A stretch of 64,000 nt of DNA. It comes from an uncultured bacterium. Lineage in GTDB: Bacteria; Pseudomonadota; Gammaproteobacteria; Burkholderiales; Burkholderiaceae_E. The position numbers were made by a program, and so were the translations under genes. The stretch spans positions 1-64,000 of the forward strand of contig CAIVPX010000052.1 of the NCBI GenBank assembly GCA_903907905.1. Reading direction: 5' to 3'. The notes beneath the pieces were generated by a model. It ran no database searches. It had not been told where the DNA came from and saw only the letters and a list, made by a program, of their open reading frames with translations. How positions within the stretch are numbered: the stretch's first letter is position 1; each line of letters starts with the position of its first letter. Below, piece by piece: positions 1 to 64,000 of the stretch.

Positions 1-261
1 GGAACCGTATCATCGATGCTCAAGCTACAGGCGAGCCGCTTGCGGCAGTCCATCAGCGAACTCGGCGTCGATGCGCTGGGGCTCGAGGCGCTACGCTGGC
101 ATGGCGATCCTGCCAGCGAGAGCGATCAACTCCTGTCCACCCTGCTCCCCGACTACCTCAACAGCCGCGCCTTCACCATTTTCGGCGGAGCTGCCGAGGT
201 GCAACTTGGCATCATCGCCAAATCGCTCGGTGAGTCACGACCGACGAGCGCTACAAGCTGA
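1..261 (+). CDS. Acyl-CoA dehydrogenase, C-terminal fragment (cut by window edge)
   Basis: The first 261 bases read in frame 1 as the last 86 residues of an acyl-CoA dehydrogenase; the start lies before the window. The tail carries the family's late motif TIFGGAAEVQ followed by helix IIAKSLGE. In characterised relatives this Gly-Gly-x-x-Glu-x-Gln segment lies near the flavin and the end of the protein. Such FAD enzymes introduce the alpha-beta double bond in acyl-CoAs. The stop at 259-261 is followed six bases later by the CoA ligase start, so the genes are probably co-transcribed. The acyl substrate cannot be told from this tail, but the neighbours suggest catabolism of an unusual carboxylic acid rather than housekeeping beta-oxidation. 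Confidence 0.82.
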   Translation, partial: GTVSSMLKLQASRLRQSISELGVDALGLEALRWHGDPASESDQLLSTLLPDYLNSRAFTIFGGAAEVQLGIIAKSLGESRPTSATS

Positions 262-267
262 TCCGGC

Positions 268-1686
268 ATGAATACCATTCCCTACTACTGGCAATCGCTC
301 GACTGGCCGTCACTCATGCGCGACTACCCACCGCCGCCGCACTACGAGCGCAGTCATGGGCAGTTGTCGGCCGATGCGATGCACGCCTTGCAGCAACAAC
401 GGTTTTTGGCCCGTGTCGAGGAAGCCTGGAAGGTTCCGTTTTACCAGCGCCGCTGGCATGCGGCGGGGTTGATGCCCGGCGATATTCGCAGGCTCGAGGA
501 CATCACCCTGATACCCAGTTTCACCAGCGACGACCTCAAGGACGCCATTGCGGACGGGCCGCCTTTCGGCACCCATCACCCGTTCGGGCGCGAAGCGCTT
601 GCCCACCACCCGGTTCGAATCCAGACCAGCGGCGGATCCACGGGTCTCCCAAGGGTCACCCTCTTCAATGCCACCGCCATCGAGGTTCAGGGTATCCAGT
701 CGGCGCGTGCGCTGTATGCGCAGGGAGCGCGGCCGGGTGACGTCATCCAGATCACCTACACATTGGGTCTGCCCAATGCTGGCTGGTGCGCCCACGACGG
801 CATTCACAAGTGGCTGGGGGCATCGCCGCTGGCCACGGGTTCGGGTGCGGTCACGTCCAGTGAACGGCAACTCGAGTACGCGCTCGCCTGGGGCACCGAC
901 TCCTGGTACGCACGTGGCGATTATCTCGCCCGTCTTGCCCAGGTGGCCCACGAAACCGGCTTCGACCTCTCGCGTCTGCGCACGCGCCGGCTTCACTCCT
1001 TCCTGGGAACCGATGAATCCGGACTCATCCGAAAGCAACTCGAGGAGGCCTGGGGCGCGCCGGTCTTCGACAACTACGGCTCGCATGAAATCGGCCATGT
1101 CGCGTTTGACTGCGAGGCACGCGACGGCAAGCACCTGAGCGAGGACACGGTGTACATCGAGTTTTCCGACGTCGATACCGGCGCACCACTCGCCTGGGGC
1201 GAACGCGGCAATCTGGTCGCCACGTCGCTGCACCGGGGCGTGCCTCCCATCATCCGGTACAACCTGCGCGACTGCATGCGCGGCATCGCCCGCGCGCGCT
1301 GTGCCTGTGGGCTTGAGACGCTCAAGCTCTCGACCTTCTTGGGTCGTAGCGATGACATGGTCAAGCTACGAGGCACCAATGTCTACCCGCTGGCATGCCA
1401 GAGCGCGATCGTCCAGGACCCGCGCACCAGCGGCGACTACCTCTGCGTGGCACATTACCGCGGCGAAGGGCTTGCCCGACGCGAGGCCATGACCGTCCGA
1501 ATCGAGCGACGCTCACCCGAGATCGACGCAAAGGCCCTGGAAGATGACATGCGGGACGCGCTACACCGCACGCTGGGCGTCAAGGTCGAGGTCGAGATCG
1601 TCGAGAAGGGCAGTCTCGCCCGCCTCACCGGTCTGGACACTCAGAACAAGGCCAAGCGGCTGCTCGACCTGCGCCGCACCTCATGA
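268..1686 (+). CDS. PaaK-like AMP-forming CoA ligase
   Basis: This 472-residue protein resembles the phenylacetate-CoA ligase branch of the adenylate-forming enzymes, which make acyl-CoA from a carboxylate, ATP and CoA. The phosphate-binding loop is TSGGSTGLPR near residues 120-129. The adenine-binding motif is DNYGSHEIGH near 268-277. The hinge region reads RSDDMVKLRGTNVYP and is followed by a small C-terminal domain. A CxC pair (RCACG) precedes the hinge, as in several PaaK-type ligases. The stop overlaps the start of the next gene, which points to translational coupling. Its place before CoA-transferase-like subunits and after an acyl-CoA dehydrogenase suggests that it activates the carboxylate this cluster degrades. 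The substrate is unknown, and a phenylacetate role is not supported because no paa genes are nearby. Confidence 0.8.
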   Translation: MNTIPYYWQSLDWPSLMRDYPPPPHYERSHGQLSADAMHALQQQRFLARVEEAWKVPFYQRRWHAAGLMPGDIRRLEDITLIPSFTSDDLKDAIADGPPFGTHHPFGREALAHHPVRIQTSGGSTGLPRVTLFNATAIEVQGIQSARALYAQGARPGDVIQITYTLGLPNAGWCAHDGIHKWLGASPLATGSGAVTSSERQLEYALAWGTDSWYARGDYLARLAQVAHETGFDLSRLRTRRLHSFLGTDESGLIRKQLEEAWGAPVFDNYGSHEIGHVAFDCEARDGKHLSEDTVYIEFSDVDTGAPLAWGERGNLVATSLHRGVPPIIRYNLRDCMRGIARARCACGLETLKLSTFLGRSDDMVKLRGTNVYPLACQSAIVQDPRTSGDYLCVAHYRGEGLARREAMTVRIERRSPEIDAKALEDDMRDALHRTLGVKVEVEIVEKGSLARLTGLDTQNKAKRLLDLRRTS

Positions 1687-2516
1687 GAGAACCCATGGAC
1701 AAGACCCTCACACTCAGTGACCTCACACACCTCGCGCGCGAGGCCGAATCGGTCGCCTTCGGCGGGGGCGGGCTCCAACGCAAACCCATGGCCGCTGCCT
1801 GTGCGCTCGCATCGAGCGACATCGAGCCCATGCGGCTGGTCTCGTTTCTGGGCGGACCCGAGACCGATCTGCTGATCGGCGCAGCAAAGGTGCGCCACCT
1901 GAGCTTTGCCTTCGTGGGTTTTGATGCCTATGGTCTGGCGCCCAATTTCCGTCGGGCGCGAGAATCTGGGCAACTGGAGGTGGTGGAGTATTCTGAAGCC
2001 ACGTTATTGACCGCCTTTGACGCTGCGGCCCGCCGCCTACCCTTTCTCCCGACGCGCTTTGCGCTCGGCACTGCGATCACGCGAACTGCCACCAGTCCCT
2101 TTCGTGAATTCGAGTGCCCGGTCAGCGGTGAAACCCTGCTGGCGGTTCCGGCGCTTGCGCCCGGCCTGGCCATCCTCCACGTCAACCTCGCCGACCGTGC
2201 GGGAAACGCGCTCATCCACGGCGATACCTATGGCGATCTGCTCCTCGCCCGAGCCTCGGCCAAGACAGTCCTCACCGCCGAGCGAATCGTTGACGAACTC
2301 CCGCGCCACTCGAAAGACCTCCCCGATTCTGTCGGCCTGCGCTCGACATTCCTGTCGCGCCTCTGGGTCGACGGCGTCGTCGAGTGTCCCGGGGGGGGCG
2401 GTATGACGGCGGTGTTCCCGGAGCGCGCCATTGATCTCGAGGCGGTCCTCAGTTTTCAACGCCAGGCGCTCGACGCTGACTGGCTGGCCCGATTCGCTCG
2501 CGCAGGAGCCCAATGA
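1683..2516 (+). CDS. CoA-transferase-fold subunit A, IpdA-like
   Basis: This 277-residue protein belongs to the glutaconate CoA-transferase subunit A superfamily. Two stretches resemble what I recall of actinobacterial IpdA, a ring-opening hydrolase of steroid catabolism: GGGGLQRKPMA near residues 27-37 and RRLPFLPTRFALGT near 117-130. Residue Glu105, in YSEATLL, lies about where IpdA has its catalytic Glu. The start overlaps the ligase stop, and the stop overlaps the start of subunit B, so the two subunits should be made together as a heteromer. Ordinary glutaconate or 3-oxoadipate CoA-transferase activity remains possible. The IpdA assignment is inference from remembered sequence, whereas membership of the superfamily is clear. 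Confidence 0.78.
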   Translation: MREPMDKTLTLSDLTHLAREAESVAFGGGGLQRKPMAAACALASSDIEPMRLVSFLGGPETDLLIGAAKVRHLSFAFVGFDAYGLAPNFRRARESGQLEVVEYSEATLLTAFDAAARRLPFLPTRFALGTAITRTATSPFREFECPVSGETLLAVPALAPGLAILHVNLADRAGNALIHGDTYGDLLLARASAKTVLTAERIVDELPRHSKDLPDSVGLRSTFLSRLWVDGVVECPGGGGMTAVFPERAIDLEAVLSFQRQALDADWLARFARAGAQ

Positions 2517-3343
2517 TGACCAACGACTGCACCCTCGAGGAGCGGCTGATTGCCCGGATGGCCCGCGAATTCGATGGCGAGTCCATCGGTGTCGGCGCCA
2601 CCATTCTGGGCGATCTGGCCGCCAGGCTCGCCAAAGCGCTTTACGCCCCCGACCTGTTCCTGACCACCGCATCTCGGGCCGCTGCCGATCCCGACGTTCA
2701 TGCCAAGTCGCTCTCCGACGAGTGGGTGCTGTGCGCCACCGCGCGGATGTCGCTCGACTGGGAGCAAATGTTCCAGCTGATTGCTCAAGGCCGATTGCAA
2801 ATTTGGGTGGGCGCCGTGCAGATCGACCAGTATGGCGCCTCGAACATTTCGGTGGTGGGCGATTGGAACCGTCCGACGGTGCAACTGATCGGCGCGAGAG
2901 GCGTTCCCGATGACCTGTGGGGCTGCGAGCACATCTGCTACCACTTGCGCACCCAGACCCGACGCTCTCTCGTTGCCGCAGTGGATTTCGAGTGCGCCTT
3001 CGGTAATCGCGGGGAGCGAACCCGGGTAGGTCGCAAGGCCGCACGGCCTGGACTCGTCGTCACCGACCTGGGCGTGTATGACTTCAATACGCGCGACGGC
3101 CGGATGCAGATCGTGTCGCTGCACCCCGGTGTCGACTTCAATACTGCCCAGGAACGCTGTGGCTTCGAACTGGAGCGGCCTTCCTCGGGCGAGATCCTGG
3201 TGACCCCCGATCCGACTGAGGCGGAACTTCGCTGCATTCGCGAGATCATCGACCCTCGAGGCCTGCGACGGCTTGAGAGTCGTCAGGCCAGCGAGGCAAT
3301 GACCCTCGAACTGTGGCGCGAAGACCTGCCCAAGTCCGTCTGA
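2513..3343 (+). CDS. CoA-transferase-fold subunit B, IpdB-like
   Basis: This 276-residue protein is the partner subunit, starting four bases before the end of subunit A. Segments GAVQIDQYGASNIS, MQIVSLHPGV and IIDPRGLRRLE fit the subunit B family, and the last two resemble IpdB of the steroid C/D-ring pathway. In that enzyme, A and B form a heterotetramer that hydrolyses a cyclic dione-CoA ring instead of transferring CoA. The first two codons are both ATG; either could serve as start. The gene is followed after 36 bases by a Bug receptor with its own strong ribosome binding site. Substrate and hydrolase-versus-transferase activity cannot be settled from sequence reading alone. Confidence 0.78.
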   Translation: MMTNDCTLEERLIARMAREFDGESIGVGATILGDLAARLAKALYAPDLFLTTASRAAADPDVHAKSLSDEWVLCATARMSLDWEQMFQLIAQGRLQIWVGAVQIDQYGASNISVVGDWNRPTVQLIGARGVPDDLWGCEHICYHLRTQTRRSLVAAVDFECAFGNRGERTRVGRKAARPGLVVTDLGVYDFNTRDGRMQIVSLHPGVDFNTAQERCGFELERPSSGEILVTPDPTEAELRCIREIIDPRGLRRLESRQASEAMTLELWREDLPKSV

Positions 3344-3379
3344 CCTGTTTGGCCAATTCATCCATGAAGGAGTCTTGAT

Positions 3380-4378
3380 ATGGCACGGTTGTTCGCGCGC
3401 TCGATCGAATCCCTGTTCTGTTCTGCGGCCCTGTTGGCCTTAGGGCTCATGCTTTCGCCAGACAGCCACGCGCAGCCGGCTCAATGGCCTGCCCGACCGG
3501 TCCGCATCGTGGTGCCCTTTCCACCAGGCGGTACCGCTGATATCGCCGCGCGGGCCATCGGCGAGGAGATGTCACGATCCATCGGCGAACCGGTGGTGGT
3601 GGAGAACAAGCCAGGCGCCAACACCAACATCGGATCGGCCATCGTCGCACGCGCGCCCGGTGACGGTCACACACTCCTGATGGCCAGCACCTCCGTCGCC
3701 ACCAACCCAAGTCTCTACAAGTCGCTCGACTACGACACCGCACGCGACCTGGTGGGCGTTCATCAGGTCATCGAAGTGCCGCTAGTCATGGCTATGTTCC
3801 CCGCCTCCGCCGGCCGTGACATCAGCGACCTGATTCGAAGGGTCAAGGCATCTGGCAAGCCCCTGAACTGCGGTTCTAGCGGTAACGGTTCACTGGCCCA
3901 CCTTTCCTGTGTCCTGCTCAAGAACCGGACCGGCATGGACGTCCAGCATGTGCCCTATAAAGGCGGGGCACCCATGATTGCCGACCTCATCGGCGGTCAG
4001 GTGGATGTCGCCTTTGACACGCCCGCGGCCGTGCTGCCGAATACGCAGGCGGGACGCTTGCGCGCGCTCGCCACTACCGGCTCTGCGCGAATCGACTCGT
4101 TCTCCGAGACACCGACGATGCTGGAATCCGGGGTGAGCGGATTCGAGGTCGTCTGGTGGGCTGGCCTGCTGGCACCCTCCAGCACGCCAGCACCCTTGAT
4201 CGCCCGCCTGCATGCCGAGATCAGCAAAGCACTTCACTCGCCTCAGGTGGTCGCGCGTTTCGCCAAGCTTGGGATCGTGGCATCCCGCGCCAGTCAGGCT
4301 GACTTTGCGGCGCGTATCCGAGCCGACATCGAGACCTACTCGTCCGTAGTTCGCAGCGCCGGCCTTTCAATCGACTGA
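3380..4378 (+). CDS. Bug-family (TctC) periplasmic solute-binding protein
   Basis: This 332-residue protein starts with a signal peptide: a hydrophobic stretch SAALLALGLML, then a likely cleavage after SHA. The mature start has the Bug signature WPARPVRIVVPFPPGG, followed by TADIAAR. Other family marks are ENKPGANTNIGS, HVPYKGGAPMIADLIGGQVD and the C-terminal SQADFAARIRADIE. Bug proteins bind carboxylates or amides in the periplasm, sometimes for a tripartite tricarboxylate transporter and often without an adjacent permease. No tctA or tctB is visible here. An AAGGAG ribosome binding site precedes the ATG. Placement at the end of the ligase/CoA-transferase genes suggests capture of the substrate that the cluster degrades. 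Confidence 0.9.
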   Translation: MARLFARSIESLFCSAALLALGLMLSPDSHAQPAQWPARPVRIVVPFPPGGTADIAARAIGEEMSRSIGEPVVVENKPGANTNIGSAIVARAPGDGHTLLMASTSVATNPSLYKSLDYDTARDLVGVHQVIEVPLVMAMFPASAGRDISDLIRRVKASGKPLNCGSSGNGSLAHLSCVLLKNRTGMDVQHVPYKGGAPMIADLIGGQVDVAFDTPAAVLPNTQAGRLRALATTGSARIDSFSETPTMLESGVSGFEVVWWAGLLAPSSTPAPLIARLHAEISKALHSPQVVARFAKLGIVASRASQADFAARIRADIETYSSVVRSAGLSID

Positions 4379-4383
4379 GCAAG

Positions 4384-4406
4384 CGCGAGCCAGTCAGCGG
4401 CTCGCG
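4384..4406. terminator. Inverted repeat between converging genes
   Basis: A perfect 8-bp stem (CGCGAGCC / GGCTCGCG) with a 7-base loop spans the 3' ends of the Bug receptor (+) and the TDT transporter (-), which converge here. No T-run follows on either strand, so it is not a textbook intrinsic terminator, but its position fits a bidirectional transcript-end hairpin. It overlaps the last codons of the transporter. Confidence 0.4.
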
Positions 4407-5413
4407 GTCACGCTCGTAGCCTGCGGTGGCGGGGCCCCTGCGGGCTCGGGCACGAGCAACTCCCGCCGGAGCAGTCCCCGCAGGGTAAGCACACTCAGCC
4501 CGATGATGACCAGCGTCGCGAGCCCCAGAGCGAGCAGCGAAAATGTCCTCAGGATGGGGTGCTCGACTGCCAGTCGAAGGGTCAGCGCCGCGTAAGCCGC
4601 CAGCGGAAAGGACAGGGCCCACAGGGGCATGCCAAAGCCGCTCCGAATGATCCGGGGTAGCAGCCTCAGCGACGCCGCCAGAAAGCAGGTGGCGATCCCC
4701 AAGGCGCCCAGTGCTACCGACCCCGGCCCCCCCAGATTGAGTACAGCCACCCCGATGACAGCCGCAGGCGCCACCGAAATGAACCAGGTCGCAAGCAAGC
4801 GTTCGGGCAAGGCCTGAGAGGCCGTACGGGTCAGAATCAGTGCCAGCACGACCGGCCATGCAAAGGTGCCGATGCCCATGAAGGCAATTCCCAAGGCGGT
4901 CTGATCAAACGTGGCCGCACCGAGTGGCACCACCACATTGCCCACGATGGGAATGAACACCACGGGCGTCATCGCAGCCCAGTTGAGGCCCTCGCGCAGC
5001 CATCGGTCGATCACCCAGACGGTCACCAGAAACTCGGCCCCCACCGCGCCCAACCAAAGGCCACTGAGCAGCCCGCCGCCCAGCCCGAGGCCCGCCAGCA
5101 GCGTACACAGCAGCATGAGCGAGACGGGACAGGCCGCCAGAAAGGCGTGCCGCACCGGATGGCGCAACTCTTCGAGGAGCGCCGCACGGTGGCGGGCCAA
5201 CCGAAGGACCGACGCCACAAGCACTAATCCGAACGCGATGCACGCCAGGCTGGCGGCGCCATAAGCTGCAAGGCTTGCGGTCTCGCCCAACAGCGGCTGA
5301 GCCCGAAGCCAGGCCAGGCCCAGTCCCGACCATCCCATGACCACCGCGAACCACTGCAGGCCGAGAAAACGAATGCCATGTGCCGGAGCGATGGACGAGC
5401 GGTTCGCTTGCAT
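4394..5413 (-). CDS. TDT / SLAC1-type membrane transporter (TehA-like)
   Basis: The start at 5413 gives 339 residues and is chosen because GGAGG lies 7 bases upstream; an ATG 24 bases earlier lacks that support. About ten hydrophobic helices are visible, for example WFAVVMGWSGLGLAWL near the N-terminus, with the mid-protein segment MTPVVFIPIVGNVVVPLGA. This matches the tellurite-resistance/dicarboxylate (TDT) family that includes TehA, Mae1 and SLAC1 anion channels. The N-terminal F-x-x-V-M-G-x-x-G-L-G-x-x-W pattern is typical. The substrate could be an organic acid or a small anion. An XRE regulator is transcribed divergently from only 23 bases away and is the obvious candidate regulator. 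Confidence 0.82.
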   Translation of the reverse strand: MQANRSSIAPAHGIRFLGLQWFAVVMGWSGLGLAWLRAQPLLGETASLAAYGAASLACIAFGLVLVASVLRLARHRAALLEELRHPVRHAFLAACPVSLMLLCTLLAGLGLGGGLLSGLWLGAVGAEFLVTVWVIDRWLREGLNWAAMTPVVFIPIVGNVVVPLGAATFDQTALGIAFMGIGTFAWPVVLALILTRTASQALPERLLATWFISVAPAAVIGVAVLNLGGPGSVALGALGIATCFLAASLRLLPRIIRSGFGMPLWALSFPLAAYAALTLRLAVEHPILRTFSLLALGLATLVIIGLSVLTLRGLLRRELLVPEPAGAPPPQATSVTASR

Positions 5414-5420
5414 GGTGCTT

Positions 5421-5430
5421 CCTCCAGGAG
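5421..5430. promoter_or_regulatory. Self-complementary ribosome binding site shared by divergent genes
   Basis: The ten bases CCTCCAGGAG read as CTCCTGGAGG on the other strand. AGGAG serves the rightward XRE gene (ATG at 5437) and GGAGG serves the leftward transporter (ATG at 5413). The whole intergenic region is only 23 bp, so both promoters must lie inside the opposite coding sequence. Confidence 0.6.
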
Positions 5431-5436
5431 TGTTCA

Positions 5437-6279
5437 ATGAAAGCCAGCGAGTTGCTGACCACGACCCTCAAACGGACGCTGAAGGCCCAGGGCATGACGT
5501 ATGCAGCGCTTGCCCAGCGCCTCGGTATTTCGGAGGCCACCGTGAAACGCATGTTTGCGCGCGGCAAGTTTGACCTTCAGCGACTTGACCAGGTCGTCGC
5601 CGCGATCGGCTGCGACCTGCACGATCTGCTCAGAATGATTCCGCGCGCTGAGCGATTGCTCGAATCGCTCACCTGGGAGCAAGAGGCCGACATCGTCAAG
5701 GATCCCTGCCTGTTTACCGTGGCCGTCTGCGCCCTTCATCTGCTGAGCGCCGATGAAATGCGCGGCATCTACCGGATCAGCCCGGCCGAGTGCGTGCGTT
5801 GCCTGATGCGACTCGACCGGATCGGCTTTCTCACGGTGCTGGCCAATGACACCTACCGTCTGCGGATTGCACGGACCTTTCGCTGGTTGCCCGATGGCCC
5901 GATTCTTCGATGCTTCAGGGCACAAGCGGAGGAGTTTCTCGATCACGACTTCGCGGGGCCGGGCGAGTGCGTGGGCGTGGTGAACGTGCGCCTGTCCAAC
6001 GAACACCGGCTCGCGCTGCTGGAGCGCGCCCGCCAACTGGCCAGCGAATACTCGGATGTGCACAACCAGGATGCGTCGCTGCCCTTGGCCCGGCGCCATC
6101 CGATGAGTCTGCTCATTGCCGTACGAAGCTGGGAGCCACAATTCATGAGATCGCTGCGGCGCCTGGACGACGCAAGCCTGGCACGTTGGCTCAAATCGAA
6201 CGCCGCCGGCAACCCACCGACGCACCCATCTGCCCGCCCGGGCAAGCCGCAGCGGGCGACCGCGCAAGCCGGGCGCTGA
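5437..6279 (+). CDS. XRE-family helix-turn-helix transcriptional regulator
   Basis: Starting at 5437, with AGGAG six bases upstream, this gives 280 residues. Residues 5-60 form an XRE/Cro HTH: KAQGMTYAALAQRLGIS, then EATVKRMFARGKFDLQRL. The pattern YAALAQRLGISEATVKRMF is a clear helix-turn-helix with recognition helix EATVKRM. The remainder, about 220 residues, is soluble. Segment ECVRCLMRLDRIGFL looks like a second small helical unit, but I recognise no ligand domain. Transcription diverges from the TDT transporter with a 23-bp gap, so it probably controls that gene and itself. The last 30 residues are rich in Pro, Arg and Ala and look disordered. Confidence 0.85.
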   Translation: MKASELLTTTLKRTLKAQGMTYAALAQRLGISEATVKRMFARGKFDLQRLDQVVAAIGCDLHDLLRMIPRAERLLESLTWEQEADIVKDPCLFTVAVCALHLLSADEMRGIYRISPAECVRCLMRLDRIGFLTVLANDTYRLRIARTFRWLPDGPILRCFRAQAEEFLDHDFAGPGECVGVVNVRLSNEHRLALLERARQLASEYSDVHNQDASLPLARRHPMSLLIAVRSWEPQFMRSLRRLDDASLARWLKSNAAGNPPTHPSARPGKPQRATAQAGR

Positions 6280-6298
6280 AACGGCGCTTGCGCACCCT

Positions 6299-6637
6299 TC
6301 AGCGATTGTGGCTCAGTTTGCCCGGCAAGCCGGCATAGTAGGCGGCAAGATTGTCGATGTCCGCACGCGACAACGCCTTGGCCTGAGCGGCCATGATGGC
6401 GTTCTTGCGGGCGTCGCTTTGGTAATCGCGCAAGACCCGCACAAGATAGTCCTCATGCTGGCCGGCGAGTTTCGGATAAGAGGGGTCAATCGGTGTGTTG
6501 CCGTCCTTGCCGTGGCAAGCCGCGCAAACCTGGTCAGCCTTTTCTTTACCCTTCGAGGCGTCGCCGGCGAGGGCCGACCCCAGAGCGCCAGCCGTCAGCA
6601 CCACGGCTGCGAGCGTCTGCGCGAGCATTCTGTTCAT
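6299..6637 (-). CDS. Small periplasmic cytochrome c (c553/c4-like)
   Basis: Start 6637 is chosen for its AGGAG upstream and for the signal peptide that begins there (MNRMLAQTLAAVVLTAGALG, cleavage near ALA). The 112-residue precursor has one haem-binding CAACH motif followed by GKDGN, and a C-terminal IDNLAAYYAGL helix typical of class I cytochromes. Met in MAAQAKAL is a candidate sixth haem ligand. It is a soluble periplasmic electron carrier. It lies 65 bases downstream of a second cytochrome c on the same strand, so the two are probably a dicistron and could be carriers for terminal oxidases or another respiratory enzyme. Confidence 0.85.
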   Translation of the reverse strand: MNRMLAQTLAAVVLTAGALGSALAGDASKGKEKADQVCAACHGKDGNTPIDPSYPKLAGQHEDYLVRVLRDYQSDARKNAIMAAQAKALSRADIDNLAAYYAGLPGKLSHNR

Positions 6638-6702
6638 CTGAATCTCCTGAAACACTTCAATTCCGGCGTCGCTGCGCCACAGGCAGCGGGCCATCGTCGC
6701 GA

Positions 6703-7029
6703 TCAGCGTGCGGCGTAGTACGCGGCCAGATCGGCGATATCCTGATCCGACAGGCCGGCTGCGATACCGCGCATGGTGGGGTGACTGCGGTCCCCCTTGC
6801 GGTAGGCCTGCAGGGAGGCTTCGATATACGCCCCAGACTGACCCGAAATCATGGGAACTCGGTAGACGCTGGGAAACGACGCCTTGTAGCCCGGGATGGC
6901 GTGGCAGCCGATGCACATCGAGATTTTCTTGGCGCCTGCGGCGGCGTCGCCCTTAGGCGCTGCGCCCTGAGCGAACGAGGCAAGCGGAATGACCGCCAGC
7001 ATGGCGGCTGCGAGTGTTGTTTTGATCAT
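6703..7029 (-). CDS. Small periplasmic cytochrome c
   Basis: This 108-residue precursor has a signal peptide (MIKTTLAAAMLAVIPLASFAQG), a single CIGCH haem site, and Met in HPTMRGIAAGLS as the likely axial ligand. The C-terminal helix IADLAAYYAAR matches that of the neighbouring cytochrome, so the pair probably arose by duplication. In cytochrome c4 two such domains are fused; here they are separate proteins. A good sigma-70 type promoter lies upstream at 7108-7136. The divergent MoxR-like gene starts 160 bases away. Confidence 0.86.
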   Translation of the reverse strand: MIKTTLAAAMLAVIPLASFAQGAAPKGDAAAGAKKISMCIGCHAIPGYKASFPSVYRVPMISGQSGAYIEASLQAYRKGDRSHPTMRGIAAGLSDQDIADLAAYYAAR

Positions 7030-7107
7030 GGTCCCTGTCAGAGCTTGGGGACTCGCTGAGGACGGATACCCGGCTCCCAGCGCCTCCGGTGTTTTAAGTG
7101 CCCGAAC

Positions 7108-7136
7108 ATTCTAGCCGAGCCGACGCCCCTCGCCAA
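7108..7136 (-). promoter_or_regulatory. Candidate sigma-70 promoter of the cytochrome c pair
   Basis: Read on the minus strand, TTGGCG (7131-7136) is followed after exactly 17 bases by TAGAAT (7108-7113), about 80 bases upstream of the cytochrome start. On the plus strand TATACT at 7151-7156 could be a -10 for the MoxR gene, but I see no good -35 for it. Confidence 0.5.
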
Positions 7137-7188
7137 GCCGCGTCAGCCCTTATACTCGGCGCTTCTTCCTGACCACGGGATTCGCCCC

Positions 7189-8031
7189 ATGCGCTTTGAA
7201 GGCACCGACAGTTACGTCGCCACCGACGACCTCAAGCTTGCGGTCAACGCCGCGATCACCCTGCAGCGGCCCTTGCTCATCAAGGGCGAGCCGGGCACCG
7301 GCAAAACCATGCTTGCGGAAGAAGTGGCCCGAGGGCTGGGCATGCCCCTGCTCCAATGGCACATCAAATCAACGACCAAGGCCCAGCAGGGGCTCTACGA
7401 ATACGACGCAGTGTCGCGTCTGCGCGATTCGCAACTCGGCGACGAGCGGGTGAAGGACATCCACAACTACATCGTCAAGGGCGTCCTGTGGCAGGCCTTC
7501 GAGGCGGATCAGCCGGTGGTGCTGCTGATCGATGAAATCGATAAAGCCGATATCGAGTTTCCGAACGACCTGCTGCGCGAGATCGACCGGATGGAGTTTC
7601 ATGTCTATGAAACACGTCAGCTGATTCGCGCCAGGCACCGGCCGGTGGTGGTGATCACCTCCAACAACGAGAAGGAATTGCCCGACGCGTTTCTGCGTCG
7701 GTGCTTCTTTCACTACATCAAGTTCCCCGACCGCGACACCATGCAGCGCATCGTGGACGTGCACTACCCGGACATCAAGAAAACCCTACTGGCCCAGGCG
7801 CTGGAGTCGTTCTTTCAGATCCGTGACCTGCCGGGGCTCAAGAAAAAGCCCTCTACCTCTGAGCTGCTCGACTGGCTGAAACTTTTGCTGGCCGAAGATA
7901 TTCCACCCGAGGCGCTGCGCTCACAGGACAACAAGGCGGTCATCCCCCCGCTGCACGGCGCGCTGCTGAAAAACGAACAGGACGTGCATCTATTCGAGCG
8001 CCTGATCTTCATGGCGCGCCACAACCGCTGA
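7189..8031 (+). CDS. MoxR-family AAA+ ATPase
   Basis: This 280-residue single-domain AAA+ ATPase has Walker A GEPGTGKT at residues 33-40, Walker B VVLLIDEIDKAD around 107-118, and sensor-1/arginine-finger region ITSNNEKELPDAFLRRC. MoxR ATPases act as chaperones, often inserting metal cofactors, together with a von Willebrand-type partner. The next gene, 67 bases downstream, encodes such a partner, so they form a standard MoxR/CoxE-like pair. Which client enzyme they mature is not visible in the window; the neighbouring cytochromes hint at a respiratory or metal-enzyme client, but this is only inference. Confidence 0.9.
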   Translation: MRFEGTDSYVATDDLKLAVNAAITLQRPLLIKGEPGTGKTMLAEEVARGLGMPLLQWHIKSTTKAQQGLYEYDAVSRLRDSQLGDERVKDIHNYIVKGVLWQAFEADQPVVLLIDEIDKADIEFPNDLLREIDRMEFHVYETRQLIRARHRPVVVITSNNEKELPDAFLRRCFFHYIKFPDRDTMQRIVDVHYPDIKKTLLAQALESFFQIRDLPGLKKKPSTSELLDWLKLLLAEDIPPEALRSQDNKAVIPPLHGALLKNEQDVHLFERLIFMARHNR

Positions 8032-8098
8032 GCCATCCGTTCAATCGCTCAAGGCCCCGCGCCTGCCGGCCCCGTCGCCGACCTGTGGAGACCGCCCC

Positions 8099-9274
8099 AT
8101 GCTGATCGACTTCTTCCTGCACCTCAAGAACGCCAAGCTGCCGGTCTCCATCAAGGAGTACCTCATGCTGGTGGAGGCACTCGAGAAGCAGGTCATCGGG
8201 CCCTCGGTGGATGACTTCTACGTCCTGTCGCGCGCCACGCTCGTCAAGGATGAGCGCAACTTCGACAAGTTCGACAAGGCCTTCGGCGCGTATTTCAAGG
8301 GCGTGCAGGCCATCCAGGGCATCGATCTCGATCTGCCGCTCGACTGGCTCAAGCGCAAGCTGCAGCGCGAGTTCACGGCAGAGGAAAAAGCGGCGATCGA
8401 GGCCTTCGGCGGACTCGACAAGTTGATGGAACGTCTGCGTGAGCTGCTGGAAGAGCAGAAGGGTCGGCACGAGGGCGGCAACAAGTGGATCGGAACCAAC
8501 GGAACCTCACCCTTCGGCAATGGCGGCTTCAACCCGGAGGGCATTCGCGTGGGCGGCCCCTCCGCGGGCAACCGAACGGCCGTGAAGGTGTGGGAGCAGC
8601 GAGCCTATCGCGACTACGATGACGAGGTGGAGCTCGGCACACGCAACATCAAGGTGGCGCTGCGTCGACTGAGAAAATTTGCACGTGAGGGCGCGGCCGA
8701 GGAACTCGATCTCGACGACACCATCGCATCCACCGCGCGCAATGCCGGCTACCTCGATATCAAGCTGGTACCCGAGCGGCACAACACCATCAAGGTGCTC
8801 ATGCTGCTCGATGTCGGCGGCACCATGGACGACCACATCAAGCGCACGGAAGAGCTCTTTTCGGCGGCCAAGACCGAGTTCAAGCATCTCGAGTTCTACT
8901 ACTTCCACAACTGTGTCTACGACTTCGTCTGGAAGAACAACCGTCGGCGTCATGCCGAGCGCTTCCCAACCTGGGACATTCTGCGGAAGTACAACGCCGA
9001 TTACCGTCTTATCTTCGTGGGTGATGCGACCATGAGCCCCTACGAAATCTTGCAGCCGGGGGGCTCGGTCGAGTACAACAACGAGGAACCGGGCGCTGTC
9101 TGGTTGCGCAGGCTGGTCGAGCGCTTTCCGAAGTTTGCCTGGCTCAACCCCGAGCCCGAGGGCGTCTGGGAATACCGTCAATCCACCGCGGTCATCAAGC
9201 AGATCATGCAGAACCGCATGTACGGACTGACGGTTCAGGGGCTCGAGCGCGCCATGCGCGAACTGTCCAAATAG
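8099..9274 (+). CDS. VWA-domain CoxE-like protein, partner of MoxR
   Basis: This 391-residue protein has an N-terminal helical region (MLIDFFLHLKNAKLPVSIKE), a linker with a Gly/Asn-rich stretch (NGTSPFGNGGFNPEG), and a C-terminal von Willebrand A fold. The metal-site motif is LDVGGTMDD, i.e. DxGxT instead of the usual DxSxS. A second acidic strand is FVGDATMSPYEI. It is cytoplasmic, with no signal peptide. Proteins of this type pair with MoxR ATPases, which fits the gene immediately upstream. The substituted metal site may still bind metal through Asp and Thr. I see no further partner downstream, since the next gene is on the other strand. Confidence 0.85.
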   Translation: MLIDFFLHLKNAKLPVSIKEYLMLVEALEKQVIGPSVDDFYVLSRATLVKDERNFDKFDKAFGAYFKGVQAIQGIDLDLPLDWLKRKLQREFTAEEKAAIEAFGGLDKLMERLRELLEEQKGRHEGGNKWIGTNGTSPFGNGGFNPEGIRVGGPSAGNRTAVKVWEQRAYRDYDDEVELGTRNIKVALRRLRKFAREGAAEELDLDDTIASTARNAGYLDIKLVPERHNTIKVLMLLDVGGTMDDHIKRTEELFSAAKTEFKHLEFYYFHNCVYDFVWKNNRRRHAERFPTWDILRKYNADYRLIFVGDATMSPYEILQPGGSVEYNNEEPGAVWLRRLVERFPKFAWLNPEPEGVWEYRQSTAVIKQIMQNRMYGLTVQGLERAMRELSK

Positions 9275-9289
9275 CCCCGGCGCGCCGCA

Positions 9290-10054
9290 TCAGCGCACAA
9301 TCAGCCGATCTCCTGCGCCCGCGGCGCTCACGCTGCGCAGCGCACCGACCCAGTCGGGCCCCTCCAGGCCAAGGTGCTGCGCCAGCAGACCGCCGCGCTG
9401 CTCGAGCGTCGACCAGCTGATCGAAAACGGCGGGCCCTTGAACGCGAGCATCACCACGTTGCCCGCGAGCAACTTAGGAAAGGTGAGCACTTTGTTGCCG
9501 AACACCCTGGCCAGGCGACTTGCATTGCGGCCATAGGAGGCATGCTCACCGAAGAGGTTGACCACCAGGATGCCCGGCTCGCTCAAGGCATTTCGGCAGG
9601 CCTCGTAGAACGCGAGGGAATCCAGCACCGGCCCCCGGGCGTGCTGATCATACAGATCGCATTGAATGACACCGAAGCGCCCTGACTCAACCTGCTGCAC
9701 AAACGCGCCCGCGTCCTGGTGCACGATGGACAGCCGTCGATCAGGCACCGGCAAACGGAACCAGCGGTAGGCCGTATCAATCACCCGCCCGCTCGCTTCG
9801 ACGACTGTGATATGCGCATCGCGCAGCCGCCGGTGGCAAAAGCGGGTCAGCGCCCCGGCGCCCAGCCCGAGCTGGAGAATCTGTTGGCGCGACTGCAGGA
9901 ACAGCAACCACGACATCATCTGGCGAACGTACTCGATTTCGATGTCATCGGGCCGGACAATTCGCATCGCGCCCTGAACCCACTCGGTACCGAAGTGCAG
10001 ATACCGCACCCCGTCCATCTCGGACAGGGTGACCTCTGGATCCGATGAAACCAT
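9290..10054 (-). CDS. Spermidine-synthase-fold methyltransferase-like protein
   Basis: This 254-residue protein has the Rossmann motifs of the spermidine/spermine synthase superfamily: LQLGLGAGALTRFC (nucleotide-binding loop), ITVVEASGRVID (acidic residue binding the ribose) and VIQCDLYDQ at the catalytic strand. No adenosylmethionine decarboxylase gene is nearby. Betaproteobacteria commonly carry such stand-alone synthase-like proteins, annotated as spermidine synthase without proof of activity. The N-terminus (VTLSEMDGVRYLHFG) fits the small beta domain of the family. It ends 16 bases from the CoxE-like gene, with which it converges. Function should be read as a probable aminopropyl- or methyltransferase fold, substrate unknown. 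Confidence 0.75.
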   Translation of the reverse strand: MVSSDPEVTLSEMDGVRYLHFGTEWVQGAMRIVRPDDIEIEYVRQMMSWLLFLQSRQQILQLGLGAGALTRFCHRRLRDAHITVVEASGRVIDTAYRWFRLPVPDRRLSIVHQDAGAFVQQVESGRFGVIQCDLYDQHARGPVLDSLAFYEACRNALSEPGILVVNLFGEHASYGRNASRLARVFGNKVLTFPKLLAGNVVMLAFKGPPFSISWSTLEQRGGLLAQHLGLEGPDWVGALRSVSAAGAGDRLIVR

Positions 10055-10087
10055 GGGCGCGTGCTGCGCGAAGCATCACTGCGCCGA

Positions 10088-12010
10088 TCAGCGCAGTGAC
10101 AGCCCCACGAGCATGTCGTTGAGGCGCTTGACGAAGCCAGCCGGATCTTCGAGATGTCCGCCCTCGGCCAATACCGCCTGATCAAACAGGAGCGGCGCCC
10201 ACTGCGCGCACTTGGCTGGATCGGCCTTGAGCGGGCCGAGCAAGGCATGACTGGGATTGATTTCAAGGATGGGCTTGCGAGCTGGCGCAGTCTGCCCCGC
10301 CTGCTTGAGCAAGCGCTCAAGGTGACCGCTGATATCCCCCTCATCGGACACCAGACAGGCCGCTGAATCAGTGAGGCGCACGGAGACGCGAACGTCCTTG
10401 ACCCGCTCGCCCAGACTCGCCTTGAGCGCCTCGACGACCGCTTTCCACTCCCCAGCCTGCGCTTCGGCCTGCTGCTTGTCGGCCTCATCATCGAGCTCAC
10501 CGAGATCGAGCCCGCCGCGCGCAATCGACATCAATTCCTTGCCCTCAAACTCGCTCAGAAAGGACAGCATCCATTCGTCAACACGGTCGGTGAGCAGGAG
10601 CACCTCCACCCCTTTCTTGCGGAACACCTCGAGGTGGGGGCTGTTGCGCGCCGCCTGAGGGGTGTCGCCCGTGAGGTAGTAAATGCCCTTTTGGCCGGAC
10701 TTCATGCGCGCCACGTAGTCGGCCAGCGATACGGTCTGATCATTGCTGTCGGATGTGCTGGTGGCAAAACGCAGCAGCTTGGCGATGCGCGCCTGGTTGC
10801 CCACATCCTCACCAATGCCCTCCTTCAGCACCTGACCGAATTCGCTCCAGAAGCTTGTGTACTTCTCGGACTGATTGGTGGCCAGGTCCTCGAGCATAGA
10901 GAGTACGCGCTTGGTACTGCCCTCGCGAATCGAGCGGACGTCGCGGCTCTCTTGCAGGATTTCGCGCGACACGTTGAGCGGCAAATCGTTGGAGTCGATC
11001 ACGCCCTTCACGAAGCGCAGGTAGGCCGGCATGAGTTGCTCGGCGTCATCCATGATGAAAACGCGCCGAACATAAAGCTTGATACCGCGGCGCTGCTGAC
11101 GGTCCCACAGATCGAACGGGGCCTTGGAGGGCAGGTAGAGCAGCTGGGTGTACTCAGTGCGCCCTTCTACGCGATTGTGAGTCCAGGCGAGCGGCTCGCC
11201 CCCTCCCGGTGCCAGGTGCTCGAAGAAGCCCTTGTACTGCTCCTCGGTGATATCCGACTTTGACCGCGCCCAGAGCGCACTGGCCTGGTTGACCGTTTCC
11301 CATTCATCGCTGAGCGTCTGCGATTTACTTTCTTCGTCCCAGCGCTCCTTGCGCATCAGAATTGGGAGCGACACGTGGTCGGAGTAGCGACGGACGATCG
11401 AGCGAAGCTTCCAGCCCGAGAGCAGATCATCAAAGCCCTCGCCTTCATCGCCCTCGGCACCCGCACGAAGGTGCAGGACGACATCAGTACCCCGCGCCTC
11501 ACGATCAATCGTTTCAACCGTGAAACTGCCCGACCCGTCAGACTCCCAGCACACCCCCTCGGAGGCCGGCGCGCCTGCGCGGCGCGAGCGAACGGTCACG
11601 CGGTCGGCCACGATGAAGGCCGAGTAGAAACCGACCCCGAACTGGCCGATCAACTGCGAATCACGGGCCTCATCGCCCGACAGCTTGCCGAAGAATTCGC
11701 GGGTCCCCGAGCGGGCAATGGTGCCAAGGTGCTCGATCGCCTCATCTCGGCTGAGCCCCACCCCCGTGTCGGAAATCGTGATGGTTCGCGCAGCTTTGTC
11801 AAAGTCGACACGGATATCCAGCTCAGCCCCACCTTCGAGGAGCTCAGGCCGGCCAAGCGCTTCGAATCGCAGCTTGTCGCAGGCATCCGAGGCATTGGAG
11901 ACGAGTTCTCTGAGAAAGATCTCGCGATTGCTGTACAAGGAGTGAATCATCAGCTGCAGCAGCTGAGTGACTTCAGTCTGAAATCCCAGCGTTTCTTTCT
12001 GAGCGCTCAT
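10088..12010 (-). CDS. htpG: HtpG, Hsp90-family chaperone
   Basis: Starting at 12010, after GGAGAA, this gives 640 residues, the usual size for bacterial Hsp90. The N-terminal GHKL ATPase domain is clear: [38 protein letters not shown] and [17 protein letters not shown]. The middle domain has [16 protein letters not shown] and [16 protein letters not shown], and the C-terminal dimerisation domain follows. A longer in-frame extension exists but begins without the family sequence, so it is rejected. A sequence resembling a sigma-32 promoter lies at 12158-12184, about 150 bases upstream, fitting heat-shock control. It is a cytoplasmic ATP-dependent folding chaperone. Confidence 0.97.
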
Positions 12011-12157
12011 GTGTTCTCCAGAATAAATTCGCTCACACCCCACGGCCGCAGAGTGCCCGGACGCCAGCACGCGCCGGAGCGACCCAGACGCCGCGAGCGG
12101 CCTGCGCCGTTCCGTCTTTTTCAGCCCATGGAACCGTCCATTGCAGCCCACCGGAAC

Positions 12158-12184
12158 GTTTGGGCACGCGGCACCAATTTCAAG
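12158..12184 (-). promoter_or_regulatory. Candidate sigma-32 (heat-shock) promoter of htpG
   Basis: On the minus strand CTTGAAA (12178-12184) is followed after 13 bases by CCCAAAC (12158-12164). The -35 matches the heat-shock consensus perfectly, while the -10 is only partial. The leader to the htpG start would be about 145 bases. Confidence 0.45.
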
Positions 12185-12198
12185 GGCCTGACAGGCAG

Positions 12199-12217
12199 CG
12201 CCCCATGTCTTGGGGCG
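12199..12217. terminator. Hairpin after the enoyl-CoA-hydratase-superfamily gene
   Basis: CGCCCC and GGGGCG pair across a 7-base loop, 12 bases beyond the stop codon of the minus-strand gene ending at 12229 and just before the htpG promoter. No T-run follows, so termination efficiency is uncertain. Confidence 0.35.
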
Positions 12218-12228
12218 GCCTTGAAGAC

Positions 12229-13314
12229 TCAGCCGGAAAAATGCGCCTGAATCAGCGCCGGCGAGACGTCTTCGAATCGGGCCGGCGTCCAGACCGGCTT
12301 GCGGTCCTTGTCGATCAGCAGCGCTCGCACCCCCTCCGGGAAGTCGCCGTGCCGTTGAAATTGTCGCGCGAGCACGAGGTCCAGTTCCAGGACCTCGGCC
12401 AGCGAGCGCAAGCGGCATCGCCTCAGATATTCGTAGGTGACGTGCGCCGCGGTGGGCGACCCCCCCGCCAGGCTGCGCGCCGGCGCCTCAAACCAGGGGT
12501 CCTCCTGGGCCGCCGCCAACAGGGCGTCCCGGACGCCGATCACGTCGGGCTGCATGCCGATGAATCGAAGCGCATCGAAATAATGCTGCAGGTTCGCCAG
12601 CGGCAGTCCCGCCTTGTAGCGGTGGTGGAACCCGGCACAGAGCAGGCCCACGCTCGCGCGGTTCGCTGCGGCATCGGCCTGCCAAGGCAGGGCGGAGAGC
12701 GCCTCGGTGAAATCGCCCTTCGCCTCTTTGGGGACGAACCAGTCGGCCAGTCCGCCAAACAGTGCATCCGCCTCGTTGATGATCAGGCCCGTCAGGGCCA
12801 TGACCACCCCCGCCGCGCCCGGCATCCGGTTCAAAAAGAAGCCACCGCCCACGTCGGGAAACAAGCCGATGTGAATCTCCGGCATCGCCATTCGAACCTG
12901 CTCGCTCACGATGCGATGACTGGCGCCCGCCACGAGCCCCAAGCCGCCGCCCATGCAAACGCCGTGGATGTAGGCAATGAAGGGCTTGGGGTATTCGTGG
13001 ATCATCCGGTCGAGCCCATACTCGACCTCGAAAAACGAGTCGCCATACACGTAGCGTGAAGGCCCCCCGGCTCGAACCTGACGGACCACCTCGGCCACGT
13101 CGCCCCCGGCCGAAAAACCCTTGTCACCCAGCCCCTCCAGCAGGACCGCCACAACGGATTCATCGGCAGCCCACTGTCGCAAGCGGTCGCGCAACAACTC
13201 GCACATCTCGAGCGTGATGGCATTGAGTTGCCGGGGACGGTTGAGGCGCGCAACGCCGATCCGATAGCCGTTGGCGGCGGCACGTTCTTCAAACAGGACG
13301 GGAGAATCACTCAT
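12229..13314 (-). CDS. 3-hydroxyisobutyryl-CoA hydrolase / enoyl-CoA hydratase-isomerase family protein
   Basis: This 361-residue crotonase-fold enzyme is longer than simple enoyl-CoA hydratases (about 260) and matches 3-hydroxyisobutyryl-CoA hydrolase, the valine-degradation enzyme. Oxyanion-hole segments are GFSAGGDV and [11 protein letters not shown]. The segment [20 protein letters not shown] contains the Glu and Asp that in the human hydrolase are catalytic. The C-terminal extra domain ([22 protein letters not shown]) is also typical. Its ATG overlaps the stop of the upstream metallo-hydrolase (ATGA), suggesting translational coupling at the end of the parE-parC string. No other valine-degradation gene is in the window. 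Confidence 0.82.
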
Positions 13315-14528
13315 GGCTTCATACCTGGTCTGATCGAAAGCGGGGCACCCGCCCGCAATGGGTGGCTGGCCGCGGGCGCCTCATCACCGGGCCGCTGGGG
13401 GCGCTGCGCGGGAATGAGCCCGGACGGTGACGCCGGGTAGCGACGGGTCTCGCCATGCCGGTACAGGACGAAAGACGATGCGTCGACACCCTGACGCGAA
13501 CGCGCCTGCGCCAGTTCACTGATGGGCGCGTCAAGCGGCTCATCGGTGAGTTCGAAGCTTCCCCAATGGATGCCCACCGACTGCCGCGCCTTGACATCGA
13601 GGTGGATTCGAACGGCCTCATCAGGATCGACATGCTGATCTTTCATGAACCAGCGCGGCAGGTACGCCCCGACGGGAATGGCCGCCAGATCAAAACCGCC
13701 GAAACGCTCACCGATGTCGATGAAATCCCGCGAGTAGCCGGTGTCCCCTGCGAAATAAAAGGAAAAATCATTGGCGCGCAGCACCCAGCCGCCCCACAAG
13801 GTGGCATTGCGGTCGAAAAGGCTTCTCGCGCTCCAGTGGCGGGCCGGCACGAAGTGGAGGTCGACGCCAGCAACGCGCAACGACTGCCACCAATCGAAGG
13901 CCTGCACCCGCATTGCGCCGCGGGCCTTCAGCCAGCGCTCGACGCCCAGCGGCACCGCAAAGAACGGGGCACCGCCAGCTTGCTTGAGCAGCGCCTCCAC
14001 AGTGGTTTCGTCCAGGTGATCGTAGTGTGCGTGAGAAATCAGAACGAGGTCGATACGGGGCAGTTCGTCGAGTTTGACCGTGAGCGGAACGCGCCGCTTC
14101 GGGCCCATCCACTGCACCGCAAAGGCTCGCTCGGAAAAATGGGGGTCCGTGAGGACGTTGAGCCCAGCGATCTGCAAAAGCAGCGTCGCGTGACCGATCC
14201 AGGTCAGGGTGGGCTCGGTCCGGTTGGCGTGCAGAAACGCCAGATCGGGGCGAGTCTGCGGAAAGTCGTAGCCATTCACGTGAGTGGAAGGCGGCTTCGG
14301 CAGGCCGTCGAGTGTCCGCTCGACGTACCATTTGAGAAGCTCGCCCAGGCCCTTGCCCCCGGTCGATCCGTCACTGTTCCGGAACCCTTGTGGCGTATGG
14401 TGCGCTTTCGAGGGATCGAAGTACGGGTTGACACTGGTGCAAGCCGAGCAGAGCAAAGCCCAGCCGACCAACCAGGGCCACACCCCGCCCAGCGTCCCGG
14501 CCTCCCGGACCCGGCCCATGACGCTCAC
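13311..14528 (-). CDS. Metallo-beta-lactamase-fold hydrolase, probable lipoprotein (NAPE-PLD-like)
   Basis: This is a 405-residue protein if the GTG at 14528 is used; an ATG at 14519 gives 402. The N-terminus has a hydrophobic signal ending in ALLCSAC, a plausible lipobox with lipidated Cys. The metal-binding motif is [10 protein letters not shown], followed by FAGDTGYS and a late GIHWGSFEL His. The sequence around [20 protein letters not shown] resembles bacterial N-acyl-phosphatidylethanolamine phospholipase D-like and UlaG-like hydrolases. It is probably attached to a membrane on the periplasmic side and may act on a phospholipid or related ester. The start overlaps the parC stop as GTGA. 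The substrate assignment is tentative; the fold and metal site are clear. Confidence 0.8.
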
Positions 14529-16852
14529 GCCCCAGGTGCTTGGCGGGGAAGACTCAGCCGTGGCTCCTTGACCCTCGGCTCAATCAGGGCGCCCTTGCGT
14601 GCCCGGGCGCCCATCCAGCCACCGATCACGGTGGGCGAACAGTGACGCGACAGCGCCTTGGCCCCTCGTCCGACCCCCTCGAGCAAAGCGCCTCCCGGAC
14701 CGCACACCAGGACTGCCGCCAGGCTCACGCCCTTGTCGAGCCCCATGAGGATGACGCCGCGGCCGCCGTTGCGAAGCACCTTGAGCTCAGCCAGGGGAAA
14801 GCTCAGGGCCCGGCCCTCACTCGACACGCACAGCACCGTTGCCATGCCGGGCGTGAACAGCGCGGGCTTGATCATCTGGTCGCCCTCATCGAGCGTGACA
14901 AAGGCTTTACCCTGCCGGGTACGACCCACCAGATCGGCAGCCTGACACAGGAAACCGTTGCCCGCTTTGGTGGCCAGCATCACCCCGGCCTCGGTCTGGC
15001 AGGCAAACGCATGATCGATTCGCGCGCCCGGCTCGAGCTCGATCAGACTCGTGATGGGCGCCCCATCACCGCGCGCAGAGGGCAGTTGCGACACGGGCAT
15101 GGAGTACACCCTGCCCGTGCTCGACAGCGCAAAGAGCTGGTCCGTGGTCATGACCTCGAATGCTGCATTCAGCGAATCACCCGCCTTGAATGCGAACTGT
15201 GACCAATCGTGCCCATGCCCCTGACGCGCACGCACCCAGCCCCGATCGGAGACGATCACGGTGACCGGCTCCTCGGCAATCTTGAGCTCGGCGGCTGTAC
15301 GGCGCGCCTCCTCGATGAGGGTTCGACGGTTGTCGCCGTACTGCCTGGCATCGGCCTCGATCTCGCGAATCACCTGCCGCCGCATGGCCGCCGGGCTCGC
15401 CAGCAGGCTTTCCAGCGAGGCCTTGTCCTTGCGAAGACCAGTCAGCTCCTGCTCGATGCGGATGCCTTCCAACCGGGCCAACTGGCGCAGCCTGATCTCG
15501 AGAACGTCCTCGGCCTGCCGATCGCTCAGCTTGAAGTGCTCGATGAGCGAGGCCTTGGGATCGTCCGACTCGCGAATGATCCGGATGACCCGATCGATGT
15601 CGAGCAAGACGCGCAAGCGCCCCTCGAGGATATGGATACGGTCATCGATCCGGGCGAGCCGATGCGCGCTGCGTCGCGTGACCGTGGCAATGCGAAACTG
15701 CGCCCACTCGCCCAGGATCTGCAGCAGATTCTTCTGAGCGGGACGGCCATCAAGACCGATCGACACCAGGTTGACCGACGAACTGGTCTCCAGGCTCGTG
15801 TGCGCCAGCAGCACCGTCAGCAGTTCCTGTTGCTCGACACGGGAACTGCGCGGCTCAAACACCAGTCGCACAGGGGCGTCCTTGCCCGACTCGTCGCGAA
15901 CACAGTCAAGCACCGACAACACCGTCTGACGCAACTGCACCTGCTCGGCCGAGAACGCCTTCTTGCCCAGCTTGATCTTGGGGTTGGTGAGGTCTTCGAT
16001 TTCTTCCAGCACTCGCTGAGACGAAACGCCGTGAGGCAACTCGGTGATCACTAGCTGCCATTGCCCCCGGGCAAGCTCTTCAACAACATAGCGGGCGCGC
16101 AGCTTGAGCGAGCCCCGGCCGCTGGCGTAGACATCGCGGATGTCGGCCGTCGAAGAAATTATTTGGCCTCCGCCGGGGTAGTCGGGGCCCGGCAACAACG
16201 CCATGACCTCGTCGAGCGTCGACTCGGGCGAGCGAATGATCGCCACCGCTGCCGCCGCCACCTCGCCAAGATTGTGGGGCGGCATCTCCGTCGCGAGGCC
16301 CACGGCAATGCCCGACGCGCCATTGAGCAGCACCATTGGGAGGCGCGCGGGCAGCAGACGCGGCTCCTCAGCCGAGCCGTCGTAGTTGGGCATGAAATCG
16401 ACGGTTCCCTCGTCGATCTCGTCCAGCAGAAGTTTCGAGTAGGGCGTCAGGCGCGCTTCGGTATATCGCATGGCCGCTGCACCGTCGCCGTCGCGCGAGC
16501 CAAAGTTTCCCTGCCCTTCAACCAGCGGGTAGCGCAACGAAAAATCCTGAGCCATCCGAACCAGTGCCTCATAGGCCGCCACATCGCCGTGCGGGTGAAA
16601 GCGGCCCAGTACGTCGCCCACCACGCGAGCCGATTTGACCGGCTTGGCCCCTGGTGCAAGCCCCATCCGCTGCATCGCAAACAGGATGCGCCGCTGCACT
16701 GGCTTTTGTCCGTCAGTGATATCCGGCAGCGCCCTCCCCTTGACCACCGACACTGCGTACTCGAGATAGGCGCGCTCGGCGTAGCGCGCAAGCGAAAGCG
16801 ACTGCCCGTCGTCCGCCGCCGGTGTGCCCTCAAACATGTCCTGCTGACTCAT
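14525..16852 (-). CDS. parC: DNA topoisomerase IV subunit A
   Basis: This 775-residue protein is the breakage-reunion subunit that decatenates chromosomes with ParE. The N-terminus carries [36 protein letters not shown] in separate recognisable blocks, and the active-site Tyr is in [11 protein letters not shown]. The tower and coiled-coil region contain [11 protein letters not shown]. The C-terminal domain has repeats such as [16 protein letters not shown] and [13 protein letters not shown] in degenerate blades, shorter than in gyrase A. It starts 17 bases after the parE stop. Length and the [12 protein letters not shown] segment favour ParC over GyrA. The quinolone-region residues lie in [18 protein letters not shown]. 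Confidence 0.95.
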
Positions 16853-16869
16853 GACCTGACTGTTCCGTT

Positions 16870-18861
16870 TCAGATGTCGGCTTCAACTTCATGCCCGTGG
16901 GCCTCCAGCCAGGCACGACGGGACTGCGCTTCGCCCTTGCCCATCAACATGGTGAAGCGATCCGTGGTGGCCTGGCGGTCAAAGTCGCCGAAGGCAACCC
17001 GTAACAGCCTGCGCGTCTCGGGGTTCATGGTGGTTTCCCAAAGCTGCTCGGCGTTCATCTCACCCAAACCCTTGAAGCGCGAGATCGACCAGGCGCCCTC
17101 GCGTACGCCATCCTTTCTGAGCTTCTCCTCGACGTGGCGAAGCTCGCCCTCGTCAAGGCAATAGAGCTTGCGCAAGGGCCTCTTGCCCTGGGCCGGTACG
17201 TCCACCCGAAACAGTGGCGGTCTGGCGATCCAGACATGGCCCTGTTCGATCAGCCTGGGAAAGTGCCGGAAGAACAGCGTCAGCAGCAGCACCTGGATGT
17301 GCGAGCCGTCCACATCGGCATCCGACAGAATGCAGATGCGGCCGTAGCGCAAGCCGCTGAGATCGGCCTCGGCATCAGGCCCGTGGGGATCGACACCGAT
17401 GGCGACAGCAATGTCGTGAATCTCGTTATTCGCAAACAGCCTGTCCCGATCGGTCTCCCAGGAATTGAGCACCTTGCCCCGCAGCGGCAAAATCGCCTGG
17501 AACTCCTTGTCGCGGCCCATCTTGGCAGAGCCCCCGGCGGAGTCTCCTTCCACCAGAAACACCTCGTTGCGAGCGATATCCGTCGATTCGCAATCGGTCA
17601 ACTTTCCGGGCAGCACGGCCACACCGGAGCTCTTGCGCTTTTCCACCTTCTGCGAGGCCCGGCTGCGAGCCTGCGCCTGGCGGATGACCAACTCCGCGAG
17701 CTTACGGCCATGCTCCACGTGTTCATTGAGCCACAGCTCGAGCTGCGGGCGAGACAGCGAGGCCACCAGGCGAAGGGCATCACGCGAATTGAGACGCTCC
17801 TTGATCTGCCCCTGAAACTGAGGATCGAGCACCTTGGCCGACAGAACAAAGCTGGCCCGTGCGAACACGTCTTCGGGCAGCAGTTTCGTCCCCTTGGGCA
17901 TCATGCCGTGCAACTCGATGAACCCTTTCACCGCACCGAACAGGCCCTCGCGCAAGCCCGCCTCGTGGGTGCCCCCGGCGCTGGTCGGAATGAGGTTGAC
18001 GTAGGACTCCCGCACCAGTGCCCCGTCCTCATGCCAGATCACCAGCCACTGAGCCCCCTCGCCCTCGGCAAAGGTGTCATGCCCGGCCGACACCGCTTGC
18101 TCGCCCTCGAACGGCGGAATGAGCGGCGTGGCGCTACCGGACGACGCGAGCGCCTCTTCGAGGTAGGAGCGTAAGCCCCGCTCGTAGTGCCAGGTATGGG
18201 CCTTACCCGAACGCTCATCGGTCAGTGACACCTTGAGGCCCGCCAGCAGCACCGCCTTGGAGCGCAGCAGGTGGAGCAACTCGCCCTGCGGGATGACAGG
18301 GCTGTCGAAGTACTTGGGATCAGGCCAGCAGCGCACCCGCGTGCCACTCTTGCGATCGGTGCGTGCCGCCGGTTGCGACCTCAACGGACTGACCACCTCC
18401 CCCGCCTCAAAGGCCATGTCGTGAGAGCCGCCCTCGCGCCAGACGCTGACCTCAAGCCGGCGCGACAAGGCGTTGGTCACCGACACCCCGACACCGTGCA
18501 GGCCTCCGGAAAAACTGTAGGCACCTGCACCGCCCGCCTTCTCGAATTTCCCCCCTGCATGCAAGCGGGTGAAGACAATCTCAACGACCGGCGCGCCCTC
18601 CTCGGGATGCATACCCACGGGGATGCCGCGACCATCATCGTCCACGCTCACGCTCCCGTCCGCATGCAGAACGACCGAGATGTTCCGGCAATGCCCGGCC
18701 AGTGCCTCATCGGCCGCGTTATCAATCACCTCCTGAACGATGTGCAGGGGGTTGTCCGTCCGGGTGTACATACCGGGCCGGCTCTTGACCGGCTCGAGAC
18801 CCTTCAATACGCGAATAGAGGCTTCGCTGTATTCGGCAGGGCCTGAGGAACGCGAGCGCAT
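16870..18861 (-). CDS. parE: DNA topoisomerase IV subunit B
   Basis: This 663-residue ATPase subunit has GHKL motifs [25 protein letters not shown] and [15 protein letters not shown]. The TOPRIM domain is seen in [16 protein letters not shown] and [11 protein letters not shown], with metal-binding acids. The C-terminus contains [20 protein letters not shown]. It is shorter than gyrase B, lacking the long gyrase insert, which favours ParE, as does adjacency to parC. It is the first gene of a four-gene minus-strand string that continues with parC, a metallo-hydrolase and an enoyl-CoA-hydratase-superfamily enzyme. Confidence 0.96.
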
Positions 18862-18956
18862 GCAATCACTCCGGGCACCGTCACAGGGCGCCGATCATCA
18901 AAAAATGGCCTGAGGCCGCAAACCGCGCAGGCGCGACTACCGCGCCCTCGTGCCAC

Positions 18957-20114
18957 TCAGGCTTGTTGCCAGCTGCCAGGAACCAGGATGTCGCGGTCGA
19001 CCTGGTGAACATCGCGATGGCCGCAGAACGCCATCGTGATCTCGAGCTCACGCTGAATGATTTCAAGGGCGCGATAGACTCCCTGCTCGCCCATCGCCCC
19101 TAATCCGTAAAGAAAGGCGCGACCGATCATGGTGCCACGCGCCCCCAGCGCCATGGCCTTGAGCACGTCCTGTCCCGAGCGAATACCACTGTCGAGCCAG
19201 ACCTCGATCTGCGAGCCGACCTCGTCCGCGATGGCGGGCAGGGCCTGGATCGACGACAGCGCACCATCCAACTGCCGGCCGCCATGGTTCGAGACCACCA
19301 GCGCATCCGCGCCGCTGTCCCGGGCGAGTCGAGCGTCGATGGGATCCATGACGCCCTTGAGAATGAGTTTGCCGCCCCAGCGCTTCTTGATCCATTCCAC
19401 ATCGCCCCAATTGAGACTGGGGTCGAACTGTTGCGCCGTCCAGGCGCCCAACGACGACATGTCATCCACGCCCTTGACGTGCCCGACAATGTTCCCGAAC
19501 ACGCGACGCTGAGTGCCGAGCATGCCCAGACACCAGCGCGGTTTGCTCGCCATGTTGATGAGATTGGCCAGCGTCAGCTTGGGCGGCGCAGACAAGCCGT
19601 TCTTGATGTCCTTGTGCCGCTGACCCATGATCTGAAGGTCAAGCGTCAGCACCAATGCAGAACAGTTCGCCGCCTTGGCCCGATCGATGAGGCGTTCAAT
19701 GAAGTCGCGGTCGCGCATCACGTACAGCTGAAACCAAAAGGGCGCGCGCGTATGGGCGGCCACGTCCTCGATTGAACAGATACTCATGGTTGAGAGCGTG
19801 AAAGGCACACCGAAACGCTCGGCTGCCCGCGCGGCGAGAATTTCGCCGTCTGCATGCTGCATGCCAGTCAGCCCGGTAGGGGCGATGGCAACGGGCATCG
19901 CGGCTTGCTGCCCGGCCATGACGGTGCGAGTACTTCGCCCTTCCATGTTGACCGCAACACGCTGACGAAACTTGATGGGCGCGAAATCATCGACGTTGGC
20001 GCGGTAGGTGCTCTCGGTCCAAGACCCCGAGTTGCAATAGTCGACGAACATCCGAGGCACCCGCTTCAAGTAGAGCTGGTGCAGGTCTTCAATACAGGTG
20101 ATGGCTTGCGGCAT
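18957..20114 (-). CDS. lldD: FMN-dependent L-lactate dehydrogenase (alpha-hydroxy-acid oxidase family)
   Basis: This 385-residue enzyme is the size of quinone-linked LldD. The N-terminus has YCNSGSWTESTYRANVDD, the FMN and substrate region. FMN-binding segments are PVAIAPTGLTGM and STMSICSIED. The catalytic His/Arg stretch is VVSNHGGRQLDGA, and WLDSGIRSGQDVLKAMALGA binds the phosphate of FMN. LldD oxidises L-lactate to pyruvate at the inner face of the membrane and passes electrons to quinone. An MHS transporter and a 44-residue membrane ORF lie upstream on the same strand, suggesting linked uptake and oxidation of a hydroxy acid. Related substrates such as mandelate or glycolate are not excluded. 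Confidence 0.88.
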   Translation of the reverse strand: MPQAITCIEDLHQLYLKRVPRMFVDYCNSGSWTESTYRANVDDFAPIKFRQRVAVNMEGRSTRTVMAGQQAAMPVAIAPTGLTGMQHADGEILAARAAERFGVPFTLSTMSICSIEDVAAHTRAPFWFQLYVMRDRDFIERLIDRAKAANCSALVLTLDLQIMGQRHKDIKNGLSAPPKLTLANLINMASKPRWCLGMLGTQRRVFGNIVGHVKGVDDMSSLGAWTAQQFDPSLNWGDVEWIKKRWGGKLILKGVMDPIDARLARDSGADALVVSNHGGRQLDGALSSIQALPAIADEVGSQIEVWLDSGIRSGQDVLKAMALGARGTMIGRAFLYGLGAMGEQGVYRALEIIQRELEITMAFCGHRDVHQVDRDILVPGSWQQA

Positions 20115-20221
20115 GGCGGTCGGCGGCTGTTTTGCAGGCCCGTATGCTAGCGCAGACCGCGGCTTTACGGCCGCCGCAAGGCTTTACCGCCGAGCGAATC
20201 GAACCAGCCGATGCCTCGCTG

Positions 20222-20356
20222 CTATTTGGCCGGCGCTTCAGACTTGATGGCCTCCTGCGCACCGTGCTCGCCGCTGAGGTCAATTTCACCGCCCTTCATC
20301 AGCACGAACAAGGTGACCGCTGCGAGCACAACAAACCCGATGATGAGTTTAAGCAT
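20222..20356 (-). CDS. 44-residue single-helix membrane protein (hypothetical)
   Basis: This short ORF fits the gap between the MHS transporter and lldD on the same strand. It encodes one transmembrane helix (LIIGFVVLAAVTLFVLM, residues 4-20) followed by a charged tail, GGEIDLSGEHGAQEAIKSEAPAK in total, of about 23 residues. Codon use is GC-rich at third positions like its neighbours. A modest GGGA ribosome site lies 9 bases upstream of the ATG. A 13-bp perfect palindrome sits 11 bases above the start. It could be a small partner of the transporter, but this is inference from position and topology; I know no characterised homologue. Confidence 0.55.
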   Translation of the reverse strand: MLKLIIGFVVLAAVTLFVLMKGGEIDLSGEHGAQEAIKSEAPAK

Positions 20357-20367
20357 GGCGAATTCCC

Positions 20368-20380
20368 GAACACTGTGTTC
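20368..20380. promoter_or_regulatory. Perfect 13-bp palindrome upstream of the 44-residue ORF
   Basis: GAACAC-T-GTGTTC is a perfect inverted repeat with a one-base centre, positioned between the MHS gene and the small ORF. Its shape suits a dimeric regulator, although a transcript hairpin is sterically unlikely because the centre is only one base. Confidence 0.35.
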
Positions 20381-20388
20381 TGAAGCAA

Positions 20389-20408
20389 CCCCCGCAAGCC
20401 GCCGGGGG
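20389..20408. terminator. Intercistronic hairpin after the MHS transporter
   Basis: CCCCCG and CGGGGG pair across an 8-base loop about 45 bases downstream of the transporter stop. There is no clear T-run; it may end or attenuate transcription before the 44-residue ORF and lldD. Confidence 0.4.
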
Positions 20409-20450
20409 AAGCCCCAGCGACCTGCGCATCTGATGGGTCAGTGTCAACGA

Positions 20451-22103
20451 TCAATCGTTGGCGAAGATGTCGCGATCCTTGGTCTCGCGAACGAACAACA
20501 TCCCGATAACGAAGGTAATCGCCGCGATGATGATCGGATACCACAGCCCCGAATAGATATCGCCCTGTGCAGCCACGATTGCGAAAGAAGTCGCCGGCAG
20601 GAAGCCACCGAACCAGCCATTGCCGATGTGATACGGCAGCGACATTGAGGTGTAGCGGATCTTGGTGGGGAACAGTTCGACCAGCATGGCAGCAATCGGA
20701 CCGTAGACCATGGTGACGTAGATCACCATGATGGTGAGCAGCAAAATGATCATGGGCTTGTTCATCTGCGCCGGGTCTGCCTTGGCCGGATAGTTGGCAT
20801 CGCGAATGGCATCCGCCATTTCCTTGCCGAACCGAGCCGCCTCTTCCTTGGCATTAGCGGCTGCCGCGTCGTAGGACATCACCACCTTACTGCCCACCGA
20901 GATCTGAGCGGTGGAGCCCGCCGCACCGGCAACATTGACATAAGGCAACCCGCGCGTGGCGAGGAAGGCCTTGGCCACATCGCAACCGGTCGTGAATTTG
21001 GCCGTGCCCGTGGGGTTGAACTGAAAGGAGCAGTTGGCCGGGTCGGCGGTCACCTTGATCGGCGAACTCTTCTGGGCAGTTTCCAGTGCGGGGTTCGCGT
21101 AGTGGGTAAGAGCCTTGAAGAGCGGGAAATAGGTGAGCGCCGCAATCAGCAGTCCCGCCATGATGATCGGTTTGCGGCCGATCTTGTCGGAGAGCCAGCC
21201 GAACAGCACGAAGAAGGGCGTACCCAGGATAAGCGACACCGCAACAAGGATGTTGGCGGTGGGGCCATCAACCTTGGCCATGCGCTCAAGAAAGAACAGC
21301 GTATAGAACTGGCCGCTGTACCAGACCACCGCCTGCCCGGCTGTGAGGCCCACCAACGCCAGGATGACGACCTTGAGGTTCTTCCACTCGCCGAAGGACT
21401 CGGTGAGGGGTGCCTTGGAGTGCTTGCCCTCAGCCTTCATCTTGGCAAACGCCGGTGACTCATGAAGTTGCATCCGGATCCAGACCGAGATGCCCAAAAG
21501 CACGATGGACACCAGGTACGGGACACGCCAACCCCATTCCTCGAACGCCTTCTCGCCCAGCGAAGTACGCGTACCGAGAATGACAATGAGCGATAGCATG
21601 AGGCCCACGGTGGCCGTGGTCTGAATCCAGGAAGTGTAGAACCCGCGACGGCCCGCCGGGGCATGCTCAGCCACATACGTGGCCGCGCCACCGTATTCGC
21701 CGCCCAGCGCCAGGCCCTGCAGCAGTCGCAAAGCGATCAGCAAAATGGGCGCCCAAATGCCGATGGAGGCGTAGGTGGGCAAAATCCCGGTGATGAAGGT
21801 CGCCACGCCCATGATGAGGATGGTGACCAGAAAGGTGTACTTGCGTCCGACGAGATCGCCGAGCCGTCCGAAGACAATGGCGCCGAACGGGCGCACCGCA
21901 AAACCCGCCGCAAAGGCAAGCAGCACGAAGATGATCCGGGTGGATTCATCCAACCCAGAGAAAAAGTTCTTCGCGATGATGGCTGCCATCGCACCGAACA
22001 GATAGAAGTCGTACCACTCGAAAACCGTGCCGAGCGAAGAAGCGAATACGACCTTCTTCTCTTCGGGCGTCATGGGTGCTGAAGCGCCGGTATGGGTCGC
22101 CAT
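20451..22103 (-). CDS. MHS-family (MFS) organic-acid/H+ symporter with an extramembrane insert
   Basis: Starting at 22103, with AAGGGGA upstream, this gives 550 residues. MHS marks are FEWYDFYLFG near residue 29 and RPFGAIVFGRLGDLVGRKY at 71-89, in the usual family positions. GGEYGGAATYVAEHAP follows at 134-149. About 110 residues (roughly 335-448) separate helices 9 and 10, where most members have a short loop. This insert carries two Cys (358, 374) and should lie on the periplasmic side. The family imports organic acids such as shikimate, ketoglutarate or citrate with protons. The lldD gene downstream suggests a hydroxy acid, but the substrate is not determined by sequence. Confidence 0.85.
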   Translation of the reverse strand: MATHTGASAPMTPEEKKVVFASSLGTVFEWYDFYLFGAMAAIIAKNFFSGLDESTRIIFVLLAFAAGFAVRPFGAIVFGRLGDLVGRKYTFLVTILIMGVATFITGILPTYASIGIWAPILLIALRLLQGLALGGEYGGAATYVAEHAPAGRRGFYTSWIQTTATVGLMLSLIVILGTRTSLGEKAFEEWGWRVPYLVSIVLLGISVWIRMQLHESPAFAKMKAEGKHSKAPLTESFGEWKNLKVVILALVGLTAGQAVVWYSGQFYTLFFLERMAKVDGPTANILVAVSLILGTPFFVLFGWLSDKIGRKPIIMAGLLIAALTYFPLFKALTHYANPALETAQKSSPIKVTADPANCSFQFNPTGTAKFTTGCDVAKAFLATRGLPYVNVAGAAGSTAQISVGSKVVMSYDAAAANAKEEAARFGKEMADAIRDANYPAKADPAQMNKPMIILLLTIMVIYVTMVYGPIAAMLVELFPTKIRYTSMSLPYHIGNGWFGGFLPATSFAIVAAQGDIYSGLWYPIIIAAITFVIGMLFVRETKDRDIFAND

Positions 22104-22249
22104 GTCCGTGTCCCCTTGTTGGATGAATTGTGAACGGCCACGCCCCTCAGGAGCGCTTGGTTCGCATGGTCCGCCGCAAGGCTTACGGGGAACTGACTCA
22201 AGCCGGAGGGGCACGGCGCCCGGCAACCCGCGCCACCGCGACCACCCGG

Positions 22250-23479
22250 TCAGACCCGGCTGAACACCAGGGCGACATTGGTGCCGCCAAACGCGAATGA
22301 CGTCGAAATCGCGTGCCGAAGCGACGGGACGCTCCGGCCCTCGCTCAGAACATGGTCAAGCCCCGCACAGGCCGGGTCAATGGCGCTGACACCGGCAGTC
22401 GGCGGCACCTCCGAGCGCGCGAGCGCCAGCACCGTGATGAGCGCCTCCAGAGAACCGGCCCCGCCAAGCAGGTGCCCGTGAGAGGCCTTGGTGGCCCCCA
22501 CTTGCAGCACGCTTGAACGCTCGCCCCAGACAGCACGCAGCGACTCGCATTCGACCGGATCACCCGCTGGCGTTCCGGTTCCATGAGGGTTGCAATAGCT
22601 GATGTCGTCGGGCGACAGCCCAGCGCTTGAGATCGCGGCGCGAATTGCCGCGACCTGGCCCCGAACCTGGGGCTTGGTCAGGTGGACCGCATCGCAGCGA
22701 ATCGCTGAAGAAGCCAGACGCGCGTAGCTCGCTCGACCCCGGGCATTCGCATCGGGCTCGCGCTCCAGCACAAGAAAACTTGCCCCCTCGCCCATCACCA
22801 GTCCACTGCGGTCGGAGGAATAGGGGCGGCAGCTGCGCGTCGGATCAGCTGCAATCGGCGCGAGCGCACCCAGCGCCTGCCAGGCGATGACCGTACCCTT
22901 CACGAGAAGGCCCTCGGCGCCTCCGACCAGCGCGACATCGATTTCGCCGCGTCGCAGCGCGTGTGCAGCCTCGGCCAGCGCGACCGCACTGGACGCGCAG
23001 GCCACCGCGTGGGTCATGACCGGGCCCTGCGTATCGGTATGAATAGCGACCACCGCGGCCGGCGCGTTGACCATGCTCGCCGGTACCGTCAGCGGAGGGA
23101 TGCGACGACCCTCGTACAGGGCCGAGTAGGCGAGGTCCATGCTCGATGCCCCCGCCATGCCTGTGCCCACATACAAGCCGGCACGATGCGGATCGGACCA
23201 ACGCTCGAAACCCGCGTCCTTCATCGCCATTCGGGCCGCACCCAGTGCCATCTGACTCACCCGGTCAGTTCCAACCATCTGCAGCTTGGTCAGCCACTGC
23301 CCCGGATCGAAGGAAACCGTTGCCGCAGGAATGTCGGTGGTGCCGGGGATCGCCAGTCGATGAACGGCAGAACGACCGTCCATCAGGGACTGCCAGAACG
23401 CATCGATCTCATTGCCCAAAGGCGAGATGAGGCCTAAGCCGGTGACGCTGATGGGCGAACTCACTTCGTGCATGGGCAT
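22250..23479 (-). CDS. Beta-ketoacyl-ACP synthase (FabF-like), specialised
   Basis: This 409-residue thiolase-fold condensing enzyme has an intact catalytic triad: Cys161 in AVACASSA, His298 in NPHGTGTPAGDP and His333 in TKASHGHLLGGAG. The second ATG at 23473 is an alternative start with better spacing to GGGAG. It follows an acyl carrier protein and an alpha/beta hydrolase on the same strand, and no fabD, fabG or fabH is nearby, so it is unlikely to be the housekeeping FabF. The N-terminal VTGLGLISPLGNEIDAFW is typical of elongating synthases. It probably extends or loads an acyl chain on the adjacent ACP for a secondary product. The product is unknown. Confidence 0.85.
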   Translation of the reverse strand: MPMHEVSSPISVTGLGLISPLGNEIDAFWQSLMDGRSAVHRLAIPGTTDIPAATVSFDPGQWLTKLQMVGTDRVSQMALGAARMAMKDAGFERWSDPHRAGLYVGTGMAGASSMDLAYSALYEGRRIPPLTVPASMVNAPAAVVAIHTDTQGPVMTHAVACASSAVALAEAAHALRRGEIDVALVGGAEGLLVKGTVIAWQALGALAPIAADPTRSCRPYSSDRSGLVMGEGASFLVLEREPDANARGRASYARLASSAIRCDAVHLTKPQVRGQVAAIRAAISSAGLSPDDISYCNPHGTGTPAGDPVECESLRAVWGERSSVLQVGATKASHGHLLGGAGSLEALITVLALARSEVPPTAGVSAIDPACAGLDHVLSEGRSVPSLRHAISTSFAFGGTNVALVFSRV

Positions 23480-23516
23480 CGACTCCCGGTCGGTCCTGAG
23501 AGCGCGCGATCGAGCC

Positions 23517-23771
23517 TCAGCCCTTCACCTCGACGCCCCGCTCCGCCACCAGGCGGTCAACCAGCGCGGCAAGCTGCGCCAGGGTCCGAATATCACTGGT
23601 TGGCAATTCCGGGATGTCCAGGCGGAACTTGTCCTCAATCGCAAAAATCAGTTCGGCCAGCGTCAACGAGTCAAGGTTGTAACTGTCAAACGGAGCCTGC
23701 TCATCAATACTTTGAGGATCGATGTCAAACTGCTCGTGTATCAGCGATTTCAGCGTGTCGATGGTCGACAT
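23517..23771 (-). CDS. Acyl carrier protein
   Basis: The start at 23771, with AGGAG upstream, gives 84 residues, the expected size. The phosphopantetheine attachment Ser35 is in NLDSLTLAELIFAIED, matching the D-S-L motif and the acidic recognition helix II. The N-terminal helix is IDTLKSLIHEQFDID. It differs from housekeeping AcpP, which has the motif ADSLDTVELVMALEE, and it sits between a Cys-nucleophile hydrolase and a condensing enzyme, so it is probably dedicated to that small pathway. Confidence 0.88.
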   Translation of the reverse strand: MSTIDTLKSLIHEQFDIDPQSIDEQAPFDSYNLDSLTLAELIFAIEDKFRLDIPELPTSDIRTLAQLAALVDRLVAERGVEVKG

Positions 23772-23799
23772 TCGCGGCTCCTGGGGTGGCGCCTCGAGC

Positions 23800-24612
23800 C
23801 TAGGCTCGGGAAAGCAAACAAGCCTGGCGGTCGTCCGAAACGGGGGCCCCGGCAAGAACAAAGTCCGCCACTCGCCGGGCGACTGTGTCGCGTTCCCTGT
23901 CCAGCGTGATCATGTGATAGCTGTCCTCAAGGCAAGTCAGCGCAGGTCGAACCGCAACAATCCGGCTCGCAAAGTCTTGGACGCTCGACCAACGGCAGAT
24001 TTCATCATCGAGGGCATGAACGATACACGTTGGGCGGCGTAATTGATGCAGTTGCCCCTTCACGAAACGGGACAGACGCTCGGCCTCGCGAACCAGAGTG
24101 AGGTTGACCGAGGCTGGCCCGGCGGCACTAAGTGCCGCATCGTTGACCTGGCGGATCAGCCAAGCCCGCATGCGCTCGCACTTCACGCCGAAGGGAAAGC
24201 GCTCTTTCATTTCAAACAAGGCTGTCAGACCCAGCGCATAGGCAAGGTAGCGTAAACGATACCAGGGCGGCAGGCCCCAACCGTCGTAGGAAACAAGGGG
24301 CGACAGCATGATCAGCCCCCGTACGAGATCGGGACGGCTAATCGCGACGCCGGCCGCGATCAGCGCCCCAGAACACAAGCCGCCGATCCAGATCGGTTCA
24401 TGCCGAGCCTGGCTAATCGCTTCGACCTGCGCGGTCGCCTCACGAAGCCAGTGACGCCAGGAAGGCCGCCCCTCGCCGAGTCGGCCATATGAGTAGGCGT
24501 CAAGTTCGAGCGTTTCAAGGCTGACTTCGGCGCGTCGCATCGGGTGCCGCAGCAACCCGAACTCGCTGGGACTGCTGGCGAGGCCATGCAGCATCCAGAC
24601 AGGAGGGTTCAT
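23800..24612 (-). CDS. Alpha/beta hydrolase with Cys nucleophile, first gene of the ACP cluster
   Basis: This 270-residue alpha/beta-fold protein starts almost at the oxyanion motif (WMLHGLASS, residues 6-14). The nucleophile elbow reads G-L-C-S-G with Cys80 where Ser is usual. Asp202 or Asp203 in HALDDEIC and His233 in SYHMITLD complete a probable triad. Cys at this position is known in dienelactone hydrolase and PHA synthase, and favours acyl transfer as well as hydrolysis. Next to an ACP and a ketosynthase it may release or transfer an acyl chain. The ATG lies only 5 bases after the encoded CCA of tRNA-Ser and has no ribosome binding site outside the tRNA. Confidence 0.8.
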   Translation of the reverse strand: MNPPVWMLHGLASSPSEFGLLRHPMRRAEVSLETLELDAYSYGRLGEGRPSWRHWLREATAQVEAISQARHEPIWIGGLCSGALIAAGVAISRPDLVRGLIMLSPLVSYDGWGLPPWYRLRYLAYALGLTALFEMKERFPFGVKCERMRAWLIRQVNDAALSAAGPASVNLTLVREAERLSRFVKGQLHQLRRPTCIVHALDDEICRWSSVQDFASRIVAVRPALTCLEDSYHMITLDRERDTVARRVADFVLAGAPVSDDRQACLLSRA

Positions 24613-24617
24613 CGACG

Positions 24618-24708
24618 TGGCGGAGAGAGGGGGATTCGAACCCCCGAAGGGCTGTTAACCCTTACACGCTTTCCAGGCGTGCGACTTAAACCACTCATCC
24701 ATCTCTCC
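24618..24708 (-). tRNA. tRNA-Ser(GGA)
   Basis: The minus strand folds as a class II tRNA. Acceptor arms GGAGAGA (24708-24702) and TCTCTCC pair, with discriminator G and an encoded CCA ending at 24618. The anticodon loop is CTGGAAA, giving anticodon GGA at 24672-24674, which reads UCC and UCU. The long variable arm AAGGG...CCCTT and the T arm GGGGG-TTCGAAT-CCCCC are present. The Cys-nucleophile hydrolase starts 5 bases beyond the CCA. Confidence 0.96.
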
Positions 24709-24740
24709 GTAACCCGCGACTATAGCAGACCCCTCAGTTG

Positions 24741-24775
24741 AAAAAAGGGGCCACACCGAGACGGCGCAGCCCCTT
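24741..24775 (-). terminator. Rho-independent terminator of the SSS symporter operon
   Basis: On the minus strand AAGGGGC (24775-24769) pairs with GCCCCTT (24751-24745) and runs into a T-run ending at 24741. It lies about 45 bases downstream of the symporter stop and before tRNA-Ser, so it separates the acetate module from the tRNA transcript. Confidence 0.75.
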
Positions 24776-24820
24776 CAACGACCGGACCAGCGCACGGGGG
24801 ATCAGTCGCCCCCGCGCAAA

Positions 24821-26890
24821 TCAGGCAATCCGAAGGTTCGGATATCGAACCTCTTCAACTAGATCCTGGGTCGCCTTGTCGGGCGCACGCGTGATCAACG
24901 AAACAAGGATGATCACGGCAAAGCCCAGCGGCACGCCAAACAGGCCCGCCGAGATGGGCTGAATATCCCACCAGAGGTTGGTCACTGGGGTAGATCGAGG
25001 CGTGCCGAAGAAAATCTCCCGCAGCCAGACCTGAGTCGTGATCATGTAGTAAAACGTGACGCCGAAACCAGCCACCATCCCAAGCGAGGCCGCAATGCCG
25101 GTGGTCCGCTTCCAGAAAATACCCATGACCAGCGCTGGAAAGAAACCGGCTGCAGCAAACGAGAAGGCGGCGGACACGAGGAAAAGAATATCCGCAGGCT
25201 TCTGCGCTGCCACCACCGCAGCCAGGATGGCAACCACGAGTAGCAGGACCTTGGAGATCATCACCCGGCGTGCCGTCGGCGCGTTCGGGTCGATCATCTT
25301 GTAGTAAAGATCATGCGACAGGGCGTTGGCGATGGTCAGCAGCAAACCGTCAGCCGTGGAAAGGGCCGCCGCCAATCCGCCCGCTGCGACCAGCCCGGAG
25401 ATGACATAGGGCAGCCCCGCGATCTCTGGCGTGGCCAGCACGACGATATCGCCACCGATCGATAACTCGGCGCGCTGCACAATACCGTCACCATTGATGT
25501 CGATGAGCGACAGCAAGGACGGATCGACCTTTTGCCACGCCTGGACCCACGCCGGTAATTGAGCAAACGAGGTTCCGACCAGGTCGTTGTAGACCACGAA
25601 CTTCACCAGCACCGCCAAAGCCGGCGCTGTGAAGTAAAGCAGAAAGATGAAGAAGAGCGACCATGTGACCGAACTTCGGGCTTCCTTCACCGACGGCGTC
25701 GTGTAGTAGCGCATGAGGATGTGGGGCAATGCTGCGGTGCCCACCATCAGGCAAAACACGAGCGCAAGAAAGTTCTTGCGGGACGTGTCCCGGGCCTGCT
25801 CGGTGGCGCCGGGGAATGCTTCGCCATGGCGCTGCAACTGCGCGCCGCGCGCAGCAAGCCCCGCTTCGCGCGTCCACGCGACCTTGGCCGCGGCGACATC
25901 TGCGGGATACTTGGCAAGCGCCTCCTCGGCCCGCTTGAGCGCCTCGGCGTTGCCGCCCGCCCTTGCGTCGTCGAGCGCCTTTTGCATGGACGCCTTGCCC
26001 GCGGCATAGGCCTTTTCGGGATCCTTGAGGTTGGCCCGGGCGGCCTCAGCGCGTTTGGTGGCCAGGGACCGGACCTCATTCTCCTTGGGGTCGGCGATGA
26101 GCTTTTCCTCGAGCTGGGTCACCTTTTGAAGCTGCTGGCCGTAGACAATCTGCGGGATGGGGAAGCCCGTTTGTTTCACCGAGAGCCAGACCACCGGGAT
26201 CAGATAGGCGATGATCAGGATGATGTACTGGGCAACCTGGGTCCAGGTGACCGCCTTCATGCCACCCAGGAATGAGCACACCAGAATACCGGCAAGCCCC
26301 AGAAAAATGCCGATCTCGAATTGAACGCCGGTCAGACGGGTGGTGATCAAACCCACCCCGTAGATCTGCGCCACCACATAGGTGAACGAGCAAATGATGG
26401 CAATGACAATCCCGATGAACCGAGGCAGGTGGCCACCATAGCGCGCCCCAAGAAAGTCAGGAATTGTGAACTGACCGAACTTCCGAAGGTAGGGGGCGAG
26501 AAGCAAGGCCACCAAGACATAGCCGCCCGTCCAACCCATGATGAAGGCCAGTCCGCCGTAGCCGGTCAGGTAAAGCGTGCCGGCCATACCGATGAAGGAG
26601 GCTGCGGACATCCAGTCGGCACCCGTGGCCATGCCGTTGAAGACCGCAGGAACGCGTCGTCCTGCGACGTAATATTCGGCCGCGTCATTGGTGCGGCTCA
26701 TGACCCCAATGCCCGCGTAAAGAAGCACGGTGGCCGCCAGGAACACATAGCCGATGTTCGTGCGCGACAGCCCCATCTGCTCCAGGAACGCAAGGACCAC
26801 CACGAACGCCACGAAGCCGCCCGTGTAAAACAAATACACCTTCTTGAGCTGCGAAGTGAACGCCTTTTGAGATTGTGCGTTGCTGCTCAT
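24821..26890 (-). CDS. Sodium:solute symporter (SSS), acetate/monocarboxylate type, with long insert
   Basis: This 689-residue SSS transporter is longer than ActP (about 550). N-terminal family segments are NDAAEYYVAGRRVPAVFNGMA and ADWMSAASFIGMAG. About 110 residues (255-365) form a charged, Ala/Lys/Glu-rich helical insert between transmembrane helices. A calcium-loop-like sequence, DINGDGIVQRAE (residues 464-475), sits in another extramembrane segment. The later LVAAGGLAAALSTADGLLLTI matches the Na-binding region of the family. The DUF4212 small subunit is encoded immediately upstream, with four bases overlapping, and acs lies at the head of the same strand block, so acetate or another short acid is the likely substrate. 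Confidence 0.88.
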   Translation of the reverse strand: MSSNAQSQKAFTSQLKKVYLFYTGGFVAFVVVLAFLEQMGLSRTNIGYVFLAATVLLYAGIGVMSRTNDAAEYYVAGRRVPAVFNGMATGADWMSAASFIGMAGTLYLTGYGGLAFIMGWTGGYVLVALLLAPYLRKFGQFTIPDFLGARYGGHLPRFIGIVIAIICSFTYVVAQIYGVGLITTRLTGVQFEIGIFLGLAGILVCSFLGGMKAVTWTQVAQYIILIIAYLIPVVWLSVKQTGFPIPQIVYGQQLQKVTQLEEKLIADPKENEVRSLATKRAEAARANLKDPEKAYAAGKASMQKALDDARAGGNAEALKRAEEALAKYPADVAAAKVAWTREAGLAARGAQLQRHGEAFPGATEQARDTSRKNFLALVFCLMVGTAALPHILMRYYTTPSVKEARSSVTWSLFFIFLLYFTAPALAVLVKFVVYNDLVGTSFAQLPAWVQAWQKVDPSLLSLIDINGDGIVQRAELSIGGDIVVLATPEIAGLPYVISGLVAAGGLAAALSTADGLLLTIANALSHDLYYKMIDPNAPTARRVMISKVLLLVVAILAAVVAAQKPADILFLVSAAFSFAAAGFFPALVMGIFWKRTTGIAASLGMVAGFGVTFYYMITTQVWLREIFFGTPRSTPVTNLWWDIQPISAGLFGVPLGFAVIILVSLITRAPDKATQDLVEEVRYPNLRIA

Positions 26891-27150
26891 TGCTCGTCTC
26901 CTTCGTCCACCCCGTACTCGAGGTCAAGTTGATTCATGTAGCGCGCATAAAAAAAGATGATCCCGACATACACGATCAGAGAACCCTGAGCGGCCATGTA
27001 AAAGGAGAAGGGCCAACCGAAGAAGTTGAAGTTCAGTTCGCGGGCGTAGAACCCTACGACAAAGGTGACGACAAACCAGATCGCGAGCAGGATCGCTGTG
27101 ATCCTGAGATTCCGTGACCAGTACTCCTGGCGCCTCAGTTCTTGCTCCAT
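26887..27150 (-). CDS. DUF4212 small subunit of the SSS symporter
   Basis: This 87-residue protein has two transmembrane helices (ILLAIWFVVTFVVGFYA and MAAQGSLIVYVGIIFFYARYM) and the family N-terminus YWSRNLRITAIL. It contains LNFNFFGWPFSFYMAAQGS, characteristic of the DUF4212 sodium/substrate symporter small subunit. The stop overlaps the start of the SSS gene (ATGA-type overlap, 26887-26890), so the two subunits are translationally coupled. It lies in the inner membrane and probably stabilises or regulates the large subunit. Confidence 0.9.
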   Translation of the reverse strand: MEQELRRQEYWSRNLRITAILLAIWFVVTFVVGFYARELNFNFFGWPFSFYMAAQGSLIVYVGIIFFYARYMNQLDLEYGVDEGDEQ

Positions 27151-27215
27151 GTGTCCTCCATCGGTGTCCGGCGGTATGCCGATTTGCCATCGAAGCGACC
27201 CTGATCTTCGAAGCG

Positions 27216-27794
27216 TCAGGGCTCTCTTGATTCGACGCTGATCCCCGTTTCACGTTCAAACTGGCGAGCGACCTGGGGTTCGAACGCAGCCAGCTGGCGA
27301 AGCGTTCTTAAAGCAAGCTCCGCCTTATCCAATCGATGGTAAACGTGGGCGAGATGATAATAGCCGTAAGGTGACAAGGGTTGTAGGGTGATGTTTCGCT
27401 TTAGCGGCGCAACCGCCTCCTCCAGGCGTCCCAGCTTGATCAGCGAGAGCGCTCGGCCATAGTGCGCCTGATCGAGGGTATCGCGCACGGCCAGCGCTCG
27501 ATCAAATGACTCGAGCGCCTCCTCGTGAAGGCCTTGCTCCTGCAGGAGAAAGGCCAAATTGAAGTGAGTGGCGGCCTGCGAGGGATCGATGCCCAGCGAC
27601 TGCCTGAGCAAGGCAATCGCCCGATCCGGCGCACCGGCCTGCGCATGGTGATGCGCAAGCGAGGCCAGCACAGCCGCGTCGCCGGGCAAGGCTGCGGCAA
27701 TGCGCGTCCAGTACTCGAGCGCCATGCCTTCCCGTTTGAACAGGTTGGACCAGATGGCCATCTGGCGCCAGTACCAGACCCGCAAGGCCCTCAT
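27216..27794 (-). CDS. TPR-repeat protein
   Basis: This 192-residue protein is mostly tetratricopeptide repeats, for example AAVLASLAHHHAQAGAPDRAIALLRQSL, ATHFNLAFLLQEQGLHEEALESFDRAL and AHYGRALSLIKLGRLEEAVAPL, in successive units from residue 35 to 170. No signal peptide is seen. It overlaps the upstream YggT-like membrane protein by four bases, so the two are coupled and may interact. A precise role in the acetate module is not known. Confidence 0.8.
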   Translation of the reverse strand: MRALRVWYWRQMAIWSNLFKREGMALEYWTRIAAALPGDAAVLASLAHHHAQAGAPDRAIALLRQSLGIDPSQAATHFNLAFLLQEQGLHEEALESFDRALAVRDTLDQAHYGRALSLIKLGRLEEAVAPLKRNITLQPLSPYGYYHLAHVYHRLDKAELALRTLRQLAAFEPQVARQFERETGISVESREP

Positions 27795-28078
27795 ACGGCA
27801 CCCGCTTCAAACAAGAGCAGCACCTGCCAGAACTTAAGCCCCAGCCAGAGCCAGAAAAGCACGATAAAGGCCAGGGCGGGGATATGGGTATCCAGCACGA
27901 AGCGAGGCGCGATCGCCCGCGTCGCCCGGACCAGAGGTAAGGTGAGCAGGCGGAACATCGCGTAGATCGGATTGGACTCGTGCCGGCCAAAACTCAACAA
28001 AAACACCAGACCCCGGCCCAGCAGCAAAAGCCCGGCGAACTCGACCAAACCTTTGGCGAGCGTAGCAAACCAGAGCAC
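27791..28078 (-). CDS. YggT-like small membrane protein
   Basis: This 95-residue protein has two hydrophobic segments (VEFAGLLLLGRGLVFLLSF and IPALAFIVLFWLWLGLKFWQVLLLF) separated by NPIYAMFRLLTLPLVRATRAIAP, which resembles the conserved NPIYRxxRxxTxPxxxxxR loop of YggT. It stands alone with only one such unit. It overlaps the following TPR gene by four bases. Role unknown; related proteins are implicated in osmotic or cell-envelope functions. Confidence 0.65.
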   Translation of the reverse strand: MLWFATLAKGLVEFAGLLLLGRGLVFLLSFGRHESNPIYAMFRLLTLPLVRATRAIAPRFVLDTHIPALAFIVLFWLWLGLKFWQVLLLFEAGAV

Positions 28079-28129
28079 AGCGCGCTCCTCCTCGTAACGC
28101 AGCCCGTTTCTATGGCGGGCACACCGACT

Positions 28130-28168
28130 CCGTAAGCCTTGCGCGCAAAGCGCGAAGGCCTCCGACGG
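28130..28168. terminator. Extended interrupted hairpin after acs
   Basis: CCGT-aag-CCTT-g-CGCGC-aaa-GCGCG-AAGG-cctccg-ACGG forms a three-part stem with small bulges, just after the acs stop and before the YggT-like gene. There is no T-run. The first 14 bases are the inverted copy of a motif at 22175-22188. Confidence 0.4.
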
Positions 28169-28171
28169 CGA

Positions 28172-30154
28172 TCAGTTGGTCTGCTTGAGCTGATCAAGGA
28201 TCGCCGGGTTTTCCAGCGTGGACGTATCCTGTTTGATCTCTTCGCCCTTTGCGATCGCGCGCAGCAGCCGACGCATGATTTTGCCAGAACGGGTCTTGGG
28301 CAGGTTGTCACCGAAGCGAACATCCTTGGGCTTGGCGATGGGCCCGATCTCGGTCCCCACCCAGGCGCGCAACTGATCGGCGATTTTTTTCGCCTCGTCG
28401 CCCGAGGGCCTCGCCTGCTTGAGCACGACGAAGGCTACGATCGCCTCGCCCGTGAGGTCGTCCGGGCGGCCCACCACGGCAGACTCGGCCACCAGCGGAT
28501 TCGACACCAGGGCAGACTCGATTTCCATGGTCCCCATGCGGTGACCTGACACGTTGAGCACGTCGTCAATACGCCCGGTGATGGTGAAGTAGCCCGTGTC
28601 GCGGTTTCGAACCGCGCCATCACCCGCCAGGTAAAAGCCTTTGAGTTCCTCAGGGAAATAGCTTTTTCGGAAGCGGTCAGGGTCGCCCCAGATGGTTCGA
28701 ATCATCGAGGGCCAAGGCTTCTTCACGACCAGCAGGCCGCCGCTGCCGTTGGGAATGTCCTGGCCGGTTTCGTCAACGATAGCCGCCGCAATTCCGGGCA
28801 GGGGCAAGGTGCAGGACCCCGGGACCAGCGGCGTGGCGCCCGGCAGGGGCGTGATCATGTGCCCGCCGGTTTCCGTTTGCCAGAAGGTGTCGACGATGGG
28901 GCAGCGCCCCCCTCCGACGTTTCGGTGGTACCACATCCAGGCCTCGGGGTTGATCGGCTCACCGACTGACCCCAGCAACCTGAGCGAACTCAGGTCAAAG
29001 CGGGACGGATGAGACGGCGCGTCCGCCTCACAGGCCTTGATCAGCGACCGGATGGCGGTGGGCGCCGTGTAGAAAATGGTGGCCTTGTGTCGGGCGATGA
29101 TGTCCCAGAAGCGGCCGGCATTCGGAAACGTCGGCACCCCTTCGAAGATGATCTCCGTGGCTCCACATGCGAGTGGTCCATAAGTGATGTAGGTGTGGCC
29201 TGTGACCCAGCCGATGTCGGCCGTGCACCAGAAGACATCGTCAGGCTTGATGTCGAAAGTCCATTTCATGGTGAGCAGGGCGTGCAGGATGTAGCCCGCC
29301 GACGAATGCTGGACGCCCTTGGGCTTACCCGTTGAACCGGAGGTGTACAGAATGAACAGTGGGTGTTCGGCTCCGACCCACTCCGGCTCACAGGTATCGG
29401 CCTGGCCATCCACCACCGAAGACCAGGTGATGTCGCGACCGGGCTCCATGGCGACCTGCACGCCGGTGCGCTGGTAAACCACAACCTTGCGAACCGAGTC
29501 GCAGCCGCCCAGCTTGAAGGCCTCATCGACCGCCGGCTTCAAAGGGATCCGCTTGCCGCCCCTCAGTTGCTCATCGGCACAGATGACCCACGCAGCGCCT
29601 GCGTCCTGGATACGCTCCTGGAGACTCTTGGCCGAGAAGCCGCCGAAAACGACCGAGTGGATGAGGCCCAGGCGGGCGCAGGCCTGCATGGCTACGACAC
29701 CTTCAACGGACATGGGCATGTAGATGATGACGCGGTCGCCCTTGACGGCGCCCAGAGACCTGAGTCCGTTGGCGAACCGACACACCTTCTCGTACAACTC
29801 TCGGTAAGTGACTCTCGCCACGCTGCCATCGTCGGCCTCGAAGATGAGCGCCGTCTTGTGCTCATTGGCCGTGCCGAGATGGCGGTCGAGGCAGTTGTAG
29901 GAGACATTCAGTTCGCCATCCTCGAACCACTTGAAAAACGGCGCCTCGGAATCGTTGAGCGCTCGCGAGAAGGGCTTTCGCCAGAGCAGGTGCTCCCGGG
30001 CCAACCGCGACCAGAACCCGGCATGGTCGGCCTCGGCCTCAGCGCACAAGGCCCGGTACTGGTCCATGCTTGCGATGGCGGCATGTCGCGCGAACTCGGC
30101 GGGCGGGGGAAAAACGCGGTGCTCTTGCAGCACCGATTCGATGTGTGCAGACAT
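28172..30154 (-). CDS. acs: Acetyl-CoA synthetase
   Basis: The start at 30154, with AGGAG upstream, gives 660 residues. AMP-forming motifs are [23 protein letters not shown] and the hinge/C-terminal [16 protein letters not shown]. The Trp in FWQTETGG is the residue that limits the pocket to acetate in Acs. The C-terminal Lys in [15 protein letters not shown] is the site acetylated in the Salmonella enzyme to shut off activity. It makes acetyl-CoA from acetate, ATP and CoA. Downstream on the same strand follow the YggT-like, TPR, DUF4212 and SSS genes, completing an uptake-and-activation module. Confidence 0.95.
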
Positions 30155-30350
30155 GGTCGAATCTCCTGCGGGCCTGGACGCCCGTCGACGGTTTCTGATT
30201 TCGGCAATTACCGTAGCTTGCCTCACTTACTTCCAACTTACGTTGGGGGGTGCCAGATGCTCCACAGGGCCAGCCGCGGGGCCACCAAGCGCAAAGGCGA
30301 GCGCGGGAATTCCGTTAAGATTCGCCCGCATCGTCCTTTGGAGTCAAGCC

Positions 30351-30944
30351 TTGAGCGCACCCGTCAAGCCCCCGAATCCTGTCGCCAGGATCATTTTTGC
30401 GAGCCGATGGCTGCAGCTGCCGCTGTATCTCGGTCTGATCGTCACGCAGATCGTCTACGTCGTCCTGTTCGTGGAGGAACTCGCACACCTGGTGGAGCTG
30501 CTTTGGCAACCGGGGGCGGTGGACGACGCTGTCGCCCGCCTGGGCCTCACCGAGCGGAGCAAGGAAACGGTGATCATGATCATCGTGCTCTCGTTGATCG
30601 ATGTGGTCATGATCTCCAACCTGCTGATCATGGTCATCGTGGGCGGCTATGAAACCTTCGTCTCGCGCTTGCGACTGAACGATCACCCCGATCAGCCCGA
30701 GTGGCTGTCGCATGTCAACGCGAACGTGCTCAAGGTCAAGCTGGCCACCGCGATCATCGGTATTTCATCCATCCACCTACTGAAGAGCTTCATTTCAGCC
30801 GGCACCCTGCCCGACAAGACCTTGCTGTGGCAGACAGTCATCCACGCGATGTTTCTGCTCTCGGCCGTGTCGATCGCACTGATTGACCGGCTGATGACCG
30901 GATCGCATGCAGGCAAATCCAAGGCCGACCACCCTGCCCACTGA
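30351..30944 (+). CDS. yqhA: UPF0114 (YqhA family) membrane protein
   Basis: A TTG start at 30351 is preceded by GGAG at 7 bases and gives 197 residues. There is no in-frame ATG near. Four transmembrane segments are visible: LPLYLGLIVTQIVYVVLFV, VIMIIVLSLIDVVMISNLLIMVIVGG, LATAIIGISSIHLLKSF and VIHAMFLLSAVSIALIDR. GGYETFVSRL and SHVNANVLKVKLATAI are family hallmarks. Function is not established; in this family the gene commonly precedes class I fumarase, as it does here, and UPF0114 proteins are thought to be membrane channels or transport-related. Confidence 0.85.
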   Translation: MSAPVKPPNPVARIIFASRWLQLPLYLGLIVTQIVYVVLFVEELAHLVELLWQPGAVDDAVARLGLTERSKETVIMIIVLSLIDVVMISNLLIMVIVGGYETFVSRLRLNDHPDQPEWLSHVNANVLKVKLATAIIGISSIHLLKSFISAGTLPDKTLLWQTVIHAMFLLSAVSIALIDRLMTGSHAGKSKADHPAH

Positions 30945-31015
30945 CGAACCCGCTGATCGACTGGTGCAGGTCCATCTGCTGCCAAGCCCCCTGCCTCGCC
31001 CTCAAGGACATCGAC

Positions 31016-32536
31016 ATGACCACCATCAAGCAGGAAGACCTTGTTGAATCCGTGGCTGCCGCGCTGCAGTTCATCAGTTACTACCACCCCGCTGACTACA
31101 TTCGCCACCTGGCGCGCGCTCGCGAGATCGAGCAGAGCCCGGCCGCACGCGACGCCATTGATCAGATCCTCACCAATTCGCGCCTGTGCGCAGAGGGTCA
31201 CCGGCCCCTTTGCCAGGACACCGGGATCGTGAACGTCTTCCTCAAGATCGGCATGAATGTGCGCTGGGAAGGCTTCGAGGGCTCGGTGCTGGACGCCATC
31301 AACCAAGGGGTACGCCGCGGCTACATGCACCCGGACAACCTGCTGCGGGCCTCGATCGTTGCCGACCCGCATTTCGAGCGCAAGAACACGGGCGACAACA
31401 CGCCGGCCGTCGTGCACACCGAACTTGTTCCGGGCGATACCGTCGAGGTCACCGTCGCGGCCAAGGGCGGCGGCTCGGAGAACAAGTCGAAGTTCGTGAT
31501 GCTCAATCCGTCGGACAGCCTGGTCGACTGGGTGCTCAAGACCGTGCCGACCATGGGCGCGGGCTGGTGCCCCCCCGGCATGCTCGGAATCGGCATCGGC
31601 GGTACCGCCGAGAAAGCGATGCTGATGGCCAAGGAGTCGCTCATGGAGCCGCTCGACATGTACGAGCTCTTGCAGAGGGGCCCCCAAAACAAGCTCGAAG
31701 AACTGCGCATCGAGCTCTACGAGAAGGTGAATGCTTTGGGGATCGGCGCGCAGGGGCTGGGCGGACTCACCACGGTGCTCGACATCAAGATCAACACCTA
31801 TCCCACGCATGCGGCCTCCAAGCCGGTAGCCATGATTCCGAACTGCGCGGCCACGCGTCATGCCCACTTCGTGCTGGACGGCTCGGGTCCGGCCTACTGC
31901 GAGCCGCCCGACCTCAACGACTGGCCCAAGATCGACTGGGCACCCGACGCGCTGTCGCGCCGCGTCAACCTGGATACGCTCACGCCCGAGGAGGTGGCGG
32001 CGTGGCAACCGGGCGAGCGGCTGCTGCTGTCAGGCAAGATGCTCACCGGTCGGGATGCCGCGCACAAGCGCATCCAGGACATGCTGGCGCGTGGCGAAGC
32101 CCTGCCGGTCGATTTCCGCAATCGGGTGATTTATTACGTCGGCCCGGTCGATCCCGTTCGCGATGAGGTGGTGGGCCCGGCCGGCCCCACCACCGCCACG
32201 CGAATGGACAAGTTTACCGAGACCATGCTCGCCGGCACCGGTCTCATCGCCATGATCGGCAAAGCCGAGCGGGGCCCCGTGGCCATCGAGGCGATCCGCA
32301 AACACCGCGCCGCCTACCTCATGGCCGTGGGCGGCGCAGCCTATCTGGTCTCGAAGGCCATTCGGTCGTCTCGCGTCGTCGGATTCGCCGATCTGGGCAT
32401 GGAAGCCATCTACGAATTTGATGTCAAGGATATGCCGGTCACGGTAGCCGTCGATTCAACCGGAACCTCGGTGCACGAAACCGGCCCGAAGGTGTGGCAG
32501 GCGAAGATCGGCAAGATTCCGGTCGCCACGGCCTGA
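31016..32536 (+). CDS. fumA: Fumarate hydratase, class I ([4Fe-4S])
   Basis: This 506-residue class I fumarase interconverts fumarate and malate. The alpha-domain has RPLCQDTGIVNVFLKIG, SENKSKFVMLNPSD and GWCPPGMLGIGIGGTAEKAM. PNCAATRHAHFVLDG supplies another cluster Cys. The beta domain begins around LLLSGKMLTGRDAAHKR and includes GPTTATRMDKFTETMLAGTG. The three cluster Cys are likely in PLCQD, GWCPP and PNCAA. It needs the Fe-S machinery encoded at 55645-61336. An AAGGA site precedes the ATG. It follows yqhA by 71 bases and is followed by an amidase after six bases. Confidence 0.95.
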   Translation: MTTIKQEDLVESVAAALQFISYYHPADYIRHLARAREIEQSPAARDAIDQILTNSRLCAEGHRPLCQDTGIVNVFLKIGMNVRWEGFEGSVLDAINQGVRRGYMHPDNLLRASIVADPHFERKNTGDNTPAVVHTELVPGDTVEVTVAAKGGGSENKSKFVMLNPSDSLVDWVLKTVPTMGAGWCPPGMLGIGIGGTAEKAMLMAKESLMEPLDMYELLQRGPQNKLEELRIELYEKVNALGIGAQGLGGLTTVLDIKINTYPTHAASKPVAMIPNCAATRHAHFVLDGSGPAYCEPPDLNDWPKIDWAPDALSRRVNLDTLTPEEVAAWQPGERLLLSGKMLTGRDAAHKRIQDMLARGEALPVDFRNRVIYYVGPVDPVRDEVVGPAGPTTATRMDKFTETMLAGTGLIAMIGKAERGPVAIEAIRKHRAAYLMAVGGAAYLVSKAIRSSRVVGFADLGMEAIYEFDVKDMPVTVAVDSTGTSVHETGPKVWQAKIGKIPVATA

Positions 32537-32542
32537 GCGGCC

Positions 32543-33997
32543 ATGGCCATGCACGAACTCGTCCGCCTCGACGCCTGCCGCCTGTCGACACTGATCGCCC
32601 GGCGCGAGGTCTCGTGTCGCGAGCTCATGAGTGCCTTCCTCGATCGCATCGAGGCGGTCAACCCGGCGGTCAATGCCATCGTGGCGCTGCAGCCCCGCGA
32701 CGCGCTACTGGCGCAATCCGATGCACACGATGCCATGCTGGCCCGAGGCGAGCGCATGGGCTGGCTGCATGGATTCCCCATCGCGGTCAAGGACCTGGCT
32801 CAGACCGCCGGTGTGGTCACGACAATGGGTTCCCCCATTTTCCGCGGTAACGTGCCTGCGGCCGACGGGCTCGGGGTGGCGCGGATGCGGCGTGCGGGCG
32901 GCATCCTCATCGGTAAGACCAACACCCCAGAATTCGGACTGGGCTCGCATACCTACAACACGGTCTACGGGCTTACACGAAACCCCTACGATCTCAGCCG
33001 ATGCGCCGGCGGTTCGAGCGGCGGCGCAGCGGTGGCCCTGGCCCTGCGAATGCTCCCGGTTGCTGACGGCAGCGACATGGGCGGGTCCCTGCGAAATCCG
33101 GCAGCCTTCAACAATGTGTTTGGCTTTCGGCCGTCCTTCGGGCGGGTACCAAAGCTGCCTGAATTCGATCTGTTCATGCAGCAACTCGGCGTCGAAGGAC
33201 CGATGGGTCGTTCGGTGTCCGACCTTGCCCAGTTGCTGGCGATCCAGGCCGGACATGATCCGCGGAGCCCGCTGTCGCTCGATGAGGACCCATCGGTGTT
33301 TGCCGGTTCGCTCGACTCTGACCCTCGTGGGCTTCGCATCGGCTGGCTGGGCGACCTGTCGGGGCATCTGGCCATCGAGCCCGGCATCCTCGAACTCTGC
33401 CGCGAGGCGTTGGGCATTTTTTCGGCCATGGGCTGCGAGGTCGAAGAGGCCCCCATCGGCTTCGATTGCGAGCGGCTCTGGAATGCCTGGCTGGTACTGC
33501 GCAGCTGTGTCGCGGGGGGCGCGCTGTCCGCGCATTACGCCGACCCGGTCAGGCGCGCCCTGCTCAAGCCCGAGGCCGTCTGGGAGGTCGAGAACGGTCA
33601 GCGTCAGAGCGCGCACGCTGTCTATCGCGCCTCGGTTGCGCGCAGTGACTGGTTTCGCGCAGCGCTTGGCCTGTTCGAGAGATTCGACTTTCTGGCCCTC
33701 CCGAGCGCGCAGGTCTTCCCCTTTGAAGCGACGCGGCACTGGCCCGGTGAGATCGCGGGTCGCGCGATGGACACCTATCACCGCTGGATGGAGGTGGTCG
33801 TGCCCGCCACGATGGCGGGCTGTCCCGTCATCAACGTTCCCGCCGGCTTCGGCGGCCCGCTGGGCTTGCCGATGGGCATGCAACTCATCGGCCGCCCCCG
33901 CGGTGACCTGGCAACGCTGAAACTCGGGCATGCCTACGACCGAGCAAGCGACTGGGTCCGACGCGCGCCGCCCCCCGAACCCGTCAGTCCCGATTGA
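32543..33997 (+). CDS. Amidase (amidase signature family)
   Basis: This 484-residue enzyme has the Ser-cisSer-Lys triad of the amidase signature family. Lys is in PIAVKDLAQTAG, the signature loop is CAGGSSGGAAVALAL, and the nucleophile region is GSDMGGSLRNPAAFN. The C-terminal half has VPAGFGGPLGLPMGMQLIGRPRG. It hydrolyses an amide of unknown structure; the sequence is not that of GatA, because the GatB and GatC genes are absent. It starts six bases after the fumarase stop and runs directly into the M81 peptidase gene. A second ATG two codons in is an alternative start. Confidence 0.87.
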   Translation: MAMHELVRLDACRLSTLIARREVSCRELMSAFLDRIEAVNPAVNAIVALQPRDALLAQSDAHDAMLARGERMGWLHGFPIAVKDLAQTAGVVTTMGSPIFRGNVPAADGLGVARMRRAGGILIGKTNTPEFGLGSHTYNTVYGLTRNPYDLSRCAGGSSGGAAVALALRMLPVADGSDMGGSLRNPAAFNNVFGFRPSFGRVPKLPEFDLFMQQLGVEGPMGRSVSDLAQLLAIQAGHDPRSPLSLDEDPSVFAGSLDSDPRGLRIGWLGDLSGHLAIEPGILELCREALGIFSAMGCEVEEAPIGFDCERLWNAWLVLRSCVAGGALSAHYADPVRRALLKPEAVWEVENGQRQSAHAVYRASVARSDWFRAALGLFERFDFLALPSAQVFPFEATRHWPGEIAGRAMDTYHRWMEVVVPATMAGCPVINVPAGFGGPLGLPMGMQLIGRPRGDLATLKLGHAYDRASDWVRRAPPPEPVSPD

Positions 33998-34004
33998 CCC
34001 CACC

Positions 34005-35510
34005 TTGGCCAGAATTGCCATCGGGGGAATGCAGCACGAGACGAATACCTTCGCGCCCTCGCCTGCTGATTACGCCGCCTTCGAGCAGGGCGGCGGGTGG
34101 CCGGGGCTGTGCCGCGGCGACGGTCTGCTCGAAGCCGTTGCCGGCGCAAACATCCCCGTTCAGGGCGCCATTGAGGCGTTGCGCGCGGCGAACCACCGGG
34201 TGGTGCCTCTGGTATGGGCGGCGGCCAACCCGAGTGCGCATGTCACCGATGACGCTTTCGAGCGCATCGTAGGCGGGTTGCTCGAAACCCTGAAGGCGAG
34301 CGGACCGGTTGACGGCGTCTATCTCGACCTTCACGGCGCGATGGTCACCCAAAGTTTTGACGACGGCGAGGGCGAACTGCTGCGAAGGATTCGCGACCTC
34401 GTCGGACCGCGCGTGCCGGTGGTGGCGAGCCTCGATCTGCACGCCAACGTCACCCGCGCCATGGTCGATCGCTCCGATGCGCTGAGCGTCTATCGCACCT
34501 ACCCCCATGTCGACATGGCAGAGACGGGTGCGCGTGCCGTGTTTCTGCTGCAGCAGATGCTCGCCCGAGGCCAACGACTGGCCAAAGCGTTTCATCAGTT
34601 CGATTTCCTCACAGGGCTCCCCTCGCAGTCGACCTACATCGAACCGACCCAAAGCCTCTATGCGCAACTGGGCGCGCTGGAGCAATCCACCACTTGCGCG
34701 ATGTCCTTTGCTCCCGGCTTCCCAATGGCCGACTTCCCCGACTGCGGCATGTCCGCGCTGGCCTACGCCGCAGACTCTGAGCGCGCCGCGACAGCGGTCG
34801 AGCAGTTTGCCCGCGCTGTTCGTGACTCGGAGCCCGCCTTTGCCATGGCACTCCTGTCGCCCGATGAGGCCGTGGCACGCGCCATGGCCAGAGGCGAACC
34901 CGGCGCACCCGTCGTGCTGGCCGACACGCAGGACAACCCTGGCGCTGGCGGCAACGGCGACACCACCGGGCTCCTGCAGGCCTTGCTGCGGCATCGCGCG
35001 CGTCAGGCCGTGCTGGGGCTGATGATCGACCCCGAATCGGCCGCTCGCGCCCATGCAGCCGGCGTGGGCACCACGCTCGAGTTTTCGCTGGGCGCGCAGT
35101 CGGGCCGCACCGATGTCGAACCCGTCATGGGTCGGTTCACGGTCGAGCGATTGGGCGACGGCCGCTTCACCTGCACGGGCCCCATGTTCAAGGGTTTCCG
35201 GATGGCTCTGGGCCCAATGTGCCTGCTACGTGCGGAATCTTCCCCCGGGGTGCAGGTGATTCTCGCCAGCCGCAAGTGTCAGGCCGCCGATCAGCAGATG
35301 TTCCGTCATTTGGGGGTCGACCCGTCGAAGCAATCAATCCTCGCCCTGAAGAGCTCGGTTCATTTCAGGGCTGATTTTCAGGCCATGGCGCGAGAGGTAC
35401 TGATCGTCCGAAGTCCGGGCCCCGCGCTCGCCGACCCAGCCGATTTCCCCTGGACCCGCCTGCGGCCGGGGATACGCCTGCGCCCCCTAGGGCCCGCATT
35501 CAAGGGCTGA
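34005..35510 (+). CDS. M81-family (MlrC-like) metallopeptidase
   Basis: With the TTG at 34005 the protein begins MARIAIGGMQHETNTF, the usual family start, and has 501 residues. An ATG at 33930 would add 25 residues but overlap the amidase by 68 bases. Key segments are DLHGAMVT, VVASLDLHANVT, YRTYPHVDMAETG, ADTQDNPGAGGNGDTTGLL and VMGRFTVERLGDG. The family includes microcystinase C (MlrC) and related hydrolases that bind zinc through His and Asp of DLHGAMV and the HVD motif. Its substrate is unknown. Co-location with an amidase suggests sequential degradation of an amide or cyclic peptide-like compound. Confidence 0.8.
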   Translation: MARIAIGGMQHETNTFAPSPADYAAFEQGGGWPGLCRGDGLLEAVAGANIPVQGAIEALRAANHRVVPLVWAAANPSAHVTDDAFERIVGGLLETLKASGPVDGVYLDLHGAMVTQSFDDGEGELLRRIRDLVGPRVPVVASLDLHANVTRAMVDRSDALSVYRTYPHVDMAETGARAVFLLQQMLARGQRLAKAFHQFDFLTGLPSQSTYIEPTQSLYAQLGALEQSTTCAMSFAPGFPMADFPDCGMSALAYAADSERAATAVEQFARAVRDSEPAFAMALLSPDEAVARAMARGEPGAPVVLADTQDNPGAGGNGDTTGLLQALLRHRARQAVLGLMIDPESAARAHAAGVGTTLEFSLGAQSGRTDVEPVMGRFTVERLGDGRFTCTGPMFKGFRMALGPMCLLRAESSPGVQVILASRKCQAADQQMFRHLGVDPSKQSILALKSSVHFRADFQAMAREVLIVRSPGPALADPADFPWTRLRPGIRLRPLGPAFKG

Positions 35511-35606
35511 TTTCGGCTTGCCTGTTCGCCGCCTCGGGCGCCGCTGTATTACACTGCGGCCCGCACGCCGGCCAAGGAGAGCCCGCAGAGGGCACGGATC
35601 CAGACC

Positions 35607-36407
35607 ATGAGCTACCTGCTCGTCGATATTGGCAACACCTTTCTCAAGTGGGGCGTCTACTCGCCCGCCAAGGCCTCTCCTGAGCCGGCTCAGGCTCGGG
35701 CCCGCGAATTCGGGCGGGTGCTGCTGGACGAAATTCCCATGGTCATGGCGGAGTGGCGTCGGCTTCCGGTTCCCGAACGGGTCGTCATCGCGAGCGTAGC
35801 CGGGACGCGGGTGGCCAACCCGGTGCTGCGTGCCCTCGAAGTATGGCCAGACGCTCCGGAGCCCCACTGGATCAGTTCGCGCGCCGAACAGTGCGGTATT
35901 ACCAATGGCTACCTCAACCCGGCCGCGCTCGGCTGCGACCGCTGGGCCGCGCTGATTGGCGCACGCTCCCTGATCGGCGAGCGCGCCGCACTGGTCGTGG
36001 TCTGCGGCACCGCCACCACCCTCGACATGCTGACCACCGACGGCCGCTTCGTGGGTGGCGGGATCATGCCTGGGCTAGGGCTCATGCAGCGCGCGCTTCA
36101 CCAGAACACCGCAACGCTGCCTGACGCGCCCGGTGACTACGTCGACTTTCCCCGGCAAACGGTGGACGCGATCGCAACGGGCTGTGCGCACGCGCAGGCG
36201 GGTGCTGTCGAGCGGGTATTTTTTCTGCACAAGCGCAACTTCCCCGACCTGCGGTGCATTCTCTCGGGTGGCGCAGCCCGGTCGCTCGGACCGAGGCTCA
36301 CCATTGAGTTCACCTATGTTGAAAATCTCGTGCTCGAGGGTCTGTACCAGATTGCCGCCTCACTGGGCCCGGGTGGCACGCCCGTACGTTCCGGTTCGAG
36401 TGACTGA
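35607..36407 (+). CDS. coaX: Type III pantothenate kinase
   Basis: This 266-residue enzyme has the actin-like fold motifs of CoaX. The phosphate-1 loop is VDIGNTFLKWG, the pantothenate-contact segment is LGCDRWAALIGA, and phosphate-2 is VVCGTATTLDML followed by FVGGGIMPGLGLM. The C-terminal CILSGGAARSLGP is the adenosine motif. It phosphorylates pantothenate in CoA synthesis. Betaproteobacteria often use CoaX in place of CoaA. The gene is not coupled to birA in this window, being preceded by 96 noncoding bases. Confidence 0.94.
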   Translation: MSYLLVDIGNTFLKWGVYSPAKASPEPAQARAREFGRVLLDEIPMVMAEWRRLPVPERVVIASVAGTRVANPVLRALEVWPDAPEPHWISSRAEQCGITNGYLNPAALGCDRWAALIGARSLIGERAALVVVCGTATTLDMLTTDGRFVGGGIMPGLGLMQRALHQNTATLPDAPGDYVDFPRQTVDAIATGCAHAQAGAVERVFFLHKRNFPDLRCILSGGAARSLGPRLTIEFTYVENLVLEGLYQIAASLGPGGTPVRSGSSD

Positions 36408-36411
36408 CAGC

Positions 36412-36425
36412 CACCCTCAAGGGTG
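36412..36425. terminator. Short hairpin between converging coaX and MFS genes
   Basis: CACCC and GGGTG pair across TCAA, five bases beyond the coaX stop. The stem is short and lacks a T-run, so this is a weak candidate for a bidirectional terminator. Confidence 0.25.
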
Positions 36426-36443
36426 TCTTGCAGTCAGTCCGGA

Positions 36444-37751
36444 TCAGTCCTGATCCGCAGCGCCAGGGTGCCCAAGCGCCCGCATTCGACCTCGCTGCAA
36501 ATCGATGCCTCGCAGCAAGACCAGGCCCGCCAGGAAGAACGCGCCGGTGAGAAGCATCGCGAGGCGATGCTGGCCGCCGCTTAGCCAGGTCACCAGCCCG
36601 TAGGTGAGCGGACCGACGATCGCGGCCACGCGCACGGCGAGCGTCCATAGTCCGAAGAATTCACCCAGCCGGTTTGAGGGCGCCAGCAGCCCCACCATCG
36701 CCCGCGCACCCGACTGACTTGCGCCCATGCAGAGCCCAGCGAGAAGCCCCGCGAACCAGAAACTGAACAGCGACTGACCCAGGCCGGCAATCAGCGTCAT
36801 CGCCAGCCAGCCAAGCAGCGTCACGGCCAGGCAGCGTTTATGCCCGAAGCGATCCTGGGCTACACCAAAACCGAAAGCGCCGACGGCCGCAGCGATGTTG
36901 ACCACAAAGACCAGCAGCATGGTGTCGGTCTGCGCGAAACCCATCGCCTGCTCGGCGTAGACCGCCGCCAGGGAGATGACCACTGCGATGCCCGCCTGGT
37001 AGCAAGCTGTACAGACCAGGAGTCGTCGAAGATCGACGTAGCGCTGCGCATCCCGCCAGCTTCGCAGCAGGCTGCGCCAGGCCGTGACCAGCCGCTCGGG
37101 CTCAGCCCGCGCACCATCGCCAACCTGGTCGGATGTCCGGTCCCTCAGCCAAAAAAAACTCGGCAGCGCAGCCACGAGGAAGACCACTGCGGTGAGCAGC
37201 ATGGTCTGCGGAACCGCCTCCACCGCAGACGAACCGCGCTGCTCCGCCCCCAACACCCAGAACAGTGCGAGTCCGAGTGTGAGCATGCCGCCAAAGTAAC
37301 CAAGCCCCCACCCCCATCCCGAGAGCTTGCCCATCGCCTCAGGCTCGGCCAGGTCGGGTAGAAACGAGGCAATCACCGATTCACCGATCGAATAGAACAG
37401 GTTGGAGAGCACGATCAAGACGATGGCCAGGGCCATCGTACCCGGCCCGGTCATCGCCAGCATCGCGGTCACCCCCACACAGGCGATGGTGCTTGCGGCC
37501 AGCAGCCGCTTGCGCCCACGCTGACGATCGGCCCAGGCGCCCAGCACCGGGGCCAGTACGATCACCAGCAGGCTGGACAGCGCCAGCGCGCCCGTCCACG
37601 CAAGCGTCGCCCATGAGGCCGCGCCGGCGACGACGCTCACAAAGTAGGCGTTGAAGACCGCAGTCAGGACAACCGTTGTGTACCCGGAGTTGGCGAAGTC
37701 ATACATCGCCCATCCGATGAGCTCGAGGCGGCCGACGCCGGGTTTGCGCAC
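36444..37751 (-). CDS. MFS transporter, Atg22/UMF1-like
   Basis: This 435-residue protein has 12 predicted transmembrane segments. The N-terminus ELIGWAMYDFANSGYTTVVLTAVFNAYFV is the signature of the UMF1/Atg22-like MFS group. The loop motif ADRQRGRKRLL follows helix 2. It begins with GTG one base after the prpE stop, so it is coupled to prpE. In yeast Atg22 exports amino acids from the vacuole; bacterial members have unknown substrates. Its link to prpE may point to a short organic acid, but that is only positional. Confidence 0.82.
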   Translation of the reverse strand: MRKPGVGRLELIGWAMYDFANSGYTTVVLTAVFNAYFVSVVAGAASWATLAWTGALALSSLLVIVLAPVLGAWADRQRGRKRLLAASTIACVGVTAMLAMTGPGTMALAIVLIVLSNLFYSIGESVIASFLPDLAEPEAMGKLSGWGWGLGYFGGMLTLGLALFWVLGAEQRGSSAVEAVPQTMLLTAVVFLVAALPSFFWLRDRTSDQVGDGARAEPERLVTAWRSLLRSWRDAQRYVDLRRLLVCTACYQAGIAVVISLAAVYAEQAMGFAQTDTMLLVFVVNIAAAVGAFGFGVAQDRFGHKRCLAVTLLGWLAMTLIAGLGQSLFSFWFAGLLAGLCMGASQSGARAMVGLLAPSNRLGEFFGLWTLAVRVAAIVGPLTYGLVTWLSGGQHRLAMLLTGAFFLAGLVLLRGIDLQRGRMRALGHPGAADQD

Positions 37752-37752
37752 C

Positions 37753-39672
37753 TCAGCGCTTGCCCGTCACCCCACGTACCTGCTCGAGCGCGGACGGATC
37801 GTCAATGGTGGTGAGGTCACCTGGATCACGCCCCTCGCATACGGCCTGGATCGTGCGCCGCAGCACCTTGCCCGAGCGGGTCTTGGGCAGACCGTTCACA
37901 AAGAACACCCGAGCCGGACGCGCCACCGCGCCCAACTGCCGATCGACCACTGCCATGATGTCGCCCTCAAGCGCCATCGCGGACTCGGGTGAGGAGGCCA
38001 TCCCGGAATCCTTCAGCACCGTAAACGCCATCGCGACCTGCCCCTTGAGCGTATCGGCCACACCCACCACCGCGCATTCAGCCACAGCCGGGTGGCTGGA
38101 GATGGACTCCTCGATCTCGCGAGTACCCAGGCGATGACCGGCGACATTGATGACATCGTCGGTGCGCCCGAGAATGAAGTAGTAGCCATCCGCATCACGG
38201 ATGCCCCAGTCGAAGGTCGAATACGCAAGTTTGCCGGGAATGCTGGAAAAGTAAGTGTTGACGAATCGCACGTCGTCGCCCCACACGGTCTGCATGCAGC
38301 CCGGTGGCAGCGGTGGCACGATGGCGACCACGCCTTTTTCGTTGGCGCCGAGCTCCTCGCCTGTCTGCTCATGGAGCAGTTTCAGATCGTAGCCATACAT
38401 CGGCATGCCCGGGCTGCCAAAGCGAGTGGGGGTTTTCTCGATGCCGTGGGCGACCGTGAGGATCGGCCAGCCCGTTTCGGTCTGCCAATAGTTGTCAAGG
38501 ATCGGACGGCCAAGACCCTCCGAGATCCAGCGGGCCGTCGGCTCGTCCAACGGCTCACCGGCCAGAAACAGCGCACGAAGCGAGCGGGTGTCGTACCGGG
38601 TCAGCCAGGAGGGATCTTGCTTCTTCAGCACCCGCACCGCTGTGGGCGCAGAAAACATGACTGTGACCCGGTACTTCTCGACCAGCCGCCAGAGGATGCC
38701 CGCATCGGGCCGGATCGGAAGACCTTCGTACAGGATGGTCGCCATGCCGGCGATCAGAGGGCCATAGATAATGTAGGAGTGCCCGACCACCCAACCGATG
38801 TCAGAGGTGCAGAAATAGGTCTCACCGGGATTACCGCAGAAAATGTGGCGCATCGACGCCGCGAGTGCGACGGCATAGCCGCCCACATCGCGCTGGACGC
38901 CCTTGGGACGGCCCGTCGTCCCGGAGGTATACAGCGTGTAGGAAACCTCATTGGACTCGAGCCAGGTGACCGGCACCTCCGCCTCGAAAAAACGCTCTCG
39001 AAGCGCAGCGTAGTCATGGTCGCGCCCAGGTACCCGTTCAAGCGGGGCCAGCCCCCGGTTGACCATGAGCACGGCAGCGGGCTTGCTGGAGGCCAAGGCA
39101 ATGCCCTCGTCCAGCAGTCCCTTGTAGGGCACGACCTTACCGCCGCGTGATCCCGCATCCGCACTGATGATGAGCTTTGGCGAGGCGTCGTCAATTCTCG
39201 AGGCAAGGCTGTGGGATGCGAAACCACCAAACACCACCGAATGAATCGCACCGATCCGCGCGCAGGCGAGCATCGCAAAAGCCGCCTCGGGAATCATCGG
39301 CATGTAGATAAGCACCCGATCTCCGCGTACCACCCCCAAGGACTGGATGATCGCCGCCATCCGGACCACCTCGCGATGGAGTTGGGCAAAGGTGTAGGTT
39401 CGCTCCTGATCGGTTTCGGTGGACACGAAGATCAGGGCAGGTTGATTGGCCTGAGTCGAAAGGTGCCGATCAACCGCGTTGTGGCAAAGATTGGTCTCGC
39501 CACCCAAAAACCAGCGGGCAAAGGGGGGCTTGCTGTAGTCGAGCACCTGATCGAAGGGCCGGTGCCAGTCGATTAACCCGGCCTGCTCGCGCCAGAAGCC
39601 TTCGCGGTCTTCAATCGAGCGGCGATGGAAATCGGCCAGGGTCGAACTCGATGAATTAGCGACTGCTGTCAT
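37753..39672 (-). CDS. prpE: Propionyl-CoA synthetase
   Basis: The start at 39672, with GGAG upstream, gives 639 residues. Motifs are YTLYTSGTTGRPKGV, DNYWQTETGWPIL and GRTDDVINVAGHRLGT. NYWQTETGWPI and the CTSDIGWVVGHSYIIYGPL region fit PrpE, whose active site takes propionate in preference to acetate. The modification Lys is in [13 protein letters not shown]. It shares overall structure with the Acs at 28172-30154 but is a distinct paralogue. No prpB, prpC or methylcitrate genes are in the window. The Atg22-like gene follows directly. Confidence 0.88.
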   Translation of the reverse strand: MTAVANSSSSTLADFHRRSIEDREGFWREQAGLIDWHRPFDQVLDYSKPPFARWFLGGETNLCHNAVDRHLSTQANQPALIFVSTETDQERTYTFAQLHREVVRMAAIIQSLGVVRGDRVLIYMPMIPEAAFAMLACARIGAIHSVVFGGFASHSLASRIDDASPKLIISADAGSRGGKVVPYKGLLDEGIALASSKPAAVLMVNRGLAPLERVPGRDHDYAALRERFFEAEVPVTWLESNEVSYTLYTSGTTGRPKGVQRDVGGYAVALAASMRHIFCGNPGETYFCTSDIGWVVGHSYIIYGPLIAGMATILYEGLPIRPDAGILWRLVEKYRVTVMFSAPTAVRVLKKQDPSWLTRYDTRSLRALFLAGEPLDEPTARWISEGLGRPILDNYWQTETGWPILTVAHGIEKTPTRFGSPGMPMYGYDLKLLHEQTGEELGANEKGVVAIVPPLPPGCMQTVWGDDVRFVNTYFSSIPGKLAYSTFDWGIRDADGYYFILGRTDDVINVAGHRLGTREIEESISSHPAVAECAVVGVADTLKGQVAMAFTVLKDSGMASSPESAMALEGDIMAVVDRQLGAVARPARVFFVNGLPKTRSGKVLRRTIQAVCEGRDPGDLTTIDDPSALEQVRGVTGKR

Positions 39673-39869
39673 GGTCAACTCCGTATCGGTAGGGGCGCCC
39701 GCCACGTCCGCCGTTGCAAAAGCCCCGGGCGGCAACGACGGGCGGTTATCACGCCGCATTTTACGCGCGCGCTGATTAGGTCCCGTCAGGCCCTCGCACC
39801 GCGGGCAAGGCCGGGGAACGGGACACTCGACGCCGGCGCGCCCTTCCTTGATCTGTATCAATCATCATT

Positions 39870-39898
39870 TTGCGACTGATTCTTATTCGCATTAAGCT
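39870..39898 (+). promoter_or_regulatory. Putative promoter with embedded Fur box
   Basis: TTGCGA (39870-39875) and TAAGCT (39893-39898) are separated by 17 bases. The 19 bases at 39872-39890 match the Fur consensus at about 11 positions and have GCGA/TCGC ends. Fur bound here would block the polymerase, as expected for the iron-binding protein gene that follows. Confidence 0.5.
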
Positions 39899-39944
39899 AC
39901 GGCTCCATGCAACGCTATCGATACCATCAACAAGGACGCCTGCC

Positions 39945-40997
39945 GTGATCCCAAGCGCCCGCCGCCTCCGCTGGTTCTGCGCGACCGCCCTGAGCGTGCT
40001 GCTCGCCCCGTTGGCTGTGCACGCCCAGGGTACCGTTCTCAATCTTTACTCGGCCAGGCACTACCAAACCGACGAAGCGCTCTATGCGAACTTCACCAGG
40101 CAGACCGGAATTCGTATCAACCGCATTGAAGCGGGCGATGAAGCCCTGCTCGAGCGCTTGCGCGCAGAGGGCCGCTCCAGCCCCGCCGACGTACTGCTGT
40201 TGGTGGATGCGGCCCGCCTATGGAAGGCTCAGCAGGAGGGGCTGTTCGAACCGGTCAAATCGGACTGGCTGGCATCACGCATCCCGCCGAATCTGCGAGC
40301 TTCGACCGAATCAGGCGCAATGGCCTGGGTTGGCATCTCGACACGGGCTCGCGTGATCATCTACAACCGGGAGCGACTGGGCCCGATTGAACTCGGCAGC
40401 TACCAGGATCTGGCTCGCCCCGAATTGAAAGGCAAGGTCTGCACCCGCTCGGGCGCGCATCCCTACATGCTGTCGCTCATCGCGTCCATCACCGCCCATG
40501 AAGGCGAACAAAAGGCGACGGCCTGGGCAAGAGGCGTGGTGTCGAATTTCGCCCGGCCGCCGCGCGGCGGTGACACCGACCAGATTCGCGCGGTCGCCTC
40601 GGGGGAGTGCGTGGTGGCACTGACCAACACCTACTACCTCGTTCGGTTTCTGCAGTCAGACAAGCCCCAGGAACGCGAAGCGGCAGCCCGGATCGCCGTG
40701 GTCTGGCCCGACCAGCAGGGCCACGGCACCCACCTCAACGTGACAGGCGGGGGCATGCTGCGCTACGCGCGCAACCGCGACGCGGCGCAGCGATTCCTGG
40801 AGTACCTGGCCAGCGATGAGGCGCAGGTGTACCTCGCCGACGGCAACAACGAGTGGCCAGCGGTTCCGGGTGTCACCACCCGGAACCAGGCACTCGCTGC
40901 ACTGGGGAGCTTCAAGGCAGATTCCCTGAGCGTGGAGGCGCTGGGACGCGCCCAGCCCATCGCCGCACGGATCATTGACCGGGTTGGGTGGCGCTGA
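39945..40997 (+). CDS. Periplasmic iron(III)-binding protein (FbpA/FutA-like)
   Basis: A GTG at 39945 with AAGGA upstream gives 350 residues and a clean signal peptide (LRWFCATALSVLLAPLAVHA). The mature protein begins QGTVLNLYSARHYQTDEALY. NTYYLVRF carries the paired Tyr that bind ferric iron in this family, and VTGGGMLRYARNRDAAQRFLEYLASDEAQ is typical of the C-terminal half. The putative Fur site just upstream supports iron regulation. No permease or ATPase gene (fbpB, fbpC) is adjacent, so it is an orphan binding protein here. Confidence 0.88.
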   Translation: MIPSARRLRWFCATALSVLLAPLAVHAQGTVLNLYSARHYQTDEALYANFTRQTGIRINRIEAGDEALLERLRAEGRSSPADVLLLVDAARLWKAQQEGLFEPVKSDWLASRIPPNLRASTESGAMAWVGISTRARVIIYNRERLGPIELGSYQDLARPELKGKVCTRSGAHPYMLSLIASITAHEGEQKATAWARGVVSNFARPPRGGDTDQIRAVASGECVVALTNTYYLVRFLQSDKPQEREAAARIAVVWPDQQGHGTHLNVTGGGMLRYARNRDAAQRFLEYLASDEAQVYLADGNNEWPAVPGVTTRNQALAALGSFKADSLSVEALGRAQPIAARIIDRVGWR

Positions 40998-41076
40998 GCG
41001 CTGAACAAGGCGCACTGACCGCTACCCACTGCCCGATGACGGCACCCCCCAGGACGGGGGCACCGTGTGCAAGGCG

Positions 41077-41430
41077 CTACTTGAGTGCCGCGATCACCTT
41101 GATCTCAACCTTGTACTCGGGGCGAGCCAGTCGGGCCTCAACCGTGGCACGCGCCGGCGTGTGACCCTGCGGCACCCAGGCGTCCCAGACGGCGTTCATC
41201 GCGCCGAACAGGCTGATATCGCTGAGAAAAATTTGCACCTGCAGCATGCGGGTCTTGTCTGTACCCGCCTCGGCCAGCAGACCGTCGATGGCAGCCAGAA
41301 CCTCTGCCGTCTGACCCGAGATGTCCTTGCTCGGATCATCAGCCACCTGCCCAGCCAGATAGACCACCCCGTTGTGAATGGCGGCTTCGCACATGCGCTT
41401 GCCGACGTGAAGGCGTTGGATATCACTCAT
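41077..41430 (-). CDS. RidA-family protein
   Basis: The ATG at 41430, following AGGAG, gives 117 residues, about the size of RidA. YLAGQVADD and the GQTAEVLAAIDGLLAEAG helix match the family. ARATVEARLA contains the Arg that positions the imine substrate in RidA. RidA enzymes hydrolyse reactive enamines and imines from PLP enzymes. It overlaps the upstream hydrolase stop (TGATG), so the two are translationally coupled. The RidA subgroup and partner substrate are not determined. Confidence 0.82.
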   Translation of the reverse strand: MSDIQRLHVGKRMCEAAIHNGVVYLAGQVADDPSKDISGQTAEVLAAIDGLLAEAGTDKTRMLQVQIFLSDISLFGAMNAVWDAWVPQGHTPARATVEARLARPEYKVEIKVIAALK

Positions 41431-42296
41431 CAAAGACACTCCTCAAGAAAACCTTCGACCACGGCGATCTGATTCGCCGGAATGAGACTGGGGGCGTGCC
41501 CCACCCCCTCAAATTCGACGGTATGGGCCCGCGGGCCCCTACGACCCATTTCCTCCGAGACCTCACGAGGCAGGAGATCTGACTGCGCCCCGCGAAGAAC
41601 CAGGCTCGGGCAACCGATCGCGTCATACACACCCCAAAGCGAGAGGCCCGGCTGACCAGCCAGCGCCGCAAAGGGTTCGGCAATGCGTGGATCGTAATGT
41701 ACGCGCCACACCGACCCGTCCTGCACCCAGTAGTGTCGCGCAAGCATGTCCCACCCGGCGTCGTCGTGGGGGCCGAAGCCCGCCGCGATCTGCTTGGTGT
41801 AGGCCAGACAATCCGCATAAGTACGGAAACTGGGAGCCTTGCCGACGTAGTCACCAATTCGCGCCAAACCCTCGGCACTAAGTACCGGCCCGACATCGTT
41901 GAGAACCAGGGCGGCAATGGGGTTCCCCTTCAGGGCAGCGAGCCCCATGCCGATGAGGCCGCCCATCGAGGTGCCCACCCACCCGACACGCTCGACATCG
42001 AGCCGCGCAATGAGGGCGACGCAGTCAGACACATACTGCGGCACGCCGTACAGGGCAGAATTGGCCAGACGCTCCGATTGGCCTCGGCCTGCCATGTCGG
42101 GGCAAATGACCCGATAGCGCTTGGACAAACTATTCGCCAGGGCGTCAAAGTCGCGCCCGTTGCGGGTCAGGCCATGGACGCATACGACCGTCGGGCGGCC
42201 GGCTGCGTGGGCCGCAGCGCCCCACTCCCAATAATCGATGCGATGCAGGCCCGCGCTGCTCGCACAGGTGAGATGGCGCAACTGAGGATCATTCAT
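41430..42296 (-). CDS. Alpha/beta-fold hydrolase
   Basis: The ATG at 42296, with AGGA upstream, gives 288 residues. The oxyanion segment is VVCVHGLTRNGRDFD, the nucleophile elbow is WVGTSMGGLIG (Ser), and the late His is in GVGHAPSLI. These are standard for this superfamily. The next gene, ridA-like, begins inside the stop (TGATG). The divergent 3-hydroxybutyrate dehydrogenase starts 61 bases away. A role in ester or hydroxyacid metabolism is plausible, but the substrate is unknown. Confidence 0.82.
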   Translation of the reverse strand: MNDPQLRHLTCASSAGLHRIDYWEWGAAAHAAGRPTVVCVHGLTRNGRDFDALANSLSKRYRVICPDMAGRGQSERLANSALYGVPQYVSDCVALIARLDVERVGWVGTSMGGLIGMGLAALKGNPIAALVLNDVGPVLSAEGLARIGDYVGKAPSFRTYADCLAYTKQIAAGFGPHDDAGWDMLARHYWVQDGSVWRVHYDPRIAEPFAALAGQPGLSLWGVYDAIGCPSLVLRGAQSDLLPREVSEEMGRRGPRAHTVEFEGVGHAPSLIPANQIAVVEGFLEECL

Positions 42297-42357
42297 TCGG
42301 CACTTTCCTGCGGTCAATCAGGACATACAATGCTGACCGATTTTACAGGGGGTCATC

Positions 42358-43140
42358 ATGCTCAAGGGAAAACTGGCTCTGGTCACAGGTTCGACCAGCG
42401 GAATTGGCCTGGGAATCGCGGAGGCGCTCGCCAGCCAGGGCGCCAACATCGTGCTCAACGGGTTCGGTGACCCGGCCGACATCGAGCGGCTGCGCAAAAC
42501 CGTGTCGAGCCAGCACGGCGTCAACGTGCACTACGAAGCGGCCGACCTGACGAAGACCGAAGAAATCGAGGCGCTGATTGCCCGCATTGTGGCCAGCCAT
42601 GGCAGCGTGGACATCCTGGTGAACAACGCCGGCATTCAGCATGTCGCGCCGGTCGAGCGTTTTTCTGCAGAGCGCTGGGACGCCGTGATCGCGCTCAACC
42701 TGTCTTCGGCCTTTCACGCCACGCGCTGCGTCATTCCGGGAATGCGCGCACGCAACTGGGGCCGGATCATCAATATCGCCTCCGCCCACGGTCTCGTCGC
42801 CTCGGCCGAGAAGGCCGCCTACGTCGCTGCCAAACACGGTATCGTCGGCCTGACCAAGGTGGTGGCCCTCGAGACTGCCACCACGGGCATTACCTGCAAC
42901 GCCATCTGCCCGGGGTGGGTCCTGACGGCCCTGGTGCAGAAGCAGATCGATGCCCGTGCGGCCCAGGGAGGGATCACGGTTGAGCAGGCCAAAGTGGCCT
43001 TGCTATCAGAGAAGCAGCCGAGCCATGAGTTCGTCACCACCGAGCAGATTGGCGAGATGGCCGTTTTCCTCTGCTCGCCCGCGGCCAATCAGGTTCGCGG
43101 CGCGGCCTGGGCCATCGACGGGGGATGGACTGCGCAGTAA
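42358..43140 (+). CDS. hbdH: D-3-hydroxybutyrate dehydrogenase
   Basis: This 260-residue short-chain dehydrogenase has TGSTSGIGLGIAEALA (NAD loop), NNAGIQHVAPVE, and the catalytic Ser142, Tyr155 and Lys159 arrangement in NIASAHGLVASAEKAAYVAAKHG. The distinctive features are GIQHVAPVE and PGWVLTALVQKQID, typical of 3-hydroxybutyrate dehydrogenase. It oxidises 3-hydroxybutyrate to acetoacetate, as in PHB turnover. The possible -10 TACAAT lies at 42326-42331, about 27 bases upstream of the ATG. Its 3' end overlaps the antisense end of comEC by 107 bases. PHB synthase genes are not in the window. Confidence 0.94.
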   Translation: MLKGKLALVTGSTSGIGLGIAEALASQGANIVLNGFGDPADIERLRKTVSSQHGVNVHYEAADLTKTEEIEALIARIVASHGSVDILVNNAGIQHVAPVERFSAERWDAVIALNLSSAFHATRCVIPGMRARNWGRIINIASAHGLVASAEKAAYVAAKHGIVGLTKVVALETATTGITCNAICPGWVLTALVQKQIDARAAQGGITVEQAKVALLSEKQPSHEFVTTEQIGEMAVFLCSPAANQVRGAAWAIDGGWTAQ

Positions 43141-45742
43141 TACCTCGCGCATCACGCGAGCGTCGGGGCCGGATCGGCGCCGACCTCGCAGTGTTGGTTT
43201 CGATCGGCGCAGGCTCGGCCTCACCGACGCGCACGCGCCAGTATCGACGGTCTTCGTCGCGACTGCGTCGTGTGACAGGGGCCTGCCCGGGGCGCAGCAG
43301 CACCTCGATCAGACCGTGGTGGTCGCTTCGGAGAATCTCGATTCCCGACTGCTGATAGCGGGCGAGTACCCGGGGTCCCGGGTGCCGAAACCGATTGCGA
43401 TACCCCAACTGAAAGATGGCCTGGCGAGGCGCCACCGCCGCGAGAAACCCATCGCTTGAGGAGGTATGGCTGCCGTGGTGCGGCACCAGCAGGACATCGG
43501 CGCGCAGCCGATCGCCGAAGCGCGCGACCAGATCGAGTTCCTGCCTCGCCTCAATGTCGCCCGCCAGCAAGACACTGCCTGCTTCCGAGCGGATGTGCAG
43601 CACGCAGCTGCGTGCGTTGGTGGGTGATCGCGCCGCACCGGGGGGCATCTCTTCGCCGGGGTGGACAAACTCAAAACGCACACCCGACCAGTGCCACGTA
43701 TCGCCACGGCGGCAGGGCTGCGCGCCCTGAACCCCCTTTAGTACCGGATGACCCGGCGCAATGGAGGTGAGAACCCGATCGATCCGCATGTTTCGAATGA
43801 GCGAGGCGGCACCCCCCGAGTGATCGATGTCGGCATGCGAAATGACCAGTGCGTCGAGGCGGTCGATGCCGCGCGAGCGCAGCCACGGCACCAGTACCCT
43901 CGCCCCCGCGTCTGAATCATCGCCCCAGGCGGGCCCCGAGTCGTAGAGCAGACGCTGCCCTCGAACCTCAACCAAGGCCGCCATGCCCTGACCCACATCG
44001 ACTGCGGTGAGGCGCAGCGCCCCAGGCCCAAGGGCCGGGGGCGTCTGAAAGAAGAGCGGCAGCAATCCGAACACCCAGGCCGCGCGCAGCGGCACCGGAT
44101 CGGGTTGCAACAACATGGCCACACTCACACCGGCCAAGAGCAAGGCAGGCCAATCGGGACGCGCAAGCACCGTGGTAGCCCCGTGCCAGGCAGACAGCGA
44201 CGCGAGCAGATCGAGCATCAGCGCGGTGGGCCATACGAGCAGCGGCGAGCAGAGGGTGGCGACCTCAGGTACCACTTGCGCCAGCGCAGCCAAGGCCAGG
44301 AGCGCCGGGGTGATGAGGCCGGACACCAGCGGAACCGCCCAGGCGTTGGCCAAGGGGCTGACCAGCGACAGGCTGGAGAAGAACATGGCGCCCAAAGGGA
44401 GCAGCGACAGCGTGGCGGCGACCTGGGTGGTGGCCGACTCGCGAAGCGTCTGTCGGAGGCGGTTCAGGCCCCCTACCCTTTGGCCTGCGATCGACACCTG
44501 ATGCGCACTGCCGTGCAGCACGATCGCCCCGACTGCCGCAAAGGACAGCCAGAAGCCCGCCGCGAGCGGAGCCCAGGGATCGATACACGTCACCACCGCC
44601 GCTGCAAGTGAGAGCACGACACCGATGCTCCGCGAGCGCCCCGCGCCGACCGCCCAAGCCATGGCAGCCAACATCCAGCAGGTGCGTTGCGCCGGAATTC
44701 CCCACCCCGCGAGACCCGAGTAGCCAAACGCAAAGACGAGGGCAACTGCCCACTGAAGCCGCTTGGCCGGCACGCGCTCGAGCAGCCCACTCGATGCAAG
44801 CAGCCTGATTCGAAGCACCCACTTGGCGAGCGCGCCCGCCAGGGCGGCGAGCATCGTGATATGCAGCCCAGAGATGCTCATGAGGTGTCCCACCCCGGTG
44901 CGATTGAAGGTTTCCCAATCCCGCATGCCGATGGCGGACTGGTCGCCGAAGGCCAGCGCAATGAGTACTCCTGCCGCATCGGGGCGTTGCTCCGAGAGAA
45001 CCTGCCTCAGGGCCTGACGTCCACGATCCCGCATCGCTTCGAAGACGGTTTGCAGCGTCCAGCGGTGGTCGTTCAAAAAGACATTGGGTTCGGCTACGCC
45101 CTTGACCGCCCTGACGGAGCCGATCGCAGCGACACCCTCCTCAAGAAGTCGCAACTCGGCATCGAAGGTGCCCGGGTTGAAGCTCGCAAGCGGTTGGCGC
45201 AAGCGCACGTTGAGCTGCCACCGCTCACCCGGGTGCAAGATCGGAGCCCGCACCGCCGCATCATCGTCCAATGCACGCCCGGCAAAATTTCGCGACCAGG
45301 CCAGCCGCAGCCGACGGTCGGCAGGACACAGATCGGTCGTGATCACACACCGCTCAACCCGAAAGCCAAAGCGCACCGAATGGCCGCTTGCCAGCGGCAT
45401 CTCGTCGACATACCCGACCACGACGAAGTCGCGACCCTCCTGAGTCGGCTGGATCCGCTGCTCAAGCGCCCCCTCAGCCCGCCAGGCGCACCAGGCGATT
45501 GCAATCAGCATGAGCCCGGCGTAGCGAAAAATCGCCCCCCGTTTGCCTTGCGGCAGCAGCATGGCCAGCAGCCCTACTAACGCCCATCCGATCTGCCAGC
45601 CAAGGCCAGGCAGCGTCTCGAGCGCGTGCAGTGCTAAGGCCCCCACGACGACGGCCGACGCGAGCGGAGGCATGGCCACCCGGACGCGCCACCAGGGGGC
45701 TGCGCCCGCTGAAGCCATCTTGGGAGTGGTCGGTGCCGGCAT
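43034..45742 (-). CDS. comEC: ComEC/Rec2 DNA-uptake channel
   Basis: This is 902 residues from the ATG at 45742; no clear ribosome site decides between nearby starts. The N-terminal membrane domain is followed by the competence domain with AFGDQSAIGMRDWETFNRTGVGHLMSISGLHITML in recognisable parts. The C-terminal metallo-beta-lactamase-like domain has VDVGQGMAALVEV and SHADIDHSGG. ComEC forms the inner-membrane channel for transforming DNA. The last 35-45 residues are Arg/Pro-rich and run antisense across the end of hbdH, so the true functional end may be earlier. It follows tatD on the same strand after 117 bases. Confidence 0.9.
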   Translation of the reverse strand: MPAPTTPKMASAGAAPWWRVRVAMPPLASAVVVGALALHALETLPGLGWQIGWALVGLLAMLLPQGKRGAIFRYAGLMLIAIAWCAWRAEGALEQRIQPTQEGRDFVVVGYVDEMPLASGHSVRFGFRVERCVITTDLCPADRRLRLAWSRNFAGRALDDDAAVRAPILHPGERWQLNVRLRQPLASFNPGTFDAELRLLEEGVAAIGSVRAVKGVAEPNVFLNDHRWTLQTVFEAMRDRGRQALRQVLSEQRPDAAGVLIALAFGDQSAIGMRDWETFNRTGVGHLMSISGLHITMLAALAGALAKWVLRIRLLASSGLLERVPAKRLQWAVALVFAFGYSGLAGWGIPAQRTCWMLAAMAWAVGAGRSRSIGVVLSLAAAVVTCIDPWAPLAAGFWLSFAAVGAIVLHGSAHQVSIAGQRVGGLNRLRQTLRESATTQVAATLSLLPLGAMFFSSLSLVSPLANAWAVPLVSGLITPALLALAALAQVVPEVATLCSPLLVWPTALMLDLLASLSAWHGATTVLARPDWPALLLAGVSVAMLLQPDPVPLRAAWVFGLLPLFFQTPPALGPGALRLTAVDVGQGMAALVEVRGQRLLYDSGPAWGDDSDAGARVLVPWLRSRGIDRLDALVISHADIDHSGGAASLIRNMRIDRVLTSIAPGHPVLKGVQGAQPCRRGDTWHWSGVRFEFVHPGEEMPPGAARSPTNARSCVLHIRSEAGSVLLAGDIEARQELDLVARFGDRLRADVLLVPHHGSHTSSSDGFLAAVAPRQAIFQLGYRNRFRHPGPRVLARYQQSGIEILRSDHHGLIEVLLRPGQAPVTRRSRDEDRRYWRVRVGEAEPAPIETNTARSAPIRPRRSRDARGITAQSIPRRWPRPRREPDWPRASRGKRPSRQSARW

Positions 45743-45859
45743 CAATCCATCGTGGCCGGCACGGGTCGCCGAAGCGAGGCTCCACTGGGACTGAAGGCCT
45801 AGTACAAAGGTCAGTCTCAGCCGCGAAAAGCTAGCCGAGCCCGAAGGGGTCGGATCCCC

Positions 45860-46657
45860 CTAAGCGAGGGCCGGCAGCAAGCCGGCAAGTCGCGGCAATA
45901 CGCGCGCTGCGTTGTCTGCAGTTTGGGTAATCGCCTCAGCAGGCGTCACCCCGCGCAACTGCGCAAAGACGCCGGCGATGCGGGCAAGCTCGGCCGGTTC
46001 GTTGCGTCGAGGGTGCAGCCAGGCCGGCGAAATGTCGGGTGAATCCGTCTCGAGCACATGAGCCTCGTCAGGCAACTCCCGCACCAGTGAGCGAATTCGA
46101 AGCGAGCGCTCGAAGGTCATGGCGCCGCCGAACCCCAGCGAAAATCCCAGATCAAGAAAGGCCCTAGCCTGCTGCAGGCTACCGTTGAAGGCGTGCGCAA
46201 TGCCCCCGCCTGGGCGGTGTCGACGCAGGTGCTTGAGCACCATGTCCTGCGAGCGACGCACATGCAGGATCACGGGCAGACCCAGCTCGCGCGCCATCGC
46301 AAGCTGCGCGTCCAGGAAGCGTTCCTGACGTTGCCGATCGAGCCCTTCGACAAAAAAATCCAGCCCGATTTCGCCAACCGCGAGTAACAGGGGATCGCCG
46401 CGCGAGGCATCCAACGCCTGTTTCAGGCAGCCCAGATCGTCGTCCCGCGCGCGATCGACGTACATGGGATGGATGCCCAGCGCATAGCCAACCCCAGGAT
46501 GAGCATGCGCCAGCCCACGAACCGCATCGAAGTTGCCCCGCTCCACCGCGGGCACCACCGCGGCTACAACGCCCGCGCTGCGCATCGCGGCGATCACCCG
46601 ATCCCGATCGCCATCAAATTCGGCCGCATCCAGGTGGCAGTGCGTATCGACCAGCAT
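45860..46657 (-). CDS. tatD: TatD-family metal-dependent hydrolase
   Basis: This 265-residue TIM-barrel protein has the family metal ligands: HCH in VDTHCHLDAAEFDGDRDR, Glu in AVGEIGLDFF, His in VILHVRRSQD and GIAHAFNGS, and Asp in VLETDSPDI. The C-terminus NEPAELARIAGVFAQLRGV is also typical. TatD enzymes are 3'-5' exonucleases or D-aminoacyl deacylases of uncertain physiology. It starts 14 bases after lolD, making lolC-lolD-tatD-comEC one minus-strand string. Confidence 0.9.
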   Translation of the reverse strand: MLVDTHCHLDAAEFDGDRDRVIAAMRSAGVVAAVVPAVERGNFDAVRGLAHAHPGVGYALGIHPMYVDRARDDDLGCLKQALDASRGDPLLLAVGEIGLDFFVEGLDRQRQERFLDAQLAMARELGLPVILHVRRSQDMVLKHLRRHRPGGGIAHAFNGSLQQARAFLDLGFSLGFGGAMTFERSLRIRSLVRELPDEAHVLETDSPDISPAWLHPRRNEPAELARIAGVFAQLRGVTPAEAITQTADNAARVLPRLAGLLPALA

Positions 46658-46671
46658 GCTAGTGCCCAGCC

Positions 46672-47412
46672 TCAGTCACACCGCTCGACCAAGCGCCCCT
46701 CGGTCATGGTCAGCCTGCGGTCTGCGCGCGACGCGAGCTCATGGTCATGAGTAACGATCACGAAGGCGGTCCCCAGCTCAAGCCGCAGTTGCTCGATCAG
46801 TTCGAACACCTGGCGGGCGGTGCCCCGATCGAGGTTGCCAGTGGGCTCGTCGGCCAGCACGCAGGCGGGCGCGGTGACCAAGGCCCGCGCAAGCGCCACC
46901 CGCTGCCGCTCGCCCCCTGAGAGCTGTCCGGGCAAATGTTCCGCGCGCTGCGCCAAGCCCACACGAGTGAGTAAGGCCAGGGCCTGCGCCCGCGCATCGG
47001 CGGTGGGAATGCGGCGAATGCGCAATGGCATCGCGACGTTGTCCAGGGCCGAGAACTCGGGTAGCAAGTGATGGAACTGGTAGACAAACCCGAGAAGCGC
47101 ATTGCGCCGTCGACCCAGTTCGGCCACGCCGAGGCCGCCAATATCGGTATCCATCCAGCGCACCAGCCCCTCTGTCGGCTGATCCAGGCCTCCGAGCAGA
47201 TGCAGCAGCGTGCTCTTGCCAGACCCGGAGGCCCCGACGATGGCGAGGTGCTCGCCCGGGTACACCGCAAACTCGACGCCGCTCAGCACCGTCAGCGCAG
47301 CATCGCCGCTCTGAAACACCTTGCGAAGGCCTGAGCAGGACAACACGGTGCGGCCGCTCCCTGCGCTCGGCCGTTCCAAACTGGGCTGAGCCTCACTCAC
47401 GATCGGCCCCAT
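46672..47412 (-). CDS. lolD: Lipoprotein-releasing ABC ATPase LolD
   Basis: This 246-residue ATPase has Walker A GASGSGKST, the ABC signature LSGGERQRVALARAL, Walker B CVLADEPTGNLD and the H-loop VTHDHELA. With its LolC/E partner it energises extraction of lipoproteins from the inner membrane for transfer to LolA. The N-terminus LSCSGLRKVFQSG is typical of LolD. Its ATG overlaps the stop of the upstream permease by one base (TAATG), so it is coupled to lolC. The N-terminal extension of about 20 residues is unusual but harmless. Confidence 0.93.
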   Translation of the reverse strand: MGPIVSEAQPSLERPSAGSGRTVLSCSGLRKVFQSGDAALTVLSGVEFAVYPGEHLAIVGASGSGKSTLLHLLGGLDQPTEGLVRWMDTDIGGLGVAELGRRRNALLGFVYQFHHLLPEFSALDNVAMPLRIRRIPTADARAQALALLTRVGLAQRAEHLPGQLSGGERQRVALARALVTAPACVLADEPTGNLDRGTARQVFELIEQLRLELGTAFVIVTHDHELASRADRRLTMTEGRLVERCD

Positions 47413-48689
47413 TACTCATAGCGCAACGCTTCCGCCGGGCGCACCCGGGCCGCCCGCAGGCTCGGATACAGCGTGGACAGCAGCGCCAGCAGGCAGGACG
47501 TGGCCCCGATTCCCAGGACGTCGGCACTGCGCAGATCGCTGGGCAGGTGATCAATGAAATAGACCCCTTTGGGCAGAACCTGCAGCGCAAAGAGTTGCTC
47601 AACAAACGCGATGACCGGCCCAACATTGAGGGCCAGAAACACACCTAGCGCCAGTCCGGCGAAGGTGCCCAGCAGTCCGACCGAGGCGCCTTGGATCATG
47701 AAAATTCGCATGATGGCGCCCGGTGTGGCGCCCAGCGTTCGCAAGATGGCGATATCGGCCTGCTTGTCGGTCACGGTCATGACCAGCATCGACACAAGGT
47801 TGAACGCCGCCACAGCGATGATCAGCGTCAGGATGATGAACATCATGCGCTTTTCGATCTGAACCGCTGCGAACCAGTTGCGATTCTCAGCAGACCAATC
47901 GCGGATGAACAAGTCAGCGGGCAGGCTGAAGGCCAGCTCACGGGCGATGGCGGGTGCCGCCATCATGTCTGAGGTGATCAGCCGGATACCGCTCACCCCT
48001 TGCACGCGGAACAACCGGGCCGCATCCTCGAGGTGCATGAGCAGCAGATTCCCGTCGTATTCGTAGTGCCCCGACTCGAATATCGCAACCACCGTGAATT
48101 GCCTGAGTCTGGGCAGCAGGCCCGCCGGCGTGGAGGTACCCTGAGGCGCAATCAGCGTGATACGGTCGCCCAAGCCGAGCAACCACTGCGAAGAGAGCTC
48201 ACGACCGATGGCAACACCGAACTCTCCGGGCTTGAGTGCCGTCAGCGATCCCTGCGGAATACGGCCAGCGAATTCGGCCACGCGGGGTTCCAGCGACGGG
48301 TCGACGCCGCGCACCAACACGCCGCGAACACTGGTGTCGCGGGTCAGCATGGCCTGGCCGGCGACGTAGGGGGCGCCCTCAAGCACCCGAGGATTGCGCC
48401 GTGCCAGCTCAAGCGCGGCCTGCCAGTCGAGCATGGGCGAACGGCCCGCCATGACCTCGATGTGCGACAGCACACCCAGCATGCGGTCGCGCACCTCTTT
48501 CTGAAAGCCGTTCATCACCGACAGAACGGTGATGAGCGCCGCCACCCCCAGTGCGATCCCAGCAACCGAGAGTGCAGAGATGAACGAAATAAACCCGTTG
48601 CGACGCCCGGTGCGTCGTCCCGCACGGGTGTAGCGAAGGCCGATCGAGAGTTCGTAAGGGACTTGCATCGGAGCCGTCGAGTTTGCCAT
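47412..48689 (-). CDS. lolC: Lipoprotein-releasing permease LolC/LolE
   Basis: From the ATG at 48689 the protein has 425 residues; an ATG at 48668 would give 418 with the family start MQVPYELSIGLRYTRA. Four transmembrane helices are visible: FISALSVAGIALGVAALITV, MFIILTLIIAVAAFNLVSML, VGLLGTFAGLALGVFLALN and GIGATSCLLALLSTLYPSL. A large periplasmic domain lies between the first two. The single permease gene suggests one LolC/E-type (LolF-like) homodimer rather than separate C and E. The RpfE-like gene starts divergently only 11-32 bases away. Confidence 0.88.
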   Translation of the reverse strand: MANSTAPMQVPYELSIGLRYTRAGRRTGRRNGFISFISALSVAGIALGVAALITVLSVMNGFQKEVRDRMLGVLSHIEVMAGRSPMLDWQAALELARRNPRVLEGAPYVAGQAMLTRDTSVRGVLVRGVDPSLEPRVAEFAGRIPQGSLTALKPGEFGVAIGRELSSQWLLGLGDRITLIAPQGTSTPAGLLPRLRQFTVVAIFESGHYEYDGNLLLMHLEDAARLFRVQGVSGIRLITSDMMAAPAIARELAFSLPADLFIRDWSAENRNWFAAVQIEKRMMFIILTLIIAVAAFNLVSMLVMTVTDKQADIAILRTLGATPGAIMRIFMIQGASVGLLGTFAGLALGVFLALNVGPVIAFVEQLFALQVLPKGVYFIDHLPSDLRSADVLGIGATSCLLALLSTLYPSLRAARVRPAEALRYE

Positions 48690-48700
48690 AGAATCGACTG

Positions 48701-49804
48701 GTGACTCTGACTTTGCTCTGCGCCGGCGCGCTTCAACCTCAAATCGAGCGCGGCATCGCGCCCTCCATGGAGCCGGCTGGCCCATCGCCGCGCGGTAGGT
48801 TCGCTCGCCTGTTGGGCGGTGCTCGCCTCGCGGGCCTGGAACCCCAGGCAGTCCTGCCCTCGGGTTCGGCTCCCCCGCTGCTCGCGCCCGATGAAGCCTG
48901 GTTGCACAGCCGCTTCGGGCTGTCCACGTCCCATTGCCCGGCCGCTTACGCAGCGGTCGGCGGGCAGCCCCTCTGCCCGAGCGATGATTCCGCCGCCTTC
49001 ATCGTGCGCCCCGTCAGCCTGCATGTGGGGCTCGATCACCTAGTGCTGCAGTCTTCGCAGGCGCTCGATTTGACCGACGCTGAATCAAGGGCCTTGTTCG
49101 ACGACGCCGTGGCGTGGCTTGCGCCCGAACCGGTACGTTTGAGCTGGGTCAGTGTGGAATGCTGGCGGCTTGCCGAGCTCGCGCCCGACAAGACACTGTT
49201 TTCCAGCCTGCGTGGCGCGAGCAGCCACCGAGCCTGCGGCCGCAACATCGACGTCTGGCTCCCCCAGGGCGCAGGGGCCCGAGGCTGGCGTAGGCTGGTC
49301 AATGAGGTACAGATGCGCTGGCATACCCATCCGGTCAACGCCGCCCGCCTGGCCCGAGGCGCACCCGTCATCAACGGTCTCTGGCTCGAAGGCCCAGCGC
49401 CCGTGCCGCTTGGGAGTACCTTTAGTGTCGTGGCAAGCGGCGATCCGGTGCTGACCGGTCTGGCTCGAGCAAGCAACGCGCAGTTGGTCGATCCCGCCGA
49501 TACGGCCGGACTTGCCGGCGCGCTTCAATCGGCGCGCAAATCAAGCCAGACCGTGCTGGTCGACGCCGATTTCTGGCGCCCGGCCCACCTGGATGACGGC
49601 CCGCAGGCGCGTACCGATGCCTGGCGCTGCTTCGATGACTGGTTTGACTGGTTCGCCCAAGACCTGCTCATGGGCCACCCGCTGCCGATCGAAGTGGTCC
49701 TCACCGGCAACCAGCGCTGCAAGACCCTCAGACCGTCGCCCTGGGGGCGCCTGATGTTCTGGCGGCGCGCCTCGATGCGGCACCTGCTCACAGATTACCC
49801 ATGA
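48701..49804 (+). CDS. Conserved hypothetical protein, RpfE-like
   Basis: This 367-residue protein begins with GTG and has no signal peptide or transmembrane segment. I recognise no catalytic motif. Segments such as WRRLVNEVQMRWHTHPVNAARLARG, VINGLWLEGPA and DDWFDWFAQDLL are conserved-looking. Proteins of this kind lie directly upstream of recJ in several gammaproteobacteria and betaproteobacteria, where the Xanthomonas one is called RpfE; some databases label it phosphoglycerate-mutase-like. It overlaps recJ (ATG at 49801 inside the last codons), so the two are coupled. A role in nucleotide or DNA metabolism can be suspected only from this association. Confidence 0.7.
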   Translation: MTLTLLCAGALQPQIERGIAPSMEPAGPSPRGRFARLLGGARLAGLEPQAVLPSGSAPPLLAPDEAWLHSRFGLSTSHCPAAYAAVGGQPLCPSDDSAAFIVRPVSLHVGLDHLVLQSSQALDLTDAESRALFDDAVAWLAPEPVRLSWVSVECWRLAELAPDKTLFSSLRGASSHRACGRNIDVWLPQGAGARGWRRLVNEVQMRWHTHPVNAARLARGAPVINGLWLEGPAPVPLGSTFSVVASGDPVLTGLARASNAQLVDPADTAGLAGALQSARKSSQTVLVDADFWRPAHLDDGPQARTDAWRCFDDWFDWFAQDLLMGHPLPIEVVLTGNQRCKTLRPSPWGRLMFWRRASMRHLLTDYP

Positions 49805-51498
49805 TCGAAGCGCGCCAGACGCCCCGGCTTGAAGCAGAATCATTGCAATCTGCAGGGCTGCATCCCGTGCTCGCCAGGGTGTATGCCGCACGAGGAGTGA
49901 CCGCCGCTGAGGCGATAGACCCCAAGCTCGAACACCTGCTGTCCCCCTTCCTGATGAAGGGTATCGAGCGCGCGGCCGCCTTGCTTCACCAGGCCATCGG
50001 CCAGCAACAACGGCTGTGCGTTATCGCCGACTACGACTGCGATGGGGCTACGGCCTGCGCGGTCGCCGTTCGGGGCCTACGCATGATGGGCGCCGTGGTC
50101 GACTATCTCGTGCCCAACCGCCGGGAGCATGGCTACGGGCTGACTGCCCCCATCGTTGATCTCGCGCGCAGGCATCCGAGGCTAGGAACGCCTCACCTGC
50201 TCATCACCGTCGACAACGGCATTGCCAGCCACGATGGCATCGAGGCCGCCCACGCCGCCGGCATGCGCGAGCTGGTCACCGACCATCACTTGCCCGGCGA
50301 CACGCTTCCTGCCGCAGCGTCCATCGTCAACCCCAATCAGCCTGGTTGCGACTTTCCCAGCAAGCATCTGGCTGGGGTGGGGGTCATGTTCTACCTGCTG
50401 ATTGCCTTGCGCGCAGCGTTCAGACGCCAGAGTCCCGACTCGCCCGCCGCACGAGCGCCCGTACAGCATCTGCTGGACCTCGTCGCACTCGGCACCATCG
50501 CCGACCTGGTGAAACTCGACGATAACAATCGACGGTTGGTCGCGGCAGGGCTTCGCCGCATCCGATCCGGGCAGGCCTGCCTCGGCGTGCGGGCCCTTCT
50601 GACGCAGGCGGGTCGTGAGCCGCGTAGGGCGTTGGCGACTGATCTGGGCTTCAGCGTCGGGCCGCGCATCAATGCCGCAGGCAGGCTAGCCGATATCTCA
50701 CTCGGGATTGTCTGCCTGCTTGCCGACGACCCAGCGGAGGCCGACAGCGCCGCCTCGCGCCTGGACGCCATCAACCGGGAGCGCCGCGACATCGAGCAGA
50801 CCATGCGCGAGGAGGCGATCTCCGACCTGGGCGACACCGTGCCCTCAGGCTGCTCGGTCGTCGCCTTTCGAGATACCTGGCATGAGGGCGTGGTGGGACT
50901 CGTCGCCGGGCAACTCAAGACCCGCTTCGGCCGACCGTCCTTTGCCTTTGCGCCAGCCGCCGACCGCATCTGGGCGCGCGGCTCGGGCCGGTCGGTCCCC
51001 GGCATTCACCTTCGCGATGCGCTGGATCTGATCAGCAAGCGGGCACCCGGCCTGATCGAGCGCTTCGGCGGTCACGCAATGGCCGCGGGCCTGACGCTTC
51101 GGGCCGACGCCATCGCACTGTTTGCGCAAACACTCGAGCAGGTCCTGCTGGAAACCGCTGATGCCGCCTGCTTCAACCCCGCCCTGCTCACCGACGGCGA
51201 CCTCGACCCCGGCGTGGCCGATGATTCGCTGCTTGATGCCCTGGAGGCTCAAGTGTGGGGGCAGGGATTTCCGGAACCGCTGTTCACCTGTGAAGTCGAG
51301 GTGATCGGGCAGCGCATCGTCGGCGAACGGCATCTCAAGCTTGATCTCGCCCACGGCGGGCAGCGCTACGCGGCCATCGCCTTCGGCCGAACCGACCCGC
51401 TGCCAGCTCGTTCTCAAATTGCCTACCGGCTCACGCGCAACGAGTACCGCGGCAGTCGCACGCTGCAACTGGTCGTTGAGGCCGTGACCCCGCTCTGA
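49801..51498 (+). CDS. recJ: Single-stranded-DNA exonuclease RecJ
   Basis: This 565-residue DHH-family 5'-3' exonuclease has ADYDCDGATA (motif I), LITVDNGIASHDG, TDHHLPGD (the DHH motif) and NPNQPGCDFPSKHLAGVGV. The DHHA1 domain has GGHAMAAGLTL near residue 422. The C-terminal OB-like domain follows. RecJ acts in recombination and mismatch repair. The start overlaps the upstream RpfE-like gene by four bases. It ends 46 bases before prfB, which has its own ribosome site. Confidence 0.93.
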   Translation: MIEARQTPRLEAESLQSAGLHPVLARVYAARGVTAAEAIDPKLEHLLSPFLMKGIERAAALLHQAIGQQQRLCVIADYDCDGATACAVAVRGLRMMGAVVDYLVPNRREHGYGLTAPIVDLARRHPRLGTPHLLITVDNGIASHDGIEAAHAAGMRELVTDHHLPGDTLPAAASIVNPNQPGCDFPSKHLAGVGVMFYLLIALRAAFRRQSPDSPAARAPVQHLLDLVALGTIADLVKLDDNNRRLVAAGLRRIRSGQACLGVRALLTQAGREPRRALATDLGFSVGPRINAAGRLADISLGIVCLLADDPAEADSAASRLDAINRERRDIEQTMREEAISDLGDTVPSGCSVVAFRDTWHEGVVGLVAGQLKTRFGRPSFAFAPAADRIWARGSGRSVPGIHLRDALDLISKRAPGLIERFGGHAMAAGLTLRADAIALFAQTLEQVLLETADAACFNPALLTDGDLDPGVADDSLLDALEAQVWGQGFPEPLFTCEVEVIGQRIVGERHLKLDLAHGGQRYAAIAFGRTDPLPARSQIAYRLTRNEYRGSRTLQLVVEAVTPL

Positions 51499-51544
51499 GC
51501 AGTATAATTTCGGGTTTTCTCTCGAATTGAAAGGCGGTACCCCA

Positions 51545-52649
51545 ATGGAAGCCGAGCGCCTCAACCAGCTCGAAGCACTGCTTGCCGATCTCTCCAGGCG
51601 AGTGCATGAACTTCGGGGGTATCTTTGACTTCGATGTCAAACGCTCCCGCCTCGAAGAAATCAACCGCCAGCTCGAGGCACCCGATGTCTGGAATGACGC
51701 CAAGCATGCGCAGGATCTCGGCCGCGAAAAAAAGCAGCTCGATCAGATTGTCGACAAGATCCTGAGCATCGAGTCGGGGCTCAGCGACACCAGCGAGCTC
51801 ACCGCAATCGCCAAATCCGAAGGCGACGATGACACCCTGATTGCAGTCGAGGGCGACGCGGGGCTGCTGCAAAAGTCGGTCGAAGATCTCGAATTCCGCC
51901 GCATGTTTGCCAACCCGGCCGACCCGAGCAACTGCTTTCTCGAAATCCAATCCGGGGCGGGCGGCACCGAGGCCCAGGACTGGGCGCAAATGCTGTTGCG
52001 CCAGTACCTGCGCTACTGCGAACGCAAGGGGCTCAAGGCCGAATTGCTCGAGGAATCGCCGGGTGACGTCGCCGGCATCAAGGGCGCCACCCTCAAGGTC
52101 GAGGGCGAGTACGCCTACGGGTTTCTTCGTACCGAGACGGGCATCCATCGGCTGGTGCGGAAGTCACCCTTCGACTCGAGCGGCGGACGGCATACGTCAT
52201 TCGCATCGGTCTATGTCTACCCCGAGGTCGATGACTCGATCGAGATCGACATCAACCCGGCCGACCTGCGCATTGATGTCTTTCGCGCTTCCGGCGCGGG
52301 CGGTCAGCACGTCAACAAGACCGAGTCGGCCGTTCGGATCACCCACCACCCCACCGGCATCGTCGTGCAGTGCCAGAACGACCGCTCTCAGCATCGCAAT
52401 CGTGACGAGGCCATGAAGATGCTCCGGGCGCGGATGTTCGAGTACGAGATGCGCAAGCGTCGGGCCGAACAGGACAAGGTCGAGGCCTCCAAGACAGATA
52501 TCGGCTGGGGCCATCAGATCCGCTCGTATGTGCTCGACCAGTCCCGGATCAAAGACCTTCGTACCAATGTCGAAATCAGCAACACCCGCTCGGTTCTGGA
52601 TGGCGATCTCGACGAATTCATCAGCGCCAGCCTCAAACAAGGCGTTTGA
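51545..52649 (+). CDS. prfB: Peptide chain release factor 2, with programmed +1 frameshift
   Basis: Translation starts at 51545 and meets an in-frame TGA at 51626-51628 after 27 codons (ends HELRGYL). Skipping the T at 51626 continues in the +1 frame as [11 protein letters not shown] to 52649, giving 367 residues, the normal RF2 size. The site CTT-TGA-C with a Gly-rich upstream SD-like CGGGGG is the autoregulatory frameshift of prfB: low RF2 lets ribosomes shift. The peptide-release motif is GAGGQHVNK (GGQ), and the stop-codon recognition motif is SPF in [11 protein letters not shown]2 terminates at UGA and UAA. The lysS gene follows after 35 bases. Confidence 0.95.
51614..51629 (+). promoter_or_regulatory. 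RF2 programmed frameshift site
   Basis: CGGGGG (51614-51619) precedes TAT-CTT-TGA-C. The stop TGA is at 51626-51628, and the shift occurs at CTT (51623-51625). Spacing and sequence match the prfB autoregulatory element seen across many bacteria. Confidence 0.93.
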
Positions 52650-52684
52650 GGCGAGCCTGTGCGGCGTGATGCGGGAGACCCAAC

Positions 52685-54226
52685 ATGAATCCATCCAATT
52701 CCGACGAACTGCACGCCAAGAGCGAGGCAGCCCCCCAGGACGAGCACAGCATCATCGCTGAGCGTCGCAGCAAGCTCGCGCGTCTTCGCGAGGCCGGACC
52801 TGCCTTTCCGAACGACTTTCGCCCCGCGCATCGCGCGTTCGATCTGGCCCAGCATCATGGCTTCAAGACCCGCGAGCAACTCGAGCACGAGAAGGTCGCG
52901 GTCACACTGGGCGGGCGTATCGTCCTCAAACGCGTGCAGGGCAAGGCCAGCTTCGCCACCATTCAGGATGGCAGTGGCCGCATCCAGCTCTGGCTCAATG
53001 ACGAGGGGGTAGGCGCCGAGCTTCACGAGCGCTTCAAGCACTGGGACCTGGGTGACATCATCGCCTGCGAAGGGGTGCTCTTCAAGACGATGAAGGGCGA
53101 GCTCTCGGTTCGCTGCGCCTCGGTTCGCATGCTTGCCAAGTCGCTGCGTCCCCTGCCCGACAAGTTTCACGGTGTGTCGGATCAGGAACTGCGCTATCGC
53201 CAGCGCTATGTCGACCTGATCGCCAACCACGAAACACGGGACACCTTCATCACGCGCAGTCGAACCATCAGCGCCATCCGCAGCTACATGGTGTCGCACG
53301 GTTTTCTCGAGGTCGAGACGCCGATGTTGCACCCCATCCCCGGCGGAGCCAGCGCCCGCCCATTCGTCACCCATCACAACGCGCTCGACCAGCAGATGTT
53401 TCTTCGAATCGCGCCCGAGTTGTACCTCAAGCGTCTGATCGTCGGAGGCTTCGAGCGCGTCTACGAGATCAACCGAAACTTTCGCAATGAAGGCATCAGC
53501 CCGCGCCACAACCCCGAATTCACGATGATGGAGTTCTACGCGGCCTACACCGACTATCACTGGTTGATGGACTTCACCGAATCCATCCTGCGCGATGCGG
53601 CGCAGGCCGCCACCGGCAGCACCCAATTCAGCTATCAGGGCCGCAGCATCGACCTGGGGCGCCCCTTCGATCGGCTCACCATCACCGGCGCCATCACCCG
53701 CTATGCGCCCCGCTACGCAGCCAGCCCGCTTGACGACGCCGTCTGGCTGCGGGGCGAACTCAAGCGACTGGGCGTCGACACCGAGGCGCCCCCACTGGCC
53801 CGAGCCGGCATCGGCGCCTTGCACCTCGCCCTCTTCGAAGAAGTGGCCGAGTCGCAATTGCATGATCCGACCTTCATCATCGATTACCCCGTTGAGGTAT
53901 CGCCGCTGGCTCGCGTCAGTGACCGGCAGCCCGGCATCACTGAGCGCTTCGAGCTCTTCATTGCCGGGCGCGAACTGGCCAACGGGTTCTCCGAGCTCAA
54001 CGATCCCGAGGATCAGGCCGCACGCTTTCACCAGCAGGTGCAGGCCAAGCAGTCGGGCGACGAAGAAGCCATGTACTACGACGCCGATTACATTCGCGCG
54101 CTCGAGTACGGCATGCCCCCGACGGGCGGCTGCGGCATCGGTATCGACCGACTGGTCATGCTGCTCACCGACAGCGCCAACATCCGCGATGTCGTCCTGT
54201 TCCCCGCTCTCCGACGCGAAGACTGA
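52685..54226 (+). CDS. lysS: Lysyl-tRNA synthetase, class II
   Basis: This 513-residue enzyme has an N-terminal OB-fold ([21 protein letters not shown]) and class II motifs: motif 1 region [16 protein letters not shown], motif 2 [18 protein letters not shown], and motif 3 [13 protein letters not shown]. It charges tRNA-Lys. It sits 35 bases after prfB, in the common recJ-prfB-lysS order of this group. Confidence 0.96.
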
Positions 54227-54253
54227 GGCACGGCACGGCAAGGGCGTGCGTGC

Positions 54254-55534
54254 ATGAGCGCCGATCGCGCGTCGCCGCCTCGCCTGCGCGCGGCGATCGT
54301 CGCGCTGGGCATCACGCAGATCATCGGCTGGGGCACCACCTTCTATGTTCCGGCGGTGCTTGCCCGCCCGGTCGCCGAGTCGCTCGGCCTCCCGCTGGCC
54401 CTGGTGCTCGGCGCCTATTCCTGGTGTTTGCTCGTTTCGGGCCTGCTGTCACGCCGAATCGGCGCATTGATCGACCGCCGGGGCGCCGCGCCCATCCTCG
54501 CGGCAGCCTCAGTCCTCGCATCACTGGCGCTGGGCCTTCATGCCGCCGCCAGCGGCCCGATCCTGCTCTGGATCGCCTGGACACTCATCGGTCTGGGCAT
54601 GCGCGCCATGCTCTACGACGGCGCCTTCGCGGCGCTCGCAGCCCTGGCAGGTCCCGGGTCGCGTCGCGCCATCTCGTTGCTGACGCTGTTCGGCGGTCTG
54701 GCCTCCACCCTGTTCTGGCCGATCAGTCTCTTCCTACTCGAGTCCTTTGGTTGGCGAGCGACCCTGTTGACCTACGCGCTCCTCAATCTGCTCGTCTGTG
54801 CGCCGCTCCATTGGTGCTTCGCCGGAAGGTCAAGTGCCGCCTCATCCCGTGCAGCGCTCGAGCGAACTCGAGCTGACCCGGCACCCACCCACCGCAGCAC
54901 CGAACCGGGTTCGCCGCCGCCCACCGTTCCCGCGATCAGAGACCCCGCGGCGCACCGCGAGCGCGCAGTCCTGTTGCTGTCGGCCGCACTCGCCCTGCAC
55001 GCCTTCGTCTGGTCCTCGTTGGCCGCTCACCTGCCCGCGCTGCTGACCGGACTGGGTCTGGGTGCCGCGGCGGCGGTGGGCATCGGCGCACTGATGGGAC
55101 CGGCTCAAGTCATCGCCCGGTCGCTGGAGTTGTTCGCGCAACGCTGGCTGTCACCGCTCGCCCTCGCCGTGCCAGTCTTCGGACTGATTCCCCTCGCCTT
55201 CGTGCCACTCGCCATGCCCTTGGAACCGCTGAGCGCAGCCGCGATATTCGTGATCATTTACGGTTGCGGGAACGGCCTGCTCACCATTCTGCGGGGCGCG
55301 CTACCGCTGAGCATCATCGGCCCCCAGGGTTATGGCGAACTCCTGGGGCGAATTGCGGCGCCGACGCTTTACATGTCCGCCCTGTCGCCCGTTCTGTTTG
55401 CCGAGATTCTCGAGCGCTTTGGCGCCCCGGCCGGCGCCACCGTTCTGTGGCTTGCCGGGATGGCGGGGCTGGTCGCTGCGGCGCTGCTGGTGCGGCACAG
55501 TCGGGGCGCCTCACGCGCCAAGCCGAGCGCCTGA
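54254..55534 (+). CDS. MFS transporter
   Basis: This 426-residue protein has about 12 transmembrane segments, such as ITQIIGWGTTFYVPAVLARPVAE at the N-terminus. The loop motif RRIGALIDRRGAAPIL follows helix 2. ITQIIGWGTTFYVPA is common in betaproteobacterial MFS members of unknown substrate. An AAGGG site precedes the ATG, 27 bases after lysS. The central cytoplasmic loop (around residues 196-234) is Pro/Ser/Arg-rich. Confidence 0.82.
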   Translation: MSADRASPPRLRAAIVALGITQIIGWGTTFYVPAVLARPVAESLGLPLALVLGAYSWCLLVSGLLSRRIGALIDRRGAAPILAAASVLASLALGLHAAASGPILLWIAWTLIGLGMRAMLYDGAFAALAALAGPGSRRAISLLTLFGGLASTLFWPISLFLLESFGWRATLLTYALLNLLVCAPLHWCFAGRSSAASSRAALERTRADPAPTHRSTEPGSPPPTVPAIRDPAAHRERAVLLLSAALALHAFVWSSLAAHLPALLTGLGLGAAAAVGIGALMGPAQVIARSLELFAQRWLSPLALAVPVFGLIPLAFVPLAMPLEPLSAAAIFVIIYGCGNGLLTILRGALPLSIIGPQGYGELLGRIAAPTLYMSALSPVLFAEILERFGAPAGATVLWLAGMAGLVAAALLVRHSRGASRAKPSA

Positions 55535-55552
55535 GACTGGGCGGGCGCATCG

Positions 55553-55594
55553 GCGGGTGTCGAGCGGGTGCAGGTGCGGGTGCGGACGCGGGTG
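55553..55594. repeat. Four phased GCGGGTG repeats
   Basis: The heptamer GCGGGTG occurs at 55553, 55564, 55576 and 55588, spaced 11, 12 and 12 bases apart, in the gap between the MFS gene and iscX, which converge. It looks like a small degenerate tandem array with a roughly helical-turn period. Confidence 0.55.
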
Positions 55595-55644
55595 TCGGGG
55601 CCGGTCCGAGGCCGTCGGCGAGTCGGTGCGTCTGCGGACCGGGC

Positions 55645-55839
55645 TCAGTCCGCCTCGTCGATCCAGGCCTGCTGAATCGCTTCGAGCACCTTCTCGCCCG
55701 ATCGGTCGGGCTCATCGTCGAACCCGGGCAACTCAAGCACCCAACGACGCAGATCGGTAAAACGGACAGAGCGGGGATCCGTGTCGGGATGAGACTCAGC
55801 CAACTCGATGGCAATCGCCTGAACATCGGTCCACTTCAT
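55645..55839 (-). CDS. iscX: IscX, Fe-S assembly accessory protein
   Basis: The start at 55839, with GGAG upstream, gives 64 residues, the normal size. The acidic helical sequence is WTDVQAIAIELAESHPDTDP, RSVRFTDLRRWVLELPGF and EKVLEAIQQAW. IscX is an iron-binding regulator of IscS activity. It closes the isc operon after fdx, with a 64-base gap that holds a partial duplication of the fdx 3' end. Confidence 0.93.
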   Translation of the reverse strand: MKWTDVQAIAIELAESHPDTDPRSVRFTDLRRWVLELPGFDDEPDRSGEKVLEAIQQAWIDEAD

Positions 55840-55855
55840 CGCGTGACTCCGTAAG

Positions 55856-55880
55856 CGCGCGCGACTGGATACTGCGCGCG
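55856..55880. repeat. Inverted repeat between fdx and iscX
   Basis: CGCGCGC and GCGCGCG form a 7-bp stem over an 11-base loop, 17 bases upstream of iscX on the minus strand. It overlaps the duplicated fdx-tail segment and may be an intercistronic RNA hairpin. Confidence 0.4.
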
Positions 55881-55903
55881 TGGTTGGTGATGTATCGCCG
55901 AGG

Positions 55904-56242
55904 CTAATGCTCTTCGCGCGCGTGGTTGATGGTGTAGCGCGGAATCTCGACATTCAGGTCAACGCCGGCCACCCGAACCTGGCACGACAGGCGGGATTGC
56001 GCGCTGAGTCCCCACGCCTTGTCGAGCAGATCGTCTTCCTCCTCGGTGGCAGGCGCCAGCGAGCCGAGCCCCTGCTTGATGACGACGTGACAGGTGGTGC
56101 AGGCGCAGGACATGTCGCAGGCGTGCTCGATGGCAATGCCGTGATCGAGCAAGGCCTTGCACAAGACCGTGCCCTCGGGACACTCGATGCGGGCACCCTC
56201 AGGGCACAGGGTACTGTGAGGCGCAATGATGATGATAGGCAT
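55904..56242 (-). CDS. fdx: Isc [2Fe-2S] ferredoxin
   Basis: This 112-residue ferredoxin has cluster Cys42, Cys48 and Cys51 in HACDMSCACTTCHV and Cys87 in SCQVRVAG, the same numbering as E. coli Fdx. It donates electrons during cluster assembly on IscU. It is fifteen bases downstream of hscA. The C-terminal coding bases are partly repeated just beyond the stop. Confidence 0.95.
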   Translation of the reverse strand: MPIIIIAPHSTLCPEGARIECPEGTVLCKALLDHGIAIEHACDMSCACTTCHVVIKQGLGSLAPATEEEDDLLDKAWGLSAQSRLSCQVRVAGVDLNVEIPRYTINHAREEH

Positions 56243-56257
56243 GGGAGCGCTTTCGTT

Positions 56258-58168
56258 TCAGTCGCCGATTTCGTCGAGGCGACGACCAGACAAGGCACGA
56301 CCGATGGCCCGGTCCATCCGCCGCGCGGCAAAGGTCTCGGTACCGAGCGCCAAGGCCTCGACCGCATGCCGGATACTCGCCGGGTCAGCCGCTCCTCGCG
56401 CCTGCTGCGTCTTCAGCAACAGCGCCTCAAGCTCGGCTCGCTCGCGCTCGACCAGCAGATCGCCGTCGTCGGCTAGCGCGTTGCGGGTAGCCTCGAGCAG
56501 GCGATCGGCTTCGACCTGTTGCTCACGCAGGGCCCGCGCGTCCCGGTCTTCCTGGGCCGCCGCAAATGAGGACTGAAGCATGGCGGCGATCTCATCATCA
56601 CCCAGCCCATACGAGGGGCGTACTGCCACCGATGACTTGACGCCGCTGACCTGTTCGCAGGCACTGACCGACAACAACCCATCTGCGTCCACCTGAAAGC
56701 TTACGCGCACCCTGGCAGCGCCCGCGCTCATCGGCGGGATGCCGCGCAGTTCAAAGCGGGCGAGAGAGCGGCAATCGGCCACCAATTCGCGCTCGCCCTG
56801 CACGACATGGATGGCCAGCGCTGTCTGACCGTCCCGGAAGGTTGTGAACTCCTGGGCGCGCGCAACCGGAATGGTGGAATTTCGCGGGATGATCTTCTCG
56901 ACCAGCCCGCCCATCGTCTCAAGACCGAGCGACAGCGGAATCACATCGAGAAGCAACCAGTCGTCGCCCGCTGGACGATTCCCCGCAAGAAGATTGGCCT
57001 GCATGGCGGCACCAATTGCCACCACGCGATCAGGGTCGATATCGATCAGCGGAGCGCGCCCGAACAACTGGGTCACGGCGACGCGAACCGCCGGGATGCG
57101 GGTCGCCCCCCCGACCATCACGATCTGCCCCGTGTCGGCAGCAGACAGCTTCGCGTCTCGAAGCACCTTTCGAACCACCGTCAGCGTTCTCGCCACCAGG
57201 TCGGCGCTGATCGCGTCAAAGCGCTCGCGGGTGAGCGGAAGGCGCACCACAGAGGCGCTCGACAGGCGCGCTGCGAACGTGGTGATCGCGGCCTCACTGA
57301 GCGACTCCTTCGCCCGACGCGCCTCGATGTTCATGGCCCGGAGGTCGCCCGCAGACAGCACGCCATCCGCGAGCGCGGCGCCGATGGGGTCGGGCTGGTC
57401 TTCGGCCACGAGCCCGGTCTCACGCAAGGCCCACTCGACAATTCGCCGATCAAAGTCATCGCCACCCAGCGCAGAGTCTCCACCGGTTGCAATCACCTCG
57501 AAGACCCCCCGCATCAACTGGAGGACCGAGACATCAAAGGTCCCCCCTCCGAGGTCGTACACCAGGAAGGTTCCTTCCGCACCGCTGTCGAGACCGTATG
57601 CGATCGCAGCAGCGGTGGGCTCGTTGAGAAGTCGCAGCACCTCCAGACCTGCAAGTCGAGCCGCGTCCTTGGTCGCCTGCCGCTGGGCATCGTCAAAATA
57701 GGCGGGAACGGTAATGACAGCACCAAACAACTCATCGCCCAGTGCCATCTCGGCCCGACGTCGCAGAGTCCGCAAGATCTCGGCCGAAATCTCGACAGGG
57801 CTCTTGTCGCCCGCGCGGGTACTGATCCTGACCATGCCCGGAGAATCGATGAACCGATAAGCGCTTCGATACCGCTTCGCATCCTCGAGCCCACGGCCCA
57901 TGAAGCGCTTGACCGACACGATGGTATTGTCGGGGTCTGATACCGCGCGCGCGGCCGCCTCGGCACCCACCGTAATCCGGCCATCGTCCCCATAGGACAC
58001 CACTGACGGCAAGAGGGCATGCCGGTGCTCATCCTCGAGCACCTCCGGCACACTGGATCGAACGGCCGCAACCAGCGAGTTGGTGGTGCCGAGGTCAATC
58101 CCGACAGCGAGCTTTCGCTGGTGAGGCTCGGGGCTCATTCCCGGTTCTGAAATCTGCAGCAAGGCCAT
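56258..58168 (-). CDS. hscA: HscA, Hsp70-family Fe-S chaperone
   Basis: This 636-residue protein has [15 protein letters not shown] (phosphate loop), [15 protein letters not shown], and [16 protein letters not shown], all Hsp70 ATPase motifs. The peptide-binding domain starts around [22 protein letters not shown]. HscA binds the LPPVK motif of IscU, which is present in the IscU here. It follows hscB after 21 bases. Confidence 0.95.
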
Positions 58169-58189
58169 GCTTGTAGGGCTCTCCGACTC

Positions 58190-58717
58190 TCAATCAAGCG
58201 CGTCGATCGCGTCATCCAGTTGCTGGGTCACGCGCTCGATGAACATCAGGCGGCTCAGGCAGCGCGCGGCCTGATCGTATTGATGGTCGACATCCAGCAA
58301 CTGACCCAGTTGCGCCAGGGTTTGCGACGCGCACTGCGCCACATCGCCCCTCAAGGTCTGGAGGGCCTGCGCATCATGACTGGCTCGCGCTTCATCGAGC
58401 GACTCGCGCCAGCGCATCTGCTCCTCGAGAAATGCCGGGTCGACCGTGCCGCGCCCCTGCTCGGCGATCGGAGCGCCATGGAGTTCGCACAGGTAAGCAG
58501 CACGAAGCAACGGATCGCGCAGGCAGCGCAACGCCTCGTTCGCTTGGGTGGCCGCCTGCATGGCTAATCGCTTCTGCAACGCGGATTCGGCAACAAAGCG
58601 GTCGGGGTGTACCGTGCTGAGCAGTTCACGGTGCGCGGACTCGAGCGCCGCCCTGTCGATCGAGAAGCACTCTGGCAACCCGAACAACTCAAAGTGATTC
58701 CGAGCAAGAGATTGCAT
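58190..58717 (-). CDS. hscB: HscB, J-domain co-chaperone
   Basis: This 175-residue protein has an N-terminal J domain with the HPD motif in LLSTVHPDRF, and a C-terminal helical bundle that binds IscU (QMRWRESLDEARA and following helices). It delivers IscU to HscA and stimulates its ATPase. It lies 81 bases after iscA. Confidence 0.94.
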   Translation of the reverse strand: MQSLARNHFELFGLPECFSIDRAALESAHRELLSTVHPDRFVAESALQKRLAMQAATQANEALRCLRDPLLRAAYLCELHGAPIAEQGRGTVDPAFLEEQMRWRESLDEARASHDAQALQTLRGDVAQCASQTLAQLGQLLDVDHQYDQAARCLSRLMFIERVTQQLDDAIDALD

Positions 58718-58798
58718 CAGGCAGCGTCACCCGAGCACGGCCAAACGAGCACCGCGCGATAGACCGGAAAAGTTCGATGAAGGCGTAGGCGAGAGGCG

Positions 58799-59122
58799 TC
58801 AGACCTGAAACGACTCACCGCAACCGCACTCGCCCTTGACATTGGGATTGTTGAACTTGAATCCCTCGTTGAGGCCTTCGCGAACGAAGTCGAGTTCGGT
58901 GCCGTCTAGATACGCAAGACTTTTCGGATCGATGAGCACCCTGACGCCATGGCTCTCGAAGCTCAGGTCCTCGGGCAAGACCTCGTCGGCGTACTCGAGC
59001 TTGTAGGCAAGCCCCGAGCAACCGGTGGTCCTCACACCAAGACGCAGCCCCACCCCCCTGCCACGCCGCGAGATGAACCGAGTGATGTGCTGTGCTGCAG
59101 ACTGGGTAAGCGTGACCGCCAT
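58799..59122 (-). CDS. iscA: IscA, A-type Fe-S scaffold/carrier
   Basis: This 107-residue protein has the three conserved Cys of the A-type family: one in [13 protein letters not shown], and two in [10 protein letters not shown] at the end. It carries iron or an assembled cluster to apo-proteins. It lies 12 bases after iscU. Confidence 0.95.
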
Positions 59123-59134
59123 ACTGCCCCCTGA

Positions 59135-59542
59135 TCAGGCTGCCTGCTGCTGATCCGACCCGCCGGCATGCTTGCGGCGGTAATCTTCCACCGCCGCCTT
59201 GATGGCGTCTTCGGCAAGAATCGAACAATGGATCTTGACCGGCGGCAGCGCGAGTTCGTGGGCAATCTCGGTATTCCGGATGGACATGGCCTCATCCAGG
59301 GACTTGCCCTTGACCCACTCGGTGACCAGCGATGAAGACGCAATGGCCGACCCGCAGCCGTAGGTCTTGAACCGAGCATCCTCGATGACCCCTTGGTCAT
59401 TGACGCGGATTTGCAGTTTCATCACGTCGCCGCAGGCCGGCGCTCCGACCATGCCCGTACCCACGCTCGGATCGTTCTTGTCAAGCGCTCCGACATTGCG
59501 CGGGTTTTCGTAGTGGTCGATGACCTTTTCGCTGTACGCCAT
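59135..59542 (-). CDS. iscU: IscU, Fe-S cluster scaffold
   Basis: This 135-residue scaffold has cluster Cys in PACGDVMKLQ, TYGCGSAIASSS and KIHCSILAEDA, an Asp after the first Cys, and the HscA-binding LPPVK motif in LALPPVKIHC. It receives sulfur from IscS and builds the 2Fe-2S cluster. It follows iscS after 39 bases. Confidence 0.97.
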   Translation of the reverse strand: MAYSEKVIDHYENPRNVGALDKNDPSVGTGMVGAPACGDVMKLQIRVNDQGVIEDARFKTYGCGSAIASSSLVTEWVKGKSLDEAMSIRNTEIAHELALPPVKIHCSILAEDAIKAAVEDYRRKHAGGSDQQQAA

Positions 59543-59581
59543 TTTTTTCTCCCTGTCCTGACTCCGGATGAGCCGCCGCCT

Positions 59582-60790
59582 TCAGTGGGCCGCCCACTGT
59601 ACGGTGTTCAAATCAATACCTTCCTTGACCATTTCCCAGAGGGGCGACATGTCGCGAAGCTTGCCCACCTTGGACTGAATGAGTTGAACCGCATGGTCAA
59701 CCTCTTCGGCGGTGGTAAAGCGTCCGATCGAGAAACGAATCGAGGAATGCGCCAGTTCGTCACTGCGGCCCAAGGCTCTCAGCACATAGGAGGGCTCGAG
59801 GCTGGCCGACGTGCACGCCGAGCCGCTCGAGACGGCAATATCCTTGATCGCCATGATCAGGGACTCGCCCTCGACGTAATTGAAACTGGCGTTGAGGTTG
59901 TGAGGCACCCGCCGCTCGAGATCGCCATTGATATAGATCTCTTCCATCCGCTGAATGCCCGCCAGCAGACGGTCTCGCAAGGCGCGAATCCGCTCATTCT
60001 CGGTGCCCATTTCCTCGCGGGCCAGACGAAACGCCTCACCCATCCCGACAATTTGATGGGTGGGCAGTGTGCCCGACCGAAAACCGCGTTCGTGCCCACC
60101 GCCGTGGATTTGGGCCTCGATCCGAACACGCGGCTTACGGCGGACGAACAACGCGCCAATACCCTTCGGCCCGTAGGTCTTATGAGCCGAGAAAGACATG
60201 AGGTCGACCTTGAGCTGGGTCAGGTCAATCGGCAGCTTGCCGGTGGCCTGGGCGGCATCGACATGGAACAAGATACCGCGATCGCGGCACAGGTCGCCAA
60301 TGGCCGCGACATCCTGAATGACGCCGATTTCGTTGTTCACGAACATGACCGACACCAGGATGGTGTCGGACCGGAGCGACTGCTTGAGTTGATCGAGGTC
60401 AATCAGCCCATCGGCTGCAACGTCAAGGTAGGTGACCGAAAACCCCTGCCGCTCCAGTTCACGCATGGTGTCCAGCGTGGCCTTGTGCTCGGTCTTGACC
60501 GTGATGAGGTGGCGGCCACGCTCCTGGTGGAACTGTGCCGCCCCCTTCAGGGCAAGGTTGATGGATTCGGTGGCACCCGATGTCCAGATGATCTCCCGCG
60601 GATCACATCCGACCAGCGCCGCCACCTGCTCTCGCGCCTCTTCAACCCCGTGCTCCGCCTCCCAACCATACTCGTGGCTACGGGAGGCGGGATTGCCGAA
60701 GTTCTCGTACAGATACGGAACCATCTTCTGGACGACCCTGGGATCAACCGGGGTCGTGGCCGAATAGTCGAGATAGATCGGCAAGCGCAT
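59582..60790 (-). CDS. iscS: IscS cysteine desulfurase
   Basis: This 402-residue PLP enzyme has the Lys-containing [14 protein letters not shown], His-containing TEHKATLDT, and the active Cys in [17 protein letters not shown]. It supplies sulfur to IscU and for tRNA thiolation. It is 18 bases downstream of iscR on the same strand. Confidence 0.97.
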
Positions 60791-60808
60791 GGGAGGGGCC
60801 TGTTAAGG

Positions 60809-61336
60809 TCAGATGGTGGTGAGCCGACCGTTATCGAAGCGAATCGGCTGAAGCGTTGAAGTGGGGAATTCCAGCGCAGCCCGATGCTCTTTCAGCACGG
60901 AAATTTCACGCGGACGGGCCCGGCCTTCCTTGCCGCGCTGCTGCTCGACCAGCTCGGCGAGCTTCACCGAACTGAGGTAGTCGATCATGCGGGTGGTGAG
61001 GTTGGACCAGAGCTCGTGCGTCATGCAAGGCCCATCATCCACGCAGTTTTCCTTGCCGGCACACTGCGTCGCGTCAAGCGGTTCGTCGACCGCAAAAATG
61101 ATGTCGGCCACGGTAATGTCCTTCATCGACCGAGCAAGGGTGTACCCGCCGCCGGGGCCGCGGGTACTTTCGACCAAGTCGTGACGCCGGAGCTTGCCAA
61201 AGAGTTGTTCAAGGTAGGAAAGGGAAATTTTCTGACGCTGGCTGATTCCAGCCAACGTGACAGGGCCCTGATGCTGCCGCATCGCCAGATCGATCATCGC
61301 GGTTACAGCGAACCGCCCCTTCGTGGTCAGTCGCAT
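60809..61336 (-). CDS. iscR: IscR, Fe-S-sensing repressor
   Basis: This 175-residue Rrf2-family regulator has the wing-helix region (VTLAGISQRQKISLSYLEQLF) and cluster ligands Cys92, Cys98, Cys104 and His107, with exactly the E. coli numbering (CAGKENC, CVDDGPCMTH). [2Fe-2S]-IscR represses the operon, giving feedback on Fe-S demand. Two IscR-type boxes lie in the promoter upstream. It is the first gene of the isc operon. Confidence 0.97.
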   Translation of the reverse strand: MRLTTKGRFAVTAMIDLAMRQHQGPVTLAGISQRQKISLSYLEQLFGKLRRHDLVESTRGPGGGYTLARSMKDITVADIIFAVDEPLDATQCAGKENCVDDGPCMTHELWSNLTTRMIDYLSSVKLAELVEQQRGKEGRARPREISVLKEHRAALEFPTSTLQPIRFDNGRLTTI

Positions 61337-61379
61337 GATTTTCTTCCGTAAAAGGAGGTAGGCAACCTTGAGAACGCCA

Positions 61380-61433
61380 ATTCCTGACTGAACAACTCAA
61401 CTATACCTTAATCCGACTGATCTAGTCGAGAAA
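61380..61433 (-). promoter_or_regulatory. iscR promoter with two tandem IscR type-1 boxes
   Basis: On the minus strand -35 TCGACT (61424-61429), an 18-base spacer and -10 TATAGT (61400-61405) form a promoter. The 25 bases at 61380-61404 match the type-1 IscR consensus at 21 positions, and those at 61409-61433 at 19. They overlap the -10 and the -35 respectively, as expected for autorepression. Confidence 0.75.
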
Positions 61434-61601
61434 TCCGTCACCCCAGGAGGGTTTTGTCCAGGACAACCCGCCTGCAACACGATTCTAGGCCAGACAAATC
61501 GGTTTGTGAATACCCTGTCTTCAAAATGACCGGCAAGTCATAGAGGTATAGCGATTTAGTCGCCGAAGGGAAAAGCCAGGATCCCGAGCGATGAACCCTG
61601 A

Positions 61602-63935
61602 TCAGGCCAATCGCAGGGGCAGCTCGCGCAGTCGCTTGCCGCTTGCCGCGAAGACTGCGTTGGCGAGGGCCGGCGCGAGCGCAGGTACGCCCAGCTCGCC
61701 CACCCCGCCGATAGGAGCGCCGCTATCGATGATCTCGACCTGGATGCGGGGTGAGTTCGACATCAGGGGGAGCGACAGCTCGTGAAAATTCGACGGCTTC
61801 ACCGCGCCCGATACGACTTCGACCGGGCCGTGCAGGGCGGCCGACAGCGCAAACACGATCGCGCCCGCCACCTGCGCGCGCACGTTGACCCGATCGATGG
61901 CAAGGCCGCAATCGATCACCGCAAACGCACGCGGCACTCGAATGGCGTTGGCCTCGACCTCGGCTTCAACAACCAGGCAGAGTGTGGATCCGAAGCCCTG
62001 CACCAGCGCAATCCCCCGACCACCTCGTACGCCTCGCCGGGTGGCCACGGGCCGCCCCCATCCGCTGACACGCGCAGCCTCTTCGAGCACCCGCAACACA
62101 CCTGGCTCGCGCTGCAGATGTCGCCGCCGGTACTGGTAGGGATCCTCACCGGCGGCGTGTGCGCACTCATCAATGAAGCTCTCAAGGAAAAACGTGTTCG
62201 TGCTGTAGCCCACCCCCCGCCAGAACCCCGCAGGCAGCGAACTGTCCACGCGCGTATGCGACACCTTGAACCCGGGAATGTCGTAGGCGCAACCGGCCAC
62301 ACCGTCGATGACACCGCGATCGGGCAGGCGCGGCCAACGAATCCCCAGCGCTCGTTTCGCGTACTGATCAAGCACCGACACACCCGCTGCGCGGAAATCA
62401 AGCGCGAGCAATTCGCCGCGCGCGCCCAGCGCCGCCTGGACACTGGCGGCCGCGGCGGGTCGAAAGCAGTCATGACGCAGATCCTGCTCTCGCGACCAAA
62501 TCAACTGCACCGGGGTGCCCGCAGGCAGCGCGCGCGCGATTGCCACGGCCTGCTGCGCCACCTCCGGCTCGAGGCGCCGACCGAAACTGCCCCCCATGCT
62601 CATCGAATGCAGACGAACCTGGTTGCGGGACAAACCGGCGGACTTTGCCACCACCTGCTGCACCAGGGTGGGCGCCTGAGTGCCGACCCAGACATCACAC
62701 GCCTCCGCCCCGAGCCTGATGGTGCAATTGAGCGGCTCCATCGCGGCATGGGCCGCGACGCCCAAGCGGTACTGAGCCGAGACCTTCCGACGTGCCTGCC
62801 CCAGCGCCTTCTCGGGCTCACCGCGCGCCTCGAACACTCGAGCATCCGGCGAATCGAGTGCCGCTGTGAGGGAATCGTGAATTGCGGCGGTGGACAGCGC
62901 TGGCTCATCGCTCGACTGCCACTGCGCCAGGACCTTGTCGGCAATGCGCTCGGCTCGCCACCAAGATTTGGCAACCACCGCATAGAAATGTTCGCCGGCC
63001 ACTAGCGTCGCCAATGCCCGGGTACCGTCATCCGGCAACTCGGCCCGAATCAGTCTTGAACCCAAGGTGGGCGACTGGCGGATCGCCGCATAGAGCAGGC
63101 CCGGCAGCCTGACATCGATCCCGAATTGCAGCGACCCGTCAGTTCTGGACTTCGCGTCCACGCGAGGCATGTTTCGGCCAATGAGGCGAAACTGCTCGCG
63201 CGACTTGAGGGGCGCCCGAGTTGGCGTCCGACCTGCCGCATCGACGGCAAGTTCGCCGTACGGCAGGTATCGATTGGCGACCGGGTCCACCACCCGCCCC
63301 TGCAAAGTCCTCAGGCGGCCAACCGGCACATTCCAGCGATCCGCGGCTGCGGCCAGCAGCAAGGCACGAGCGCTTGCGCCCGCCTCTCGCGCTGCTATCC
63401 AGGTGTTGCGCAGCGACGTTGACCCGCCGGTAACCTGCGCGCCCACGAGCCGGAGCAGCCGCTCGAGGGTCCAGTAGGCCACCTCGCTCAGGGGCTCAGA
63501 TTGGGGCTTGAGCCCGAGCCCATCCAACACGATGAGCGGGTTGACATAGGCGGCGTGGAGCGGCGCCGGTATCGCCCGAACCCGCGATGGGTCGCAATCG
63601 AGCTCTTCCGCAACGAGCATGGGGATGGCAGTGAAAACGCCCTGCCCCATTTCGGCATGCGGAACCGCAACCGTCACCGCGCCGCTTCGGTCGATCGTGA
63701 CCCAGGCACCAAATGAGCCTGCGCCAGCTGGCACCGGCAAGCGAAAGCTGGAGGCGGTGTAGTGGCGCCATCCCAGCACACCGCCTCCGACCGCCAACCC
63801 GCCGCCGGCGAGCGCCGCCGAAATGAGGAAGAACCGTCGAGCCGGCGACCGAGCCGATCGCGACCCTCGCAGCAACGGCCCGGGCTCACTCATCGGTCGC
63901 GAGGCCAGAGCGGGAGCAGCCGCCGAATGACGCAC
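61602..63935 (-). CDS. Molybdopterin-binding large subunit of an aldehyde/isoquinoline oxidoreductase (IorB-like)
   Basis: This is a 777-residue protein with GTG at 63935; an ATG at 63893 would remove 14 residues before the Tat signal. ARRFFLISAALAGGGLA is a twin-arginine signal. The xanthine-dehydrogenase-family large subunit motifs include MSMGGSFGRRLEPEVAQQAVAIA in part and the late GGVGELGVPALAPALANAV, which has the catalytic Glu. Relatives pair with a small 2Fe-2S subunit and oxidise N-heterocycles or aldehydes. No small subunit lies downstream; it could lie upstream beyond the window end. It is the last gene visible, with about 65 bases before the window edge that I cannot assign. Confidence 0.84.
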   Translation of the reverse strand: MRHSAAAPALASRPMSEPGPLLRGSRSARSPARRFFLISAALAGGGLAVGGGVLGWRHYTASSFRLPVPAGAGSFGAWVTIDRSGAVTVAVPHAEMGQGVFTAIPMLVAEELDCDPSRVRAIPAPLHAAYVNPLIVLDGLGLKPQSEPLSEVAYWTLERLLRLVGAQVTGGSTSLRNTWIAAREAGASARALLLAAAADRWNVPVGRLRTLQGRVVDPVANRYLPYGELAVDAAGRTPTRAPLKSREQFRLIGRNMPRVDAKSRTDGSLQFGIDVRLPGLLYAAIRQSPTLGSRLIRAELPDDGTRALATLVAGEHFYAVVAKSWWRAERIADKVLAQWQSSDEPALSTAAIHDSLTAALDSPDARVFEARGEPEKALGQARRKVSAQYRLGVAAHAAMEPLNCTIRLGAEACDVWVGTQAPTLVQQVVAKSAGLSRNQVRLHSMSMGGSFGRRLEPEVAQQAVAIARALPAGTPVQLIWSREQDLRHDCFRPAAAASVQAALGARGELLALDFRAAGVSVLDQYAKRALGIRWPRLPDRGVIDGVAGCAYDIPGFKVSHTRVDSSLPAGFWRGVGYSTNTFFLESFIDECAHAAGEDPYQYRRRHLQREPGVLRVLEEAARVSGWGRPVATRRGVRGGRGIALVQGFGSTLCLVVEAEVEANAIRVPRAFAVIDCGLAIDRVNVRAQVAGAIVFALSAALHGPVEVVSGAVKPSNFHELSLPLMSNSPRIQVEIIDSGAPIGGVGELGVPALAPALANAVFAASGKRLRELPLRLA

Positions 63936-64000
63936 GAATTACCCCAGCGCCCAAGGCGCCCCCGTGCGCCGCGCTCCCCCGCCCGAAGCACAACCCAGCC

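Follow-up and report, generated by a model that had tools for sequence, protein, structure and literature searches.

A sister family of IpdAB in an inserted operon with acyl-CoA ligase and solute receptor genes

What does a pair of IpdAB-like proteins do in a bacterium that seemingly has no steroid pathway? The question is raised by two adjacent genes near the left end of a 64,000-nucleotide stretch of DNA (hereafter, the window) from an uncultured member of the Burkholderiaceae_E. A preliminary description, made from this DNA alone, had proposed that the two genes encode an IpdAB-like pair within a module for uptake, activation and ring opening of a cyclic carboxylic acid. IpdAB is reportedly an unexpected case in which a CoA-transferase fold opens a ring. 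We consider it fairly probable that the pair is a heteromeric IpdAB-type acyl-CoA hydrolase or lyase, from a sister subfamily serving a non-steroid catabolic cassette.

The cassette and its insertion site

The features assigned at the left end of the window are as follows.

1..261, + strand: acyl-CoA dehydrogenase C-terminus (86 residues), probably of the large (PimC-like) subunit (PF00441, E 2.9e-7)
268..1686, + strand: PaaK-like acyl-CoA ligase (PF14535, E 1e-12)
1683..2516, + strand: subunit A, IpdA-like class I CoA-transferase-fold protein (PF01144, E 1.3e-15; IpdA 6co6, E 9.4e-38)
1995..1997, + strand: codon of Glu105 in A, in the column of IpdA Glu105, motif VEYSEA
2513..3343, + strand: subunit B, IpdB-like class I CoA-transferase-fold protein (PF01144, E 9.2e-7; IpdB 6con_B, E 9.3e-27)
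2669..2671, + strand: codon of Ala53 in B, in the column of the covalent Glu54 of glutaconate CoA-transferase
3380..4378, + strand: Bug/TctC periplasmic solute-binding receptor (PF03401, E 9.5e-58)
4394..5437, - strand: SLAC1-family anion channel gene (PF03595, E 3.1e-38)
5440..6279, + strand: HTH gene, right border of the insertion; orthologues 57–58% identical adjoin moeA in loci L107–L110

From ligase to receptor, the four genes are intact and co-directional, with 4-base ATGA overlaps between ligase and A (1683–1686) and between A and B (2513–2516). The dehydrogenase gene is cut by the contig end, and the remaining piece aligns to residues 316–388 of the ACAD-L protein of a Rhodoferax operon (37%). 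More is found on contig C152 of the source genome (G000), where a 241-residue N-terminal dehydrogenase piece occupies the right end (L095:19085–19807) and where the upstream half of the operon, comprising an enoyl-CoA hydratase and two acyl-CoA dehydrogenase subunits, is likewise at the contig end. The partners named in the preliminary description do form a coherent module around the pair, although the window itself holds only the short C-terminal piece of the dehydrogenase.

In all four congeners compared (L107–L110) the flanking genes are directly adjacent with nothing between them, from which we conclude that the cassette is an insertion; the HTH gene follows moeA in each. The SLAC1-family channel gene, on the opposite strand within the same insertion, has no match in the four congener stretches that carry the empty site, and its role in the cassette is uncertain. 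The insert does not stand out in G+C content (0.64–0.65, versus 0.63–0.65 for the flanks).

Kinship and active-site signature of the pair

The best solved relatives are IpdA for A (E = 9.4e-38) and IpdB for B (E = 9.3e-27), with AibAB and glutaconate CoA-transferase (GCT) weaker (approximately 1e-15 for A and 1e-15 to 8e-13 for B). Subunit A contains GLQRKPMA and RRLPFLPTR, and B contains MQIVSLHPGV and IDPRGLRRLE, the segments previously put forward as specific to IpdA and IpdB, but RKP and LPFLP are found in GctA too, so that the two A segments alone are not specific. The tree topologies, the partner genes and the column of Glu105 are stronger evidence.

Glu105 of A, which had also been singled out, aligns with the position occupied by Ala in entry 6coj (title: IpdAB E105A); its number depends on the chosen start codon (the second Met is residue 5), while the alignment is independent of it. 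The glutamate, which has a catalytic role in IpdA, is kept in 6/6 window-type and 18/18 steroid-clade rows, and the column holds His in all 18 PcaIJ-clade rows. In B, the column of the covalent Glu is A, G or Q in the six window-type rows, G or S in 18/18 steroid-clade rows, and E in GctB and the 18 PcaIJ-clade rows. In one report (PMC5380842), IpdAB did not transfer CoA with any of the short-chain pairs assayed, and Gly is noted at the Glu54 position.

A phylogeny of both subunits, suggested in the preliminary description as a check, gives a consistent picture. The pair and five orthologous pairs (58–70% identical) form one clade in the concatenated A+B, A-only and B-only trees, and in all three this clade is sister to the steroid IpdAB clade and apart from GCT and PcaIJ-type transferases. 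The concatenated tree (53 rows) supports the window type (6 rows) at 100/100, the steroid clade (18 rows) at 100/99 and the union of the two (24 rows) at 100/99, and the single-subunit trees give the same grouping (SH-aLRT 95 and 98 for A and B). The steroid clade comprises four solved or annotated IpdAB (6co6, 6con, L080, L089), seven rows with IpdC nearby, and seven outside the IpdC-neighbour check (L014, L047, L056, L081, L082, L083, L087), among which L081, from a record without gene annotation, is labelled steroid by resemblance. Two of the 18 PcaIJ-clade rows (L084 and L088) are annotated pca loci. Near-duplicates (L022, L023, L025, L036), second copies of the same loci, short pieces (L049/L060), the B-only L059 and the window genome's other transferases (L001–L005) were left out of all trees; L048, with no full B, was also left out of the concatenated tree, and L034, L085, L086, L013 and AibAB, on account of long branches, out of the separate trees.

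An ordinary class I CoA-transferase of the GCT (1poi) or PcaIJ/CatIJ 3-oxoadipate type shares the fold and two-subunit composition of A/B, belongs with it to Pfam PF01144, and includes PcaJ-type subunits that score nearly equal to IpdB in plain tblastn. In these enzymes, however, subunit B has the covalent Glu and the Glu105 column of A is occupied by Gln or His, whereas none of the six orthologues has Glu at the covalent position and the pair lies outside the PcaIJ/GCT group in every tree. The covalent-Glu column and the three trees rule this assignment out, and we regard it as highly improbable; the grouping with covalent-Glu transferases that the preliminary description had named as grounds for refutation is thus not what the trees show.

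The likeness to IpdAB/ScdL1L2 (6co6, 6co9, 6coj, 6con; the COCHEA-CoA hydrolase of steroid C-ring cleavage) extends to the A–B gene layout, the fold of A, Glu105 in A, the lack of the covalent Glu in B, and a cluster that also includes a PRK08290 hydratase and an adjacent pair of acyl-CoA dehydrogenase genes. The description of the pair as IpdAB-like therefore stands as to kinship, but membership in IpdAB proper is ruled out by the trees, in which the window type is a sister clade on a long branch outside the 18-row clade, and by 14 positions in A and 10 in B that are fixed differently in the two clades (steroid-clade fixed residues having at most one exception each). From steroid to window type these include W29 to G, R32 to Q, Y56 to L and D104 to S in A, and D52 to T and E54 to S in B; at the motif level, GGWGSRRKPM becomes GGGG(L/I)QRKPM in A, and TD(G/S)E (Glu in 17/18 steroid-clade rows) becomes TTxS or MTxS in B. 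Such replacements make the steroid substrate itself unlikely, and even the reaction class could differ.

These differences also weigh on the idea that A/B is IpdAB in function and opens COCHEA-CoA, or a close steroid remnant, obtained as a free acid from steroid-degrading neighbours. IpdAB is the closest family of the pair, the cassette is similar to the last part of steroid degradation with a ligase and a receptor added, and a secodioic acid, by our reading the free form of COCHEA, is reported as a C. testosteroni metabolite in a reference title within PMC6678751. Against this, the pair forms a separate clade with steroid-clade fixed residues replaced, and the steroid pathway, sought in the source genome through two marker proteins, gave no match in the whole assembly for IpdC (E<=1e-20) or HsaC (E<=1e-10), in keeping with the earlier remark that no other steroid genes are in view. 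IpdC lies approximately 1 kb from B in 7/7 steroid-clade loci tested, whereas the cassette has neither IpdC nor HsaC beside the pair and carries a PaaK-like ligase and its own uptake genes instead. We judge this explanation improbable.

The AlphaFold model of A (pLDDT 89.7) has IpdA as its best VIA-align match (6co6_A; Z 31.9, rmsd 2.2, 266 aligned); that of B is poor (pLDDT 43.9), and no conclusion is drawn from it. AibAB follows as the next fold family (Z 29.9), and with Foldseek the two are nearly tied (E 1.4e-21 for AibAB versus 6.3e-22 for IpdA). Like the pair, AibA/AibB (5mzw) lacks the covalent Glu within a class I CoA-transferase fold, and A/B could be a non-transferase that catalyses another class of reaction, such as decarboxylation or hydration of a dicarboxylyl-CoA with an open chain; the cassette dehydrogenases are similar to pimeloyl-CoA dehydrogenase, an enzyme that, going by its name, takes an open-chain substrate. 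AibA, however, has Gly at the Glu105 column, AibAB falls outside the clade of window type and IpdAB in the concatenated tree (on a long branch, 3.21), and the PRK08290 hydratase is common to the cassettes and the steroid IpdAB loci. This alternative is unlikely, though it deserves more weight than the two preceding ones.

Partner proteins

The ligase scores 175 bits against the TIGR02155 PaaK profile, below the cut-off of 646, and is accordingly called PaaK-like and not PaaK; its closest solved relative is the phenylacetate-CoA ligase 4r1l (E 2.5e-57, with a profile of five orthologues). Its orthologues are 61–72% identical and lie directly upstream of A in all four loci that reach that far. 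The Bug receptor is closest to Bug27 among solved structures (E 2.1e-60), with terephthalate-binding proteins and BugD among the next, and its ligand could not be told from sequence. The receptor is not conserved, the downstream transporter genes in L043–L046 being of the ABC type.

The cassette dehydrogenases share two adjacent subunits with the heteromeric PimC/PimD and IpdE1/IpdE2 (the latter corresponding to FadE31/FadE32) but differ in that their best NCBIfam profiles, pimC and either pimD or IpdE2, are all far below the curated cut-offs (pimC 228–246 of 624 bits; pimD 198 of 653 in the source genome; IpdE2 113–134 of 450). The small subunit of a Sphingobium steroid cluster itself scores only 155 on IpdE2, so this cut-off does not decide. 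Solved neighbours of the large subunit in genome G825 are Tcur3483 and 4x28. The small subunits are poorly conserved among the cassettes (26–44%), and their role may therefore vary.

The hydratase (G000:C152:32988–33752) belongs to NCBIfam PRK08290 (337 bits, cut-off 280), as do those of the other cassettes and of the Sphingobium steroid cluster. Matches over the cut-off occur in 11/18 genomes searched, one each and only with IpdAB-type pairs; none was found in the seven genomes without such a pair or in 14 named control genomes. The match is 50–115 bases from B in seven steroid-clade loci, in the same operon (4–5 kb) in G827 and G829, and on contigs with cassette genes in G825 and G000; the 9.5-kb window-type contig of G828 has none over the cut-off. 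ScdN, whose gene follows scdL1L2 in C. testosteroni TA441, is described as the hydratase that acts in beta-oxidation once the C-ring has been cleaved (PMC13101464). R. jostii RHA1_RS22405 stands in the ScdN row of a review table (PMC8399759) and is elsewhere proposed to remove a hydroxyl group of 7beta-OH HIP (PMC5380842). Judged from gene position, the cassette hydratase may be of the ScdN type. No 3-hydroxyacyl-CoA dehydrogenase was seen among the cassette genes scanned, and a thiolase query from L043 had no match in the 64-kb window; the copy of the cassette found there has neither gene next to it.

A proposed route and its distribution

Given uptake and activation genes of its own, in a host seemingly without a steroid pathway, the pair probably opens the ring of another cyclic acid and not that of a steroid. 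For the reaction, the order of steps and the substrate, we infer a route in which the Bug receptor, or in relatives an ABC importer, would bring in a small cyclic carboxylic acid and the ligase would convert it to a CoA thioester. A/B would then cleave a ring C–C bond of the cyclic oxo- or enoyl-CoA, with Glu105 of A catalytic as in IpdA, a step modelled on the retro-aldol hydrolysis reportedly proposed for IpdAB acting on COCHEA-CoA. Beta-oxidation of the opened chain would follow, with the paired acyl-CoA dehydrogenases, the hydratase and a thiolase as its enzymes. Since these genes look like the last part of the steroid C/D-ring pathway (scdL1L2, scdN, scdM1M2, thiolase) with the earlier steps missing, the substrate is predicted to enter at the monocyclic stage, 6-oxocyclohex-1-ene-1-carboxylate or a 2-oxocycloalkane-carboxylate being possible examples.

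A sister family with the same Glu105, altered fixed residues and a self-contained operon bears on how a transferase fold became a C–C hydrolase, on which residues set the substrate, and on a possible origin of the final steps of steroid degradation in an older module. Behind genes that Pfam names only 'CoA transferase', it further indicates a catabolic route for a cyclic acid. Titles and abstract openings on IpdAB and ring cleavage, the PNAS 2018 IpdAB paper lying outside this set, include none devoted to a non-steroid IpdAB family. More tentatively, and with the balance slightly against it, the cassette may represent a portable, undescribed ring-cleavage pathway: after import of a free monocyclic oxo-acid and its activation by a dedicated ligase, the ring would be opened by CoA-transferase-fold hydrolases of a second, non-steroid family, and both hydratase and hydrolase would descend from the ancestral block that also gave rise to the end of steroid degradation. 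If so, the IpdAB block would be an older general ring-opening unit, with the steroid pathway one of its users.

The cassette is small and patchily distributed among bacteria. In partly overlapping samples searched with B, the window type was found only in the source genome within the family (74 genomes; four others at E<=1e-20, 30–32% identical), the order (399; three others at E<=1e-24, <=37%) and the phylum (398; 27 others at E<=1e-22, <=36%), and in the class sample (369) the source genome stood alone at E<=1e-35. A plasmid search with 216 records gave identities all under 60%, and at most 37.6% among the best 40 of the 216. A scan of genome contigs with A yielded eight loci, namely the five orthologues and three distant ones (L047–L049). 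The hydratase, two dehydrogenase subunits and ligase–A–B recur, with variants, in G825, Bosea and Rhodoferax; a thiolase is added in three loci, and ABC genes follow downstream. The Rhodoferax neighbourhood has further genes of a kind not seen in a non-exhaustive scan of neighbours at the other loci: benzoate-dioxygenase-like and ketosteroid-dehydrogenase-like genes, together with three Bug receptors.

Gene module at the contig end

Position 1 of the window is the left end of contig C52 in the 4.43 Mb source draft genome (G000; 190 contigs), and five rightward reading frames are found there:

1-261, +, acyl-CoA dehydrogenase, last 86 residues
268-1686, +, PaaK-like ligase
1683-2516, +, subunit A
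2513-3343, +, subunit B
3380-4378, +, Bug receptor

ATGA overlaps occur at both the ligase/A and the A/B junction. The frames and overlaps, together with kinship to the steroid ring-opening enzyme IpdAB, confirm the preliminary description of an IpdAB-like pair within a ligase/receptor module.

The right end of a second contig (C152, ending at base 35808) carries a hydratase (64% to the cassette hydratase of relatives), a dehydrogenase small subunit (26-27% identical) and the first 241 residues of a dehydrogenase large subunit (44-49% identical). Because the piece at 1-261 matches the Rhodoferax large subunit over residues 316-388, approximately 77 codons of this gene are absent between C152 and the window. 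The hydratase on C152 is preceded by moeA. In 4/4 congeners an HTH gene, the counterpart of window 5440-6279, lies roughly 200 bases after moeA and is followed by a cytochrome c gene and, where the stretch extends that far, by moxR-, von-Willebrand- and htpG-type genes. The synteny supports a predicted link between C152 and the window. As moeA and the HTH gene are adjacent in all four congeners, the cassette and a SLAC1-family anion channel gene (4394-5437, -) represent an insertion between them, relative to the congeners. The SLAC1-family gene arrived with the insertion, and its product could transport the acid across the membrane or the gene could be a passenger. Elsewhere in this genome, an acyl-CoA dehydrogenase match (C74, 6253-7302) has a TGA within the matched stretch, attributable to a pseudogene, a frame problem or an assembly error.

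Relationship of subunits A and B to IpdAB

The best solved relatives are IpdA for A (E-value 9.4e-38) and IpdB for B (9.3e-27), with the decarboxylase AibAB and glutaconate CoA-transferase (GCT) well behind. A genome scan returned five orthologous loci (58-64% identity in A, 59-70% in B), which with A/B are termed window type:

L042, Alphaproteobacteria MAG
L043, Hyphomicrobiales MAG
L044, Bosea sp. WAO
L045, betaproteobacterial MAG, A incomplete
L046, Rhodoferax MAG

Reference pairs were chosen by identifying neighbour genes. Steroid IpdAB was represented by a Sphingobium pair adjoining hsaC, with echA20 nearby, and a Tsukamurella pair adjoining a nitronate-monooxygenase gene, with a steroid thiolase nearby; 3-oxoadipate CoA-transferase (PcaIJ) was represented by two pairs accompanied by pca genes. 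Tree building on 53 rows of concatenated A+B placed all six window-type rows in a single clade (support 100/100), whose sister is an 18-row clade with all labelled steroid pairs (100/99). The two are joined in a group of 24 rows (100/99), and PcaIJ, GCT and AibAB all lie outside it. The same grouping was recovered from A alone and B alone (SH-aLRT 95 and 98, respectively), in trees that left out AibAB. Identification within the steroid clade covered 11 of its 18 rows: four are solved or annotated IpdAB, and in seven an IpdC homologue (48-54% identical) lies at a distance of about 1 kb from the B gene. These seven comprise six control genomes and a second pair found in genome G828. The phylogeny of both subunits, as proposed in the preliminary description, places A/B apart from the covalent-Glu transferases and bears out the kinship with IpdA and IpdB. 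Judged by sequence, the pair is a clear sister family of IpdAB, with a full operon.

AlphaFold gave a good model of A (pLDDT 89.7), whose best VIA-align match is IpdA (6co6_A; Z 31.9, rmsd 2.2, 266 aligned), followed by AibA (Z 29.9) and GctA (28.9); Foldseek hardly separates IpdA from AibA. The model of B was poor and was left out of all comparisons.

We take Glu105 to be the catalytic residue of IpdA; E105A appears in the title of an IpdAB structure entry. This Glu, described earlier for subunit A, is present in 6/6 window-type and 18/18 steroid-clade rows, and the column holds His in 18/18 PcaIJ-clade rows, Gln in GctA and Gly in AibA. At the covalent-Glu position of B, all six window-type rows have Ala, Gly or Gln and all 18 of the steroid clade have Gly or Ser, with Glu in GctB and 18/18 PcaIJ-clade rows. 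PMC5380842 states that IpdB Gly57 occupies the covalent-Glu position and that IpdAB lacked transferase activity on the short-chain pairs tested. Across the window type and steroid clade, 35 positions in A and 33 in B are invariant or nearly so. A further 14 and 10, respectively, are fixed differently between the two, including neighbours of the active-site columns: Ser104 of A (Asp in the steroid clade) and Thr52 and Ser54 of B (Asp and Glu). These changes argue against COCHEA-CoA, the IpdAB substrate, as the substrate itself.

Steroid markers and the shared hydratase

With proteins of the Sphingobium cluster as queries, neither IpdC (E<=1e-20) nor HsaC (E<=1e-10) had a match in G000 at these limits, in agreement with the earlier remark that no further steroid genes were in view; both were found in six steroid-clade control genomes. 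By these two markers, a steroid pathway is not indicated in G000. In the remaining window-type genomes, IpdC-like matches reach at most 36% in G825 and G827, IpdC has no match in G826, and HsaC has none in G825, G826 or G827. The Rhodoferax MAG (G829) has weaker homologues elsewhere in its genome (IpdC-like 40%, HsaC-like 41%). The betaproteobacterial MAG G828 has no HsaC match but does have a second pair, of the steroid type, accompanied by an IpdC. Both kinds of pair are present in this one bin: the window-type pair on C396, and on C557 the steroid-type pair together with its IpdC and a PRK08290-subfamily hydratase.

PRK08290 exceeded its curated cut-off in 11 of the 18 genomes searched, a set that left out G826, with one match each, every one accompanying an IpdAB-type pair. 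In seven steroid-clade loci the distance between the match and B is 50-115 bases; in G829 and G827 it is 4.0 and 4.6 kb, respectively, inside the operon, and in G825 and G000 the match is on contigs bearing cassette genes. That of G828 goes with the steroid-type pair, and none is on the short window-type contig. No match over the cut-off was found in the seven genomes without an IpdAB-type pair (four congeners and three with only PcaIJ-type pairs among the rows) or in 14 named control genomes. PMC13101464 describes scdN of C. testosteroni TA441 as the hydratase gene after scdL1L2, with a role in beta-oxidation after C-ring cleavage, and scdN has a row in a table of PMC8399759. Only gene position links the subfamily to ScdN; a point against the equation is RHA1_RS22405, in ScdN's row, for which PMC5380842 proposes hydroxyl-group removal. 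From gene order, scdM1M2 appears to correspond to ORF21/22, listed beside FadE31/FadE32. The cassette is similar to the late section of the steroid C/D-ring block and lacks the steps that precede it.

Cassette in relatives and putative role

The ligase-A-B core is joined by the PRK08290 enoyl-CoA hydratase and two acyl-CoA dehydrogenase subunits in G825, Bosea and Rhodoferax, and by a thiolase in L043, Bosea and G825. No thiolase match was found at L045, which starts inside A, or L046, and no acyl-CoA dehydrogenase match on the 14-kb contig of L043. ABC solute-binding, ATPase and permease genes accompany the cassette at L043-L046; those of G825 were recognised by eye alone, in translations. 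An IclR regulator lies a few kb or less away in Bosea, G825 and Rhodoferax. The L042 locus stops within the cassette, and the B gene of G825 is located on a different contig.

The preliminary description read the module as uptake, activation and ring-opening of a cyclic carboxylic acid. The IpdAB kinship, Glu105 and the operon partly support this reading, in which ring opening and substrate are assigned by analogy. The acid would be taken up and then activated to its CoA ester, the ring would be opened with Glu105, and beta-oxidation would follow. Ring opening by IpdAB is called retro-Claisen in PMC6678751. By comparison, a monocyclic oxo-acid is the expected substrate, or else an acid made into one by the dehydrogenase.

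Upstream of the Rhodoferax cassette (L062, G829:C17) are three Bug receptors, benzoate-1,2-dioxygenase-like genes and a KstD/4-oxocyclohexanecarboxylate-dehydrogenase-like FAD protein, the dioxygenase-like and KstD-like matches both being below NCBIfam cut-offs. In this MAG, they may point to a substrate of the cyclohexane- or aromatic-acid kind.

A third kind of pair was observed at L009, L010 and L011 (G066, G065 and G070, with the family code of the window genome). Their A subunits carry Glu in the 105 column (ECDEGMYYA), and their B subunits lack the covalent Glu (MLAHTRT). The pairs adjoin an acyl-CoA dehydrogenase match in 3/3 loci and fall just outside the window-type and IpdAB clade in the A+B tree; on these features they are possibly another non-transferase enzyme family. 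Pairs at L012 (G068) and L037 (G644) have neither Glu105 nor the covalent Glu, with Gly at both columns. An A-like subunit in a Candidatus Thermoplasmatota archaeon MAG (L048) is 31% identical, has Asn at the Glu105 column and lies near an acyl-CoA dehydrogenase match.
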